Shown here: positions 1 to 36,848 of the stretch, in pieces
Numbering within the stretch: the stretch's first letter is position 1
Layout: the number at the start of each line of letters is the position of its first letter
Translations under genes and position numbers: made by a program
Source of the DNA: a virus
Reading direction: 5' to 3' (one strand)
Length of the DNA stretch: 36,848 nt
Virus record (IMG/VR): IMGVR_UViG_3300030102_001857
Coordinates: 1-36,848 of that record
Notes under the pieces: generated by a model
Seen by the model: only the letters and a program-made list of their open reading frames with translations
Databases searched by the model: none
Told to the model about the DNA's origin: nothing

Positions 1-97
1 TACCGGATGGAGCGCAACCCTCGTCTATGTCCACCGATTGAATATCAGTATTGTTTGCCGCTGTAGCATCAAACTGAGTAATGTTATTCTTAGCCAT
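1..97 (-). CDS. Fibre-anchor-like small virion protein, copy 1 (partial, 3' end outside window)
   Basis: Only the first 32 codons are present; the gene runs off the left edge. It starts MAKNNITQFDATAANNTD and matches the N-terminus of the complete 107-aa protein at 34896-35219. Bases 1-79 are identical to 35123-35201, and 93 of 97 bases match over the whole piece. The ATG shares a base with the stop of the upstream ejection gene (TAATG), the same junction seen at the other copy. The family looks like the N-terminal attachment part of a tail fibre. Whether it is a true second copy or an assembly branch cannot be decided from the window. Confidence 0.6.
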   Translation of the reverse strand, partial: MAKNNITQFDATAANNTDIQSVDIDEGCAPSG

Positions 98-1698
98 TAT
101 CTAAACCTTTCCTCAAGTAATCTTAGTTGTTCAATTGTCGGCGGTAATCTTCTAGAAATTTGCTCATTTACTGTCGGTGTACTCATTGCGCCAACAGCGG
201 GAGATCCCAATCGTGATATATTTCCAGGTGCAGCAAGAGATTGAGTAACCAAAGATCTGCCAAGCGGATTTTGATATACTGCCCCTGTTCCAAGCGTACT
301 CAACAAACCAAGCGCACCAACCGCACCAGGATTTTGTCTTAATTGATTTAGCCCGATCATTAGCGCGGCTCTTTCAGCCGAACCACTATCAGGAATAGTT
401 CTGCCAATGACTTCCTGTCCAACTGACCCCAACTCTTGAAGCGGTGCTTTACCTGTCGCCGTTGCTATCTTATCTCTGCTTCGATCTGTGGCTCTTGAGC
501 CTCTTAATAGTTGTGCAGGGGTAAACCTTCCCTCTCTAGTAATTGCGGCAACAGTAGCTTTTCTAACAGGTAATAAAGTTCTAAATGCACGTTGTACTTT
601 TTTATACTCACGACTAGCTTGTGGGTTTGTTCCCTTCATGCTTTCGCGTAAGAGATTTTGAACGTCTTGCAAAGCTTCGCCAAGATTGCGGTCTTGTGGG
701 TTTGCACTTCTTTTAAAGTTAGACGCTTCTAAACCAAGACTGCTATCTATATCTTTTAATACTTCACCGCGTAAAATTCTGTCTTTAGTAGTAACTTTTG
801 AAGCTAGTATCTTTTGCAATTTTGCTTGAAATGTTTTTAGACCGTCCTGACCTAAATCAAGATTGTTTTCTACAATTTTAACTAGACCGTCCTCAAAGTC
901 CCCGCCAACATCTGCCTTTAGCTTTGGTATGACCTTTGAATAGGCTTCATCAACTTGATCTTTAGCAAACTGATATGCCGCTTGACCTTCTAAGTTTTTT
1001 GGAACTTTTTTTGCCCCTTTGCCAAGTATTCTAATGGAAGTATTTATCGCCGCACGATTAAAGTCACCCATTGCTGTTTGTTGTGCAGACTCTATAACGT
1101 CACCAACAATCGGGATAGATGTTGCTCTTTCTTCTATCTCTCCGACAATACCACCAACTCTTTGACCTGGTGTTAAGCGCACACCTTCTTTCATCAGACG
1201 TTTCGCCGCTTCAGTAACTTTTGGGAAAATTATGTCACCTGCCTTTGAACCCGCTGCACCAAGCGCACCAGAAGTAATGGCTGATTTACCTCTTTCTGCT
1301 ACATCACCTTCGCCTTTACCAAACCCATAAGCGGCCCCTTCAATACCGCCCACCTTCATAGCGCCTTTAACACCAACTCTAGCCAACCCTGCGCCGCCTA
1401 ATGCCGCTGTAGGCAATGAACCGCCTATCTCTGCAGCAATTGCAGTCTTTGGATTTTCTTCAGCAAACTTTGCTATTTCTGACCTAATTTTAGTTAAGTT
1501 TTTCTGGTACTCACCATCACCAATAGAATCTCTAATTCGGGCCTCAAGCTCATCACCGAAACCAAAACTTAAACCCTGTCCCGCTGTTCTAACTAAATTA
1601 GTTATGTAAGAGTCGGATTGCTCCTGTGGCTGTAATGCTTTTAGCCTTGCTTCCGCTTGAAGTAATTTAAGTTTCCTGAGATTATCAGCGTCTGACAT
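97..1698 (-). CDS. Putative DNA-ejection (internal virion) protein, 533 aa
   Basis: A large protein with no enzyme motif. The N-terminus is charged and helical, with a GFGDELEARIRD segment near residues 46-57 that I recognise from marine phage virion proteins. Residues about 85-160 are rich in Gly and Ala with short hydrophobic helices, a composition expected of a protein that enters or crosses a membrane. A long charged helical middle follows, then another small-residue hydrophobic stretch near residues 440-500. It is the third of three large late genes after the gp13-like gene, the position of ejection proteins in podoviruses. An AAGGAAG ribosome site lies just before the ATG, and the gap to the upstream stop is 1 base. 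Function is inferred from position and composition. Confidence 0.6.
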   Translation of the reverse strand: MSDADNLRKLKLLQAEARLKALQPQEQSDSYITNLVRTAGQGLSFGFGDELEARIRDSIGDGEYQKNLTKIRSEIAKFAEENPKTAIAAEIGGSLPTAALGGAGLARVGVKGAMKVGGIEGAAYGFGKGEGDVAERGKSAITSGALGAAGSKAGDIIFPKVTEAAKRLMKEGVRLTPGQRVGGIVGEIEERATSIPIVGDVIESAQQTAMGDFNRAAINTSIRILGKGAKKVPKNLEGQAAYQFAKDQVDEAYSKVIPKLKADVGGDFEDGLVKIVENNLDLGQDGLKTFQAKLQKILASKVTTKDRILRGEVLKDIDSSLGLEASNFKRSANPQDRNLGEALQDVQNLLRESMKGTNPQASREYKKVQRAFRTLLPVRKATVAAITREGRFTPAQLLRGSRATDRSRDKIATATGKAPLQELGSVGQEVIGRTIPDSGSAERAALMIGLNQLRQNPGAVGALGLLSTLGTGAVYQNPLGRSLVTQSLAAPGNISRLGSPAVGAMSTPTVNEQISRRLPPTIEQLRLLEERFR

Positions 1699-1699
1699 T

Positions 1700-3199
1700 T
1701 TACTTCCTTCTCTCTAATTCTTCCAGAAGTGCTTTTTGTTGTTCAACAGTCATTTGCTCAACAGGTATTTGAACTAATATGTTTGAGATAGCCTCATCAG
1801 AAAGAGAACTTAACTGACTTAAATCTTCGGGAATAAGGTTAGAGGATAGAGCTGTTGGTTCCTCAAAACCAAGCTCTTGCCTTGCTCTTTGGTCTAAAAG
1901 GTTTGGATCAACTTCAATAGGCTCCAAAGGCTCATAGCCTAATTCACCATATTTTGCGCCTACGGCGATATTGTATTCCTGAATCCTATCTTTGTAACTT
2001 GTAAACTTATCAGTAAACAATCTTGAAATCTGCCCTCTTACAACTTCAGGGTTTTGAAGTAAGTTTACGTCACCACCTAAATTTGTAATAATACGCAAAG
2101 CGTCCTGTTCAGTCATAACACCGCCGCCAACGGTTTCAATTCTTGACCTACCAATCAAACCCTGCAATTCACCCGCCGCAAGTTTTAATGCAAGCTCTTC
2201 CTCACTCAGCTTTGCCATTTTACCTTTTCTGGAGAGAAGCGTTTTTATCGCCCCTGTCATTTGATCAGCTAAACGTGCAAAACCAACTTCAGAGTTTTGA
2301 ATGTTGTTCAGATAACTTGTGTATCTTTTTAAACTGGTTTGATCATCTCTCACTTCGTTTCTTAATTTTTTAAAATTAGAAGTATTTGGTATGCCCAAAT
2401 TAAAATAACTGTCGTTTACCGGAATTGCTGTAAGCGGGTCTAAAATTTCCTTTTTACCATCTTTTTCATAAAAAAGCTCATTAGTCATGGTATCAAAGGA
2501 AACACTGCCAATTATGTCATCACCAATTTTATAAGCACCTTTTTCTTGATACCTACCCCTATCACTTGGCGGCGTTGGCAACCTTCCTGTTAAAATGTAC
2601 GTTTTTCGATCATCGCCAGTTAATTTGTAAGTGTCGGCAAGTAATGTTCTTTGATCAGTCACATTTGTAGAACTTATTTGCGTAGCCTTTTTAAACGCCG
2701 CATCATATTCATCTTGTGTGATTTTACCGGCTTTTAAGTCGTCAGATAGCTTACCAATCGGAGATACAGCGGTGCTTCCAACAGGTTTAATATAATTCAA
2801 GACATTCAGCCTATCGTCATACTCTTTCTTTGTAATCCTATTGTTATCCAAATCGCTTTTAAGCTTTGCTATATTTGATAACGGTTGGCTTTGCTGTCTT
2901 TGAAATGCAATTTTATCATTGCGTATTTGTGCGGCAACGGAAGCAGGGTTATTGCTTGCTGAAATGATGCCCTTTTCTTGATCTGTAAAACCACCATCAG
3001 AAAGCAGTTTTGTCAAAGCCGCTTTACGCCGCCGATCCTCTTCCATATCCTGAAAGCTGCCATATGTGCCTATTCCGGCTTGTATGGCTTGCAAAGGGTT
3101 TTGACCATCTAACAACCCGATACCAGTAGTAAGCAACCCAAGATTTGCAGGCATGCCAAACTGACCAAACCTATTGTTAAAGTTGTCAAATATACCCAT
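1700..3199 (-). CDS. Putative internal virion/ejection protein with two SHOCT-like repeats, 499 aa
   Basis: The N-terminus is Gly/Phe/Asn-rich and hydrophobic (residues 1-50), followed by a charged helical region. Residues about 108-172 hold two copies of a short helix-turn motif resembling SHOCT domains: a leucine helix, a turn ending in ITKKEYD or ITQDEYD, then a second helix. SHOCT-like units usually act in oligomerisation. The C-terminal half is helical with a Glu/Gln-rich end. The start codon overlaps the upstream stop as TAATG. Position between the S74-ended protein and the 533-aa protein makes it a likely member of the DNA-ejection complex. No catalytic residues are visible. Confidence 0.55.
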   Translation of the reverse strand: MGIFDNFNNRFGQFGMPANLGLLTTGIGLLDGQNPLQAIQAGIGTYGSFQDMEEDRRRKAALTKLLSDGGFTDQEKGIISASNNPASVAAQIRNDKIAFQRQQSQPLSNIAKLKSDLDNNRITKKEYDDRLNVLNYIKPVGSTAVSPIGKLSDDLKAGKITQDEYDAAFKKATQISSTNVTDQRTLLADTYKLTGDDRKTYILTGRLPTPPSDRGRYQEKGAYKIGDDIIGSVSFDTMTNELFYEKDGKKEILDPLTAIPVNDSYFNLGIPNTSNFKKLRNEVRDDQTSLKRYTSYLNNIQNSEVGFARLADQMTGAIKTLLSRKGKMAKLSEEELALKLAAGELQGLIGRSRIETVGGGVMTEQDALRIITNLGGDVNLLQNPEVVRGQISRLFTDKFTSYKDRIQEYNIAVGAKYGELGYEPLEPIEVDPNLLDQRARQELGFEEPTALSSNLIPEDLSQLSSLSDEAISNILVQIPVEQMTVEQQKALLEELERRK

Positions 3200-4758
3200 T
3201 ATATCGCCCCCATCACTTCATTGCTTAACGCTGCATAGTCGAGCATTAAGTAGCCAGTTGGGTGTCTATAAACGTGTTCTGGGTAAAGTTTCTGAGCCTC
3301 TTGAGCCATAAATCCTTCAGTTGGATAAGTCTCAAAACGGTTCTTTCTAGCTGTTTCATTCCACTTCCAACGGTACACACTCAATCCGTTAGGGTGTTTG
3401 CCTAGCAACTCTACATCTTCTTTCAGCCTAGTATCTGAGGCAAGCAATCCTAATGCACCACCCCCTATTGCACCCATAGCGGGACTAAGCCCTGCAATAC
3501 CTAATGTATTCGCCAAACTAGCACCCGCTAGAGCACCGCCTAAACCTGATTGTAAGGCACTAGGACCGCCACCTGTCTGTGTGCTTGTCGTGCCAAACAT
3601 ACCTTGACCCATACCAGACGCACCAAGGAGCGCATTAATACGGTTTTGATCAAGAATATTTTGCTCTGCAACCCTAGCTCTTTCAGCGTCAAGCGCGGCT
3701 TGTGCAGGGGCTTGCTGCATTGCGCCAAGATCCTGAAGCGTACCAATACGACTTTGTTCAGCCGCCAATATCGCGGGTAATGCTTGAGCCGCTTGTAATT
3801 GCATTGCAGCGGAAGATTTGGTTTGATCTAACTGATTAGACGCAAGTGACTGAGAAGCACCTAACTGACGTGATAAGTCGGCTTGCTGTGCTCTTAACAA
3901 GTTATTTGCAATGTCTGTATTCTGTCCAAGATTTTGACCAAATGCCGCTGATAATGCTCTTGTAGCATCGACTTGATTAGCCAAATTAGTTTGCCCTGCA
4001 CCAACAATGTTTTGACCAAGGGTTGCTTCTCTTGAAAGATCTTGCCCTGATACATTACCCAACGCCTGTGCAGCCGCTAATCTGTTAGCCCTGTCTTGTT
4101 GTAGGTTTTGCGCCAATATCGGTGCAGCCGCATTTGATATACCCGCACCCAACGCTCCGGCAAATGAGTCGGAACCTAGCCTACCGCCAAGAGCATACTG
4201 TGACGTTGCTCTATCTACCGCACCAGAAATGGCACTATCTAATTGCTGTTGAAGAAATGGATTAGTGCCACCATCCATCGCCATAGTGCCTAAAAGACCT
4301 GTCGCTAGGTTCTCACGGTTTTGCTGCGCTGTAAGAGGATCAAGACTTGTTGATTGACGAGATAGACCCTGCAACTGAGCAATCGCCGGATCTGTACTGC
4401 CAAATAAACCTTCTAAACGAGAAGCATCAGCAACTTGATTTGCAAGCCTACTTAAGTTTGTATCATCAAAGGTAATACCTGTGTCACCTTGAGCAAAACC
4501 AGTAAGCGTTTGCTCCATTTGATCAATATACGCCGGACGCTCCATAAGACCTTCAGCCGCCGTAAGTGCAGCCTGTTGTAAGGGCGAAAATGGAGCCATA
4601 GTAGGCCCATCATATGCCCTTGGATTAAAGTCAGACGTAGCCTGGAAAGCAGCCTGAAATGGGTTAAAATCCTCATAGGCTTGCGTTAAAGCCGCCTCGA
4701 TTGGTTCTGGTAGCTTTTGAACATTTGTAATTGTTGAATTTTTACTACCCTTACTCAT
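3199..4758 (-). CDS. Virion protein with C-terminal S74 intramolecular chaperone-like domain, 519 aa
   Basis: Residues 1-60 contain a Pro/Phe-rich segment (GPTMAPFSPLQQAAL) of a kind common in marine podovirus ejection proteins. Residues about 60-390 are Ala/Gln/Leu-rich helix with many Q-L-A-N repeats, probably a long oligomeric coiled region. A Gly/Ala hydrophobic segment follows at about 395-440. The last 79 residues begin SDTRLKEDVELLG and match the peptidase S74 (endosialidase-type) chaperone, including the Ser-Asp at the predicted self-cleavage point (S441-D442). S74 domains normally trimerise fibres and then cut themselves off, so here the domain may guide assembly of an ejection or tail-tip protein. 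The start overlaps the stop of the gp13-like gene by 8 bases. Confidence 0.65.
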   Translation of the reverse strand: MSKGSKNSTITNVQKLPEPIEAALTQAYEDFNPFQAAFQATSDFNPRAYDGPTMAPFSPLQQAALTAAEGLMERPAYIDQMEQTLTGFAQGDTGITFDDTNLSRLANQVADASRLEGLFGSTDPAIAQLQGLSRQSTSLDPLTAQQNRENLATGLLGTMAMDGGTNPFLQQQLDSAISGAVDRATSQYALGGRLGSDSFAGALGAGISNAAAPILAQNLQQDRANRLAAAQALGNVSGQDLSREATLGQNIVGAGQTNLANQVDATRALSAAFGQNLGQNTDIANNLLRAQQADLSRQLGASQSLASNQLDQTKSSAAMQLQAAQALPAILAAEQSRIGTLQDLGAMQQAPAQAALDAERARVAEQNILDQNRINALLGASGMGQGMFGTTSTQTGGGPSALQSGLGGALAGASLANTLGIAGLSPAMGAIGGGALGLLASDTRLKEDVELLGKHPNGLSVYRWKWNETARKNRFETYPTEGFMAQEAQKLYPEHVYRHPTGYLMLDYAALSNEVMGAI

Positions 4759-5176
4759 CCCTAAGATCCTTCTTAAAAGTTATATAGGCTTGCTCCCAAT
4801 CAAGAGGCTCTAAGTATTTTGACCATGCTCTACGTCCATATGCCTCTAAATGAGAGCAACCATTACGCTTTGCATGTTCCTCAACTGCCTCTTGTGCCAT
4901 TCCTAACCATTCCTTCATTCTTGAGCCGCCCACAAAATCCATTGCGAGAGCTTTCCTTCTCGGATAATCAATTATTCGTGTGGAAATAACGCCGACAAAC
5001 TCACCGCTGTCCTCATCAAGCGCTACCCAAACGACATAAACGCCTTTTAAACAGGCCTCATAAACATCATTTATTCGTATTAATTCTGGTGAAAGGCGCA
5101 CCGCCTTATTCAACAACGGAGCTACATGCTGCCAAACTTGAGGCAGTAACGGAGCACCAATTGGTACTATTTTCAT
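4751..5176 (-). CDS. T7 gp13-like / GNAT-fold internal virion protein, 141 aa
   Basis: Length and pattern fit the GNAT-like proteins found in podovirus structural operons (T7 gp13 family). An N-terminal helix with PLLNKAV is followed by a strand pair VYVVWVALDEDSGEFVGVI, the central GNAT beta sheet. Next come a helix with MKEWLGMAQEAVEEHAKRNG and a last strand with the HLEAYGRRAWSKYLEPLDW signature. In T7, gp13 is needed for making infectious particles; acetyl transfer by phage members is not established. The gene lies directly before the large ejection-protein genes, which fits that role. Confidence 0.6.
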   Translation of the reverse strand: MKIVPIGAPLLPQVWQHVAPLLNKAVRLSPELIRINDVYEACLKGVYVVWVALDEDSGEFVGVISTRIIDYPRRKALAMDFVGGSRMKEWLGMAQEAVEEHAKRNGCSHLEAYGRRAWSKYLEPLDWEQAYITFKKDLRDE

Positions 5177-5178
5177 TT

Positions 5179-5502
5179 TTATCCAATGACTATGTATATA
5201 AACGTTCTGTCCGTCTGAGAGTTGTTAGCGTGAGTTATTGTAAAACTCTGCTTTGCTCTCGCTGATAGGTACATTGTGCCGCCGCCTTGTTCAGCCGCTG
5301 CATTTGCTGTTGTTGGGGTAAAAACAATAACGCTTTCACTACCCACTCTATAATCTGTTACTGTTGTGCTTGCTGCACTTGCGCCAAGTGTAACCTCACC
5401 CGCTGCATTTATCTTTCCATCCACCACGAGATTAACAACATTTGCTGTTTCTCTAGGTGAGCCACCGCTTGCCGGAAGCTTTACATAATTTATCTCTGTC
5501 AT
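5179..5502 (-). CDS. Small beta-rich virion protein, 107 aa, function unknown
   Basis: A short Thr/Ala/Val-rich protein, probably all beta. The C-terminal stretch FTITHANNSQTDRTFIYIV resembles a conserved ending I recognise from small structural proteins of marine podoviruses, but I know no assigned function. Its start overlaps the stop of the nozzle-like gene by 4 bases, so it is translated with tail genes. A decoration or tail-accessory role is possible. Confidence 0.5.
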   Translation of the reverse strand: MTEINYVKLPASGGSPRETANVVNLVVDGKINAAGEVTLGASAASTTVTDYRVGSESVIVFTPTTANAAAEQGGGTMYLSARAKQSFTITHANNSQTDRTFIYIVIG

Positions 5503-6959
5503 CTTCTGCCAAGCGTCACCGCGTCAACATCCACGCCAAGCGCATATCTCCAAGTGCCACTCGCGTTTACTCTAACCCTGTGGTAACGCCCATGTGTTCT
5601 GACCGGACAACTATTATCATCATTAATGCTTGATGCCGTTGTAAAGGTTGCCTTGTCTATCTGTCTGCTTCTAGAGCCAACTTGTACGTTAAGCGTAGGA
5701 GCCACATCCCTTCCCGTTACATATGGCGTTACACCTTTAATTAATGATTGCCGCATTGGTGCAGTTTCAAATTCTGACGTTTCCAAAACAGCATCTAACT
5801 GAGCACCAGTAAGCGTCTGTAGCTTTTTGTCTTTACTCGCGGATAATTGGAAAAAACCACCCGCGTATAAACTTGAATCAAAAGATGTTGTTAAAGCATC
5901 TAAACTAGAATTAAGATTATCCAACCCTTCAAGCGTCATATTTGGCGTAAGTGAATTACCCAAAAATTCATGATCAAGGTTTATTAAGGACCACTTTTGA
6001 ACCGCATAATTGTAAACTAGTATTTTATTAGGCTCTCCGGTGCTTTCTCTATCAGCATAAGACCACATAACAATCTGATTTTCAGGATCAATAGTAGAGC
6101 TTAGACGATCTGCAAATTTAAAATTCATGCTGTCAAAGAAAAACTTATCTACTTTCTCCGCACCAATAGGAATTGATTTAGAGCCATCAAAAAAGAAAAA
6201 CCCATCATCAGCTAAGTAAAAGACCTGAGTTGGGCCAAGTGAAGTCACAGAATTTGGATAATTACACCCATGCCCTGTTTCTACTTTTTCAAAAGTAAAA
6301 ATTAAAGGCGAACCAACATACTGCATACGAGCAATCGCTTTTTCTAATAAAACAACGCCAAACTCACCGCCGACTAATCCAGTAATATGCCCTGCATCAG
6401 CAATATCTTGAAAGTCAGCTTGTGCCGTTCCTAACGTCCAAGAATTAGCATCATTTATCTGTGACCAACGCACCCTTGAGCGATATGTAGCTGAAGAATA
6501 TGTAACGTTTGCTGTAACCACAAAGTCTCGAACAACCGCTAAATATTTTGCAGCCGGAGCACCAGAAATTGCAGAAAACGCTGAACTTGAACCAATTGTA
6601 AACTTTTGCAAAACATCGCTATCACTGCCACTTGCAATAACGTCATTGCCAAAACGCACAAACTTCCATTGCTCATCGGCTGAAAGGCTATAAGAGCCGC
6701 TTTTTACATCAGCTAACGCAAATGTTCCGTTATTCATTTTGTAAAGCTTGCCGGAGTCACCGACAAAAATAAAAATCGTATCGTTTGTATCTTTGGTGGC
6801 ATAAATGCCTCTAATGCGATTGTCAGCCGCTTGGCTAACTTCAGAAAGACCAAAGAAAGGTCTGTAGCCTCTTGCAGCGGGAATAACATTTGTAGCAACC
6901 GTAGACCCAGGATTTTGAAAATCCGACTGATCAGGTAGCCACTCACCAAAAGGTATCAT
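5499..6959 (-). CDS. P22 gp10-like tail nozzle / packaged-DNA stabilisation protein, 486 aa
   Basis: The protein starts MIPFGEWLPDQSDF, a signature of podovirus nozzle proteins, and continues as repeated beta strands with blade-like motifs such as GIYATKD, IFVGDSGKLYKM and WKFVRFGNDVIASG in residues 40-130. This fits a beta-propeller-like fold. P22 gp10-type proteins sit below the adaptor and close the portal channel after packaging. An ATG at 6959, overlapping the upstream stop as ATGA, is preferred to a GTG 12 bases earlier. The order capsid, adaptor, neck proteins, then this gene is the usual order for short-tailed phages. Confidence 0.65.
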   Translation of the reverse strand: MIPFGEWLPDQSDFQNPGSTVATNVIPAARGYRPFFGLSEVSQAADNRIRGIYATKDTNDTIFIFVGDSGKLYKMNNGTFALADVKSGSYSLSADEQWKFVRFGNDVIASGSDSDVLQKFTIGSSSAFSAISGAPAAKYLAVVRDFVVTANVTYSSATYRSRVRWSQINDANSWTLGTAQADFQDIADAGHITGLVGGEFGVVLLEKAIARMQYVGSPLIFTFEKVETGHGCNYPNSVTSLGPTQVFYLADDGFFFFDGSKSIPIGAEKVDKFFFDSMNFKFADRLSSTIDPENQIVMWSYADRESTGEPNKILVYNYAVQKWSLINLDHEFLGNSLTPNMTLEGLDNLNSSLDALTTSFDSSLYAGGFFQLSASKDKKLQTLTGAQLDAVLETSEFETAPMRQSLIKGVTPYVTGRDVAPTLNVQVGSRSRQIDKATFTTASSINDDNSCPVRTHGRYHRVRVNASGTWRYALGVDVDAVTLGRR

Positions 6960-7870
6960 TGATTCAACCACCTATCTGTACCCGCTGTGCGAGTGTTAAA
7001 TACCGCTGTAGCCGGAACTATATCAGTCCAAGCCTCACCCATTTCTTCCGCAATCGCCACACCCTCTATACTTAAATCAACTGACGCTGCATACGCGGCT
7101 TTGTAATTCACACCAGTAGTGGTGCTTCCGGTTATTGCAATTGTGTCAGTTGCCGCCAATGCAAATGTTCCCAAAACATTACCTGTGGCTGTTATAGCAA
7201 TGTTAGTAGTTCCTGATGTCTCCACAACTCGTGAGGACGCAACCGCTGTACCAGTAATTGTTATTGTCGCTGAAGCCGCAAAAGACTTAATTAATCCAAA
7301 TTCAAAAGACGTAATATTAGCAACACCACCCATGCCTGAGTGATTTGTGCAATAATAATGTAATGTGCTTGGCGTACTCGCAGAAACAGTTATCTCAGTA
7401 TAAGCGTTAGCCGTTCCTGGTGTGCCAGTTGTGGTAACGCCTGTGGTATATTCTGAACCACTATTATGAGAGCCATTGGCAGTAGTAGAAAACCGTAGCG
7501 GGTGGCCTGAGTTGCTACTATCAGACTGATCAAACCTATATGTGTTCCCGACTACAAGCTCTAATGTAGGACTCGCACCAGATAAACCCGCAATATAGTA
7601 TTTATTACCTGAACCATAAGAGTTAGTACCAGACGCAACGGTTACATCATAAACAACAGTGGTTGCCGCGTTTATCGTAATTAGTGCAGTTGCAGATACC
7701 GCCGCCGTAAAGTTAGCACTACCTGTGCCAGTAACAGCAATACTTTCAGCCGCTGCAACCTCGAATAAATTGATAGTATCAAGATATTCTAACGTGCCAT
7801 AAGCGTCTAAACTATCAAGCGTACCCCAAGTATCAAGCTGATCTAAACTAGGGCCAATAATTTCAGCCAT
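6956..7870 (-). CDS. Virion-associated protein with cupredoxin-like domain, 304 aa
   Basis: Residues 1-36 are LD repeats (LDTWGTLDSLDAYGTLEYLD). Residues about 40-70 and 190-280 are Thr/Ala-rich beta repeats of the ITITGTA type. Between them, residues about 73-188 look like a cupredoxin: a VVGNTYRFD strand, GHPLRF with H123, and HYYCTNHSGMGG with C174, H177 and M180. Together these give the His-Cys-His-Met set of a type 1 copper site, with C-x2-H-x2-M spacing. Known cupredoxins carry electrons; in a phage particle the domain may instead serve as a stable fold or a binding surface. It lies between the gp80-like and nozzle genes, so it is probably part of the neck, tail or capsid surface. Copper binding is inferred only from the residues. 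Confidence 0.6.
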   Translation of the reverse strand: MAEIIGPSLDQLDTWGTLDSLDAYGTLEYLDTINLFEVAAAESIAVTGTGSANFTAAVSATALITINAATTVVYDVTVASGTNSYGSGNKYYIAGLSGASPTLELVVGNTYRFDQSDSSNSGHPLRFSTTANGSHNSGSEYTTGVTTTGTPGTANAYTEITVSASTPSTLHYYCTNHSGMGGVANITSFEFGLIKSFAASATITITGTAVASSRVVETSGTTNIAITATGNVLGTFALAATDTIAITGSTTTGVNYKAAYAASVDLSIEGVAIAEEMGEAWTDIVPATAVFNTRTAGTDRWLNQ

Positions 7871-7871
7871 A

Positions 7872-8258
7872 TTAAGCCGCCGTTATGTCTAAATCGCCAG
7901 TTGCAACCCTTACAATATCTCCTGTCGCTATAACTTTTGATGCACTAAAAGTACCATGAATCAAAAGATTCCCAGAACTCGCCGCATCAAACAACGCCCA
8001 ATGGCTTACGGTCCCCCAAGCACCAGTAGCCGCACTAAACTCAATAGTTGAGTCATTGCTTGTTGTACCGCTTGCTGCACTTGCAAAAGTAATTGCTTTT
8101 CTTGAATAATTATTACCTGTCAACTCTGTACCTGAGTTATCATCACCAAATGATCCAGTTGATAAACCCAAATACACCGCTGAAGGCATTGTATATGAAG
8201 TTGTTCCTAAAACGTGATCTAATACCTTTAACTCAAGGTAGTCTGACATTGCACTCAT
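7872..8258 (-). CDS. Gp80-like small structural protein, 128 aa
   Basis: The sequence fits a widespread family of phage structural proteins: an N-terminal helix MSDYLELKVLDHVLG, then TMPSAVYLGLST, GNNYSRKAITF, WGTVSHWALFDA and GNLLIHGTFSASK, ending in a GDL strand. The family is mostly beta and is found near head-tail joining and tail genes. Its exact place in the particle is not known to me. It begins 2 bases after the adaptor stop. Confidence 0.6.
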   Translation of the reverse strand: MSAMSDYLELKVLDHVLGTTSYTMPSAVYLGLSTGSFGDDNSGTELTGNNYSRKAITFASAASGTTSNDSTIEFSAATGAWGTVSHWALFDAASSGNLLIHGTFSASKVIATGDIVRVATGDLDITAA

Positions 8259-8260
8259 TT

Positions 8261-8884
8261 TTACGCTCCTAAATAATCAGATTTCATTGAAAGCGAACCG
8301 GCAAAGAACGCTTTATCATTATCCTTGTTGATCTCTTCTATTGCTCTTGAGAAAAGTGTGTCGTACTGCGCGGCCCTAGCCTCATCCATCAAAAAGATAT
8401 GTGCAGCGGATAATGAACCATATAAATACACGTCTGGGTGACGTGTTAAAACTGTGTTGGTAAGGTTAGCATCTGATAATGCAGATATATCCTCACCGTA
8501 AATAATCTCTATTGTATACGCACTATCTGGAATAGGACGCATAGCAATCTCAGCGCCAATAATTGTATAAAGCTTTGGTCTACCGCCACCAGAGGAAGCA
8601 TACTTTTCATAGTAATCCTTTGGTGTTGCATAATCTAAAACTTCAACTGTGCTTGTGTTATTCTTAACAAGCCTTATACGGCGCAAATCGGTTGGCAGTG
8701 ATATAAACTCATCACCGGAAGTTGTTACGGCTGTCGCACGTTTTTCCTGTGACCGCGTTTCTAGTTCCCTACTCATTCTTGACTCAGCAAGAGATATAAA
8801 TTCAGGAATACGATCAGTTAAATCGGAACGAGCCAAAAAGTTAGCAATAGCTGTCTTTAGCTCTGTGTACGTTGTAATCGCCAT
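8261..8884 (-). CDS. Head-tail adaptor protein, 207 aa
   Basis: The N-terminal helix TYTELKTAIANFLARSDL, then RIPEFISLAESRMSREL, the ISLPTDLRRIRLV strand and the TPKDYYEKY helix form the pattern of podovirus adaptor proteins (phage adaptor family). A middle strand pair includes GAEIAMRPIPD, and C-terminal helices follow from TNTVLTRHPDVYLYGSL. The protein is expected to form a ring under the portal and receive the nozzle. Its start overlaps the preceding stop as TAATG. Confidence 0.7.
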   Translation of the reverse strand: MAITTYTELKTAIANFLARSDLTDRIPEFISLAESRMSRELETRSQEKRATAVTTSGDEFISLPTDLRRIRLVKNNTSTVEVLDYATPKDYYEKYASSGGGRPKLYTIIGAEIAMRPIPDSAYTIEIIYGEDISALSDANLTNTVLTRHPDVYLYGSLSAAHIFLMDEARAAQYDTLFSRAIEEINKDNDKAFFAGSLSMKSDYLGA

Positions 8885-9201
8885 TAGATAAGCCTACCGC
8901 CTGTTGCCTTGAAACCCTTGTTTTCTTCAAGCCACTGCATCCACGCTTTCGGATTGTCCTTTGGTTGCCCAAACTTTTCCACCAAATGATGATAAAGAAT
9001 GGCAGGGATTTCACCGACTTTGTGCTTATGCTTTTGAGTGTTTCCAATCAGATCACCGTAGCGATAATCATTGGCACTTTCTTTTGCTAAATCCTTCACC
9101 GGATCAACATTCACAGTTGTTGTAACCCTGTGTCCATCAGCGCCACTTTCAAATACTGTGCGCTTCCCTGTGATTGGATCTAAATTCAGTAGCTTTTTCA
9201 T
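8884..9201 (-). CDS. Conserved small phage protein between capsid and adaptor, 105 aa
   Basis: Starting at MKKLLNLDPITGKR gives 105 residues and puts the ATG just after the capsid terminator; the open frame goes 14 codons further upstream through the hairpin, so that start is unlikely. The middle is charged (NTQKHKHKVGEIPAILYHH) and the C-terminus contains AWMQWLEENKGFKATGGRLI. I recognise similar proteins after the capsid gene in marine podoviruses but know no function. Its position suggests a head completion or connector role. Confidence 0.55.
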   Translation of the reverse strand: MKKLLNLDPITGKRTVFESGADGHRVTTTVNVDPVKDLAKESANDYRYGDLIGNTQKHKHKVGEIPAILYHHLVEKFGQPKDNPKAWMQWLEENKGFKATGGRLI

Positions 9202-9213
9202 TAAAACCTCAAA

Positions 9214-9241
9214 TAAAAAAAGGGGCGAACTAGCCGCCCCC
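9214..9241 (-). terminator. Rho-independent terminator directly after the major capsid gene
   Basis: On the minus strand a GC-only stem GGGGCG/CGCCCC (9235-9240 with 9222-9227) with a 7-base loop is followed at once by a run of seven T. It lies 20 bases past the capsid stop. It probably lets capsid transcripts outnumber those of the genes after it. Confidence 0.85.
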
Positions 9242-9261
9242 AAGTTGTGAATGGAGAAAAA

Positions 9262-10206
9262 TTAACTTCCACTTAAACCAATAACCGCCGCATGTGCCTT
9301 GGGCGCTTTGACGATCAAAGTGTATTCGCTCACAATAGCGAATTTTGTGGCGTCACCAGTGGCGGCAACGTCACTTACGCTAAACATACGGCCTGGGAGG
9401 GAGCCTATGCAAACGTAATCAGTATCAATCAGATATACCTCTGAATTGTTAGCCTGACGGTCAATCGTTACAGCCAACTCACCAAAATCACTCAAATAAA
9501 GTGATACTGAGCCGACGATAGCAATATCGCGTGGTGCAGTGTAGTTTAACTGCGCTGAAGCAACTGAGCCTGATGATAGATCAGAAAAGTTCTGCTTATT
9601 TGTTGGTGACATAAGCAACATATTCGGGCTTCCACCGTCATTGTATGCAGCCAACATAGCAGCATCTATCTGAGCTAAAGTTAAAGCTCTAGCTGTACCA
9701 GTTAAATCAGCCACATCTGACCCATCACCAGTAGCAAATGCCATATCACTAGGCGCATCACCATTGGTAATCCAAGTGATAAGCTTCGCGCATTTACGCG
9801 GATCTGAGCCTGAACGAGCTTCATTGGCAAACAAGGATTTCTCTATATCGCGCCGCTGCTCAATTCCTTTGAGCACCTTAACGTATGCAGTTTCCTTATC
9901 ACGCCCCGCTTTGTCAACAACATCCAAAGTATTGGATACTGAAGCCGCTTGGACCGCGATTTGGTGGTGGTTGCCAAGTCGTGTTGTTACAGCGGGATTG
10001 ACGTATGAATAATCAGCACCTTCATTGGCGTGATTGTTCGCTGCCGCCGCTGCAAGCTCTTGAACTTGCCATTCGTGAAAGATACCTTTTGTGGTTTCTT
10101 TCTGTGAGTTTGAAACTAGTGGAGTTTCATCGGGATCAATCCTGTATATAACGTCAGATAGATCCTCTCGTTCTCCAATAGCTGTAGAGCTAGTATATGT
10201 AGCCAT
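9262..10206 (-). CDS. Major capsid protein, SU10/DUF5309 family, 314 aa
   Basis: The N-terminal part reads RIDPDETPLVSNSQKETTKG followed by HEWQVQEL, the typical start of SU10-like capsid proteins with the HK97 fold. Later motifs also fit: NHANEGADYSYVNP, RLGNHHQIAVQAASVS, EKSLFANEARSGSD, and a C-terminal YLIDTDYVCIG segment. The gene has the best ribosome site in the window and its own terminator, both expected for the most abundant virion protein. It follows the scaffold gene directly. No delta domain or protease gene is visible, so a separate scaffold rather than a cleaved prohead peptide probably guides assembly. Confidence 0.85.
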   Translation of the reverse strand: MATYTSSTAIGEREDLSDVIYRIDPDETPLVSNSQKETTKGIFHEWQVQELAAAAANNHANEGADYSYVNPAVTTRLGNHHQIAVQAASVSNTLDVVDKAGRDKETAYVKVLKGIEQRRDIEKSLFANEARSGSDPRKCAKLITWITNGDAPSDMAFATGDGSDVADLTGTARALTLAQIDAAMLAAYNDGGSPNMLLMSPTNKQNFSDLSSGSVASAQLNYTAPRDIAIVGSVSLYLSDFGELAVTIDRQANNSEVYLIDTDYVCIGSLPGRMFSVSDVAATGDATKFAIVSEYTLIVKAPKAHAAVIGLSGS

Positions 10207-10212
10207 AATTGG

Positions 10213-10220
10213 CCTCCTTT
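10213..10220 (-). promoter_or_regulatory. Strong Shine-Dalgarno of the capsid gene
   Basis: The minus strand reads AAAGGAGG, a full match to the anti-SD core, 6 bases before the capsid ATG at 10206. Most genes here have weaker sites or rely on stop-start overlap, so this marks capsid as the most strongly translated gene. Confidence 0.8.
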
Positions 10221-10223
10221 AGA

Positions 10224-11177
10224 TTAACGAGTTAAAAGATATTGAACAGCCGCATCACGGCTATTTGTTTTCTTCAGGTTTTCAAAAGCCTTACGCTTCC
10301 GATCACTTGCAGAGTCAGCCTTAGATTTCGGTTGACCACTCTTAACCATCTTAGGTGCGGCCTTGACTTTCTTCTTTGCAATGGGTTTGCCCGACTGCAA
10401 ATTGTCATAAAGGTACGCTTTACGCATTAACTCAATGTAGCGACTATCAACTGTGCTTGCTAGCTCTTGATCTGTCCAACCACGCTCTTTAGCGTAACTC
10501 ACCAAAGCAGCTTTTTCTTTGGCTTCCACCTCAGAATTTTTCCACTCCGGTATTATCTCAAGTAATTTAGCTTGCTCGCGTTGAAGGTTCTCTTGCTGTA
10601 AACGCAACTGTTCTGCCTGAACAGCTTGCATCTTGGCTTGATTGTCGCGCTCAGTATCGCGCTGCCTAACGTATTCAAGTGGATCACTCTCATACAGACT
10701 ATCCCAATACGCCTGATCCTTTGGTTGATTAGCCGTTTGTAATTGTTGCTGCATAAGACCTAAAGCCTGTTCATACTGTGTACGAACTTGCTCAGTTTGT
10801 GCTTTTTCAGCATCCAAAGCTTTACGCTCTTCAGACGCTTTCATAAGCCTTTTTTGAGCAGTTTGCTCAAGCTGATAGTTTTTGATCAACTCTTCCTGAG
10901 TTACATCATATTCATCACCATCAACCTTAACGCGATAAGTGTCTACGATTTCTTCCTCGTATTCCTCATCACTTTCCTCAGTTTCTACCTCTTCGGCTTC
11001 AGCTTGGCTTTCTTCAGCGGCTTCAGCTTCTACGGTTTCCTCTTCGGTTGCCTCTACTTCAGTTTCGGCACTAGGCTCTTGAACTTCCTCGCTTGCCTCT
11101 TCAGGGGCTTGGGTGTCCAAAAGTAAATTTACAGCATCATGCTGCGAAAGACTGGATTCAGATTGAGTACCAGACAT
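10224..11177 (-). CDS. Capsid scaffold protein, 317 aa
   Basis: Residues about 20-85 are extremely acidic, built from Glu-Ala-Glu-Thr-Val runs. A short beta segment (VDTYRVKVDGDEYDVTQEEL) follows, then a long Gln/Glu/Lys-rich coiled coil to about residue 220, and a basic C-terminus (AKKKVKAAPKMVKSGQPKSK) that probably binds the capsid subunit. Acidic helix plus basic tail, located between portal and capsid genes, is the pattern of podovirus scaffold proteins. It is expected to leave or be removed when DNA is packaged. Confidence 0.75.
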   Translation of the reverse strand: MSGTQSESSLSQHDAVNLLLDTQAPEEASEEVQEPSAETEVEATEEETVEAEAAEESQAEAEEVETEESDEEYEEEIVDTYRVKVDGDEYDVTQEELIKNYQLEQTAQKRLMKASEERKALDAEKAQTEQVRTQYEQALGLMQQQLQTANQPKDQAYWDSLYESDPLEYVRQRDTERDNQAKMQAVQAEQLRLQQENLQREQAKLLEIIPEWKNSEVEAKEKAALVSYAKERGWTDQELASTVDSRYIELMRKAYLYDNLQSGKPIAKKKVKAAPKMVKSGQPKSKADSASDRKRKAFENLKKTNSRDAAVQYLLTR

Positions 11178-11200
11178 ATAAAAATCTCCAAATTGTTAAG

Positions 11201-11458
11201 TTACCTTCGCAATTCTTCCATTTGTTGAGAGGCCATCTTTCCAGTTGTTACAACACTTTCAAAATGCCCTTCGAAAGCTTCAAGCGCTTTCAACAAGTGG
11301 AAACATTGCTCACGAAAAGCGGTGTCTTGAGGATCACTACCTGACCAACCTAAGACATACGTTTTTCGTAATTCTTCAAATGCTTCTACAACTAATGGGT
11401 TTCGCAAAACATCAGCGGCCTTTGCGCCCCTGTCTTGCTCACTAATAAAATCTGTCAT
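11201..11458 (-). CDS. Conserved small protein after portal, 85 aa
   Basis: A helical protein starting MTDFISEQDRGAKAADVLRN, with a central PLVVEAFEELRKTYV helix and a C-terminal LLKALEAFEGHFESVVTTGK helix. Proteins of this size and pattern occur next to the portal gene in many podoviruses; I know no function. Its ATG overlaps the portal stop by 4 bases (ATGA), so translation is coupled to the portal. Confidence 0.55.
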   Translation of the reverse strand: MTDFISEQDRGAKAADVLRNPLVVEAFEELRKTYVLGWSGSDPQDTAFREQCFHLLKALEAFEGHFESVVTTGKMASQQMEELRR

Positions 11459-13449
11459 GCTCTTGGTAAATTATCCGAAACCTGACCACCAAAGGCCAAT
11501 TTCTGTTGACGTAACTGAAGTTCAGCTTGTAGCTCTTGCCTACGTAGCTCAATTTCAGCTTGCATTTTCTCACGCTCTAGCTGCAACTCAGCTTGCATTT
11601 TCTCACGTTTCAACTGCAATTCAGCTTCAGCTTTTGCTTGTTCTGGACTTGGACCTTCCTGTTGACCCATCTGAGCAACCATCTGATCAACTTGCTCACC
11701 AGAGTTAAAGAATTGATCTGTGTCCTTAAATCCCGCCATTTCTGCGATTTTCTTCAACGTATTCACATATTGGCTTGGCTTCACAACAGGGTTATTCGGC
11801 CCTAATTGCTGTAACAACTGTTCTTGCTTGCCAAGGATCTGTAGCAACATAGCCATTTTCTCATCCTCACGCCCATTACCAAGACCAACCTCAATAGATA
11901 AATCAAAGTTGTTTTCCATTGCGGAAGGATCAATCGCCACAAAATCACCACGCATACGAATAGTACGCTTCTTATCTTGGTGTTTTTGTAAAACCGTAAA
12001 TACACCTTTAGCCAAATCACGGCATCCGGTTTCAGCAAACACACGAGCAATCATCTCTATCTTTAACTGTGCGCCCTGTATAGTAGCGTTTACCGCGCTT
12101 GCAGTGGTAGACTGCAAAGTAGACGGATCAAGCCCCATAGAAGCCTTAGAGAAGCCTGTGCGCTGATCTCTGACCTGATCAACATACTCTAACATATTAA
12201 AACCAGTTGAACCGATCTGTGGAACAGGTAAAGCCTGTACCATTCCTGGTGCTCTTGTACGCACAACGCCACCAGGACGTGACGATAGCAAGTCAGAAAA
12301 GTTTACCTGACCCTCAACCGCTGCAACCCTGCTATTATTAGTCAAATACAGATTATCCAACATTTGACGCAAAATAGTGGATTTTATCATCTGTAAATCC
12401 ATCACCATTTCAGCAACAGATCTACCAACCATTCTATGCGGCATTAAAATTGGCGATAATAACGCAAATGGCACATGATCAAACGGTTCATTTTCAAGGA
12501 TCTCTACACCGTCACCCAACGCCACAACACGCCGTAACTCCGGTATATTATCACCATCATAATCTGCGCGAATATATGCCTCAGTCACCAAGACCTCACG
12601 CATAGCCGGATCATGGCTTTCATGACGATCACCAGATTCTAACTCTTCAAAACGTGCCTGACGTTCCGCTTCATCATCAAGATCATCATATCCGGCATAG
12701 TTTAACACGACATCAGCGTCATAACCTTGCTCAATCAAGTCACCCGCCCGAACCTGAGTACGGTGGGCTATAAATGCACAATCCTCTAATGAAGTAGCCC
12801 TACGAGAAAAGATCAACTCTTCAGGGGGTACATTGTCTATCTTAACCTTACCGGATTTAGTCTTACGCTTAATCTCAACGCTGAAGCTTACCTCTTGCGG
12901 TACTTCCTGACCTGTGGCTTCATCAACAATACCAACTTCAGTCACATCCTGAGAAACAATCTCAACGCTTGGATCTTGCACCAAAAAGGTCAACTCATCC
13001 TCAGTCAAACCCTCTAAGGTTTCGTTCTCAACCGTGTCAGTCTCTTCCCAATAAAACTTCACACAACCTTGCTTAAATAACAAAGCGTCCTTGAACCAAT
13101 TGTGTAAAACAGCAAAACCACGATTATCGTTATTGATAGAAAAGTTAACTAAATCAGAGGCTTGCTCGGCTGCCTTAACGTCCTCCGGACCTCTTGCGTG
13201 AAAACGTGCAAACTCCGGTGAGGATGCAAACATCTTCATCAAAGATGGCATAATGTATTCAATGGTATCTGAGACTTCCGTAGCAACCACTTGAGAACGG
13301 TTTTCTACCTCGTTTCCAAATGGCTCACCAAGATAATAGCTAAGTATATCTGTACGATCTTGTGAAAACTCACTGTCGTAATAGTTTACCGCGCTTTGTA
13401 TCTCATGCTGTAAAGCACCGCGAAAACGCTCATCATCCATTTTAGGCAT
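11455..13449 (-). CDS. Portal protein, 664 aa
   Basis: The N-terminal region (LQHEIQSAVNYYDSEF, DILSYYLGEPFGNE, SQVVATEVSDTIEYIMPSLM) is the standard start of large podovirus portals of the P22/SU10-like group. The clip and stem segments follow with NVPPEELIFSRRATSLEDC and ILMPHRMVGRSVAEMVMDLQ. Residues about 590-655 are a long coiled coil made of repeating QLKREKMQAEL and RRQELQAEL units, equivalent to the portal barrel. The portal forms the dodecameric DNA channel and docks the terminase. TAATG coupling joins it to a 15-residue peptide gene just before it. Confidence 0.85.
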   Translation of the reverse strand: MPKMDDERFRGALQHEIQSAVNYYDSEFSQDRTDILSYYLGEPFGNEVENRSQVVATEVSDTIEYIMPSLMKMFASSPEFARFHARGPEDVKAAEQASDLVNFSINNDNRGFAVLHNWFKDALLFKQGCVKFYWEETDTVENETLEGLTEDELTFLVQDPSVEIVSQDVTEVGIVDEATGQEVPQEVSFSVEIKRKTKSGKVKIDNVPPEELIFSRRATSLEDCAFIAHRTQVRAGDLIEQGYDADVVLNYAGYDDLDDEAERQARFEELESGDRHESHDPAMREVLVTEAYIRADYDGDNIPELRRVVALGDGVEILENEPFDHVPFALLSPILMPHRMVGRSVAEMVMDLQMIKSTILRQMLDNLYLTNNSRVAAVEGQVNFSDLLSSRPGGVVRTRAPGMVQALPVPQIGSTGFNMLEYVDQVRDQRTGFSKASMGLDPSTLQSTTASAVNATIQGAQLKIEMIARVFAETGCRDLAKGVFTVLQKHQDKKRTIRMRGDFVAIDPSAMENNFDLSIEVGLGNGREDEKMAMLLQILGKQEQLLQQLGPNNPVVKPSQYVNTLKKIAEMAGFKDTDQFFNSGEQVDQMVAQMGQQEGPSPEQAKAEAELQLKREKMQAELQLEREKMQAEIELRRQELQAELQLRQQKLAFGGQVSDNLPRA

Positions 13450-13496
13450 TACTTTTTCTTGCCGCCCTTTTTCTTACCTTTATGATATCCTGGCAT
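13449..13496 (-). CDS. 15-residue lysine-rich peptide gene
   Basis: Reads MPGYHKGKKKGGKKK then stop. The ATG overlaps the preceding 58-aa gene's stop as TAATG, and its own stop overlaps the portal ATG in the same way, so the ribosome would pass through all three. Nine of 15 residues are basic (8 Lys, 1 His). Similar tiny Lys-rich peptides are common before portals of marine phages. It could bind DNA or simply pass ribosomes to the portal start. Confidence 0.6.
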   Translation of the reverse strand: MPGYHKGKKKGGKKK

Positions 13497-13672
13497 TACG
13501 TCCTCCTCCTTGCTTTTTTCTTTGCAGTTTCATTTAATTCACTAAAATGATACAATCTCTTGCTGTTTTTACCGTGTGTTTTACCAGAATGAAGCTGTCC
13601 ATTCGGCATTTTATGCATACCACCAGTATGCTTTGTGCCGTCTTTAAAATAATGCGGAACACCTTTTGCCAT
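13496..13672 (-). CDS. Small basic protein, 58 aa
   Basis: Starts MAKGVPHYFKDGTKHTGGMH, continues with GQLHSGKTHGKNSKRLYHF and ends in a Lys/Arg-rich tail. It is rich in His, Lys and Gly. An AAGGAAA ribosome site precedes the ATG, and the stop overlaps the next ATG as TAATG. Similar short genes occur in marine podoviruses. Function unknown; probably nucleic-acid binding or a minor head component. Confidence 0.6.
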   Translation of the reverse strand: MAKGVPHYFKDGTKHTGGMHKMPNGQLHSGKTHGKNSKRLYHFSELNETAKKKARRRT

Positions 13673-13684
13673 TACAATTTCCTT

Positions 13685-13891
13685 CTAAACATCCCAACTA
13701 ATTCTGGTAGAACTTGTCTTACGTTTTGCAGCCTTTTTAGCCTTGGCTGTCCTTGCTTTACTCGCGGGTCTACACGCCGGATAAGGACGCCCCTTATCCT
13801 TCTTACCGCTGCGTCCACACGGCTTACCTGTCTTTACATCACGCCAATCTTCCGCAAACCATTTGGTTAAACCGCCGCGATACTTAGCCAT
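13685..13891 (-). CDS. DUF5872-like basic protein, 68 aa
   Basis: MAKYRGGLTKWFAEDWRDVK is followed by TGKPCGRSGKKDKGRPYPAC and RPASKARTAKAKKAAKRK. The WF-EDW-D, Gly-Lys-x-Cys-Gly-Arg and YPxCxPASKA pattern is that of DUF5872, found in phages and large DNA viruses. Two cysteines and a strongly basic tail suggest nucleic-acid binding. The start overlaps the preceding stop as TAATG. Confidence 0.65.
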   Translation of the reverse strand: MAKYRGGLTKWFAEDWRDVKTGKPCGRSGKKDKGRPYPACRPASKARTAKAKKAAKRKTSSTRISWDV

Positions 13892-14058
13892 TAAGCGTAT
13901 GTGCCTCCACGCTTCTTATACTCACGCACCAACCACGCATTTGCATAAGCACTAGGGTATACATCAAATTTTCTCTTAGCCGCCGCTTTAACACGAGCGT
14001 ACAAAGCCTTGTTTTTTGGAACAGGGGCTTTCTTGCGAACAGGTGCTTTCTTAGGCAT
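13891..14058 (-). CDS. Small basic protein with YPSAYANAW motif, 55 aa
   Basis: The N-terminus is MPKKAPVRKKAPVPK; the body has ALYARVKAAAKRKFDVYPSA and NAWLVREYKKRGGTY. The YPSAYAN-x-W-LV-x-x-YKKRGG motif is shared with small proteins of other phages and, to my knowledge, algal viruses; function unknown. It overlaps the upstream gene by 8 bases and joins the next gene by TAATG. Confidence 0.6.
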   Translation of the reverse strand: MPKKAPVRKKAPVPKNKALYARVKAAAKRKFDVYPSAYANAWLVREYKKRGGTYA

Positions 14059-14230
14059 CAGACGAATACTTTCCTGTTTGCGTTCCCGCCATACGCGATT
14101 TATACGAAGGTCTGCGCTTCTTAGTTGACTTCTTAGCGGTCTTTACTTCATCCACCATCGCGTCAACCGCGTCTGCTACTTCCTTCATTTTATTAACTTT
14201 TGGCCTACTATACATCTTCATATATTGCAT
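14051..14230 (-). CDS. Small charged protein, 59 aa, function unknown
   Basis: Starts MQYMKMYSRPKVNKMKEVAD, with an acidic helix AVDAMVDEVK and then a Lys/Arg-rich tail (KKSTKKRRPSYKSRMAG). It begins 9 bases after the preceding gene and overlaps the following one by 8 bases. It is one of six small, mostly basic proteins between terminase and portal. Confidence 0.55.
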   Translation of the reverse strand: MQYMKMYSRPKVNKMKEVADAVDAMVDEVKTAKKSTKKRRPSYKSRMAGTQTGKYSSDA

Positions 14231-14239
14231 GTTTTCACC

Positions 14240-14533
14240 TCAACAATCCCACATTCTGCGTGACCAATAATTTGCAGAAAACTTGTCATCTTTACCCTTA
14301 ATCCCACCAGAACGAGCACAATAACTCGCCTTGTTAGATTTGTTCCCCTTTTTAATGCTCATATTAGGATCACCAAAGGTCACTTTTTTAACGTTTGGCC
14401 CCTTCTTGGCTAATACCTTAAACTTCTTAGTTCCTCCTGGGGTGCGCTGAACCTTGTTAAACCCAGGAAATGTCTCGCCGTTGTACTGCACACGCCCACT
14501 TGGGAGCCGCTTAACCCTACTTGCTAATGCCAT
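14240..14533 (-). CDS. DUF6321-like small protein, 97 aa
   Basis: Starting at MALASRVKRLPSGRVQYNG makes the ATG overlap the terminase stop as TAATG; an alternative start 12 bases upstream is less likely. The core KFKVLAKKGPNVKKVTFGDP, then NMSIKK, SYCARSGGIKG and the end YWSRRMWDC match a common phage and algal-virus family. Conserved Cys, Arg and Trp in the C-terminal part suggest a small zinc or nucleic-acid-binding fold, but this is inference. Confidence 0.6.
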   Translation of the reverse strand: MALASRVKRLPSGRVQYNGETFPGFNKVQRTPGGTKKFKVLAKKGPNVKKVTFGDPNMSIKKGNKSNKASYCARSGGIKGKDDKFSANYWSRRMWDC

Positions 14534-15936
14534 TACACAATCCAATTACTGTTGCCGTAGTCCAAATCACCAGAAAAACTATAATGATCTACCGAACCCG
14601 CCGCCTTCATCGCTTGGCTTGCAAACGTCAATATAAACGCATCAGCTAAGTCAGGAGAGCGCAAACCACGCTTTTTCATCTCATCCTTACCTTCAGCCTT
14701 AAACTTACCAGAGGACAAAATCTTAAAGCGTAACGCGGTTAGCTCATTGATTAACTCTTCTTGATCCGGCATCGAACAATCTCGCGCCTCAAACCACTCA
14801 CGACACTTAAACCATAACTCATCACGTAAACGCTGATAACGTGCGCCCAAACTAGGACTCTCAGCAACGTTAATCGCCCTTGCAGGCAATCCAAGCTCCT
14901 GAAGCCTAGAACATACCCCCGCGCCTATCCCTATGCTATCCACACAGATCTCAACCGGACGCTCCATAAAACTCGTGGCCTCATACTCCGTCAGAACAAA
15001 GCCCACAGTCTCCATAAGGTCTTTACCCTGCCAAGACTTCACAGGCTCCATAAGGACGTTTCCCTGCCTCTTAGCAAGCCCACAACGGTCATTCCCATAC
15101 TGAGCTACATCTAAACCCCAAATGGGCGAGATATTCATAGGGTCAACCTCACGCGAAATCGCAGACTCAACAATGTGCCTACCAATCAACGTGTCGTTAC
15201 TGTCCTCACCAAACTCACCAAGAGCACGTATGCGGAAAATGTTGCTATCCTCACCGTACTGAGACTTCATTTCTTCAATAAAATCATCGCTCACATAAGG
15301 ACTGTCATAACAACTCACCGTCATTTTATGCCAACGATGGGCATTTCTATGAAAAGCGTCATAAAAATAGCCAGTATTACGTGTGGGGTTGCCCACCATA
15401 AGGATCTTGGAGCCTTCCGTAGATAACGCACCCTGCGCTACCTCAAAGATTACATCATCCACACCAGAACATTCGTCGATAACAAAAAGCAGCCTCTCGT
15501 GGTGAAAGCCCTGAAGCGCCTCCGGATTCTCTTTTCTCGACACCCTTGCGTGACAGCTTGAGTCTACACCTTTGACCGTGATCTTATCACTGGTGATCTC
15601 AAGTTGGTTCTGTAAACCCTTGGGCATCTTTCTGGCCCACTTCTGAATCTCAGCCCATAACACCTGATTTAACTGATTAGCAGAGTTGGCAGTACATACG
15701 ATCCGGCAAGAACGTGTGATCATGTACCACAAAATAACCCAACTCAGCAAAGCAGACTTGCCAACGCCGTGTGAGGACTTCACAGCAACGCGAGGATCAT
15801 CCCTGACAGCGTTTAAGGCTTGCTTCTGCCATTCTTGTGGTTCCGCACCAAGACAAGACTGCACGAAAAGCACAGGATCGCCATGAAGCTGAAGCAAAAT
15901 GTCGGCAGTGGATTTAGCAGAATTTTTTTGGTGCAT
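14533..15936 (-). CDS. terL: Terminase large subunit, 467 aa
   Basis: Both motor parts are visible. The ATPase has Walker A SSHGVGKS at residues 54-61, Walker B LLFVIDE at about 149-155 with the catalytic Glu, and a GNPT coupling motif near 182. The RNase H-like nuclease has Asp in GLDVAQYG (about D276), in EICVDSIG (about D333) and in SPDLADAF near the C-terminus. The enzyme pumps DNA into the prohead through the portal and cuts the concatemer. The ATG lacks a good ribosome site and is preceded by a structured gap of about 300 bases. Confidence 0.9.
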   Translation of the reverse strand: MHQKNSAKSTADILLQLHGDPVLFVQSCLGAEPQEWQKQALNAVRDDPRVAVKSSHGVGKSALLSWVILWYMITRSCRIVCTANSANQLNQVLWAEIQKWARKMPKGLQNQLEITSDKITVKGVDSSCHARVSRKENPEALQGFHHERLLFVIDECSGVDDVIFEVAQGALSTEGSKILMVGNPTRNTGYFYDAFHRNAHRWHKMTVSCYDSPYVSDDFIEEMKSQYGEDSNIFRIRALGEFGEDSNDTLIGRHIVESAISREVDPMNISPIWGLDVAQYGNDRCGLAKRQGNVLMEPVKSWQGKDLMETVGFVLTEYEATSFMERPVEICVDSIGIGAGVCSRLQELGLPARAINVAESPSLGARYQRLRDELWFKCREWFEARDCSMPDQEELINELTALRFKILSSGKFKAEGKDEMKKRGLRSPDLADAFILTFASQAMKAAGSVDHYSFSGDLDYGNSNWIV

Positions 15937-16232
15937 ACGGTACTTTACATTGTGTTCGCCACCAAGGGGGGGTGGTAGAAAAAGAAACCCCTGCGAAACA
16001 GACAGTGTGGATCTATCTCAACAGGGGCCACGAGCAGTACCAGGTTTTCGTCAAAATAAGAGAGGTACGAGCACGAGAGGTAAACTATGACTAAATGGGT
16101 AATAACCCATTGTATATTCATCTAGCAGTTATGAAGGCTTCTGTCAATATGCCTTTGTGAATATATTAGTCGGCTATGTGTGGGGGTATATACATATATA
16201 CACGCCCCCATGATTTTTTTGCTGGGGGGGGG
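15937..16232. other. Structured intergenic region between terminase genes, no gene seen
   Basis: About 300 bases without a convincing gene. It holds several inverted repeats: CCCCTG/CAGGGG about 28 bases apart (near 15988-16026), AATGGGT-AATA-ACCCATT (16094-16111) and a GGGGG...CCCCC repeat enclosing an alternating TATA dyad (near 16183-16210). The last is followed on the plus strand by seven T, and a run of eight G lies at about 16225-16232. A pac or cos recognition site or a small RNA would fit this position, but nothing proves either. Confidence 0.4.
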
Positions 16233-16667
16233 TCAACGCGATTTTGACAAGAATTTCGGTGGCCTACCTGATTTTTTCTTAGGTTTTGGGACATTTTCTT
16301 CTATTGGTTCCGAAGTAAAATCAAAATGTTCAATTATATCAGCATCTTGCACGCCTTGACCTTTACCCTGCTCAGGTAAATGTATCTCTTTAGCGTCTAA
16401 AATGCGGTTTGCCTCAGTTATCCGAGAGGCCACATCTTGCAAGGCTAAAGCGAACTCAGACCCTGCACCAGTGACATTAACGTCATAAGGTAAAAACTTA
16501 CCTATTTTATTGAGTGTACCCGCCGCATCGCCCTCTAATTGTTCAGCAAGAAGCTTGTGTAATGGCTTATCCTTCCTTGCATTGACGTCTAAAGCTCTTT
16601 CAAGCTCTAACCTCACTCGCTGTACTATCTGTTGACCGCCGCCTTTTCCGTTTGGTTTATTCGCCAT
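16233..16667 (-). CDS. Probable terminase small subunit, 144 aa
   Basis: The first gene of the late operon, upstream of TerL. Residues 15-65 are helical (VQRVRLELERALDVNARKDK, then LHKLLAEQLEGDAAGTLNKI), followed by FLPYDVNVTGAG, a segment I associate with terminase-small-like genes of marine phages. The C-terminus has an AT-hook-like KKSGRPPK. A DNA-recognition role fits both position and basic tail, but no family-defining motif is present, so the name is tentative. A ribosome site AAGGAAAA lies 10 bases before the ATG. Confidence 0.5.
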   Translation of the reverse strand: MANKPNGKGGGQQIVQRVRLELERALDVNARKDKPLHKLLAEQLEGDAAGTLNKIGKFLPYDVNVTGAGSEFALALQDVASRITEANRILDAKEIHLPEQGKGQGVQDADIIEHFDFTSEPIEENVPKPKKKSGRPPKFLSKSR

Positions 16668-16707
16668 AACGTTGTTTTTCCTTAATATTTTATATTTATT
16701 CTCTTTA

Positions 16708-16735
16708 TTTATAGTTAAATGAATAAAATATTCAA
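16708..16735 (-). promoter_or_regulatory. Candidate late-operon promoter (leftward)
   Basis: On the minus strand TTGAAT (16735-16730) and TATAAA (16713-16708) are 16 bases apart, upstream of the terminase-small-like ATG at 16667. The spacer and -35 overlap TGAAT-AAAAT-ATTCA (16720-16734), which has the repressor half-sites in inverted order. Confidence 0.45.
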
Positions 16736-16743
16736 TTAATATG

Positions 16744-16788
16744 TTGACTTAATACTCATCATCCCTATTATATTATTCATATCTGAAT
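16744..16788 (+). promoter_or_regulatory. Promoter of rightward small-gene operon with repressor-type operator
   Basis: TTGACT (16744-16749) and TATTAT (16766-16771) are 16 bases apart. Just after the -10, about where transcription should start, lies the dyad ATTCA-TATC-TGAAT (16775-16788), the same site found at the repressor promoter. A bound repressor would block this promoter in the lysogen. Confidence 0.55.
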
Positions 16789-16812
16789 AAATTAAGTGTG
16801 GAAGGAAAACAG

Positions 16813-17358
16813 ATGATTACCGAAAATTTCTTTAAAGATGGTCATTATATAATAGAGAGTAAATTACTTGGAAAACTAAAGGTACGCTTTGGTGTTTATG
16901 GTAATAGTATCTCATCTCATCGCTCTTTCCCTTGGAACGGTAACGCCAAAGGGGAAATTAAACATCAGTTTGATAAAATCGAAAGCGCGTATGCTCAGTT
17001 ATATGTTTATATGTATGATTTGAACGAAAAAATAATGATCAACGGCATACCTTACAACAATATTTCATTTGAGGTTGAAAAGTGGCGAAATGATCAAATG
17101 AAAGGTTTGAGGGTTATTTCAAGGGCTAATAGGTCTGACAAGAGTTACAGTACAGAAATAACAGATGCAGCAAGAAAAGTTTTAGAAGAAGAAATAAATA
17201 CTGTTTTTAATCCTATCTTCTCCTCCTTGGCAGCTGAGTGCAGACGTTATGCAATCCAAGATTATAAAGCATCTACTCAACAAAGGTTAGATGAAGCCAA
17301 GCAAAATATATTGGAAACGGAAAACTATTTAGCTTCTTTGGGAAAAGAGGTGTTATAA
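16813..17358 (+). CDS. Unknown protein, first gene of rightward operon, 181 aa
   Basis: The ATG at 16813 is preferred because GGAAGG lies 8 bases before it; a GTG 15 bases earlier would overlap that site. The N-terminal half looks beta-rich (GHYIIESKLLGKLKVRFGVY), with SSHRSFPWNGNAKGE in between; the C-terminal part is helical and charged, ending in a coiled segment. I do not recognise it. As the first gene after a repressor-controlled promoter it could act early in the lytic cycle. Confidence 0.6.
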   Translation: MITENFFKDGHYIIESKLLGKLKVRFGVYGNSISSHRSFPWNGNAKGEIKHQFDKIESAYAQLYVYMYDLNEKIMINGIPYNNISFEVEKWRNDQMKGLRVISRANRSDKSYSTEITDAARKVLEEEINTVFNPIFSSLAAECRRYAIQDYKASTQQRLDEAKQNILETENYLASLGKEVL

Positions 17359-17693
17359 TGGGATTGCATGTAGACATATATAAAAACCCTTTAGGTGATT
17401 GCACTAATAACGGTGTTAGCTCAAGAGTAAAAGGCTTCACAATAACCAACGTAGAAGGCCCATTTGAGCCTTGTAAAGATTACCCTGCTGCAATTATTCG
17501 GGATGATAAACCACTAGGCAGACCATACCCAAAGATTGTTCCTACTGAATTACACAACAGTAAGAAGTGGGTTATGTTTGGCGGTAATATAGCAAGCTCT
17601 GGTGACACTAGGTTTTGTGAGGCTGTCAGAGAGGCAGGTGGAGGCCCATTTGCAGCCTTACCAATCTTTGACCGTGTAGAGGAGTACCCTTAA
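17358..17693 (+). CDS. Conserved phage protein of unknown function, 111 aa
   Basis: Starts MGLHVDIYKNPLGDCTNNGV; later motifs are VEGPFEPCKDYPAAI, KWVMFGGNIASSGDTRF and PFAALPIFDRVE. I recognise a family of similar small proteins in marine and roseobacter phages with the DCxNxG and GPF-P motifs, but none has a known role to me. The start shares a base with the preceding stop (TAATG). Confidence 0.55.
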   Translation: MGLHVDIYKNPLGDCTNNGVSSRVKGFTITNVEGPFEPCKDYPAAIIRDDKPLGRPYPKIVPTELHNSKKWVMFGGNIASSGDTRFCEAVREAGGGPFAALPIFDRVEEYP

Positions 17694-17951
17694 ATGCCTC
17701 TCTCTCAGTCTCGAAAAGATCAACTATACAATGAGTATACTTTTAAAAAGTATGTGTATGACTTTTATGGTTATCACTCCGAAGGTTTATACTTGCAAAA
17801 TCTGAAGCTCACACAAGAGCAAATTAATAAGTATTGCGACATATACTATTTAACATTCAAATTTTGCTACCCACAAGAAACTATAGCTTTCGACTCTGTA
17901 GATCGTGAAAGAGTTAGAACGCTTATAGAACAAGATTGTGAGGCCGCTTAA
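17694..17951 (+). CDS. Unknown small protein, 85 aa
   Basis: Starts MPLSQSRKDQLYNEYTFKKY directly after the preceding stop, with no gap. It is rich in Tyr and probably helical. Its first bases (TTAAATGCCTCTCTCT context) recur at the start of the next gene. No family recognised. Confidence 0.5.
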   Translation: MPLSQSRKDQLYNEYTFKKYVYDFYGYHSEGLYLQNLKLTQEQINKYCDIYYLTFKFCYPQETIAFDSVDRERVRTLIEQDCEAA

Positions 17952-18062
17952 ATGCCTCTCTCTGAACTCATAACCATAATCAAACAAACAGCGCCTACTG
18001 AGTGGGTGGGCGCAATCATAATCTTTGCAACGTTCTTTTTTGCAATCTCAATTTTAACATAG
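17952..18062 (+). CDS. Tiny single-pass membrane protein, 36 aa
   Basis: Starts MPLSELITIIKQTAP and continues with one hydrophobic helix, EWVGAIIIFATFFFAISIL, to the stop. It begins on the base after the preceding stop and shares 16 bases of start context with the preceding gene. A small membrane protein in an operon controlled by the repressor could act at the membrane, for example on host or competitor phages; this is speculative. Confidence 0.55.
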   Translation: MPLSELITIIKQTAPTEWVGAIIIFATFFFAISILT

Positions 18063-18070
18063 GTGACAAG

Positions 18071-18448
18071 ATGAAAACCGGAACAAATATATCAAAACTA
18101 CCAGAACCAACCGCAACATTGACACTAACCTATACTATGCTCGACAAGAGTATAATTGACGCTAATGCCTCAGTAAGAAAGTTTGCCTTATACCTTGGAG
18201 TTGATTACTCCAAAATGAGTGAGGGCGAAAAACGTGTAGTAAACGCCAAATTATTTGGACACGGCGATTGTAAAGTTACGTTTTATAAAGCTAAAACAAG
18301 AGGCGATAGGCGTGTATCGATTAGCAACCTGAAAAAGACCGCCGATGTAGGTGACACGGTAGCAATAACGATTATAGACGGTGTTATTGTGGTAAACTTA
18401 ACCAAAGACAATGATGCTTTCTTAGACAGCTATGAGGCTGTTTTATGA
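18071..18448 (+). CDS. Unknown protein, 125 aa
   Basis: The ATG at 18071 follows AGGTGA by 5 bases; the longer open frame upstream overlaps the membrane-peptide gene and is unlikely. The C-terminal half, VSISNLKKTADVGDTVAITI plus two strands, looks like a small beta domain with basic residues before it (KAKTRGDRR). No family recognised. Confidence 0.55.
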   Translation: MKTGTNISKLPEPTATLTLTYTMLDKSIIDANASVRKFALYLGVDYSKMSEGEKRVVNAKLFGHGDCKVTFYKAKTRGDRRVSISNLKKTADVGDTVAITIIDGVIVVNLTKDNDAFLDSYEAVL

Positions 18449-18663
18449 TCCACTTTCGTAAACCCATAGAGCTTAAACCAAGGCCATACACTGCACCAAT
18501 TATAATGTTAGAACGTGCAGCAAGAGCCTTACCAAGTTCGATGGTGTGCAAAATTTTGTATAGCGTCTTAGCTGATAATGACCGCATCTTAGCTAGTGAC
18601 TTAGATAGTCTAGCCAATCAGCTAGGACGTGTAGCACATGAGAGGCAAAGACAATGCAAGTAA
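18445..18663 (+). CDS. Unknown small basic protein, 72 aa
   Basis: Overlaps the preceding gene by ATGA. Starts MIHFRKPIELKPRPYTAPII and has two likely helices (ERAARALPSSMVCKILYSVL, then SDLDSLANQLGRVAHERQRQ). Short and helical, with Arg/Lys at both ends. Function unknown. Confidence 0.5.
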   Translation: MIHFRKPIELKPRPYTAPIIMLERAARALPSSMVCKILYSVLADNDRILASDLDSLANQLGRVAHERQRQCK

Positions 18664-18866
18664 ACATTAACAGACTGTCAGACTTTGCTTTGGATCTTGA
18701 GCAAGAACTACCAAAGCTATCACGCGATATAATGGACGCGGCAACAAGAATTGAAAAATTAACGTTTCAAGTTGCAGCGTTAAAAACTGAAGTGACTATT
18801 TTACAAAAGCAAAAACAATCAGAGTCACCCTCTAGGCATCCCGAACACATCACCAAGTGCATCTAG
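18654..18866 (+). CDS. Coiled-coil small protein, 70 aa
   Basis: Starts inside the end of the preceding gene (10-base overlap). Residues 10-55 form a heptad-like helix (LDLEQELPKLSRDIMDAATR, then KLTFQVAALKTEVTILQ). Its last 14 codons overlap the convergent DUF6456-like gene on the other strand (18825-18866), so transcripts from the two operons would be antisense to each other here. Confidence 0.5.
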   Translation: MQVNINRLSDFALDLEQELPKLSRDIMDAATRIEKLTFQVAALKTEVTILQKQKQSESPSRHPEHITKCI

Positions 18867-19328
18867 GCACAAACGTAAGGCCACTATTCCCCCTTTTGGA
18901 TCGTGGCCTTGTTCTTTTGCCCATTCATTTGCACTAGCACCCTCTACAACTACCCATTGCGCTACGTCTGATAGATCTTTTCCTATTGTCCTCAGTGCAG
19001 CAAGATAGTCTGAAAACGCATCATGCCCTTGTTCATCGTTTCCGCGTGTACCATCCACAATGTTTGCATCGTATGACGCTGTAAGCTTTTGCGCCCTCCC
19101 TGCTCTACGCCACAATGCATAAAGCTTCATTCCGGCCTCAAACTGACGTCTGTTGATCTGTTCACGCGAGTAATACCTATCCAACGGCGTCTGGACCGTC
19201 ACACGCATGCGTTTAGGGCTTCCCAGACGCTTGTCTACGTTTTCGTAGGCAATCCCTTCTGTATGCTGCAAACGCTCTCTTGTTCCGAAATCAGACGGTG
19301 TGTGGATCGGTTTCTTGCTCTTCGACAT
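18825..19328 (-). CDS. DUF6456-like protein, 167 aa
   Basis: The C-terminal half has the DUF6456 pattern: QFEAGMKLYALWRRAGRAQK, then a Tyr-Asp segment, then ALRTIGKDLSDVAQWVVVEG, with ANEWAKEQ and IVALRLCLDALGDVFG at the end. DUF6456 is mainly alphaproteobacterial and its function is not known to me. Helical and compact, it may bind DNA. The first 38 bases overlap the preceding gene. Confidence 0.5.
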   Translation of the reverse strand: MSKSKKPIHTPSDFGTRERLQHTEGIAYENVDKRLGSPKRMRVTVQTPLDRYYSREQINRRQFEAGMKLYALWRRAGRAQKLTASYDANIVDGTRGNDEQGHDAFSDYLAALRTIGKDLSDVAQWVVVEGASANEWAKEQGHDPKGGIVALRLCLDALGDVFGMPRG

Positions 19329-19590
19329 TTTCTGTCCTCAATGCTAATGCTAATGCTAGATAATTGATCGCATCCAAAATATTGTCCTCGCGCCAGTTTA
19401 GATCGTTTCTACCTAGCTTGAACTCCACCATGTCCATTGCAACGTCACTTGGTGCAACTCTTTCACCACGCCTGATGGACGCTCTTATTGCCAACTGTTT
19501 AAATAATTCATCAGCGTGTCCATGTTCCCCACCACGTTCTATTAATATTTCTTTGCATTTCTCCAAAACCTGAATTGCTGCCTCACTCAT
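19291..19590 (-). CDS. DUF6378-like protein, 99 aa
   Basis: Resembles the DUF6378 phage family: an early helix, RGGEHGHADELFKQLAIRAS, then PSDVAMDMVEFKLGRNDLNW, and a final DNILDAINYLALALAL helix. The His/Glu/Asp placement recalls MazG-like folds, but catalysis is not shown. It overlaps the genes on both sides. Confidence 0.55.
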   Translation of the reverse strand: MSEAAIQVLEKCKEILIERGGEHGHADELFKQLAIRASIRRGERVAPSDVAMDMVEFKLGRNDLNWREDNILDAINYLALALALRTENVEEQETDPHTV

Positions 19591-20017
19591 TTTCTAATTC
19601 CCATTTTCTGCGTTTAATCATTTCTATTTGCCATGCCTTATATTTCGCCAGATTAGGCGCGTTTAGAATCTTTCTCCGATTAGCAATTCCCTCCAACATT
19701 CCAAGACATTGAATTTCATTCACCGTAGCCAAAAAATCCTTTTCTTTTAATTCAGCAAAATCAGACGATTTTCGGGACAAGGTTTCGGGACAGGACATGA
19801 CAGTATATAAATACTGTCCTGTTGTCCTGAGTGTCCCAAAAATAACCTCACCTTGTCCTAGCCGTGTCCTAGCCGTGTCCCCGAGCATGCTAAGTATATT
19901 GTTTTTATTGACTTTTTTCAGGACACCGTATGGGACATCAGGACACAGCCATTTTAGCTTCAAAATTCTCGTGTCCTGAGCGTGTCCCAGACCAATTTCG
20001 AACGGATATTCACCCAT
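19583..20017 (-). CDS. Unknown protein whose gene contains the origin-like repeat cluster, 144 aa
   Basis: The ATG at 20017 overlaps the primase-helicase stop as TGATG; a GTG one codon earlier is possible. The protein is basic (KLKWLCPDVPYG, VLKKVNKNN, MIKRRKW) with no recognised domain. Its coding region carries 14 TGTCC/GGACA pentamers and a perfect dyad, which probably limits the protein sequence. A gene downstream of a replication protein that encodes or carries the origin would parallel lambda O, where the origin lies inside the gene. Confidence 0.55.
   Translation of the reverse strand: MGEYPFEIGLGHAQDTRILKLKWLCPDVPYGVLKKVNKNNILSMLGDTARTRLGQGEVIFGTLRTTGQYLYTVMSCPETLSRKSSDFAELKEKDFLATVNEIQCLGMLEGIANRRKILNAPNLAKYKAWQIEMIKRRKWELENE
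19775..19987. repeat. Iteron-like cluster of 14 TGTCC/GGACA motifs, candidate replication origin
   Basis: In about 213 bases TGTCC occurs on one or the other strand at 19775, 19788, 19793, 19815, 19823, 19832, 19854, 19865, 19876, 19921, 19933, 19941, 19972 and 19983. Less than one would be expected by chance. Three copies at 19854, 19865 and 19876 are spaced exactly 11 bases and sit in the unit CGTGTCCTAGC; a further pair (19972, 19983) is also 11 apart. A perfect dyad GACAGTAT-ATAA-ATACTGTC (19799-19818) and an AT-rich stretch (about 19891-19918) lie within it. Iterons plus an AT-rich segment next to a primase-helicase fit an origin. Confidence 0.6.
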
Positions 20018-21783
20018 CACCCAAACGCCTCCAAAATGACCCCTTTTTCGAGCTTTAGGACACCCTGATCTATCATCCTTTTTATGTGTCTATTTGCTGT
20101 TCTCTGAGAACATTCTAGCTCCAATGCCACCGCTTCCTTGAGGTCAGATCTGCTCACCTCGCCAAAGTCGTTCATTCTATCAAATTGCTCTTTGACCACC
20201 TGTTCTGCGTAGTCTGGTGATTTTTTATCCAGTGGCTTATCTGGTGTCATTTCGAGCACCAGTGAACTTGTGTCTTGACCATCTGCGTCCACCAAAGACA
20301 CTGACAACTTCATAAACGCCAATGGTTCGCTTTTCTCTTCATCTTTCATCTTGGTGGGTGTGAGTAATATCTTAAAATCACCCCATTGTTCGACGCGATA
20401 TTCCGAGTCTAACGAGCCATGCAAAGCATACCCACCACGCCCTCTATCCTTATTCTGGTGTCCTATGTGGTGGACAATCATAACGGTGCATTGGTAGCGG
20501 TCCTTCAGCCTGTCGCACACTTGCACATATGCCATCATGTTTTGGTTATTTTCCTCTCCATCCAATGTTCTACTGAGTGTGTCGAGCACAATGAGGTTGA
20601 GCTTGCCTATTTGCTCTTGGAGTGCGTCTAGCTCGTTGCATAGGTGTAATTCACTGTCTGGATCGTTGAGGATTACACTACGATTGCTTTTGGCGAATGG
20701 TACGCCTGTTAGGTCTTGATTGAAGTTCTTGCACCACGCCGCGACACGTTTAGCAAACCCTGCATGCCCTTCCCCTGCGATATAGGCAACGCTTCCTTGC
20801 TGCACCTCTAGTTCGTGGTAGGGTTTGCCTGTGGCGATACACAGCGCCATATCAAGGGCTAAGAATGTTTTTCCTGACCCTGCCGAACCAAAGATCATGG
20901 TGAGTGAGTTGTCTTCTATTACGTCTTTGATCATCCACTTGGTTGCGGTCATGCGGAGATCGCTCACCATTGTGAAGAGTGTGTCGGGTTTTTTAACTGA
21001 GGTGAGGCTTTTGTAGACCGCTTCTAGTCCTAATTCTTGGTGTAAATCGTTAAAATCTTGGCCTTTTTTGGGTGGCACGACATAGGGTAGCTTGGTTTTC
21101 TTTGCCGCTTCTATCCCTTTTTCATCGTTATCAGCCGCTACAATGAGTTCAAACTGAGGGAACGCCGTTTGTAGCTTGCTGCACACCAAGGGTAAATTCC
21201 CTGCGTCCAATGCGAATATACAAGCACATCCAGAATGGGACATGGCTATACTTGCTGAAGTTGCCCATCCCTCCGCGACATAGGTGCGTCCTTTGGTAAG
21301 CTTTCCGGCCACACCGAAAACACCTTCCGACTTATCTAGGCCAGTGCTAAATAGTTTCTTTCCATCTGGTGAGATGGTTTGTTCGCCCACACGTTGTCTG
21401 TGAATGTTAAACAGTGGGATGACTACGTTGTTACCTTCAAGCTTTGCACCTAGCAGATCGACGCCTTTTTTCTCGTGATATGGCCTAGTATCTTCCACGT
21501 TGAAATCTTCTTTGGGTTGGAATGTTAAAACATTGTCCTTGATTGGATCGAGTGAGCACCACAGACCGCGTTTAGCGAGTTCGCTTTGGATTGCTTTAAA
21601 ATCCCCACATTGTCGGCAATGGGTCTTGATTATGCCTTGGTGGTTGGTAATCCAGAACCTGTCTGTCCCACCACAATTCACACAAGACCCATGCCATTCG
21701 CCTTTTGCGGTTTGCTTGAGGTCCAAACCATCTATTATGCGTTGGGCGTACTCACTCCAATAAGGTTGTTCATAGTCAGGCAT
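20017..21783 (-). CDS. Primase-helicase replication protein, 588 aa
   Basis: Starting at MPDYEQPYWSEYAQRI, where the ATG overlaps the upstream stop by 8 bases. A zinc ribbon lies at C34/C37 and C56/C59. A Toprim core follows, with E171 in VAEGW and DND at 218-220. Then comes a RepA/AAA-type helicase with Walker A GSAGSGKT (299-306), Walker B LNLIVLDTLSRT (about 385-396) and IVHHIGH. A C-terminal winged-helix-like region (about 545-588) could bind DNA. Such proteins make RNA primers and unwind DNA at the fork. No polymerase gene is present, so it probably recruits the host replisome. Confidence 0.85.
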   Translation of the reverse strand: MPDYEQPYWSEYAQRIIDGLDLKQTAKGEWHGSCVNCGGTDRFWITNHQGIIKTHCRQCGDFKAIQSELAKRGLWCSLDPIKDNVLTFQPKEDFNVEDTRPYHEKKGVDLLGAKLEGNNVVIPLFNIHRQRVGEQTISPDGKKLFSTGLDKSEGVFGVAGKLTKGRTYVAEGWATSASIAMSHSGCACIFALDAGNLPLVCSKLQTAFPQFELIVAADNDEKGIEAAKKTKLPYVVPPKKGQDFNDLHQELGLEAVYKSLTSVKKPDTLFTMVSDLRMTATKWMIKDVIEDNSLTMIFGSAGSGKTFLALDMALCIATGKPYHELEVQQGSVAYIAGEGHAGFAKRVAAWCKNFNQDLTGVPFAKSNRSVILNDPDSELHLCNELDALQEQIGKLNLIVLDTLSRTLDGEENNQNMMAYVQVCDRLKDRYQCTVMIVHHIGHQNKDRGRGGYALHGSLDSEYRVEQWGDFKILLTPTKMKDEEKSEPLAFMKLSVSLVDADGQDTSSLVLEMTPDKPLDKKSPDYAEQVVKEQFDRMNDFGEVSRSDLKEAVALELECSQRTANRHIKRMIDQGVLKLEKGVILEAFG

Positions 21784-22063
21784 CAGCTTTGCAACGCTCC
21801 AACTCACGTTGTTTAAAATCTAAATCTTCTTGTAATTGGAGTATGGCTTTTGATGCGTCGCGCCTTGATATAGGCAAGTTTATGCGCAACGTACCGCAGT
21901 AGACGTCGATAAAAGCTCTGCCGCCTAATTCTTCTATTTGTATTAATACATTATTTAACTGCGTGGACAGTTGATTAATTTTCCAAAGCTGCTTATCGGT
22001 TGCAAGCTCCCCCGACTTCGTCAGGTAGAGCTTTTCTCTGCGTTTACTTTCAAACCGTGCCAT
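21776..22063 (-). CDS. Unknown small coiled-coil protein, 95 aa
   Basis: A charged N-terminus (MARFESKRREKLYLTKSGEL), a helix LWKINQLSTQLNNVLIQIEE, a short strand segment GRAFIDVYCGTLRIN and a last helix with LQEDLDFKQRELERCKA. It lies between the SSB-like and primase-helicase genes and overlaps the latter, so a replication accessory role (such as a helicase-loading partner) is possible but unproven. Confidence 0.5.
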   Translation of the reverse strand: MARFESKRREKLYLTKSGELATDKQLWKINQLSTQLNNVLIQIEELGGRAFIDVYCGTLRINLPISRRDASKAILQLQEDLDFKQRELERCKADA

Positions 22064-22072
22064 AGCCCCGTC

Positions 22073-22849
22073 CTAAAATGGAATTTCATCGTCCATATCA
22101 TTAGACGTTGCCGCCTGTTCCTGACCTTCTATTTCTAAATCAAAAGACGGTGGCGTGGGCGGCGTCGGTTGAGACAGTGGTTTTTCGCCGTAAATTTTTT
22201 CCGTCATGGTAGGTAATGGCTGTGGTTGAGCCATTGGCGTAGGCTCTTCAGTCGTAGTCGCTGTTTCTAAACTATTACTTGGTGCGTCTGGTTCTTTCTC
22301 AAAACCACCACCATAAATCGGATTTATTAATTGGATTTTGTCTAAATAAAGTTTGATGCCACCAATTTTGTCCTTACCAGGATTAACAGTACATAGCATA
22401 CTTAATTTTACACGTCCTGTTGAACCACCCCAAAAACTTACATCACTGACTATTTCACGATTTCCGTTTAATACTTCTGGTCTGCGAGTGGCATTACCCG
22501 CATTATTAAAACAGGGTTTACCCGCTGTGTATTGATACATGCCATGAATAGGATTTCCCTCAATATCTTTCCAAGGCTTTTCAGACCTAAAGAGCAACTG
22601 ACCTTCTTTTAATGGGGGCATATTATCTTTTTGTATCATGTCATTGTAATGAGCTAAACCAACCTCCCACATGGCTTTTCTTTGCTCTTCATCAAGTGTA
22701 AATACCACAGACCAAAAAGCATCCTTATCCGTTGATAAAGCTGCCTCATAGCCGTTCGCCTGTGTATATTTTTCTGGATATGCAATTTTCGGAAACTGAA
22801 GTTCCACAATCGGCGTAAAATGAGATTTAAACCTCTTAATTGTTTTCAT
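22073..22849 (-). CDS. Single-stranded DNA-binding protein, 258 aa
   Basis: The first 180 residues look like an OB-type fold with many aromatic and basic residues (FKSHFTPIVELQFPKIAYPE). A Pro/Gln/Thr-rich linker (about 195-240) and an acidic tip ending DMDDEIPF follow. The acidic C-terminal hook with a final Pro-Phe is the hallmark of SSB proteins, where it contacts partner proteins. The gene lies between the exonuclease and replication genes, as expected. The N-terminal half resembles phage gp2.5-like/DUF2815 proteins more than E. coli SSB. Confidence 0.7.
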   Translation of the reverse strand: MKTIKRFKSHFTPIVELQFPKIAYPEKYTQANGYEAALSTDKDAFWSVVFTLDEEQRKAMWEVGLAHYNDMIQKDNMPPLKEGQLLFRSEKPWKDIEGNPIHGMYQYTAGKPCFNNAGNATRRPEVLNGNREIVSDVSFWGGSTGRVKLSMLCTVNPGKDKIGGIKLYLDKIQLINPIYGGGFEKEPDAPSNSLETATTTEEPTPMAQPQPLPTMTEKIYGEKPLSQPTPPTPPSFDLEIEGQEQAATSNDMDDEIPF

Positions 22850-22861
22850 TATTTTTCTCCA

Positions 22862-23701
22862 TTATAGTTGAGTGTCCATCCATTCGGCGGGATGAAGCAT
22901 TGTAAAAGAGGGCCAACCAGTGCTGTAATCGCCTGTTTTTTCGGCCTCTTTTATTTCTTCCAACACATCGTCAAGACGCTCTTCGTAGATACGCATAAGC
23001 TCTTGCGACATGAGGAATAAATTGACGCTATGTGGGGCTTTCTTTTCCACCACAGCGAAAGCAAAATAGATGCATTGGATGCCTTCTTGTTCACAAACTC
23101 TTTTGTAAAAAGCGGCCTGTGTGCCGTAATGCAGATCTACAAACTGTCTAAAAAAGTTCTTTTCTGTTGGGATTTTACCAAACGTTTTGACATCCATAAT
23201 GATGCCTTTGTCTGTTGTGTAGAGATCTGGACGTGCTTTCAGTAGCAACCCTGTCTTTTCATCTATCGTATAGACACTGGCTTCTTTAACGGCTGTTTTG
23301 TTTCTGGCGATTTTACGAATATCTTTATGCTTCCATAGCGCTTTGGTCATTTGCAGCGCCTTGGCATATTCACCTTCCGGTAATAATATTACACCATCTT
23401 CTTTCGCTTGCTGATAATCTTCAGCCCACGCTTTCCCTGCCCTTGTTTTGTGCTTGCCTATTACAGCCTGTTTTCGGTTTTTGCCCTCAAACATAGCATG
23501 CACACCAGAGCCAATATCCACCACGCTTGGGCTGAGATCTTCACTAGGTTGACTTGCATGATATGGCGTAGTGGTTAGCCATTTTTTAACAAAGCTTGAG
23601 GATATTCCCTCGCTGTCGTGATATTCATTGTTGGTGAGATTGTGGAATATACCTGTCTTTTGCTTATATTGTCGTAGCCATTTATCTTTAGTTTCGTGCA
23701 T
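22862..23701 (-). CDS. RecE-like exonuclease, 279 aa
   Basis: The N-terminus FHNLTNNEYHDSEGISSSFV is the NxxYHxxxGIS start of phage RecE/exonuclease VIII-type nucleases (DUF3799 family). The PD-(D/E)xK core is visible: E140 (VKEASVY), D159 (KARPDLY) and D170-V-K172 (IIMDVKTFG). These nucleases resect 5' ends to give 3' overhangs for recombination and are often paired with a RecT-like annealase, which I do not see here. TAATG joins it to the upstream resolvase-like gene. Confidence 0.75.
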   Translation of the reverse strand: MHETKDKWLRQYKQKTGIFHNLTNNEYHDSEGISSSFVKKWLTTTPYHASQPSEDLSPSVVDIGSGVHAMFEGKNRKQAVIGKHKTRAGKAWAEDYQQAKEDGVILLPEGEYAKALQMTKALWKHKDIRKIARNKTAVKEASVYTIDEKTGLLLKARPDLYTTDKGIIMDVKTFGKIPTEKNFFRQFVDLHYGTQAAFYKRVCEQEGIQCIYFAFAVVEKKAPHSVNLFLMSQELMRIYEERLDDVLEEIKEAEKTGDYSTGWPSFTMLHPAEWMDTQL

Positions 23702-24300
23702 TATTCATCCTCATCTTCAGGATAAATTTTGCCGTGTCCGTCACAAATCTCGCAGACTATTTCACCACTTTTGTCACCATTTGGAAAAATGTCGAGATAT
23801 TCAGTAGAGGGGTGGCGTTTAACTACACCAAAACCATTACACTCTTTACAATCTATTGGTTTAACTTGCACGACAGGCGTTGTGTTTCTTAGTGGTGTGA
23901 TTGCCATTAGTTCACGCGCCAATGAACAGAACGCATCGACTGTCATACTGACGAGATCTGTGTTTTCATCCCAAGAGCCACCCACCGCCTTGGCAAACGC
24001 ATTTATTCTTATCACTGCTATGCTTGGTTGACGGTCAAAACGATATATAACGCAAGGATATTTGCCTACTCGATCTGCCGCACGTTGAGCTTGTTCTATC
24101 CAGGTTTGACTAAAACTACCCGCCATACGCCGCTTACATTCTATGACAAATGGGAAGTTTTCTTCTTCGCAGATTAGATCGCCATGATCAGCTTCTCTGT
24201 ATTGGTTTAGCTCACGTTTAAAGACAATCCCAAGATTATCAAATAAAGCTTTCTTTATTTCTGATTCGTACTGAGCGCCCTTAACCCGACTATTCACCAT
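23701..24300 (-). CDS. Resolvase-like PD-(D/E)xK nuclease with DnaJ-type zinc knuckles, 199 aa
   Basis: The ATG at 24300 overlaps the Cro-like stop by 11 bases; the longer open frame runs into that gene. NSRVKGAQYESEIKKALFDN starts the nuclease, with E12, D41 (ADHGDLI) and E54-C-K56 (VIECKR) as the likely active site. This resembles Hjc-like Holliday-junction resolvases of phages. The last 50 residues hold CKECNGFG and CEICDGHG, two CxxCxGxG knuckles as in DnaJ. Resolvase plus zinc knuckles is an uncommon pairing, and the zinc part may direct binding to branched DNA or a host protein. Confidence 0.65.
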   Translation of the reverse strand: MVNSRVKGAQYESEIKKALFDNLGIVFKRELNQYREADHGDLICEEENFPFVIECKRRMAGSFSQTWIEQAQRAADRVGKYPCVIYRFDRQPSIAVIRINAFAKAVGGSWDENTDLVSMTVDAFCSLARELMAITPLRNTTPVVQVKPIDCKECNGFGVVKRHPSTEYLDIFPNGDKSGEIVCEICDGHGKIYPEDEDE

Positions 24301-24550
24301 CGTACACCACCTCACCTCGTTGGGCGGCTTGGACAAGTCTTATGGCGTCTTGAATGTCATCTTTGATCGTGAGCCATGCTTCCACTGGCACGTCACCCTG
24401 CGTGACCTTTTGAATTTCCAAGGCAGTCACCACATTTGGTAGAACGTCACCGCTGATATAACGAGATAAGGTGGGTTGAGATACGCCGATTCTCTTGGCG
24501 AGTGAGGCTTGCGATACCTCTTTTGTGATCATATACTCAAATAACTGCAC
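24290..24550 (-). CDS. Cro-like helix-turn-helix regulator, 86 aa
   Basis: Residues 10-40, SQASLAKRIGVSQPTLSRYI, are a clear HTH of the Xre/Cro type; the C-terminal part is helical and acidic. It opens the leftward early operon and faces away from the repressor across 240 bases of AT-rich operator DNA, the standard arrangement of a cro-cI switch. It probably represses the repressor promoter after induction. Confidence 0.75.
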   Translation of the reverse strand: MQLFEYMITKEVSQASLAKRIGVSQPTLSRYISGDVLPNVVTALEIQKVTQGDVPVEAWLTIKDDIQDAIRLVQAAQRGEVVYDGE

Positions 24551-24791
24551 GATTTCTGCCTAATTTTTGTCGCTTTATTTTATGCATAGTTCTTAAATAT
24601 GCATAATGTCAACTATAATATAGGTAAAATATTCATATTAAATACTTAGGTAGATACTAATAGTATGTTTTTATTATATTTTATTGTGGTGTGAAATGTT
24701 ATATTATAATCATTTTAAGTTTTGACTATTTTTATTATTGACATATTAATTCATATGTGAATAAAATAATTACGTGAATAAGGAATGAAAA
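24551..24791. promoter_or_regulatory. Immunity region: divergent promoters and three kinds of dyad
   Basis: Leftward promoter: minus-strand TTGACA at 24612-24607, with TATGCA 18 bases on as a weak -10. Its spacer and -10 are covered by the perfect inverted repeat TTATGCATA-N9-TATGCATAA (24580-24606). Rightward promoter: TTGACA (24738-24743), 18 bases, TAAAAT (24762-24767), with ATTCA-TATG-TGAAT (24749-24762) in the spacer. Between them is a third dyad, ATACTA-A-TAGTAT (24654-24666). Two regulators with separate site types would explain the different dyads. Confidence 0.6.
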
Positions 24792-25121
24792 GTGAATATG
24801 GCTTATTTAAAAATTGATAAAGGTAAAGTTTTCGCAGATTCACGTTACAGGTGGGCTTATATAATTGGCAAAAATGCTAGAGCCGCCAGAAAAAACATAA
24901 AATTTAAGCATAACACACGAAGCGGAGTTGTCGGATCAGATTGGGTTAGTGGAAATAGTTGGGGAAGTCCAATACTTGCTCTTGCCCCGCCAACCGTAAA
25001 TTTTATTGAGAGATCCGGTGATTCAAGACTAGGATTAGATGTACACAAAATTGACATTTTTTCACGTTTCGGTCTTGTAAGTAGTGAAAACAGGTGGGCG
25101 GTTATACATCCACCACCATAG
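24792..25121 (+). CDS. Unknown protein encoded before the repressor, 108-109 aa
   Basis: First gene of the lysogenic transcript, starting at GTG 24792 or ATG 24798, after AAGGA. It reads MAYLKIDKGKVFADSRYRWA from the ATG; the N-terminus is basic (KNARAARKNIKFKHN) and the rest rich in Gly, Ser and Trp. No family recognised. Co-expression with the repressor in a lysogen suggests a role in lysogeny, such as superinfection exclusion or control of the repressor, but the sequence shows neither. Confidence 0.5.
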   Translation: MNMAYLKIDKGKVFADSRYRWAYIIGKNARAARKNIKFKHNTRSGVVGSDWVSGNSWGSPILALAPPTVNFIERSGDSRLGLDVHKIDIFSRFGLVSSENRWAVIHPPP

Positions 25122-25143
25122 AGTAACAAGAGTGGGGGACATT

Positions 25144-25794
25144 GTGTTCACAAGAATATACGATGTTAGAACTAAGTTAAAAGTAAAACAGGACGAATTA
25201 GCAAAATTGTCCGGCGTGAGTCAAAGCCAGATAAGCAAATATGAGAAAGGTGAAGTCACAAACCCAAGTTTTGATAAGCTAGTGCGTATAGCTGAAGCAC
25301 TTGGGGTAACAGTAGACGATCTTAAAACTAAGACCGATGATCAAGATTTTTCGCCAGTAAGACAGACCACATCAGCCGTGTTCGTTCCTTTATACCAAGG
25401 GAAAACAAAAGTGAGAGAATTGAACGATGCCCATGCAGCCCGACTAGGGTTTAATAGGTTAGCTCACCAACAAATACGGAAACCAAGCTTTTTGGAATAT
25501 TCTGATACTGCCTACGCTATGACTGTGTATGGGGATCAAATGCAGCCGCGTTATAGAGAGGGTGATATTATATATGCAGATCCACAATTAACACCACAAG
25601 TCGAGGACGATGTAGTTATCTCGTTTAAGGTGGATGGATCTTTTGTCGGTGTGGTGAGAGAGTTAGTAAATATGAACGCCAATAATATAATGTTCAAAGA
25701 CCTACAAACAGGAGAAACCAAGATGTTTTCTCTTAATGATCTATACGCTGTCCATGTGGTTGTTGGATCACAAAAATATAGACCAAATCAATAA
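25144..25794 (+). CDS. cI-type repressor with degenerate S24 domain, 216 aa
   Basis: The GTG at 25144 follows GGGGGA by 4 bases; the longer frame upstream overlaps the preceding gene. The HTH at residues 10-45 (KQDELAKLSGVSQSQISKYE) is of the Xre type. The C-terminal half aligns with LexA/S24 repressors, but the catalytic Ser region reads YGDQMQP, with Gln132 where Ser is expected, and the Lys region reads FVGVVREL, with Val in place of Lys. The self-cleaving dyad is therefore absent. It would still dimerise and repress. The matching operator dyads are at 16775, 24749 and 27045. Confidence 0.75.
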   Translation: MFTRIYDVRTKLKVKQDELAKLSGVSQSQISKYEKGEVTNPSFDKLVRIAEALGVTVDDLKTKTDDQDFSPVRQTTSAVFVPLYQGKTKVRELNDAHAARLGFNRLAHQQIRKPSFLEYSDTAYAMTVYGDQMQPRYREGDIIYADPQLTPQVEDDVVISFKVDGSFVGVVRELVNMNANNIMFKDLQTGETKMFSLNDLYAVHVVVGSQKYRPNQ

Positions 25795-25802
25795 AATCAA
25801 AT

Positions 25803-25849
25803 TGTAAAACTGGCCTGGAAATGGTAATGTTTTCTGAGGCCAGTTTACA
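25803..25849. terminator. Strong hairpin between converging repressor and integrase genes
   Basis: The arms AAACTGGCCT (25807-25816) and AGGCCAGTTT (25837-25846) pair perfectly, extended by TGTA/TACA with one bulged A, around a 20-base loop. It lies just past the repressor stop and just past the integrase stop on the other strand. T-rich DNA follows only on the minus side. Best read as a two-way terminator. Confidence 0.5.
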
Positions 25850-25870
25850 CAAACTAGCCTCACGAAAACC

Positions 25871-26983
25871 TCAGTGTAATGTTATGATGTACTCGTCTTT
25901 ATAGACATCTTCAGGGCGTATCTGGCGGTAATGTTTGTCAGTCACATCACTGCCCACCTTATGCCCAACAAGCACCTGTACATGGTCCTTGCTTTTGTTT
26001 TCATTTAAAAGCTTGTTAATGTAAAACCTACGCAAACCATGAAAACCAAACTTCTCCACATTTGCCTTAACACAGGCTTTGTGTAGGACCGATTTCAACA
26101 CATCGCTTGCTGCGAATAAATTACCCTTGGCATTGGTAAACAGCCATTGACTATCGCTAACTGATTTTAGCTGTGCCAAATCATCTTTTAGGTCTTTGCT
26201 AATTCTAACGATACGATTGCTTCCGGCGGTCTTAGTATCGCCTAGCTCGCCTCTGTCATTGCTTAGTCTAATGTGGATTTTATCACCGTCGATAGCATCC
26301 CATCGGAGAGCAAGGATCTCGCTGATCCTCATTCCATTAGCAGCGGCAAGCTTAATCATAACTTTCTTCCAATGCACGCCTGTGACGTTAAGTATGGCAA
26401 CAACTTCCTCTTCAGTTGGTGTGTAACGCTCTTGTGACTCCCGCGTTTCTAAAGGATCAAGGTCAACACAAGGATTGTGTTGCACCAAGCTTTCTTGTCG
26501 GAAAAACTTAAATATCCTACGCAAAGTTCCAACAATTGTGTTGGCATACTGTGGAGACATTCGCTTCTCTAGTTCCTTTTGGAATTTCATTACGTTTTGT
26601 GTGGTAATGTCCTCAATATCCATATTCCCGAAATGCGGTAGGATATGTTTGTTAATATGCACCAAAAGAGTTGTGCGCCTGTTAGGTCTTAGCCTACGCC
26701 CATATTTAGAGTCACTCTTAAAGTTCTCAACTCTTTCGTCTATCTCAGCTTTGTAGAGCGTAATTCGATCCACCAGAAGAGAAGATTGTTCCTTATCTAA
26801 CGTGCCATTGTATTTTAGCTTTATGTCTTGTTTTTGCGCCCAAGCTATCGGCTCCCTGCCCTTTGGTACTTGTCGCATTTTCTCAGTGTTGGTTTTCTTA
26901 TCCATATATCGGATTACGTAAGCTTGCTCACCCCTGCGTTCTCGAAGATGTAATTTAAGGTGTTTACCTTCCCATAGTGCCAT
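25871..26983 (-). CDS. int: Tyrosine integrase, 370 aa
   Basis: The start at MALWEGKHLKLHLRERRG is set by GGAGA 5 bases upstream; an ATG 5 codons earlier contains that site. An arm-binding and SAM-like N-terminal region (about 65-180) is followed by a complete catalytic set: R219 (GMRISEIL), K251 (DTKTAGSNR), H315/R318 (HGLRR), H341 (VGHKVGS) and Y352 (DKHYRQI). It joins attP to the host attB, probably the tRNA-Gly(GCC) gene. A copy of the repressor dyad lies 60 bases upstream. No excisionase is recognised. Confidence 0.9.
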   Translation of the reverse strand: MALWEGKHLKLHLRERRGEQAYVIRYMDKKTNTEKMRQVPKGREPIAWAQKQDIKLKYNGTLDKEQSSLLVDRITLYKAEIDERVENFKSDSKYGRRLRPNRRTTLLVHINKHILPHFGNMDIEDITTQNVMKFQKELEKRMSPQYANTIVGTLRRIFKFFRQESLVQHNPCVDLDPLETRESQERYTPTEEEVVAILNVTGVHWKKVMIKLAAANGMRISEILALRWDAIDGDKIHIRLSNDRGELGDTKTAGSNRIVRISKDLKDDLAQLKSVSDSQWLFTNAKGNLFAASDVLKSVLHKACVKANVEKFGFHGLRRFYINKLLNENKSKDHVQVLVGHKVGSDVTDKHYRQIRPEDVYKDEYIITLH

Positions 26984-27044
26984 ATTTTCTCCATTCATTA
27001 TTGTATCAGGTAAAGACTGTTTTACCCTTTTATCTTGTTATTCT

Positions 27045-27058
27045 ATTCATGAATGAAT
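27045..27058. promoter_or_regulatory. Repressor-type operator upstream of integrase
   Basis: ATTCA-TGAA-TGAAT, the same half-sites and 4-base spacing as at the repressor promoter (24749) and the rightward operon (16775). An imperfect copy (ATTCA-TTAT-TGTAT, 26993-27006) lies at the integrase start. This suggests integrase is under repressor control. Confidence 0.5.
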
Positions 27059-27070
27059 GGTTATGTCCAT

Positions 27071-27104
27071 AAAAAAAGAGGCGTACCCCATATGAGATAC
27101 GCCT
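27071..27104 (-). terminator. Rho-independent terminator before integrase
   Basis: On the minus strand AGGCGTA pairs with TACGCCT (27104-27098 and 27085-27079) around a 12-base loop, followed by CTTTTTTT. It should stop late leftward transcripts before they enter the integrase gene. Confidence 0.8.
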
Positions 27105-27170
27105 AACTTATTGATAACAATGTAAATTAAATTATATTCACGCAATATTCACGTTATAGGTAATATTCTT

Positions 27171-27215
27171 TTGCCAAGGTAAATGTCGTGAGTTCGAATC
27201 TCATCGCCCGCTCCA
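27171..27215 (+). other. attP core: 3' half of tRNA-Gly(GCC)
   Basis: A 45-base segment reads as the anticodon loop TTGCCAA, 3' anticodon stem GGTAA, variable loop, T-arm GTGAG-TTCGAAT-CTCAT, 3' acceptor strand CGCCCGC, discriminator T and CCA. The 5' half of the tRNA is absent, and the bases before the anticodon loop do not pair with GGTAA, so identity with the host probably begins at the loop. Integrases often use a tRNA 3' half in this way, since integration restores the host gene. It lies 188 bases upstream of the integrase start. Confidence 0.8.
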
Positions 27216-27288
27216 CTTTTTCTTTATTAAAAACAATAACTTACGCTTAGTTATTTTTGAATATTTTTGCGGTAAAATTAGAATACTC

Positions 27289-27310
27289 GTGACCAAAACA
27301 GCTTGGTCAC
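27289..27310 (-). terminator. Hairpin after endolysin gene, probable end of late operon
   Basis: GTGACCAA and TTGGTCAC are perfect 8-base arms around 6 bases, 27 bases past the endolysin stop. No clean T run follows, so it may act with the stronger terminator at 27071-27104 or protect the RNA end. Confidence 0.5.
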
Positions 27311-27336
27311 TGGATTGCATTTACTTTTCGTGACCA

Positions 27337-27975
27337 TTACTTCAGCCACTCATAGATTCTAAATGTTTGATCTGTACGCTCATCTAAATGATTATACCCG
27401 CCATTTACCTTTTTGGTGACACGTTTGCATGTGTCTTTGCTCACACCTTCGTCACAGATCTTCCAGAGCCCTCGCCGCTTGTTAAAATACCACAAGGCGC
27501 TCTCCATAGGATAGTGTGACGAGATTAGTTGTGGTTCGTCCATCACGTCCGGCAAGCGCATATCTGACGCAAACTTACGCACGTTTGCACGTCCGGTAAT
27601 TTGTAAAAATCCGCGTCCCCGAAAAATCCAACCATCATCTGTATTTACATTTCCTAATTTAGATTTTTCACTACGGTTTTTATCCATGTATACATAGTTT
27701 GCTAGTGCTCTTGGGTTTTTTGAATATGGCTTTGCATCAGCCGGAGTTTTGAAATATCTGCCAAATACTTTCATCAAAGCATCGACTGAGTAGTTTAAGT
27801 TTTCCTCAACGGCTTGAAAGTTCATGCTTTCAATACACACCTGTCCTAAGAAATGTGCAGCCTTATTCTGAGACAATTCATAATGCTTCATAATTCCTTT
27901 TGCCGTATTAGGCCCAAATTGACCATCTGGCGTACACCCACAACGCTGTTGTAAGTTGCGTAATCCTTCACTCAT
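27337..27975 (-). CDS. GH19-type endolysin, 212 aa
   Basis: The ATG at 27975 follows GGAG by 7 bases and overlaps the preceding stop by 8; the open frame continues 43 codons upstream into another gene and is not used. A short N-terminal segment (CGCTPDGQFGPNTAKGIMKH) resembles a peptidoglycan-binding core. The glycosidase has HFLGQVCIESMNF with E49 as likely acid, EENLNYSVDAL, and the FRGRGFLQITGRANVRKF signature (about 118-135). GH19 lysozymes cut the peptidoglycan glycan chains at the end of infection. No signal peptide is present, so a holin must release it. Confidence 0.8.
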   Translation of the reverse strand: MSEGLRNLQQRCGCTPDGQFGPNTAKGIMKHYELSQNKAAHFLGQVCIESMNFQAVEENLNYSVDALMKVFGRYFKTPADAKPYSKNPRALANYVYMDKNRSEKSKLGNVNTDDGWIFRGRGFLQITGRANVRKFASDMRLPDVMDEPQLISSHYPMESALWYFNKRRGLWKICDEGVSKDTCKRVTKKVNGGYNHLDERTDQTFRIYEWLK

Positions 27976-28240
27976 TATCTTTCTCCACTGGCTTACGGCC
28001 CCATTGCCGCGTGTAACCAAATTCTTCATAACTCTCAGCCCAACGGTTTTCCGTAAATGTTGCGAACCGGATGAGCATTTCGTTCTCTGTGTAAAGTTGG
28101 TCAATCCACTCAGAATTATCTTTAACCTGGGTTTCTAGATGTTCTATTCGGTGAGCCTGTTTACTCACCCAAAAGGCACCCCCCACCAACTGAACAAGCA
28201 TGGCAAGCACAAGGCCAAGAGGAAGCTTTAAATCGCTCAC
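27968..28240 (-). CDS. Single-pass membrane protein of lysis cassette (spanin-like), 90 aa
   Basis: The GTG at 28240, within GTGA overlapping the previous stop and 9 bases after GGAGAG, fits better than a TTG 30 bases earlier. MSDLKLPLGLVLAMLVQLVG gives one N-terminal membrane helix, followed by a coiled-coil region (QAHRIEHLETQVKDNSEWID) and a charged tail. Topology and place between holin and endolysin suit an inner-membrane spanin-type protein, but no outer partner with a lipobox is seen. Confidence 0.55.
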   Translation of the reverse strand: MSDLKLPLGLVLAMLVQLVGGAFWVSKQAHRIEHLETQVKDNSEWIDQLYTENEMLIRFATFTENRWAESYEEFGYTRQWGRKPVEKDNE

Positions 28241-28329
28241 CTTTTGCTCTCCAAATACAGTCTTAAACAATTAACTAGAGTGTTCAGAGACACCGCGGTA
28301 AACAACATAATCCATTGCCACATCTCCAT
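28237..28329 (-). CDS. Tiny membrane peptide in lysis cassette, 30 aa
   Basis: MEMWQWIMLFTAVSLNTLVN then a basic end (LRLYLESKR). Its ATG overlaps the holin stop as TAATG and its stop overlaps the next start as GTGA, so it is translated in series. One hydrophobic helix. It may be a small lysis regulator or an unusual translational link. Confidence 0.45.
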   Translation of the reverse strand: MEMWQWIMLFTAVSLNTLVNCLRLYLESKR

Positions 28330-28715
28330 TATTTTCTCCCGAAAAACTTAGTTGCTGAACGTACCGCAAAACTCGCGCTTACAATAACACCCAAGGTGTA
28401 TTGATAGTAGCTTGGCATTTGTTCCAAAGCTGTAAATCCTTCAGCTACAACACCTCGCCCCCACTCACCGCAAAACGCCAAAATAAGTGGGATAGAGAAC
28501 AATATTGTTAGCCACTCGTCTTTCCAAGAAGACTGAGTACCTTGCGCCATAATCTTTTCCCAATCGGCAATTGAGGTTTCTTTTGAGACAAGGATTTTTG
28601 CTTTGGCTTCGGCTTCCGTGAGCTTGAGCTTTGCGTTTGCTTGTTGAGCTTGCGTTTTGGCATTTAGCCACCCTCCCGCTAATTCAGTAATCGGCCCTAT
28701 CAATGCTTGGAGCAT
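28329..28715 (-). CDS. Holin of the 3TM family, 128 aa
   Basis: Residues 1-60 are amphipathic with an Ala/Lys/Gln-rich coiled stretch. SSWKDEWLTILFSIPLILAF starts the membrane part and QMPSYYQYTLGVIVSASFAV gives the last helix. This is the pattern of GTA_holin_3TM proteins. It would form the membrane lesion that lets the endolysin out. It overlaps the other holin-like gene by 32 bases. Confidence 0.7.
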   Translation of the reverse strand: MLQALIGPITELAGGWLNAKTQAQQANAKLKLTEAEAKAKILVSKETSIADWEKIMAQGTQSSWKDEWLTILFSIPLILAFCGEWGRGVVAEGFTALEQMPSYYQYTLGVIVSASFAVRSATKFFGRK

Positions 28716-28941
28716 GTGCGCTCACCCCTCTGTCTGTTTTTGCTTCCTTACCCAACCACACCGCGAAACAAGCTGAGAAACAGCCAAATATCACGCTGCA
28801 AAATCCTGATTGATTTAGGGTTGGATCTTCTAAACTGATCATCCAGTTTGTGACTTGGAAGCACATAATTGTAATGGCTAACATCATCAACCTGGGTAGT
28901 ATTTTAAGCTCGTCTATTACGCTTGACGTTATTTTTACCAT
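28684..28941 (-). CDS. Second holin-like membrane protein, 85 aa
   Basis: Starts MVKITSSVIDELKILPRLMM after AAGGAAA. Two membrane helices are visible, around residues 18-36 and 46-64 (SGFCSVIFGCFSACFAVWLG), with a charged C-terminus. The ELK-LPRLMM and GF-SV-G pattern occurs in marine phages next to lysis genes. It may be holin, antiholin or a partner of the 3TM protein. Confidence 0.6.
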   Translation of the reverse strand: MVKITSSVIDELKILPRLMMLAITIMCFQVTNWMISLEDPTLNQSGFCSVIFGCFSACFAVWLGKEAKTDRGVSAHAPSIDRADY

Positions 28942-29050
28942 CTGCTTTCCTTGCTATTTCAATCGCAATCTTGCGCTCACGAGTGATAACCACCACTCGC
29001 CCTTTGCTGTCATAAACAACAAACTTTCCCTTACATTCTCTGAGTTTCAA
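28904..29050 (-). CDS. Small basic protein with TTG start, 48 aa
   Basis: The frame is open from a TTG at 29050, overlapping the preceding stop by TTGA, to 28904, inside the next gene (38-base overlap). It reads MKLRECKGKFVVYDSKGRVV, then TRERKIAIEIARKA and a basic end. Short strand-turn-strand proteins of this kind occur in marine phage lysis regions. No ribosome site is visible, so translation would be by coupling. Moderate support. Confidence 0.4.
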   Translation of the reverse strand: MKLRECKGKFVVYDSKGRVVVITRERKIAIEIARKADGKNNVKRNRRA

Positions 29051-29208
29051 AGCTCTAGTTTAATGCACACAACTTTTGCTTTATCGCTTGTCACAAGAAC
29101 GCTTGCGTCCTCTTTGGCTATCTCGCAAACCTCTTGCTTGGTGTAGCTTCCAATGTGGTAGTGTTCGAACCCAGACGTTGATAACTGAACCCACAACAAA
29201 ACCCACAT
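29047..29208 (-). CDS. Small protein with hydrophobic N-terminus, 53 aa
   Basis: The ATG follows the preceding stop with no gap. MWVLLWVQLSTSGFEHYHIG is a short hydrophobic start, possibly a weak signal or anchor, followed by a compact alpha-beta part with two Cys (KQEVCEIAKEDASVLV, then KVVCIKLEL). I recognise similar 50-residue proteins in marine phage genomes; function unknown. Confidence 0.55.
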   Translation of the reverse strand: MWVLLWVQLSTSGFEHYHIGSYTKQEVCEIAKEDASVLVTSDKAKVVCIKLEL

Positions 29209-29685
29209 TCACCAACGCCCCTGCCACTTGCCTAAGAAGTAAAACAAAACAAACAAAACACCGCCACTAAGCACAAAAATAAATGCACCAATCGCAAAGT
29301 TTATTGCTGCGTCTATACGCTCTTGCTTTTTGTATAACTCTTGTTTTCGTCTACGCCGCATTTGAGCCTCAATCTGTAGAACCTCTTTCCAAGCACTCGG
29401 CCCATAGTTAAAACTGATATGGTCTTTTATCTCAGCCCTCATTTGTTCCATTTTTTTCTTGTTGGCAAAGATTTCTAATGCGGTTTCTTCATCGCTTCCT
29501 TTAAAGGTTTTTTTCCAAAAAGGTGGGTTTTTTTCACGCTCTTCTAAGTTGGTAAAATCAGAAAATGCTTTTCCCCATTGCGATAAAGTTCCCGACATTT
29601 CTTGAAGGTCTTTGCCCGTGCTAATTGCAGCTTTAAGCGTTTTATACGCTCCTGTTGCTAGGGCAACGCAACTTACTGGGTCCAT
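29209..29685 (-). CDS. Membrane-anchored protein common in marine phages, 158 aa
   Basis: MDPVSCVALATGAYKTLKAA leads into a long charged helix region (EMSGTLSQWGKAFSDFTNLE, then KMEQMRAEIKDHISFNYGPS). A basic stretch RRRRKQELYKKQERID follows, then a C-terminal membrane helix (about residues 128-150). The same size and pattern are widespread in cyanophages and other marine phages. Topology and neighbours suggest a role at lysis, or in the virion near the membrane. Confidence 0.55.
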   Translation of the reverse strand: MDPVSCVALATGAYKTLKAAISTGKDLQEMSGTLSQWGKAFSDFTNLEEREKNPPFWKKTFKGSDEETALEIFANKKKMEQMRAEIKDHISFNYGPSAWKEVLQIEAQMRRRRKQELYKKQERIDAAINFAIGAFIFVLSGGVLFVLFYFLGKWQGRW

Positions 29686-29856
29686 TTACATTCTGGTGAT
29701 TATGGTAATCAGCAATAGGATCATAGCACCCGCTGATCCAATAAGTATATTTTCTAGCCTTTTAATTCTTAGGATGGTTTCTTTCCATCTTTCTTCCAGT
29801 TGGGTTTCCACTTTTACCACCCTTTTATCTAATGAAGCTAATGTTGGCTTGCTCAT
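29686..29856 (-). CDS. Small coiled-coil plus membrane-helix protein, 56 aa
   Basis: The ATG lies 7 bases past the propeller stop. MSKPTLASLDKRVVKVETQL and RWKETILRIKRLEN form a coiled helix, followed by one membrane helix (ILIGSAGAMILLLITII). This resembles the XhlA-type layout of lysis accessory proteins. The stop is directly followed by the next ATG. Confidence 0.6.
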   Translation of the reverse strand: MSKPTLASLDKRVVKVETQLEERWKETILRIKRLENILIGSAGAMILLLITIITRM

Positions 29857-29863
29857 GGTTCAC

Positions 29864-31324
29864 CTATGTCTTTACTAATAACTCAGTTGCAGAGATAGCA
29901 GTCCCTGCCAGTACACTTGGCGTTGCAGCCGTTGTGCCTATCGTTCCATCTGTCTGTACGAAATATTGTTGTCCGGCGGTGAGGCCAGATTGCTCATCAT
30001 TTACTGCACCAATAATATCTACAGTTGCACCCTTGGTGTCAGCTACAGCGCCACCTTTGGATATACCAATATAGTTTTCTGAGGTGAGGTTGAGAGTGTT
30101 TGGCTGACGCACTACAGATACACCGTTTTGAGAAGTAGTGTGGTCACGAAAGTTAAAAATCATTTTTGAATTATCGGGATCATAAACAAGATGGAAATCA
30201 TTAGCTTCCCCATCTGTATAAGAAACAGGTGTAGTGACAGTTGCACTAGTTCCACTTATTGTCGCACTAACAAAACGAGCCACATTAGAATTTGATCCAT
30301 CTGCTCTGTACGTTATATCTACTGTGCCTGTGCTTGTATTATATGCTGCATCATGTTGAAATGAACCTGTTCCAGAATCAATAACAACAGCGGAGCCAAA
30401 TGAAATACCTGTCCCTGAAACAGTTCCGACTTTTAGAGTAGCATAATCAGAATTTCCACTGTCTCTATATACAGCAAGAGTTTTGTTATTTACTGGATCG
30501 TAAGCTATGCCAAAATGTTTACTAATATTGGCATTTATAAGTTGTGTATCACTGCCAAAACTTACACTTGTACCACTTATTGTAGCAACTCTAACTGCAA
30601 CATCTGTCGTGCTACCATCACTTCTAAGGTATGCAAGAACAAATTTATTACTGCCAGTATCATACACCATTGATTGTTGTGTACCACTTTTACTACTCTC
30701 ATACTCTGCTTCGCTTCCAAAACTTACATCTGTACCACTTATTGTACCAACTTTAGCCAATCCTTTTGCGTTATCTTTAGCATAAATAACTAAAAACTTG
30801 CCATTATCAGGATCATACACGCAAGTTCGATGCCCAAAGCCAGTATTTATACTTGTTTGTACAGTAACCTCAGTGCCAAAACTAATAGAATTATCAGAAG
30901 AATTAACCGTAGCAACTCTAGCAAATACAGTGCTACTTGAACGATATGCTATTAAAAATTTTCCATTTGCTGTATCAAAATCAAGCGAGATGCTGTACGA
31001 GGAAGATGATTTAAATGTAGCTTGCGATCCAAATGTAATAGTATTATCACTATTAACTGTTCCTACAATAGCTTTACCTCTAGCACTATGATTAAGGTCT
31101 GTAAAAGCTACAACTAATCTGTTATTGGTGATATCGTATGCTGCTGCTAGAGGCTCAGGTGAACCACTTTCAAACTCCTGTTGCGCTCCAAACGATGCAG
31201 GTAAACCCGATATAGTACTCACAGTCCCATCAGCATTAACAATCACTGGCTTACCGCTTGGCAGTGTGCCACTGGCTATCGCTTTTAACTCACCACTCTC
31301 TTCAGCCCCTATACGTTTTAACAT
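29864..31324 (-). CDS. Seven-bladed beta-propeller virion protein, copy A, 486 aa
   Basis: An N-terminal module (IASGTLPSGKPVIVNADGTV) is followed by seven repeats of about 50 residues with the core YD-x-x-NNK-x-x-AY and TISGT-x-(V/I)SFGS, then a 70-residue C-terminal domain from LTSENYIGIS through LTAGQQYFVQTDGTIG. The seventh repeat lacks its last strand, and the N-terminal strand PASFGAQQEFES matches that part, so the ring closes in the velcro way of beta-propellers. Repeats are more diverged than in the other two copies. Likely a tail-fibre-tip or spike protein that binds a cell-surface ligand. Confidence 0.6.
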   Translation of the reverse strand: MLKRIGAEESGELKAIASGTLPSGKPVIVNADGTVSTISGLPASFGAQQEFESGSPEPLAAAYDITNNRLVVAFTDLNHSARGKAIVGTVNSDNTITFGSQATFKSSSSYSISLDFDTANGKFLIAYRSSSTVFARVATVNSSDNSISFGTEVTVQTSINTGFGHRTCVYDPDNGKFLVIYAKDNAKGLAKVGTISGTDVSFGSEAEYESSKSGTQQSMVYDTGSNKFVLAYLRSDGSTTDVAVRVATISGTSVSFGSDTQLINANISKHFGIAYDPVNNKTLAVYRDSGNSDYATLKVGTVSGTGISFGSAVVIDSGTGSFQHDAAYNTSTGTVDITYRADGSNSNVARFVSATISGTSATVTTPVSYTDGEANDFHLVYDPDNSKMIFNFRDHTTSQNGVSVVRQPNTLNLTSENYIGISKGGAVADTKGATVDIIGAVNDEQSGLTAGQQYFVQTDGTIGTTAATPSVLAGTAISATELLVKT

Positions 31325-31326
31325 GT

Positions 31327-32769
31327 TTAACCTTTCACAATAAGTTTAGTTGCCGATACAGCCGTCCCTGCAAAGACGCTAGGAGTAGCAGCCGTTGTAC
31401 CTAATGTGCCATCAGTCTGAACAAAGTAGCTTTGCCCTGCGGTTAGCCCTGATAGGTTGTCAGCTATTGCACCTTGCGTATCTATGATAGCCCCTGCACC
31501 AGAAGCTGCACCGCTACGAGATATGCCGATATAGTTTTCTGAAGTGAGGGTGGTAGAGTCTGGAGCAAAAGCGATTGCTGTGCCATAATTTGAATTGCCG
31601 TTATCTCTGTAAACCGTGACTACTTTATTACTATTACTATCAAAAGTGTTTTTAATGTAATTAGTTGTTCCAGTGTTAAAAGCAGTTGCACTACCAAAAC
31701 TTATAGACGTTCCACTTACTGTTCCCGCAACTATACTCGCTACGTTTGTGTCGGAGTTTAAATAGGAAACAACAACTTTATTAGAGTTGCTATCAAATTG
31801 CGGCGCAGGGTAATTTGTAGTAGCAGCGTTAAAAACAGCGGCACTTCCGAAAGTTATGTCAGTTCCACTAACCGTACCAACTACAGCCGTACCATGACTA
31901 GAACTGCCTTGATGCCTAAAAGTAATTACCACTTTGTTGCTGTTACTATCAAAAGTAGCACCATTATGTATGCCATAAGTGCCTGATAGGATTGAAGCAG
32001 TGCTTCCAAATGAAATACTTGTGCCAGATACTGTGCCTACAACTGCGCTCATCTTGTCGCCACCATCATAAGCAGAATAAGCTATGACTACTTTGTTAGA
32101 ATTACTGTCAAAAGCAACCGCAGGATATTCAATTTGATAGCTATGAAAAGCTTGTTTACTGCCAAAAGATATAGAGGTTCCCGATACTGTTCCTACAATT
32201 GCCGTGCCATCTTCGCCAGCAGGAACATCAGCAAACGCTATTACAATTTTGTTAGAATTAGTGTCAAAACCCATATCCATCCGTCTTGAGCTACCACTAT
32301 TAAAAACAACCTCGCTACCAAAACTAATACTTGTGCCGCTTACCGTTCCAACTATTGCGGTTCCATACTGAGAATTACCTGCGTCTGAATACGCTATTAC
32401 AACCTTATTTGAGTTGCTGTCAAAAGCGATAGAAACCCATGCGGACTCGCCAGAATTAAATACGACAGGGGTTCCAAAAGTAATAGATGAACCACTTACT
32501 GTTCCGACAACCGCTGTACCAGAAAAAGAATTATCTGCATCGTTATAAGCAACAACTACTTTATTTGAATTACTATCAAAAGTAGCATTTGTATAATTGA
32601 CTGACGCACTGTTAAAAACAGCCTCTGAACCTAAAGAGGCGCTTGACCCACTAATAATACTCACAGTCCCATCAGCATTTACAACAACAGGCTTGCCATT
32701 TGTCAGCGTACCACTAGCTACAGCGTGCTCTTGTCTGGGTACGCTTGGATCATTACCAATGATACGCAT
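31327..32769 (-). CDS. Seven-bladed beta-propeller virion protein, copy B, 480 aa
   Basis: The same layout as copy A but with very regular blades: FDSNSNKVV occurs six times (FDTNSNKIV in the third blade), and AVVGTVSGTSISFGS or close variants six times at about 52-residue spacing. The N-terminal strand ASLGSEAVFNSAS completes the seventh blade. The C-terminal domain is shared (SGLTAGQSYFVQTDGTLG). Such near-identical blades imply recent internal duplication or repeated recombination. Probable receptor-binding or surface protein. It begins 6 bases after the preceding 88-aa gene. Confidence 0.6.
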   Translation of the reverse strand: MRIIGNDPSVPRQEHAVASGTLTNGKPVVVNADGTVSIISGSSASLGSEAVFNSASVNYTNATFDSNSNKVVVAYNDADNSFSGTAVVGTVSGSSITFGTPVVFNSGESAWVSIAFDSNSNKVVIAYSDAGNSQYGTAIVGTVSGTSISFGSEVVFNSGSSRRMDMGFDTNSNKIVIAFADVPAGEDGTAIVGTVSGTSISFGSKQAFHSYQIEYPAVAFDSNSNKVVIAYSAYDGGDKMSAVVGTVSGTSISFGSTASILSGTYGIHNGATFDSNSNKVVITFRHQGSSSHGTAVVGTVSGTDITFGSAAVFNAATTNYPAPQFDSNSNKVVVSYLNSDTNVASIVAGTVSGTSISFGSATAFNTGTTNYIKNTFDSNSNKVVTVYRDNGNSNYGTAIAFAPDSTTLTSENYIGISRSGAASGAGAIIDTQGAIADNLSGLTAGQSYFVQTDGTLGTTAATPSVFAGTAVSATKLIVKG

Positions 32770-32775
32770 GATGTT

Positions 32776-33042
32776 TTACTCCCCACCCTCTTCAGCGTCT
32801 GGGTCTACCCAATCAGGGTTGGCTGTCCAGGTTATACCGTCAAAGAAATACTTGTTGCCTGTCCAATCTTCGGGTGCATTGGTTACATTGTCAGTCACTG
32901 TTACCGTTGTGCTATTGAGATCAGCGATAATAAACTGAGCCGGATCACCTACAGTGATTTCTGTTGCTGTTGCTGTTACATCTACATCGTCAGCTAGTAG
33001 ATATTTGCAAAGACCTGTTGATGTTTCTACAATAGTTTTCAT
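32776..33042 (-). CDS. Small beta-rich virion protein between propellers, 88 aa
   Basis: MKTIVETSTGLCKYLLADDV starts a Thr/Val-rich beta protein ending in an acidic tail (DPDAEEGGE). NKYFFDGITWTANPDWVDPD near the end resembles small marine phage proteins found beside fibre genes. Probably a fibre accessory or assembly protein; function unknown. Confidence 0.5.
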   Translation of the reverse strand: MKTIVETSTGLCKYLLADDVDVTATATEITVGDPAQFIIADLNSTTVTVTDNVTNAPEDWTGNKYFFDGITWTANPDWVDPDAEEGGE

Positions 33043-33045
33043 TGT

Positions 33046-34503
33046 TTAACCTTTCACTATTAGTTCCGTAGCTGATATAGCAGTCCCTGCTGTTACTGAA
33101 GTAGAAGCCGCTGTTAATCCTAGTGTGCCATCGTTTTGCACAAAATATGTTTGCCCTGCGGTTAAACCGCTTTGGTTTCTGTCTATTGTGTTTGTTGTGT
33201 TTATTGCAGCACTCTGTGTGTCTGCGTATGCACCGTCTGAGAAACCTATAAAGTTTTCTGAGGTAAGGTTAGTGCTAGTTGCCCCTGCTGTAATAACGGC
33301 ACTTAAATTATCATAGTCACTTGACCCCTTCATATAGGCAAGAACACATTTGTTGCTAGAGCTATCAAAACAAAGACGGCTATAAAAGGGATTAAACGCA
33401 GCAAATTGTGTCTCTGTTTGACCAAAAGTTATGGAAGTTCCACTGACTATTCCAGTAGTAAAGTTACCTGCTGAACCACCGTCTGAGTAGGCAATTACAA
33501 TTCTGTTTACGTTACTGTCAAAAGCAGCCCCTACATGAGACGTTGTTGCTGCATTAAATACAACTTCAGACCCAAAACTTATAGATGTACCTGATACAGT
33601 TCCTACTATTCCAGTTCCATAAGAGGAGTTTCCACCGTCAACATACGTTATAACAGTTTTTTGTGCGTTGCTGTCGTACACTACATTATTATTAGTTGTA
33701 CTAGCAGAAGAGTTAAAAGTGACGGCACTACCAGAGGATACACTTGTACCAGAAACAGTTAAAACACTACACTGACCACCGCTACTATTTCGGTAAGCAA
33801 CTACTGCTGCACCTGCGCTTGCATCAAAACCTATGCTAGTAGAAAAGATAGATGTGCTTCTAAAAGTGTGTTCACTGCCAAAACTAATTGACGTTCCTGA
33901 CACAGTGCCGACACAAGCCACACCATAATTGCTATTACCTTCATCACGATAGGCTACAATAACCTTGTTATTAGTAGTGTCTGTACAAACAACCGCCCCT
34001 TCACCAGTGTTTCCACTGTTAAAAACAGCAGCAGTTCCAAAAGATATAGACGTTCCTGACACAGTGCCAACTATTGCTTCGCCTTGTGAATAACCATCTC
34101 CATAAACAATTACAATTTTACCATCAATAAAAGTAGCAACATTATGTTGATTACTACCAACTTGGGTTTGGGCAGAATTAAAAACAACAGGAGAACCAAA
34201 GCTTATGGAAGTTCCTGACACCGTTCCAACCACTGCTGTACCATAACTGCTATTTGCTGCGTCTTTGTAAACAATGACCACTTTGTTATTGGTGCTGTCA
34301 TAAACTATTGCAGCCGTTACGCTGCTGCCATTTTTATCTGCCTCATAACTAGCAGAAGACCCTATTGCTTGAGTTTGTGACGTTTCACTAACAACACTCA
34401 CAGTGCCATCAGCGTTCACAATAACAGCAGTGCCATCAGTCAAAGCACCAGAAGCGACTGCCCTGACCTGACCATCTTTTGCAATATTACCAAAAGCTTT
34501 CAT
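33046..34503 (-). CDS. Seven-bladed beta-propeller virion protein, copy C, 485 aa
   Basis: A third paralogue. Seven blades with VGTVSGTSISFGS cores and conserved Tyr/Asp positions, the N-terminal ALTDGTAVIVNADGTVSVVS module, and the shared C-terminal domain (NFIGFSDG through LTAGQTYFVQNDGTLG). Several blades differ from copy B mostly in the loops between VVFNS and the next YDS, which would form one face of the ring. Conserved core with loops that differ is what selection for ligand binding would produce. Confidence 0.6.
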   Translation of the reverse strand: MKAFGNIAKDGQVRAVASGALTDGTAVIVNADGTVSVVSETSQTQAIGSSASYEADKNGSSVTAAIVYDSTNNKVVIVYKDAANSSYGTAVVGTVSGTSISFGSPVVFNSAQTQVGSNQHNVATFIDGKIVIVYGDGYSQGEAIVGTVSGTSISFGTAAVFNSGNTGEGAVVCTDTTNNKVIVAYRDEGNSNYGVACVGTVSGTSISFGSEHTFRSTSIFSTSIGFDASAGAAVVAYRNSSGGQCSVLTVSGTSVSSGSAVTFNSSASTTNNNVVYDSNAQKTVITYVDGGNSSYGTGIVGTVSGTSISFGSEVVFNAATTSHVGAAFDSNVNRIVIAYSDGGSAGNFTTGIVSGTSITFGQTETQFAAFNPFYSRLCFDSSSNKCVLAYMKGSSDYDNLSAVITAGATSTNLTSENFIGFSDGAYADTQSAAINTTNTIDRNQSGLTAGQTYFVQNDGTLGLTAASTSVTAGTAISATELIVKG

Positions 34504-34517
34504 AAGATTACTTTCTA

Positions 34518-34880
34518 TTAAGCGTCATCAATCTCTTCATATGAACAAACAGCGGATAGATCTCCCGCTGAACTTGCTTGTATTTTGAGTATGTCACCCT
34601 CAACCAAGTACAGCCCCATATTTTTATCTATGGGTAGCAAGGTGCTATCAGCCGAAACTGTGATTGTTTTAGCAATGTAATAATCCACACCAGATCGTGT
34701 AATCCAAACCGATATATCAGCCGAATTAGTGCCATCTATGTTGGCTATAATTAATGAATTTATCTTTAATAATTTATTTGATGCAGCGGTTAATAAACTA
34801 ACTGCACTTGCAGCAACATCAGCATCTACGGCTGTATTAGCATAAATACTGCTTACTGCGACTACATTTGGATTTGCCAT
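34518..34880 (-). CDS. Small beta-sandwich virion protein, 120 aa
   Basis: Hydrophobic strands alternate with Thr/Ser turns throughout (KLLKINSLIIANIDGTNSAD, then SVWITRSGVDYYIAKTI), ending in an acidic tail. I recognise the type from phage structural clusters near fibre genes. It could cap or connect fibres. No catalytic motif. Confidence 0.5.
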   Translation of the reverse strand: MANPNVVAVSSIYANTAVDADVAASAVSLLTAASNKLLKINSLIIANIDGTNSADISVWITRSGVDYYIAKTITVSADSTLLPIDKNMGLYLVEGDILKIQASSAGDLSAVCSYEEIDDA

Positions 34881-34895
34881 TGAAAAACTCCTTTA

Positions 34896-35219
34896 TTATC
34901 CAAATACCATTGCCATAGCTATGGCTTTTCCAGTTGTTGCAGCATTGTTTAACTGCGTTTGAATTGACGATGTAACACCATCAACATAGTTTAATTCTGT
35001 TCCGGTAGCTGTGATAGTTACCCCACCAACTTTAAATGCTGTGAAGTCTGGGCTAGTTAGCGCAACTGTACCCGCGTCCACGTCTTTCAGATCAGCCATA
35101 AGCTCCCTGATTGCGTTATTTATACCGGATGGAGCGCAACCCTCGTCTATGTCCACCGATTGAATATCAGTATTGTTTGCCGCTGTAGCATCAAACTGAG
35201 TGATATTGTTTTTAGCCAT
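34896..35219 (-). CDS. Fibre-anchor-like virion protein, copy 2, 107 aa
   Basis: MAKNNITQFDATAANNTDIQ, then a helix with SGINNAIRELMADLKDVDAG, then beta repeats including ATGTELNYVDGVTSSIQTQL. In other phages this segment begins long tail fibres, with the early helix attaching to the tail and the TGTELNYVDGVTS repeat entering the shaft. Here it ends after 107 residues, so the fibre is either split among several genes or reduced to its base. A near copy begins at the left window edge. TAATG links it to the ejection gene before it. Confidence 0.6.
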   Translation of the reverse strand: MAKNNITQFDATAANNTDIQSVDIDEGCAPSGINNAIRELMADLKDVDAGTVALTSPDFTAFKVGGVTITATGTELNYVDGVTSSIQTQLNNAATTGKAIAMAMVFG

Positions 35220-36848
35220 TATTCAAATTCCTCTTCTAGTAATTCTGAACCGTCAAATATTCCCGCTTGCACCAGAACAGCGTTTAGCCTTTTGTTTCGT
35301 GCAGCTTTTAGTTTCGCAGTAGTGGGTCTTTCCAATAAATCAGCCATTAACTTTGGATCTTTTATTGCTTCAGCGAGAATTGTTTTAACTCTTAACTTTG
35401 GCATTTTTTCAAAGGCGTTTTTCGCAGTACGAACCCCTGCCCCTGCCAAGACCAATGGAGTACCCGCCGCCTGTCCTAGCGCACTGGAACCGCCTAAGTT
35501 CGCGCCACCTATTCTTAATAAAAGATCAAAGAATATATCTTCTTTGCCCAATAAATTTTCAAACTGATCTGTGTTCGCCAATGCACTTTCAAACTCTTTT
35601 GTCTTGGCAATTAAACGATCAACATTTTTCATTTGCTGTGAATTAAACAAACCATTGACCATTAATGTTTGTCTTACAGTCTGATTACCTGTTTTCGCGT
35701 TTAACAACTGATCAAGTCTAGTACCGGAGATCATGCCGCTTGAAGTTGTTGCATTGTCTAATAGCGTTTCATAAACGCCATAACGCAACCCATCCAACAC
35801 ACTTGGATCACCTGATTTCTTAGCAAGTCTAGATACGTCTTTGATACCACCCGCAACATCACCAGAACGTAAAACTCTATTAATAAACTCATTTACGTTG
35901 TTTGTGCCTAATACCTTGGCTGTGGTAGACTTTGTTCTTGCAAACTTAGTACCCTGTAAAGACTGATCTGCCACTCTTTCAGCTAATCTTGCCGCTTGCT
36001 CAGTGCTCGTAAACGTATCTGTTAATCCCAAATCCTGTATTGTCTGAGCGTTGGATCTAATGAAGTTATCAAGTTTTTGCGGGTTTACGGACCCATCATA
36101 GTTTGTAGCGTCACTCGCAAAAGATTGTAAAAATCTTTGCTGCAACTGCATCATATCACCAGATTGATCACCCGCTGCATTTCGTAACGCTTGCAGATTA
36201 AGTAAAGTTTGCTGATCTTGCCCACTTCTCGCAACGTCTAGCGTTCTAGTAGGATCAACAGTTATACCCCCATCACGATCAAAGCCTAGTGTTTTCCCTA
36301 CAAAACCTTGAGTAAACTTTTTGTTTAGCTCTCTCGAAAACTCTCTCGCTGTTTTAGCTATATCACCAGTGACCGGATCTAAGTCTTTCAACATTGCATC
36401 AGCAACTTGGGAATACATTCTTGCGTCACCAAATTTGCTTTGCGCCCTAGCTTCTCTAGCAAGTTCTAAATAACGGCTTCTAGTCCTTAACAGGTTGCCA
36501 GTTGTAGTCTCACCCTTACCAAGCTTTTTCTTTTTCTGGTCTTTCTTAATATCTTTTATAACTGCTTTCAGTGGTGCGGGTAACTCCTCACCAGACGCAA
36601 GAGAAGCTTTTACGTCATTAAATGCTTCAAGCGTATTATCGGCCCTCACCGTTAAATCACGTTTCACACCGGACCAAAGTTGGTTTTCCGTTTTTCTTGC
36701 TGTAACAAGTGCGCTTTCTACTATGTCTCTAGCTTGCTTGTTTATCTGAGCACGATCAACATTAGGCATATTGGTTGCCTGTAAATCTTGCGCCCTTTTT
36801 GCAGCGGTTTTTACACGTTCATCTAAAGATTGTACTAAGTAGTCTTGT
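35219..36848 (-). CDS. Large ejection-type virion protein (partial, 5' end outside window)
   Basis: The reading frame stays open to the window edge, adding at least 26 codons (QDYLVQSLDERVKTAAKRAQ and onward) upstream of the first ATG at 36769, so the true start lies outside. The visible part, about 542 residues, is charged and helical, with a Lys-rich stretch (KDIKKDQKKKKLGKGETT) and a Gly/Ala segment near the C-terminus (GGANLGGSSALGQAAGTPLV) that could enter a membrane. This fits the C-terminal part of a very large podovirus ejection protein; a lytic domain could lie in the missing part. Confidence 0.6.
   Translation of the reverse strand, partial: QDYLVQSLDERVKTAAKRAQDLQATNMPNVDRAQINKQARDIVESALVTARKTENQLWSGVKRDLTVRADNTLEAFNDVKASLASGEELPAPLKAVIKDIKKDQKKKKLGKGETTTGNLLRTRSRYLELAREARAQSKFGDARMYSQVADAMLKDLDPVTGDIAKTAREFSRELNKKFTQGFVGKTLGFDRDGGITVDPTRTLDVARSGQDQQTLLNLQALRNAAGDQSGDMMQLQQRFLQSFASDATNYDGSVNPQKLDNFIRSNAQTIQDLGLTDTFTSTEQAARLAERVADQSLQGTKFARTKSTTAKVLGTNNVNEFINRVLRSGDVAGGIKDVSRLAKKSGDPSVLDGLRYGVYETLLDNATTSSGMISGTRLDQLLNAKTGNQTVRQTLMVNGLFNSQQMKNVDRLIAKTKEFESALANTDQFENLLGKEDIFFDLLLRIGGANLGGSSALGQAAGTPLVLAGAGVRTAKNAFEKMPKLRVKTILAEAIKDPKLMADLLERPTTAKLKAARNKRLNAVLVQAGIFDGSELLEEEFE

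Follow-up and report, generated by a model that had tools for sequence, protein, structure and literature searches.

The window, by which we mean the whole 36.8 kb virus record IMGVR_UViG_3300030102_001857, carries three tandem paralogous genes that probably make up an adhesin module, with β-propellers swapped whole by homologous recombination. Across related loci, whole propellers change places among the three gene positions, and DNA identity switches abruptly at the borders of the propeller. The module and its immediate neighbours, in window coordinates, are as follows.

34896..35219, minus strand: 107-aa protein, fibre-like in sequence (MAKNNITQFDATAANNTDI...TGTELNYVDGV)
34518..34880, minus strand: 120-aa protein, upstream of the three propeller genes in 87 loci
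33046..34503, minus strand: copy C, gene position 1, 485 aa, scaffold plus one seven-bladed propeller
32776..33042, minus strand: 88-aa ORF, kept alongside the module in 87 loci
31327..32769, minus strand: copy B, gene position 2, 480 aa, scaffold plus propeller
29864..31324, minus strand: copy A, gene position 3, 486 aa, scaffold plus propeller

An earlier note on this DNA had described three seven-bladed paralogs, and its description proved exact in coordinates and strand, with seven blade matches of ~52 residues in each of A, B and C. With a blade HMM built from B alone, A reached 114 bits and C 226 bits, compared with best scores of 7.0 bits (A) and 1.1 bits (C) among 200 shuffled controls each. 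Full-length identity among the three proteins is 44–52%; none has a Pfam or PHROG family above cut-off, and a phmmer search with B returned no PDB sequence match up to E 10. Whole-protein Pfam matches (WDR35/TULP, Cyclophil_like2, Agenet) fell below the cut-offs and were judged chance or generic. Blade-to-blade identity in the core is 0.66 in B, 0.48 in C and 0.35 in A, the last near the low end of the family (median 0.53), while loop identity between blades is 0.15–0.20 in all three alike, meaning that copy B is 'almost uniform', as had been claimed, in its blade core and not in its loops. Between blades, silent differences have almost saturated (0.63, where independence would give 0.68), suggesting that the B propeller is old and kept uniform by selection, and ruling out recent blade amplification in B.

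Outside the blades, the proteins share conserved ends, which in B numbering are residues 1–41 (..ASGTLTNGKPVVVNADGTVS) and 405–480 (LTSENYIGIS..GLTAGQSYFVQTDGTLGTT..AGTAVSATKLIVKG). Judged from sequence, these ends form one split scaffold domain, with the propeller as an insert in its first loop; what had been taken for a shared C-terminal domain is indeed conserved, but is really a split domain that includes both ends. In copy B, the scaffold corresponds to window positions 32647–32769 (aa 1–41) and 31330–31557 (aa 405–480), and the propeller to 31558–32646 (aa 42–404). Copy C has its split scaffold at aa 1–41 and ~410–485 and its propeller at aa ~42–409 (33277–34380), and the propeller of copy A also spans aa ~42–409 (30098–31201). 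The proposal that three different surfaces are built on one scaffold is therefore supported, the A, B and C propellers all being held on the conserved domain. The A-1(L) neck fibre gp82, considered as a scaffold relative, was rejected as too weak a match (E 1.9 only).

Structure prediction confirmed the expectation of closed seven-bladed rings for B at the level of the model, and by homology to B the same fold would extend to A and C. The AlphaFold2 model of B, based on 45 homologs, has a mean pLDDT of 87.5 (~95 over residues 50–400) and a pTM of 0.81. Complete seven-bladed rings from the PDB align to its residues 41–406 with Z of 28–33 and rmsd of 2.5–3.3; the match to YncE has Z 32.8 and rmsd 2.5 over 306 aligned residues, and the BP39L and PLL/PHL lectins reach Z of ~29–32. 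For the velcro closure described in the earlier note, with the N-terminal strand completing the last blade, the pertinent observation is that the B propeller also occurs inside the second scaffold loop of a protein in locus L010, far from any protein N-terminus, which implies that residues from about 42 onward suffice to close the ring; the N-terminal strand of the protein is thus not required in such self-contained copies. In a modelled 14-blade protein, the second half likewise closes into a complete ring (Z 33.8 over 424–779); with its low pTM (0.49), the model says nothing on the mutual placement of the two rings.

We surveyed the family in marine metagenome assemblies from IMG/VR, in a set of 141 loci corresponding to 107 non-redundant contigs. 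The 246 distinct family proteins include 203 complete ones, 122 with the layout N[7]MC, 40 with N[7]M[7]C, and the rest spread over a few other layouts. Counting with the blade HMM in the 183 complete proteins that could be assigned to a gene position gave 7 blades in 127 and 14 in 44 (171/183), and the remaining 12 had counts of 0, 2, 6 (L038), 8, 12, 13 or 15 (8, 12, 13 and 15 in single cases), some of which, from a check by hand of part of them, are probably miscounts of weak or split blades. In 14-blade proteins the second whole propeller usually occupies the second scaffold loop, which is filled in about a quarter of relatives; in the alignment of relatives of about 840–870 aa, the second seven blades lie between LTSENYIGMS and the next scaffold strand. 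Other arrangements also occur: a propeller in the second loop only (L019, L035, L140), an unrelated insert in one scaffold loop (L010 gene 2, L014 gene 3), a second propeller ahead of the N-terminal scaffold piece (L008), and a 127-aa protein with both loops empty (L038). Where the contig permits, the module almost invariably comprises three tandem genes, with the 120-aa gene upstream; the 88-aa ORF separates genes 1 and 2 or, in an alternative layout, follows gene 3. A complete triple carries 2–6 propellers, mostly 3 or 4.

Several individual loci depart from this pattern. In a protein of L014 (9494–11758), the sequence filling the second loop matches SMP-30/gluconolactonase (PF08450, 2e-6), so that another propeller family apparently occupies the same landing site. 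Gene 1 of L038 (8001–9284) has six nearly identical blades and a neighbour (9519–9902) without any propeller; blade loss, recent amplification or assembly collapse are possible origins of this six-bladed gene. A fourth propeller gene lies downstream of the triple in L012 (5495–7630, 711 aa) and L104 (at 11087, 697 aa), with a ~190-aa N-terminal extension, and is possibly a fibre to which the module is anchored.

With the propellers excised, 9 of 10 bare scaffolds used as queries matched at least one member of a trio of cement/minor-capsid Pfam families, compared with 0 of 10 reversed or shuffled controls. The best scores (PF23982 5e-4, PF09956 1.6e-3, PF22758 4.5e-3) all miss the curated cut-offs (best 20.3 bits versus 27; PF09956 19.2 versus 24), so that the likeness to such proteins, including XM1 gp53, E217 gp24 and Pam3 gp6, is a lead and not membership. 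It suggests an alternative in which a cement-type split scaffold would sit on the head and display the propellers, letting the virion adsorb weakly to surfaces or glycans, and in which the three paralogs might form a heterotrimer. In phage lambda, gpD forms trimers at the three-fold axes of the head. XM1 gp53 and TW1 Dec, likewise trimers on three-fold axes, offer a precedent for such decoration (PMC10457771). However, a profile of 29 scaffolds found no cement protein among its matches in the PDB, and we found none among known cement proteins with propellers in two loops; the match of this profile to PLL3 (0.0004) reflects a 22-residue pattern with no stretch significant alone. The genomic contexts described next also argue against a place on the head, and we consider capsid decoration unlikely.

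In two relatives, a long fibre-like protein ends C-terminally in propeller plus scaffold. L032 (6315–9398) encodes a 1,027-aa protein with an N-terminal Mtd_N domain (2e-13) and fibre-like repeats ahead of a propeller plus scaffold, and L142 (7460–14512), on a contig that binning assigned to a marine Euryarchaeota MAG, encodes a 2,350-aa protein in which four propeller-plus-scaffold units follow a fibre-like N-terminal part. The only cultured homolog, the distant propeller protein gp49 of Lentibacter phage ICBM2, precedes gp48, a protein with a C-terminal Phage_tail_APC domain (tail assembly chaperone gene), in a region that its authors called variable and tail-fibre-related (PMC6775973). The 88-aa ORF is 41% identical to residues 1–78 of ICBM2 gp48; it has no Pfam match and hence lacks the Phage_tail_APC domain, sharing only the N-terminal part of gp48.

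Foldseek matches of the propellers include sialidases and a pseudaminidase, which would fit glycan hydrolases or lyases of a sialidase-like kind that clear a path to the cell. Yet a search of the propellers for the sialidase Asp-box found none, and the invariant columns in 45 homologs consist of Gly, Ser, Thr, Val, Ala and Leu only, with no invariant catalytic-type residue; apart from the turn Asp of each blade, no acidic, basic or tyrosine residue is conserved as a candidate. These absences favour binding over hydrolysis, and an enzymatic role appears quite improbable. Many sugar-binding sites contain tryptophan, unlike these propellers, in which it is nearly absent (0–1 per protein), a point against the adhesin reading.

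The minus strand of the window carries genes for large terminase, portal, scaffolding, major head and ejection proteins, and the window also codes for integrase, repressor and endolysin; this gene set points to a temperate short-tailed phage, of podovirus type. The closest TerL and MCP matches are to Phage C72C1 (54–56%). For host assignment, a family search of MAG contigs returned only two marine matches, both labelled Euryarchaeota, which may be misbinned viral contigs. The 120-aa protein has homologs in marine phages, one bearing the annotation 'putative lectin', and the 107-aa protein is without a match in the libraries, although relatives of its gene stand before the 120-aa gene in many loci. 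Within the head gene cluster, an ORF at 6956–7870 has tail-fibre PHROG matches (phrog_30742, 9e-28), and phrog_30742 likewise matches an insert in L120 gene 3.

Bases 1–121 of the window are a 90% copy of 35123–35243, the start of the 107-aa gene. An ejection-type gene lies at 97–1698, as in L004 and L011, and a different one at 35219–36847, as in L045; these look like two versions of a single locus. The contig is therefore probably not a fragment carrying both genes but one whose ends meet at a site that varies between strains. Past the module, a 158-aa ORF (29209–29685) is 99% identical in L045 and 39% in L011, unlike several other L011 genes that are 91–98% identical to the window, and is possibly a second exchanged locus.

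Three further genes of the window are those of homologous recombination.

22073-22849, minus strand: Gp2.5-like ssDNA-binding/annealing protein
22862-23701, minus strand: exonuclease VIII
23701-24336, minus strand: RusA-like resolvase

This phage-coded set (22073..24336) is a possible machinery for the exchange of cassettes. Together with the fibre-like proteins, the ICBM2 context and the lack of catalytic residues, it leads us to propose an adhesin module with plug-in propellers. We infer a place in the virion for the proteins, receptor binding by the propellers (on the circumstantial basis of a hypervariable locus, the fold and the gene context), and the assembly of the three scaffolds into one structure.

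To follow scaffolds and propellers separately, gene position was set by gene order and spacing, independently of sequence, and the nearest scaffold relative was taken at <90% identity from another locus. The scaffold neighbour came from the same gene position in 156 of 158 cases. For propellers, 47 of 82 nearest neighbours (at least 70% identity) lay in the same position, with 0.34 expected by chance, and 14 of the 43 clusters of shared propellers (at least 80% amino acid identity) covered more than one position. The B propeller of the window recurs at position 2 (L005, L009), at position 1 (L006/L007), as the second propeller of the L008 position 1 protein and in the second loop of the L010 protein, which is at position 3. 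The DNA of L006 gene 1 is 75–88% identical to copy C across most scaffold segments and 93–100% identical to copy B throughout the propeller, switching sharply at residues ~41 and ~420, and further pairs behave alike. Conversely, L045 has most flanking genes 93–100% identical and scaffolds 85–87% identical to those of the window, while its same-position propellers are 31–45% identical, the level of unrelated propellers, and its position 2 holds a C-like propeller (68%). The earlier note had suggested comparing blade number between related phages and looking for recombination; what is seen is whole-propeller exchange, with a blade number of nearly always 7 or 14.

That note had also put forward blade recombination as a possible source of diversity. 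Blades are repeats with a common core sequence, the nearly identical blades of L038 gene 1 would fit recent copying, and in L103/L134 identity drops within the propeller, possibly through rare internal recombination. However, a search for blade-level exchange (at least 90% DNA identity over at least 90 bp) found none: 49 pairs share the whole propeller, over >900 bp, and the 2 partial sharers both have propellers cut by contig ends. Given also the near-constant blade numbers and the near-saturated silent sites between blades, this claim was not supported, and we regard blade-level recombination or amplification as a very improbable driver of diversity. That the swaps are instead chimeric metagenome contigs joined at conserved scaffold sequence is likewise very improbable, even though all data are IMG/VR metagenome assemblies, in which repeats can produce chimeras, and even the window was joined by the assembler at a variant site: the same chimeric gene 1 protein occurs in L006 and L007, from separate datasets, swaps are seen in 14 clusters, genes with a swapped propeller retain, over the whole scaffold, the sequence type of their own gene position, and two in-frame assembler errors per gene would be required. 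The swaps were presumably made by homologous recombination rather than by assembly error.

Sequence variation within the blades is concentrated at loop columns 8–18 and 31–38, the positions of highest entropy. These loops follow the first and third strand of each blade and, assuming alternating strands, would lie on the same face. Compared at equal pS in three identity bands, within which pair counts are not independent, pN/pS was 0.38 in loops versus 0.14 in the core, 0.45 versus 0.17, and 0.55 versus 0.24. The loops therefore change faster than the rest, in keeping with the loop-biased substitution that had been anticipated, yet within each cassette they are under purifying selection and not hypermutated. 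Diversification by a retroelement was likewise rejected, as the earlier note had expected: reverse transcriptase (PF00078) was absent from the window's own record (0/1) and from 36 related records (0/36), mostly fragments, in searches whose controls matched.

By structure, the best-matching functional class is that of the Photorhabdus PLL/PHL and Burkholderia BP39L lectins, which share the closed seven-bladed fold and repetitive blades. In contrast to those lectins, the module propellers are phage-encoded, attached to a scaffold and almost devoid of tryptophan, with 7–12% identity in structural alignments and no significant full-length sequence match. In tailed phages, tail-fibre tip exchange swaps the receptor-binding end by recombination. 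The module resembles this in that recombination replaces what we take to be the receptor-binding end between conserved parts, and differs in that the unit is a complete closed ring in a domain loop, at three paralogous positions and doubled in some genes. As in the DGR-diversified Mtd of BPP-1, whose Mtd_N domain is present in the relative L032, a display surface is altered on a constant scaffold, but here by domain replacement, with no reverse transcriptase and with loops under purifying selection. Known phage receptor-binding propellers include the five-bladed phi11 Gp45 and PRD1 P2 and the seven-bladed phiKZ gp131C (PDB 4GBF) (PMC4901313). The module propellers would, like these, form the distal part of a phage adhesion protein; unlike them, they have no PDB sequence match (with B as query), belong to three tandem paralogs with interchangeable propellers, and are inserted in a small scaffold domain instead of following a stem. 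Highly repetitive β-propellers amplified from single blades show a continuum of blade numbers and ongoing amplification, and WD40-type propellers peak at 7 and 14 blades (PMC9218822). The family shares their sequence-similar blades and these two peaks, but its counts are almost only 7 or 14 and its blades are old.

In the adhesin mechanism that we propose, each gene encodes a conserved scaffold domain, split in sequence, with a complete seven-bladed propeller in loop one, which follows VNADGTVSVV; about a quarter of relatives have another in loop two, which follows LTSENYIGIS. The variable hairpins, two from each blade and all on the same propeller face, would most likely bind host surface glycans or proteins, and the three scaffolds, retaining their gene positions, would probably build a defined fibre or spike. 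Specificity would shift mainly by replacement of whole propellers, through recombination anchored in conserved scaffold sequence on either side, with point changes in the loops as a slower route under purifying selection. One phage may plausibly recognise several receptors, as the earlier note proposed. A tentative extension, to which we would give somewhat less than an even chance, is combinatorial recognition free of reverse transcriptase, in which three non-interchangeable scaffolds in one spike would each carry one or two plug-in propellers drawn from a common pool of large size, giving a lineage two to six specificities that are re-sorted by whole-propeller recombination.

The exchange of receptor-binding domains between phages is already known. 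We found no published description of a three-gene propeller module in the open-access literature, to which our search was confined. What is exchanged in this module is a ring that is physically closed and exactly bordered, with blades in multiples of seven, and its three landing sites are kept across more than 100 marine contigs. This makes two open questions testable, namely how binding changes without retroelements, and what the unit of adhesin evolution is. Since no Pfam or PHROG family covers these proteins, many marine phage adhesins are probably labelled hypothetical.
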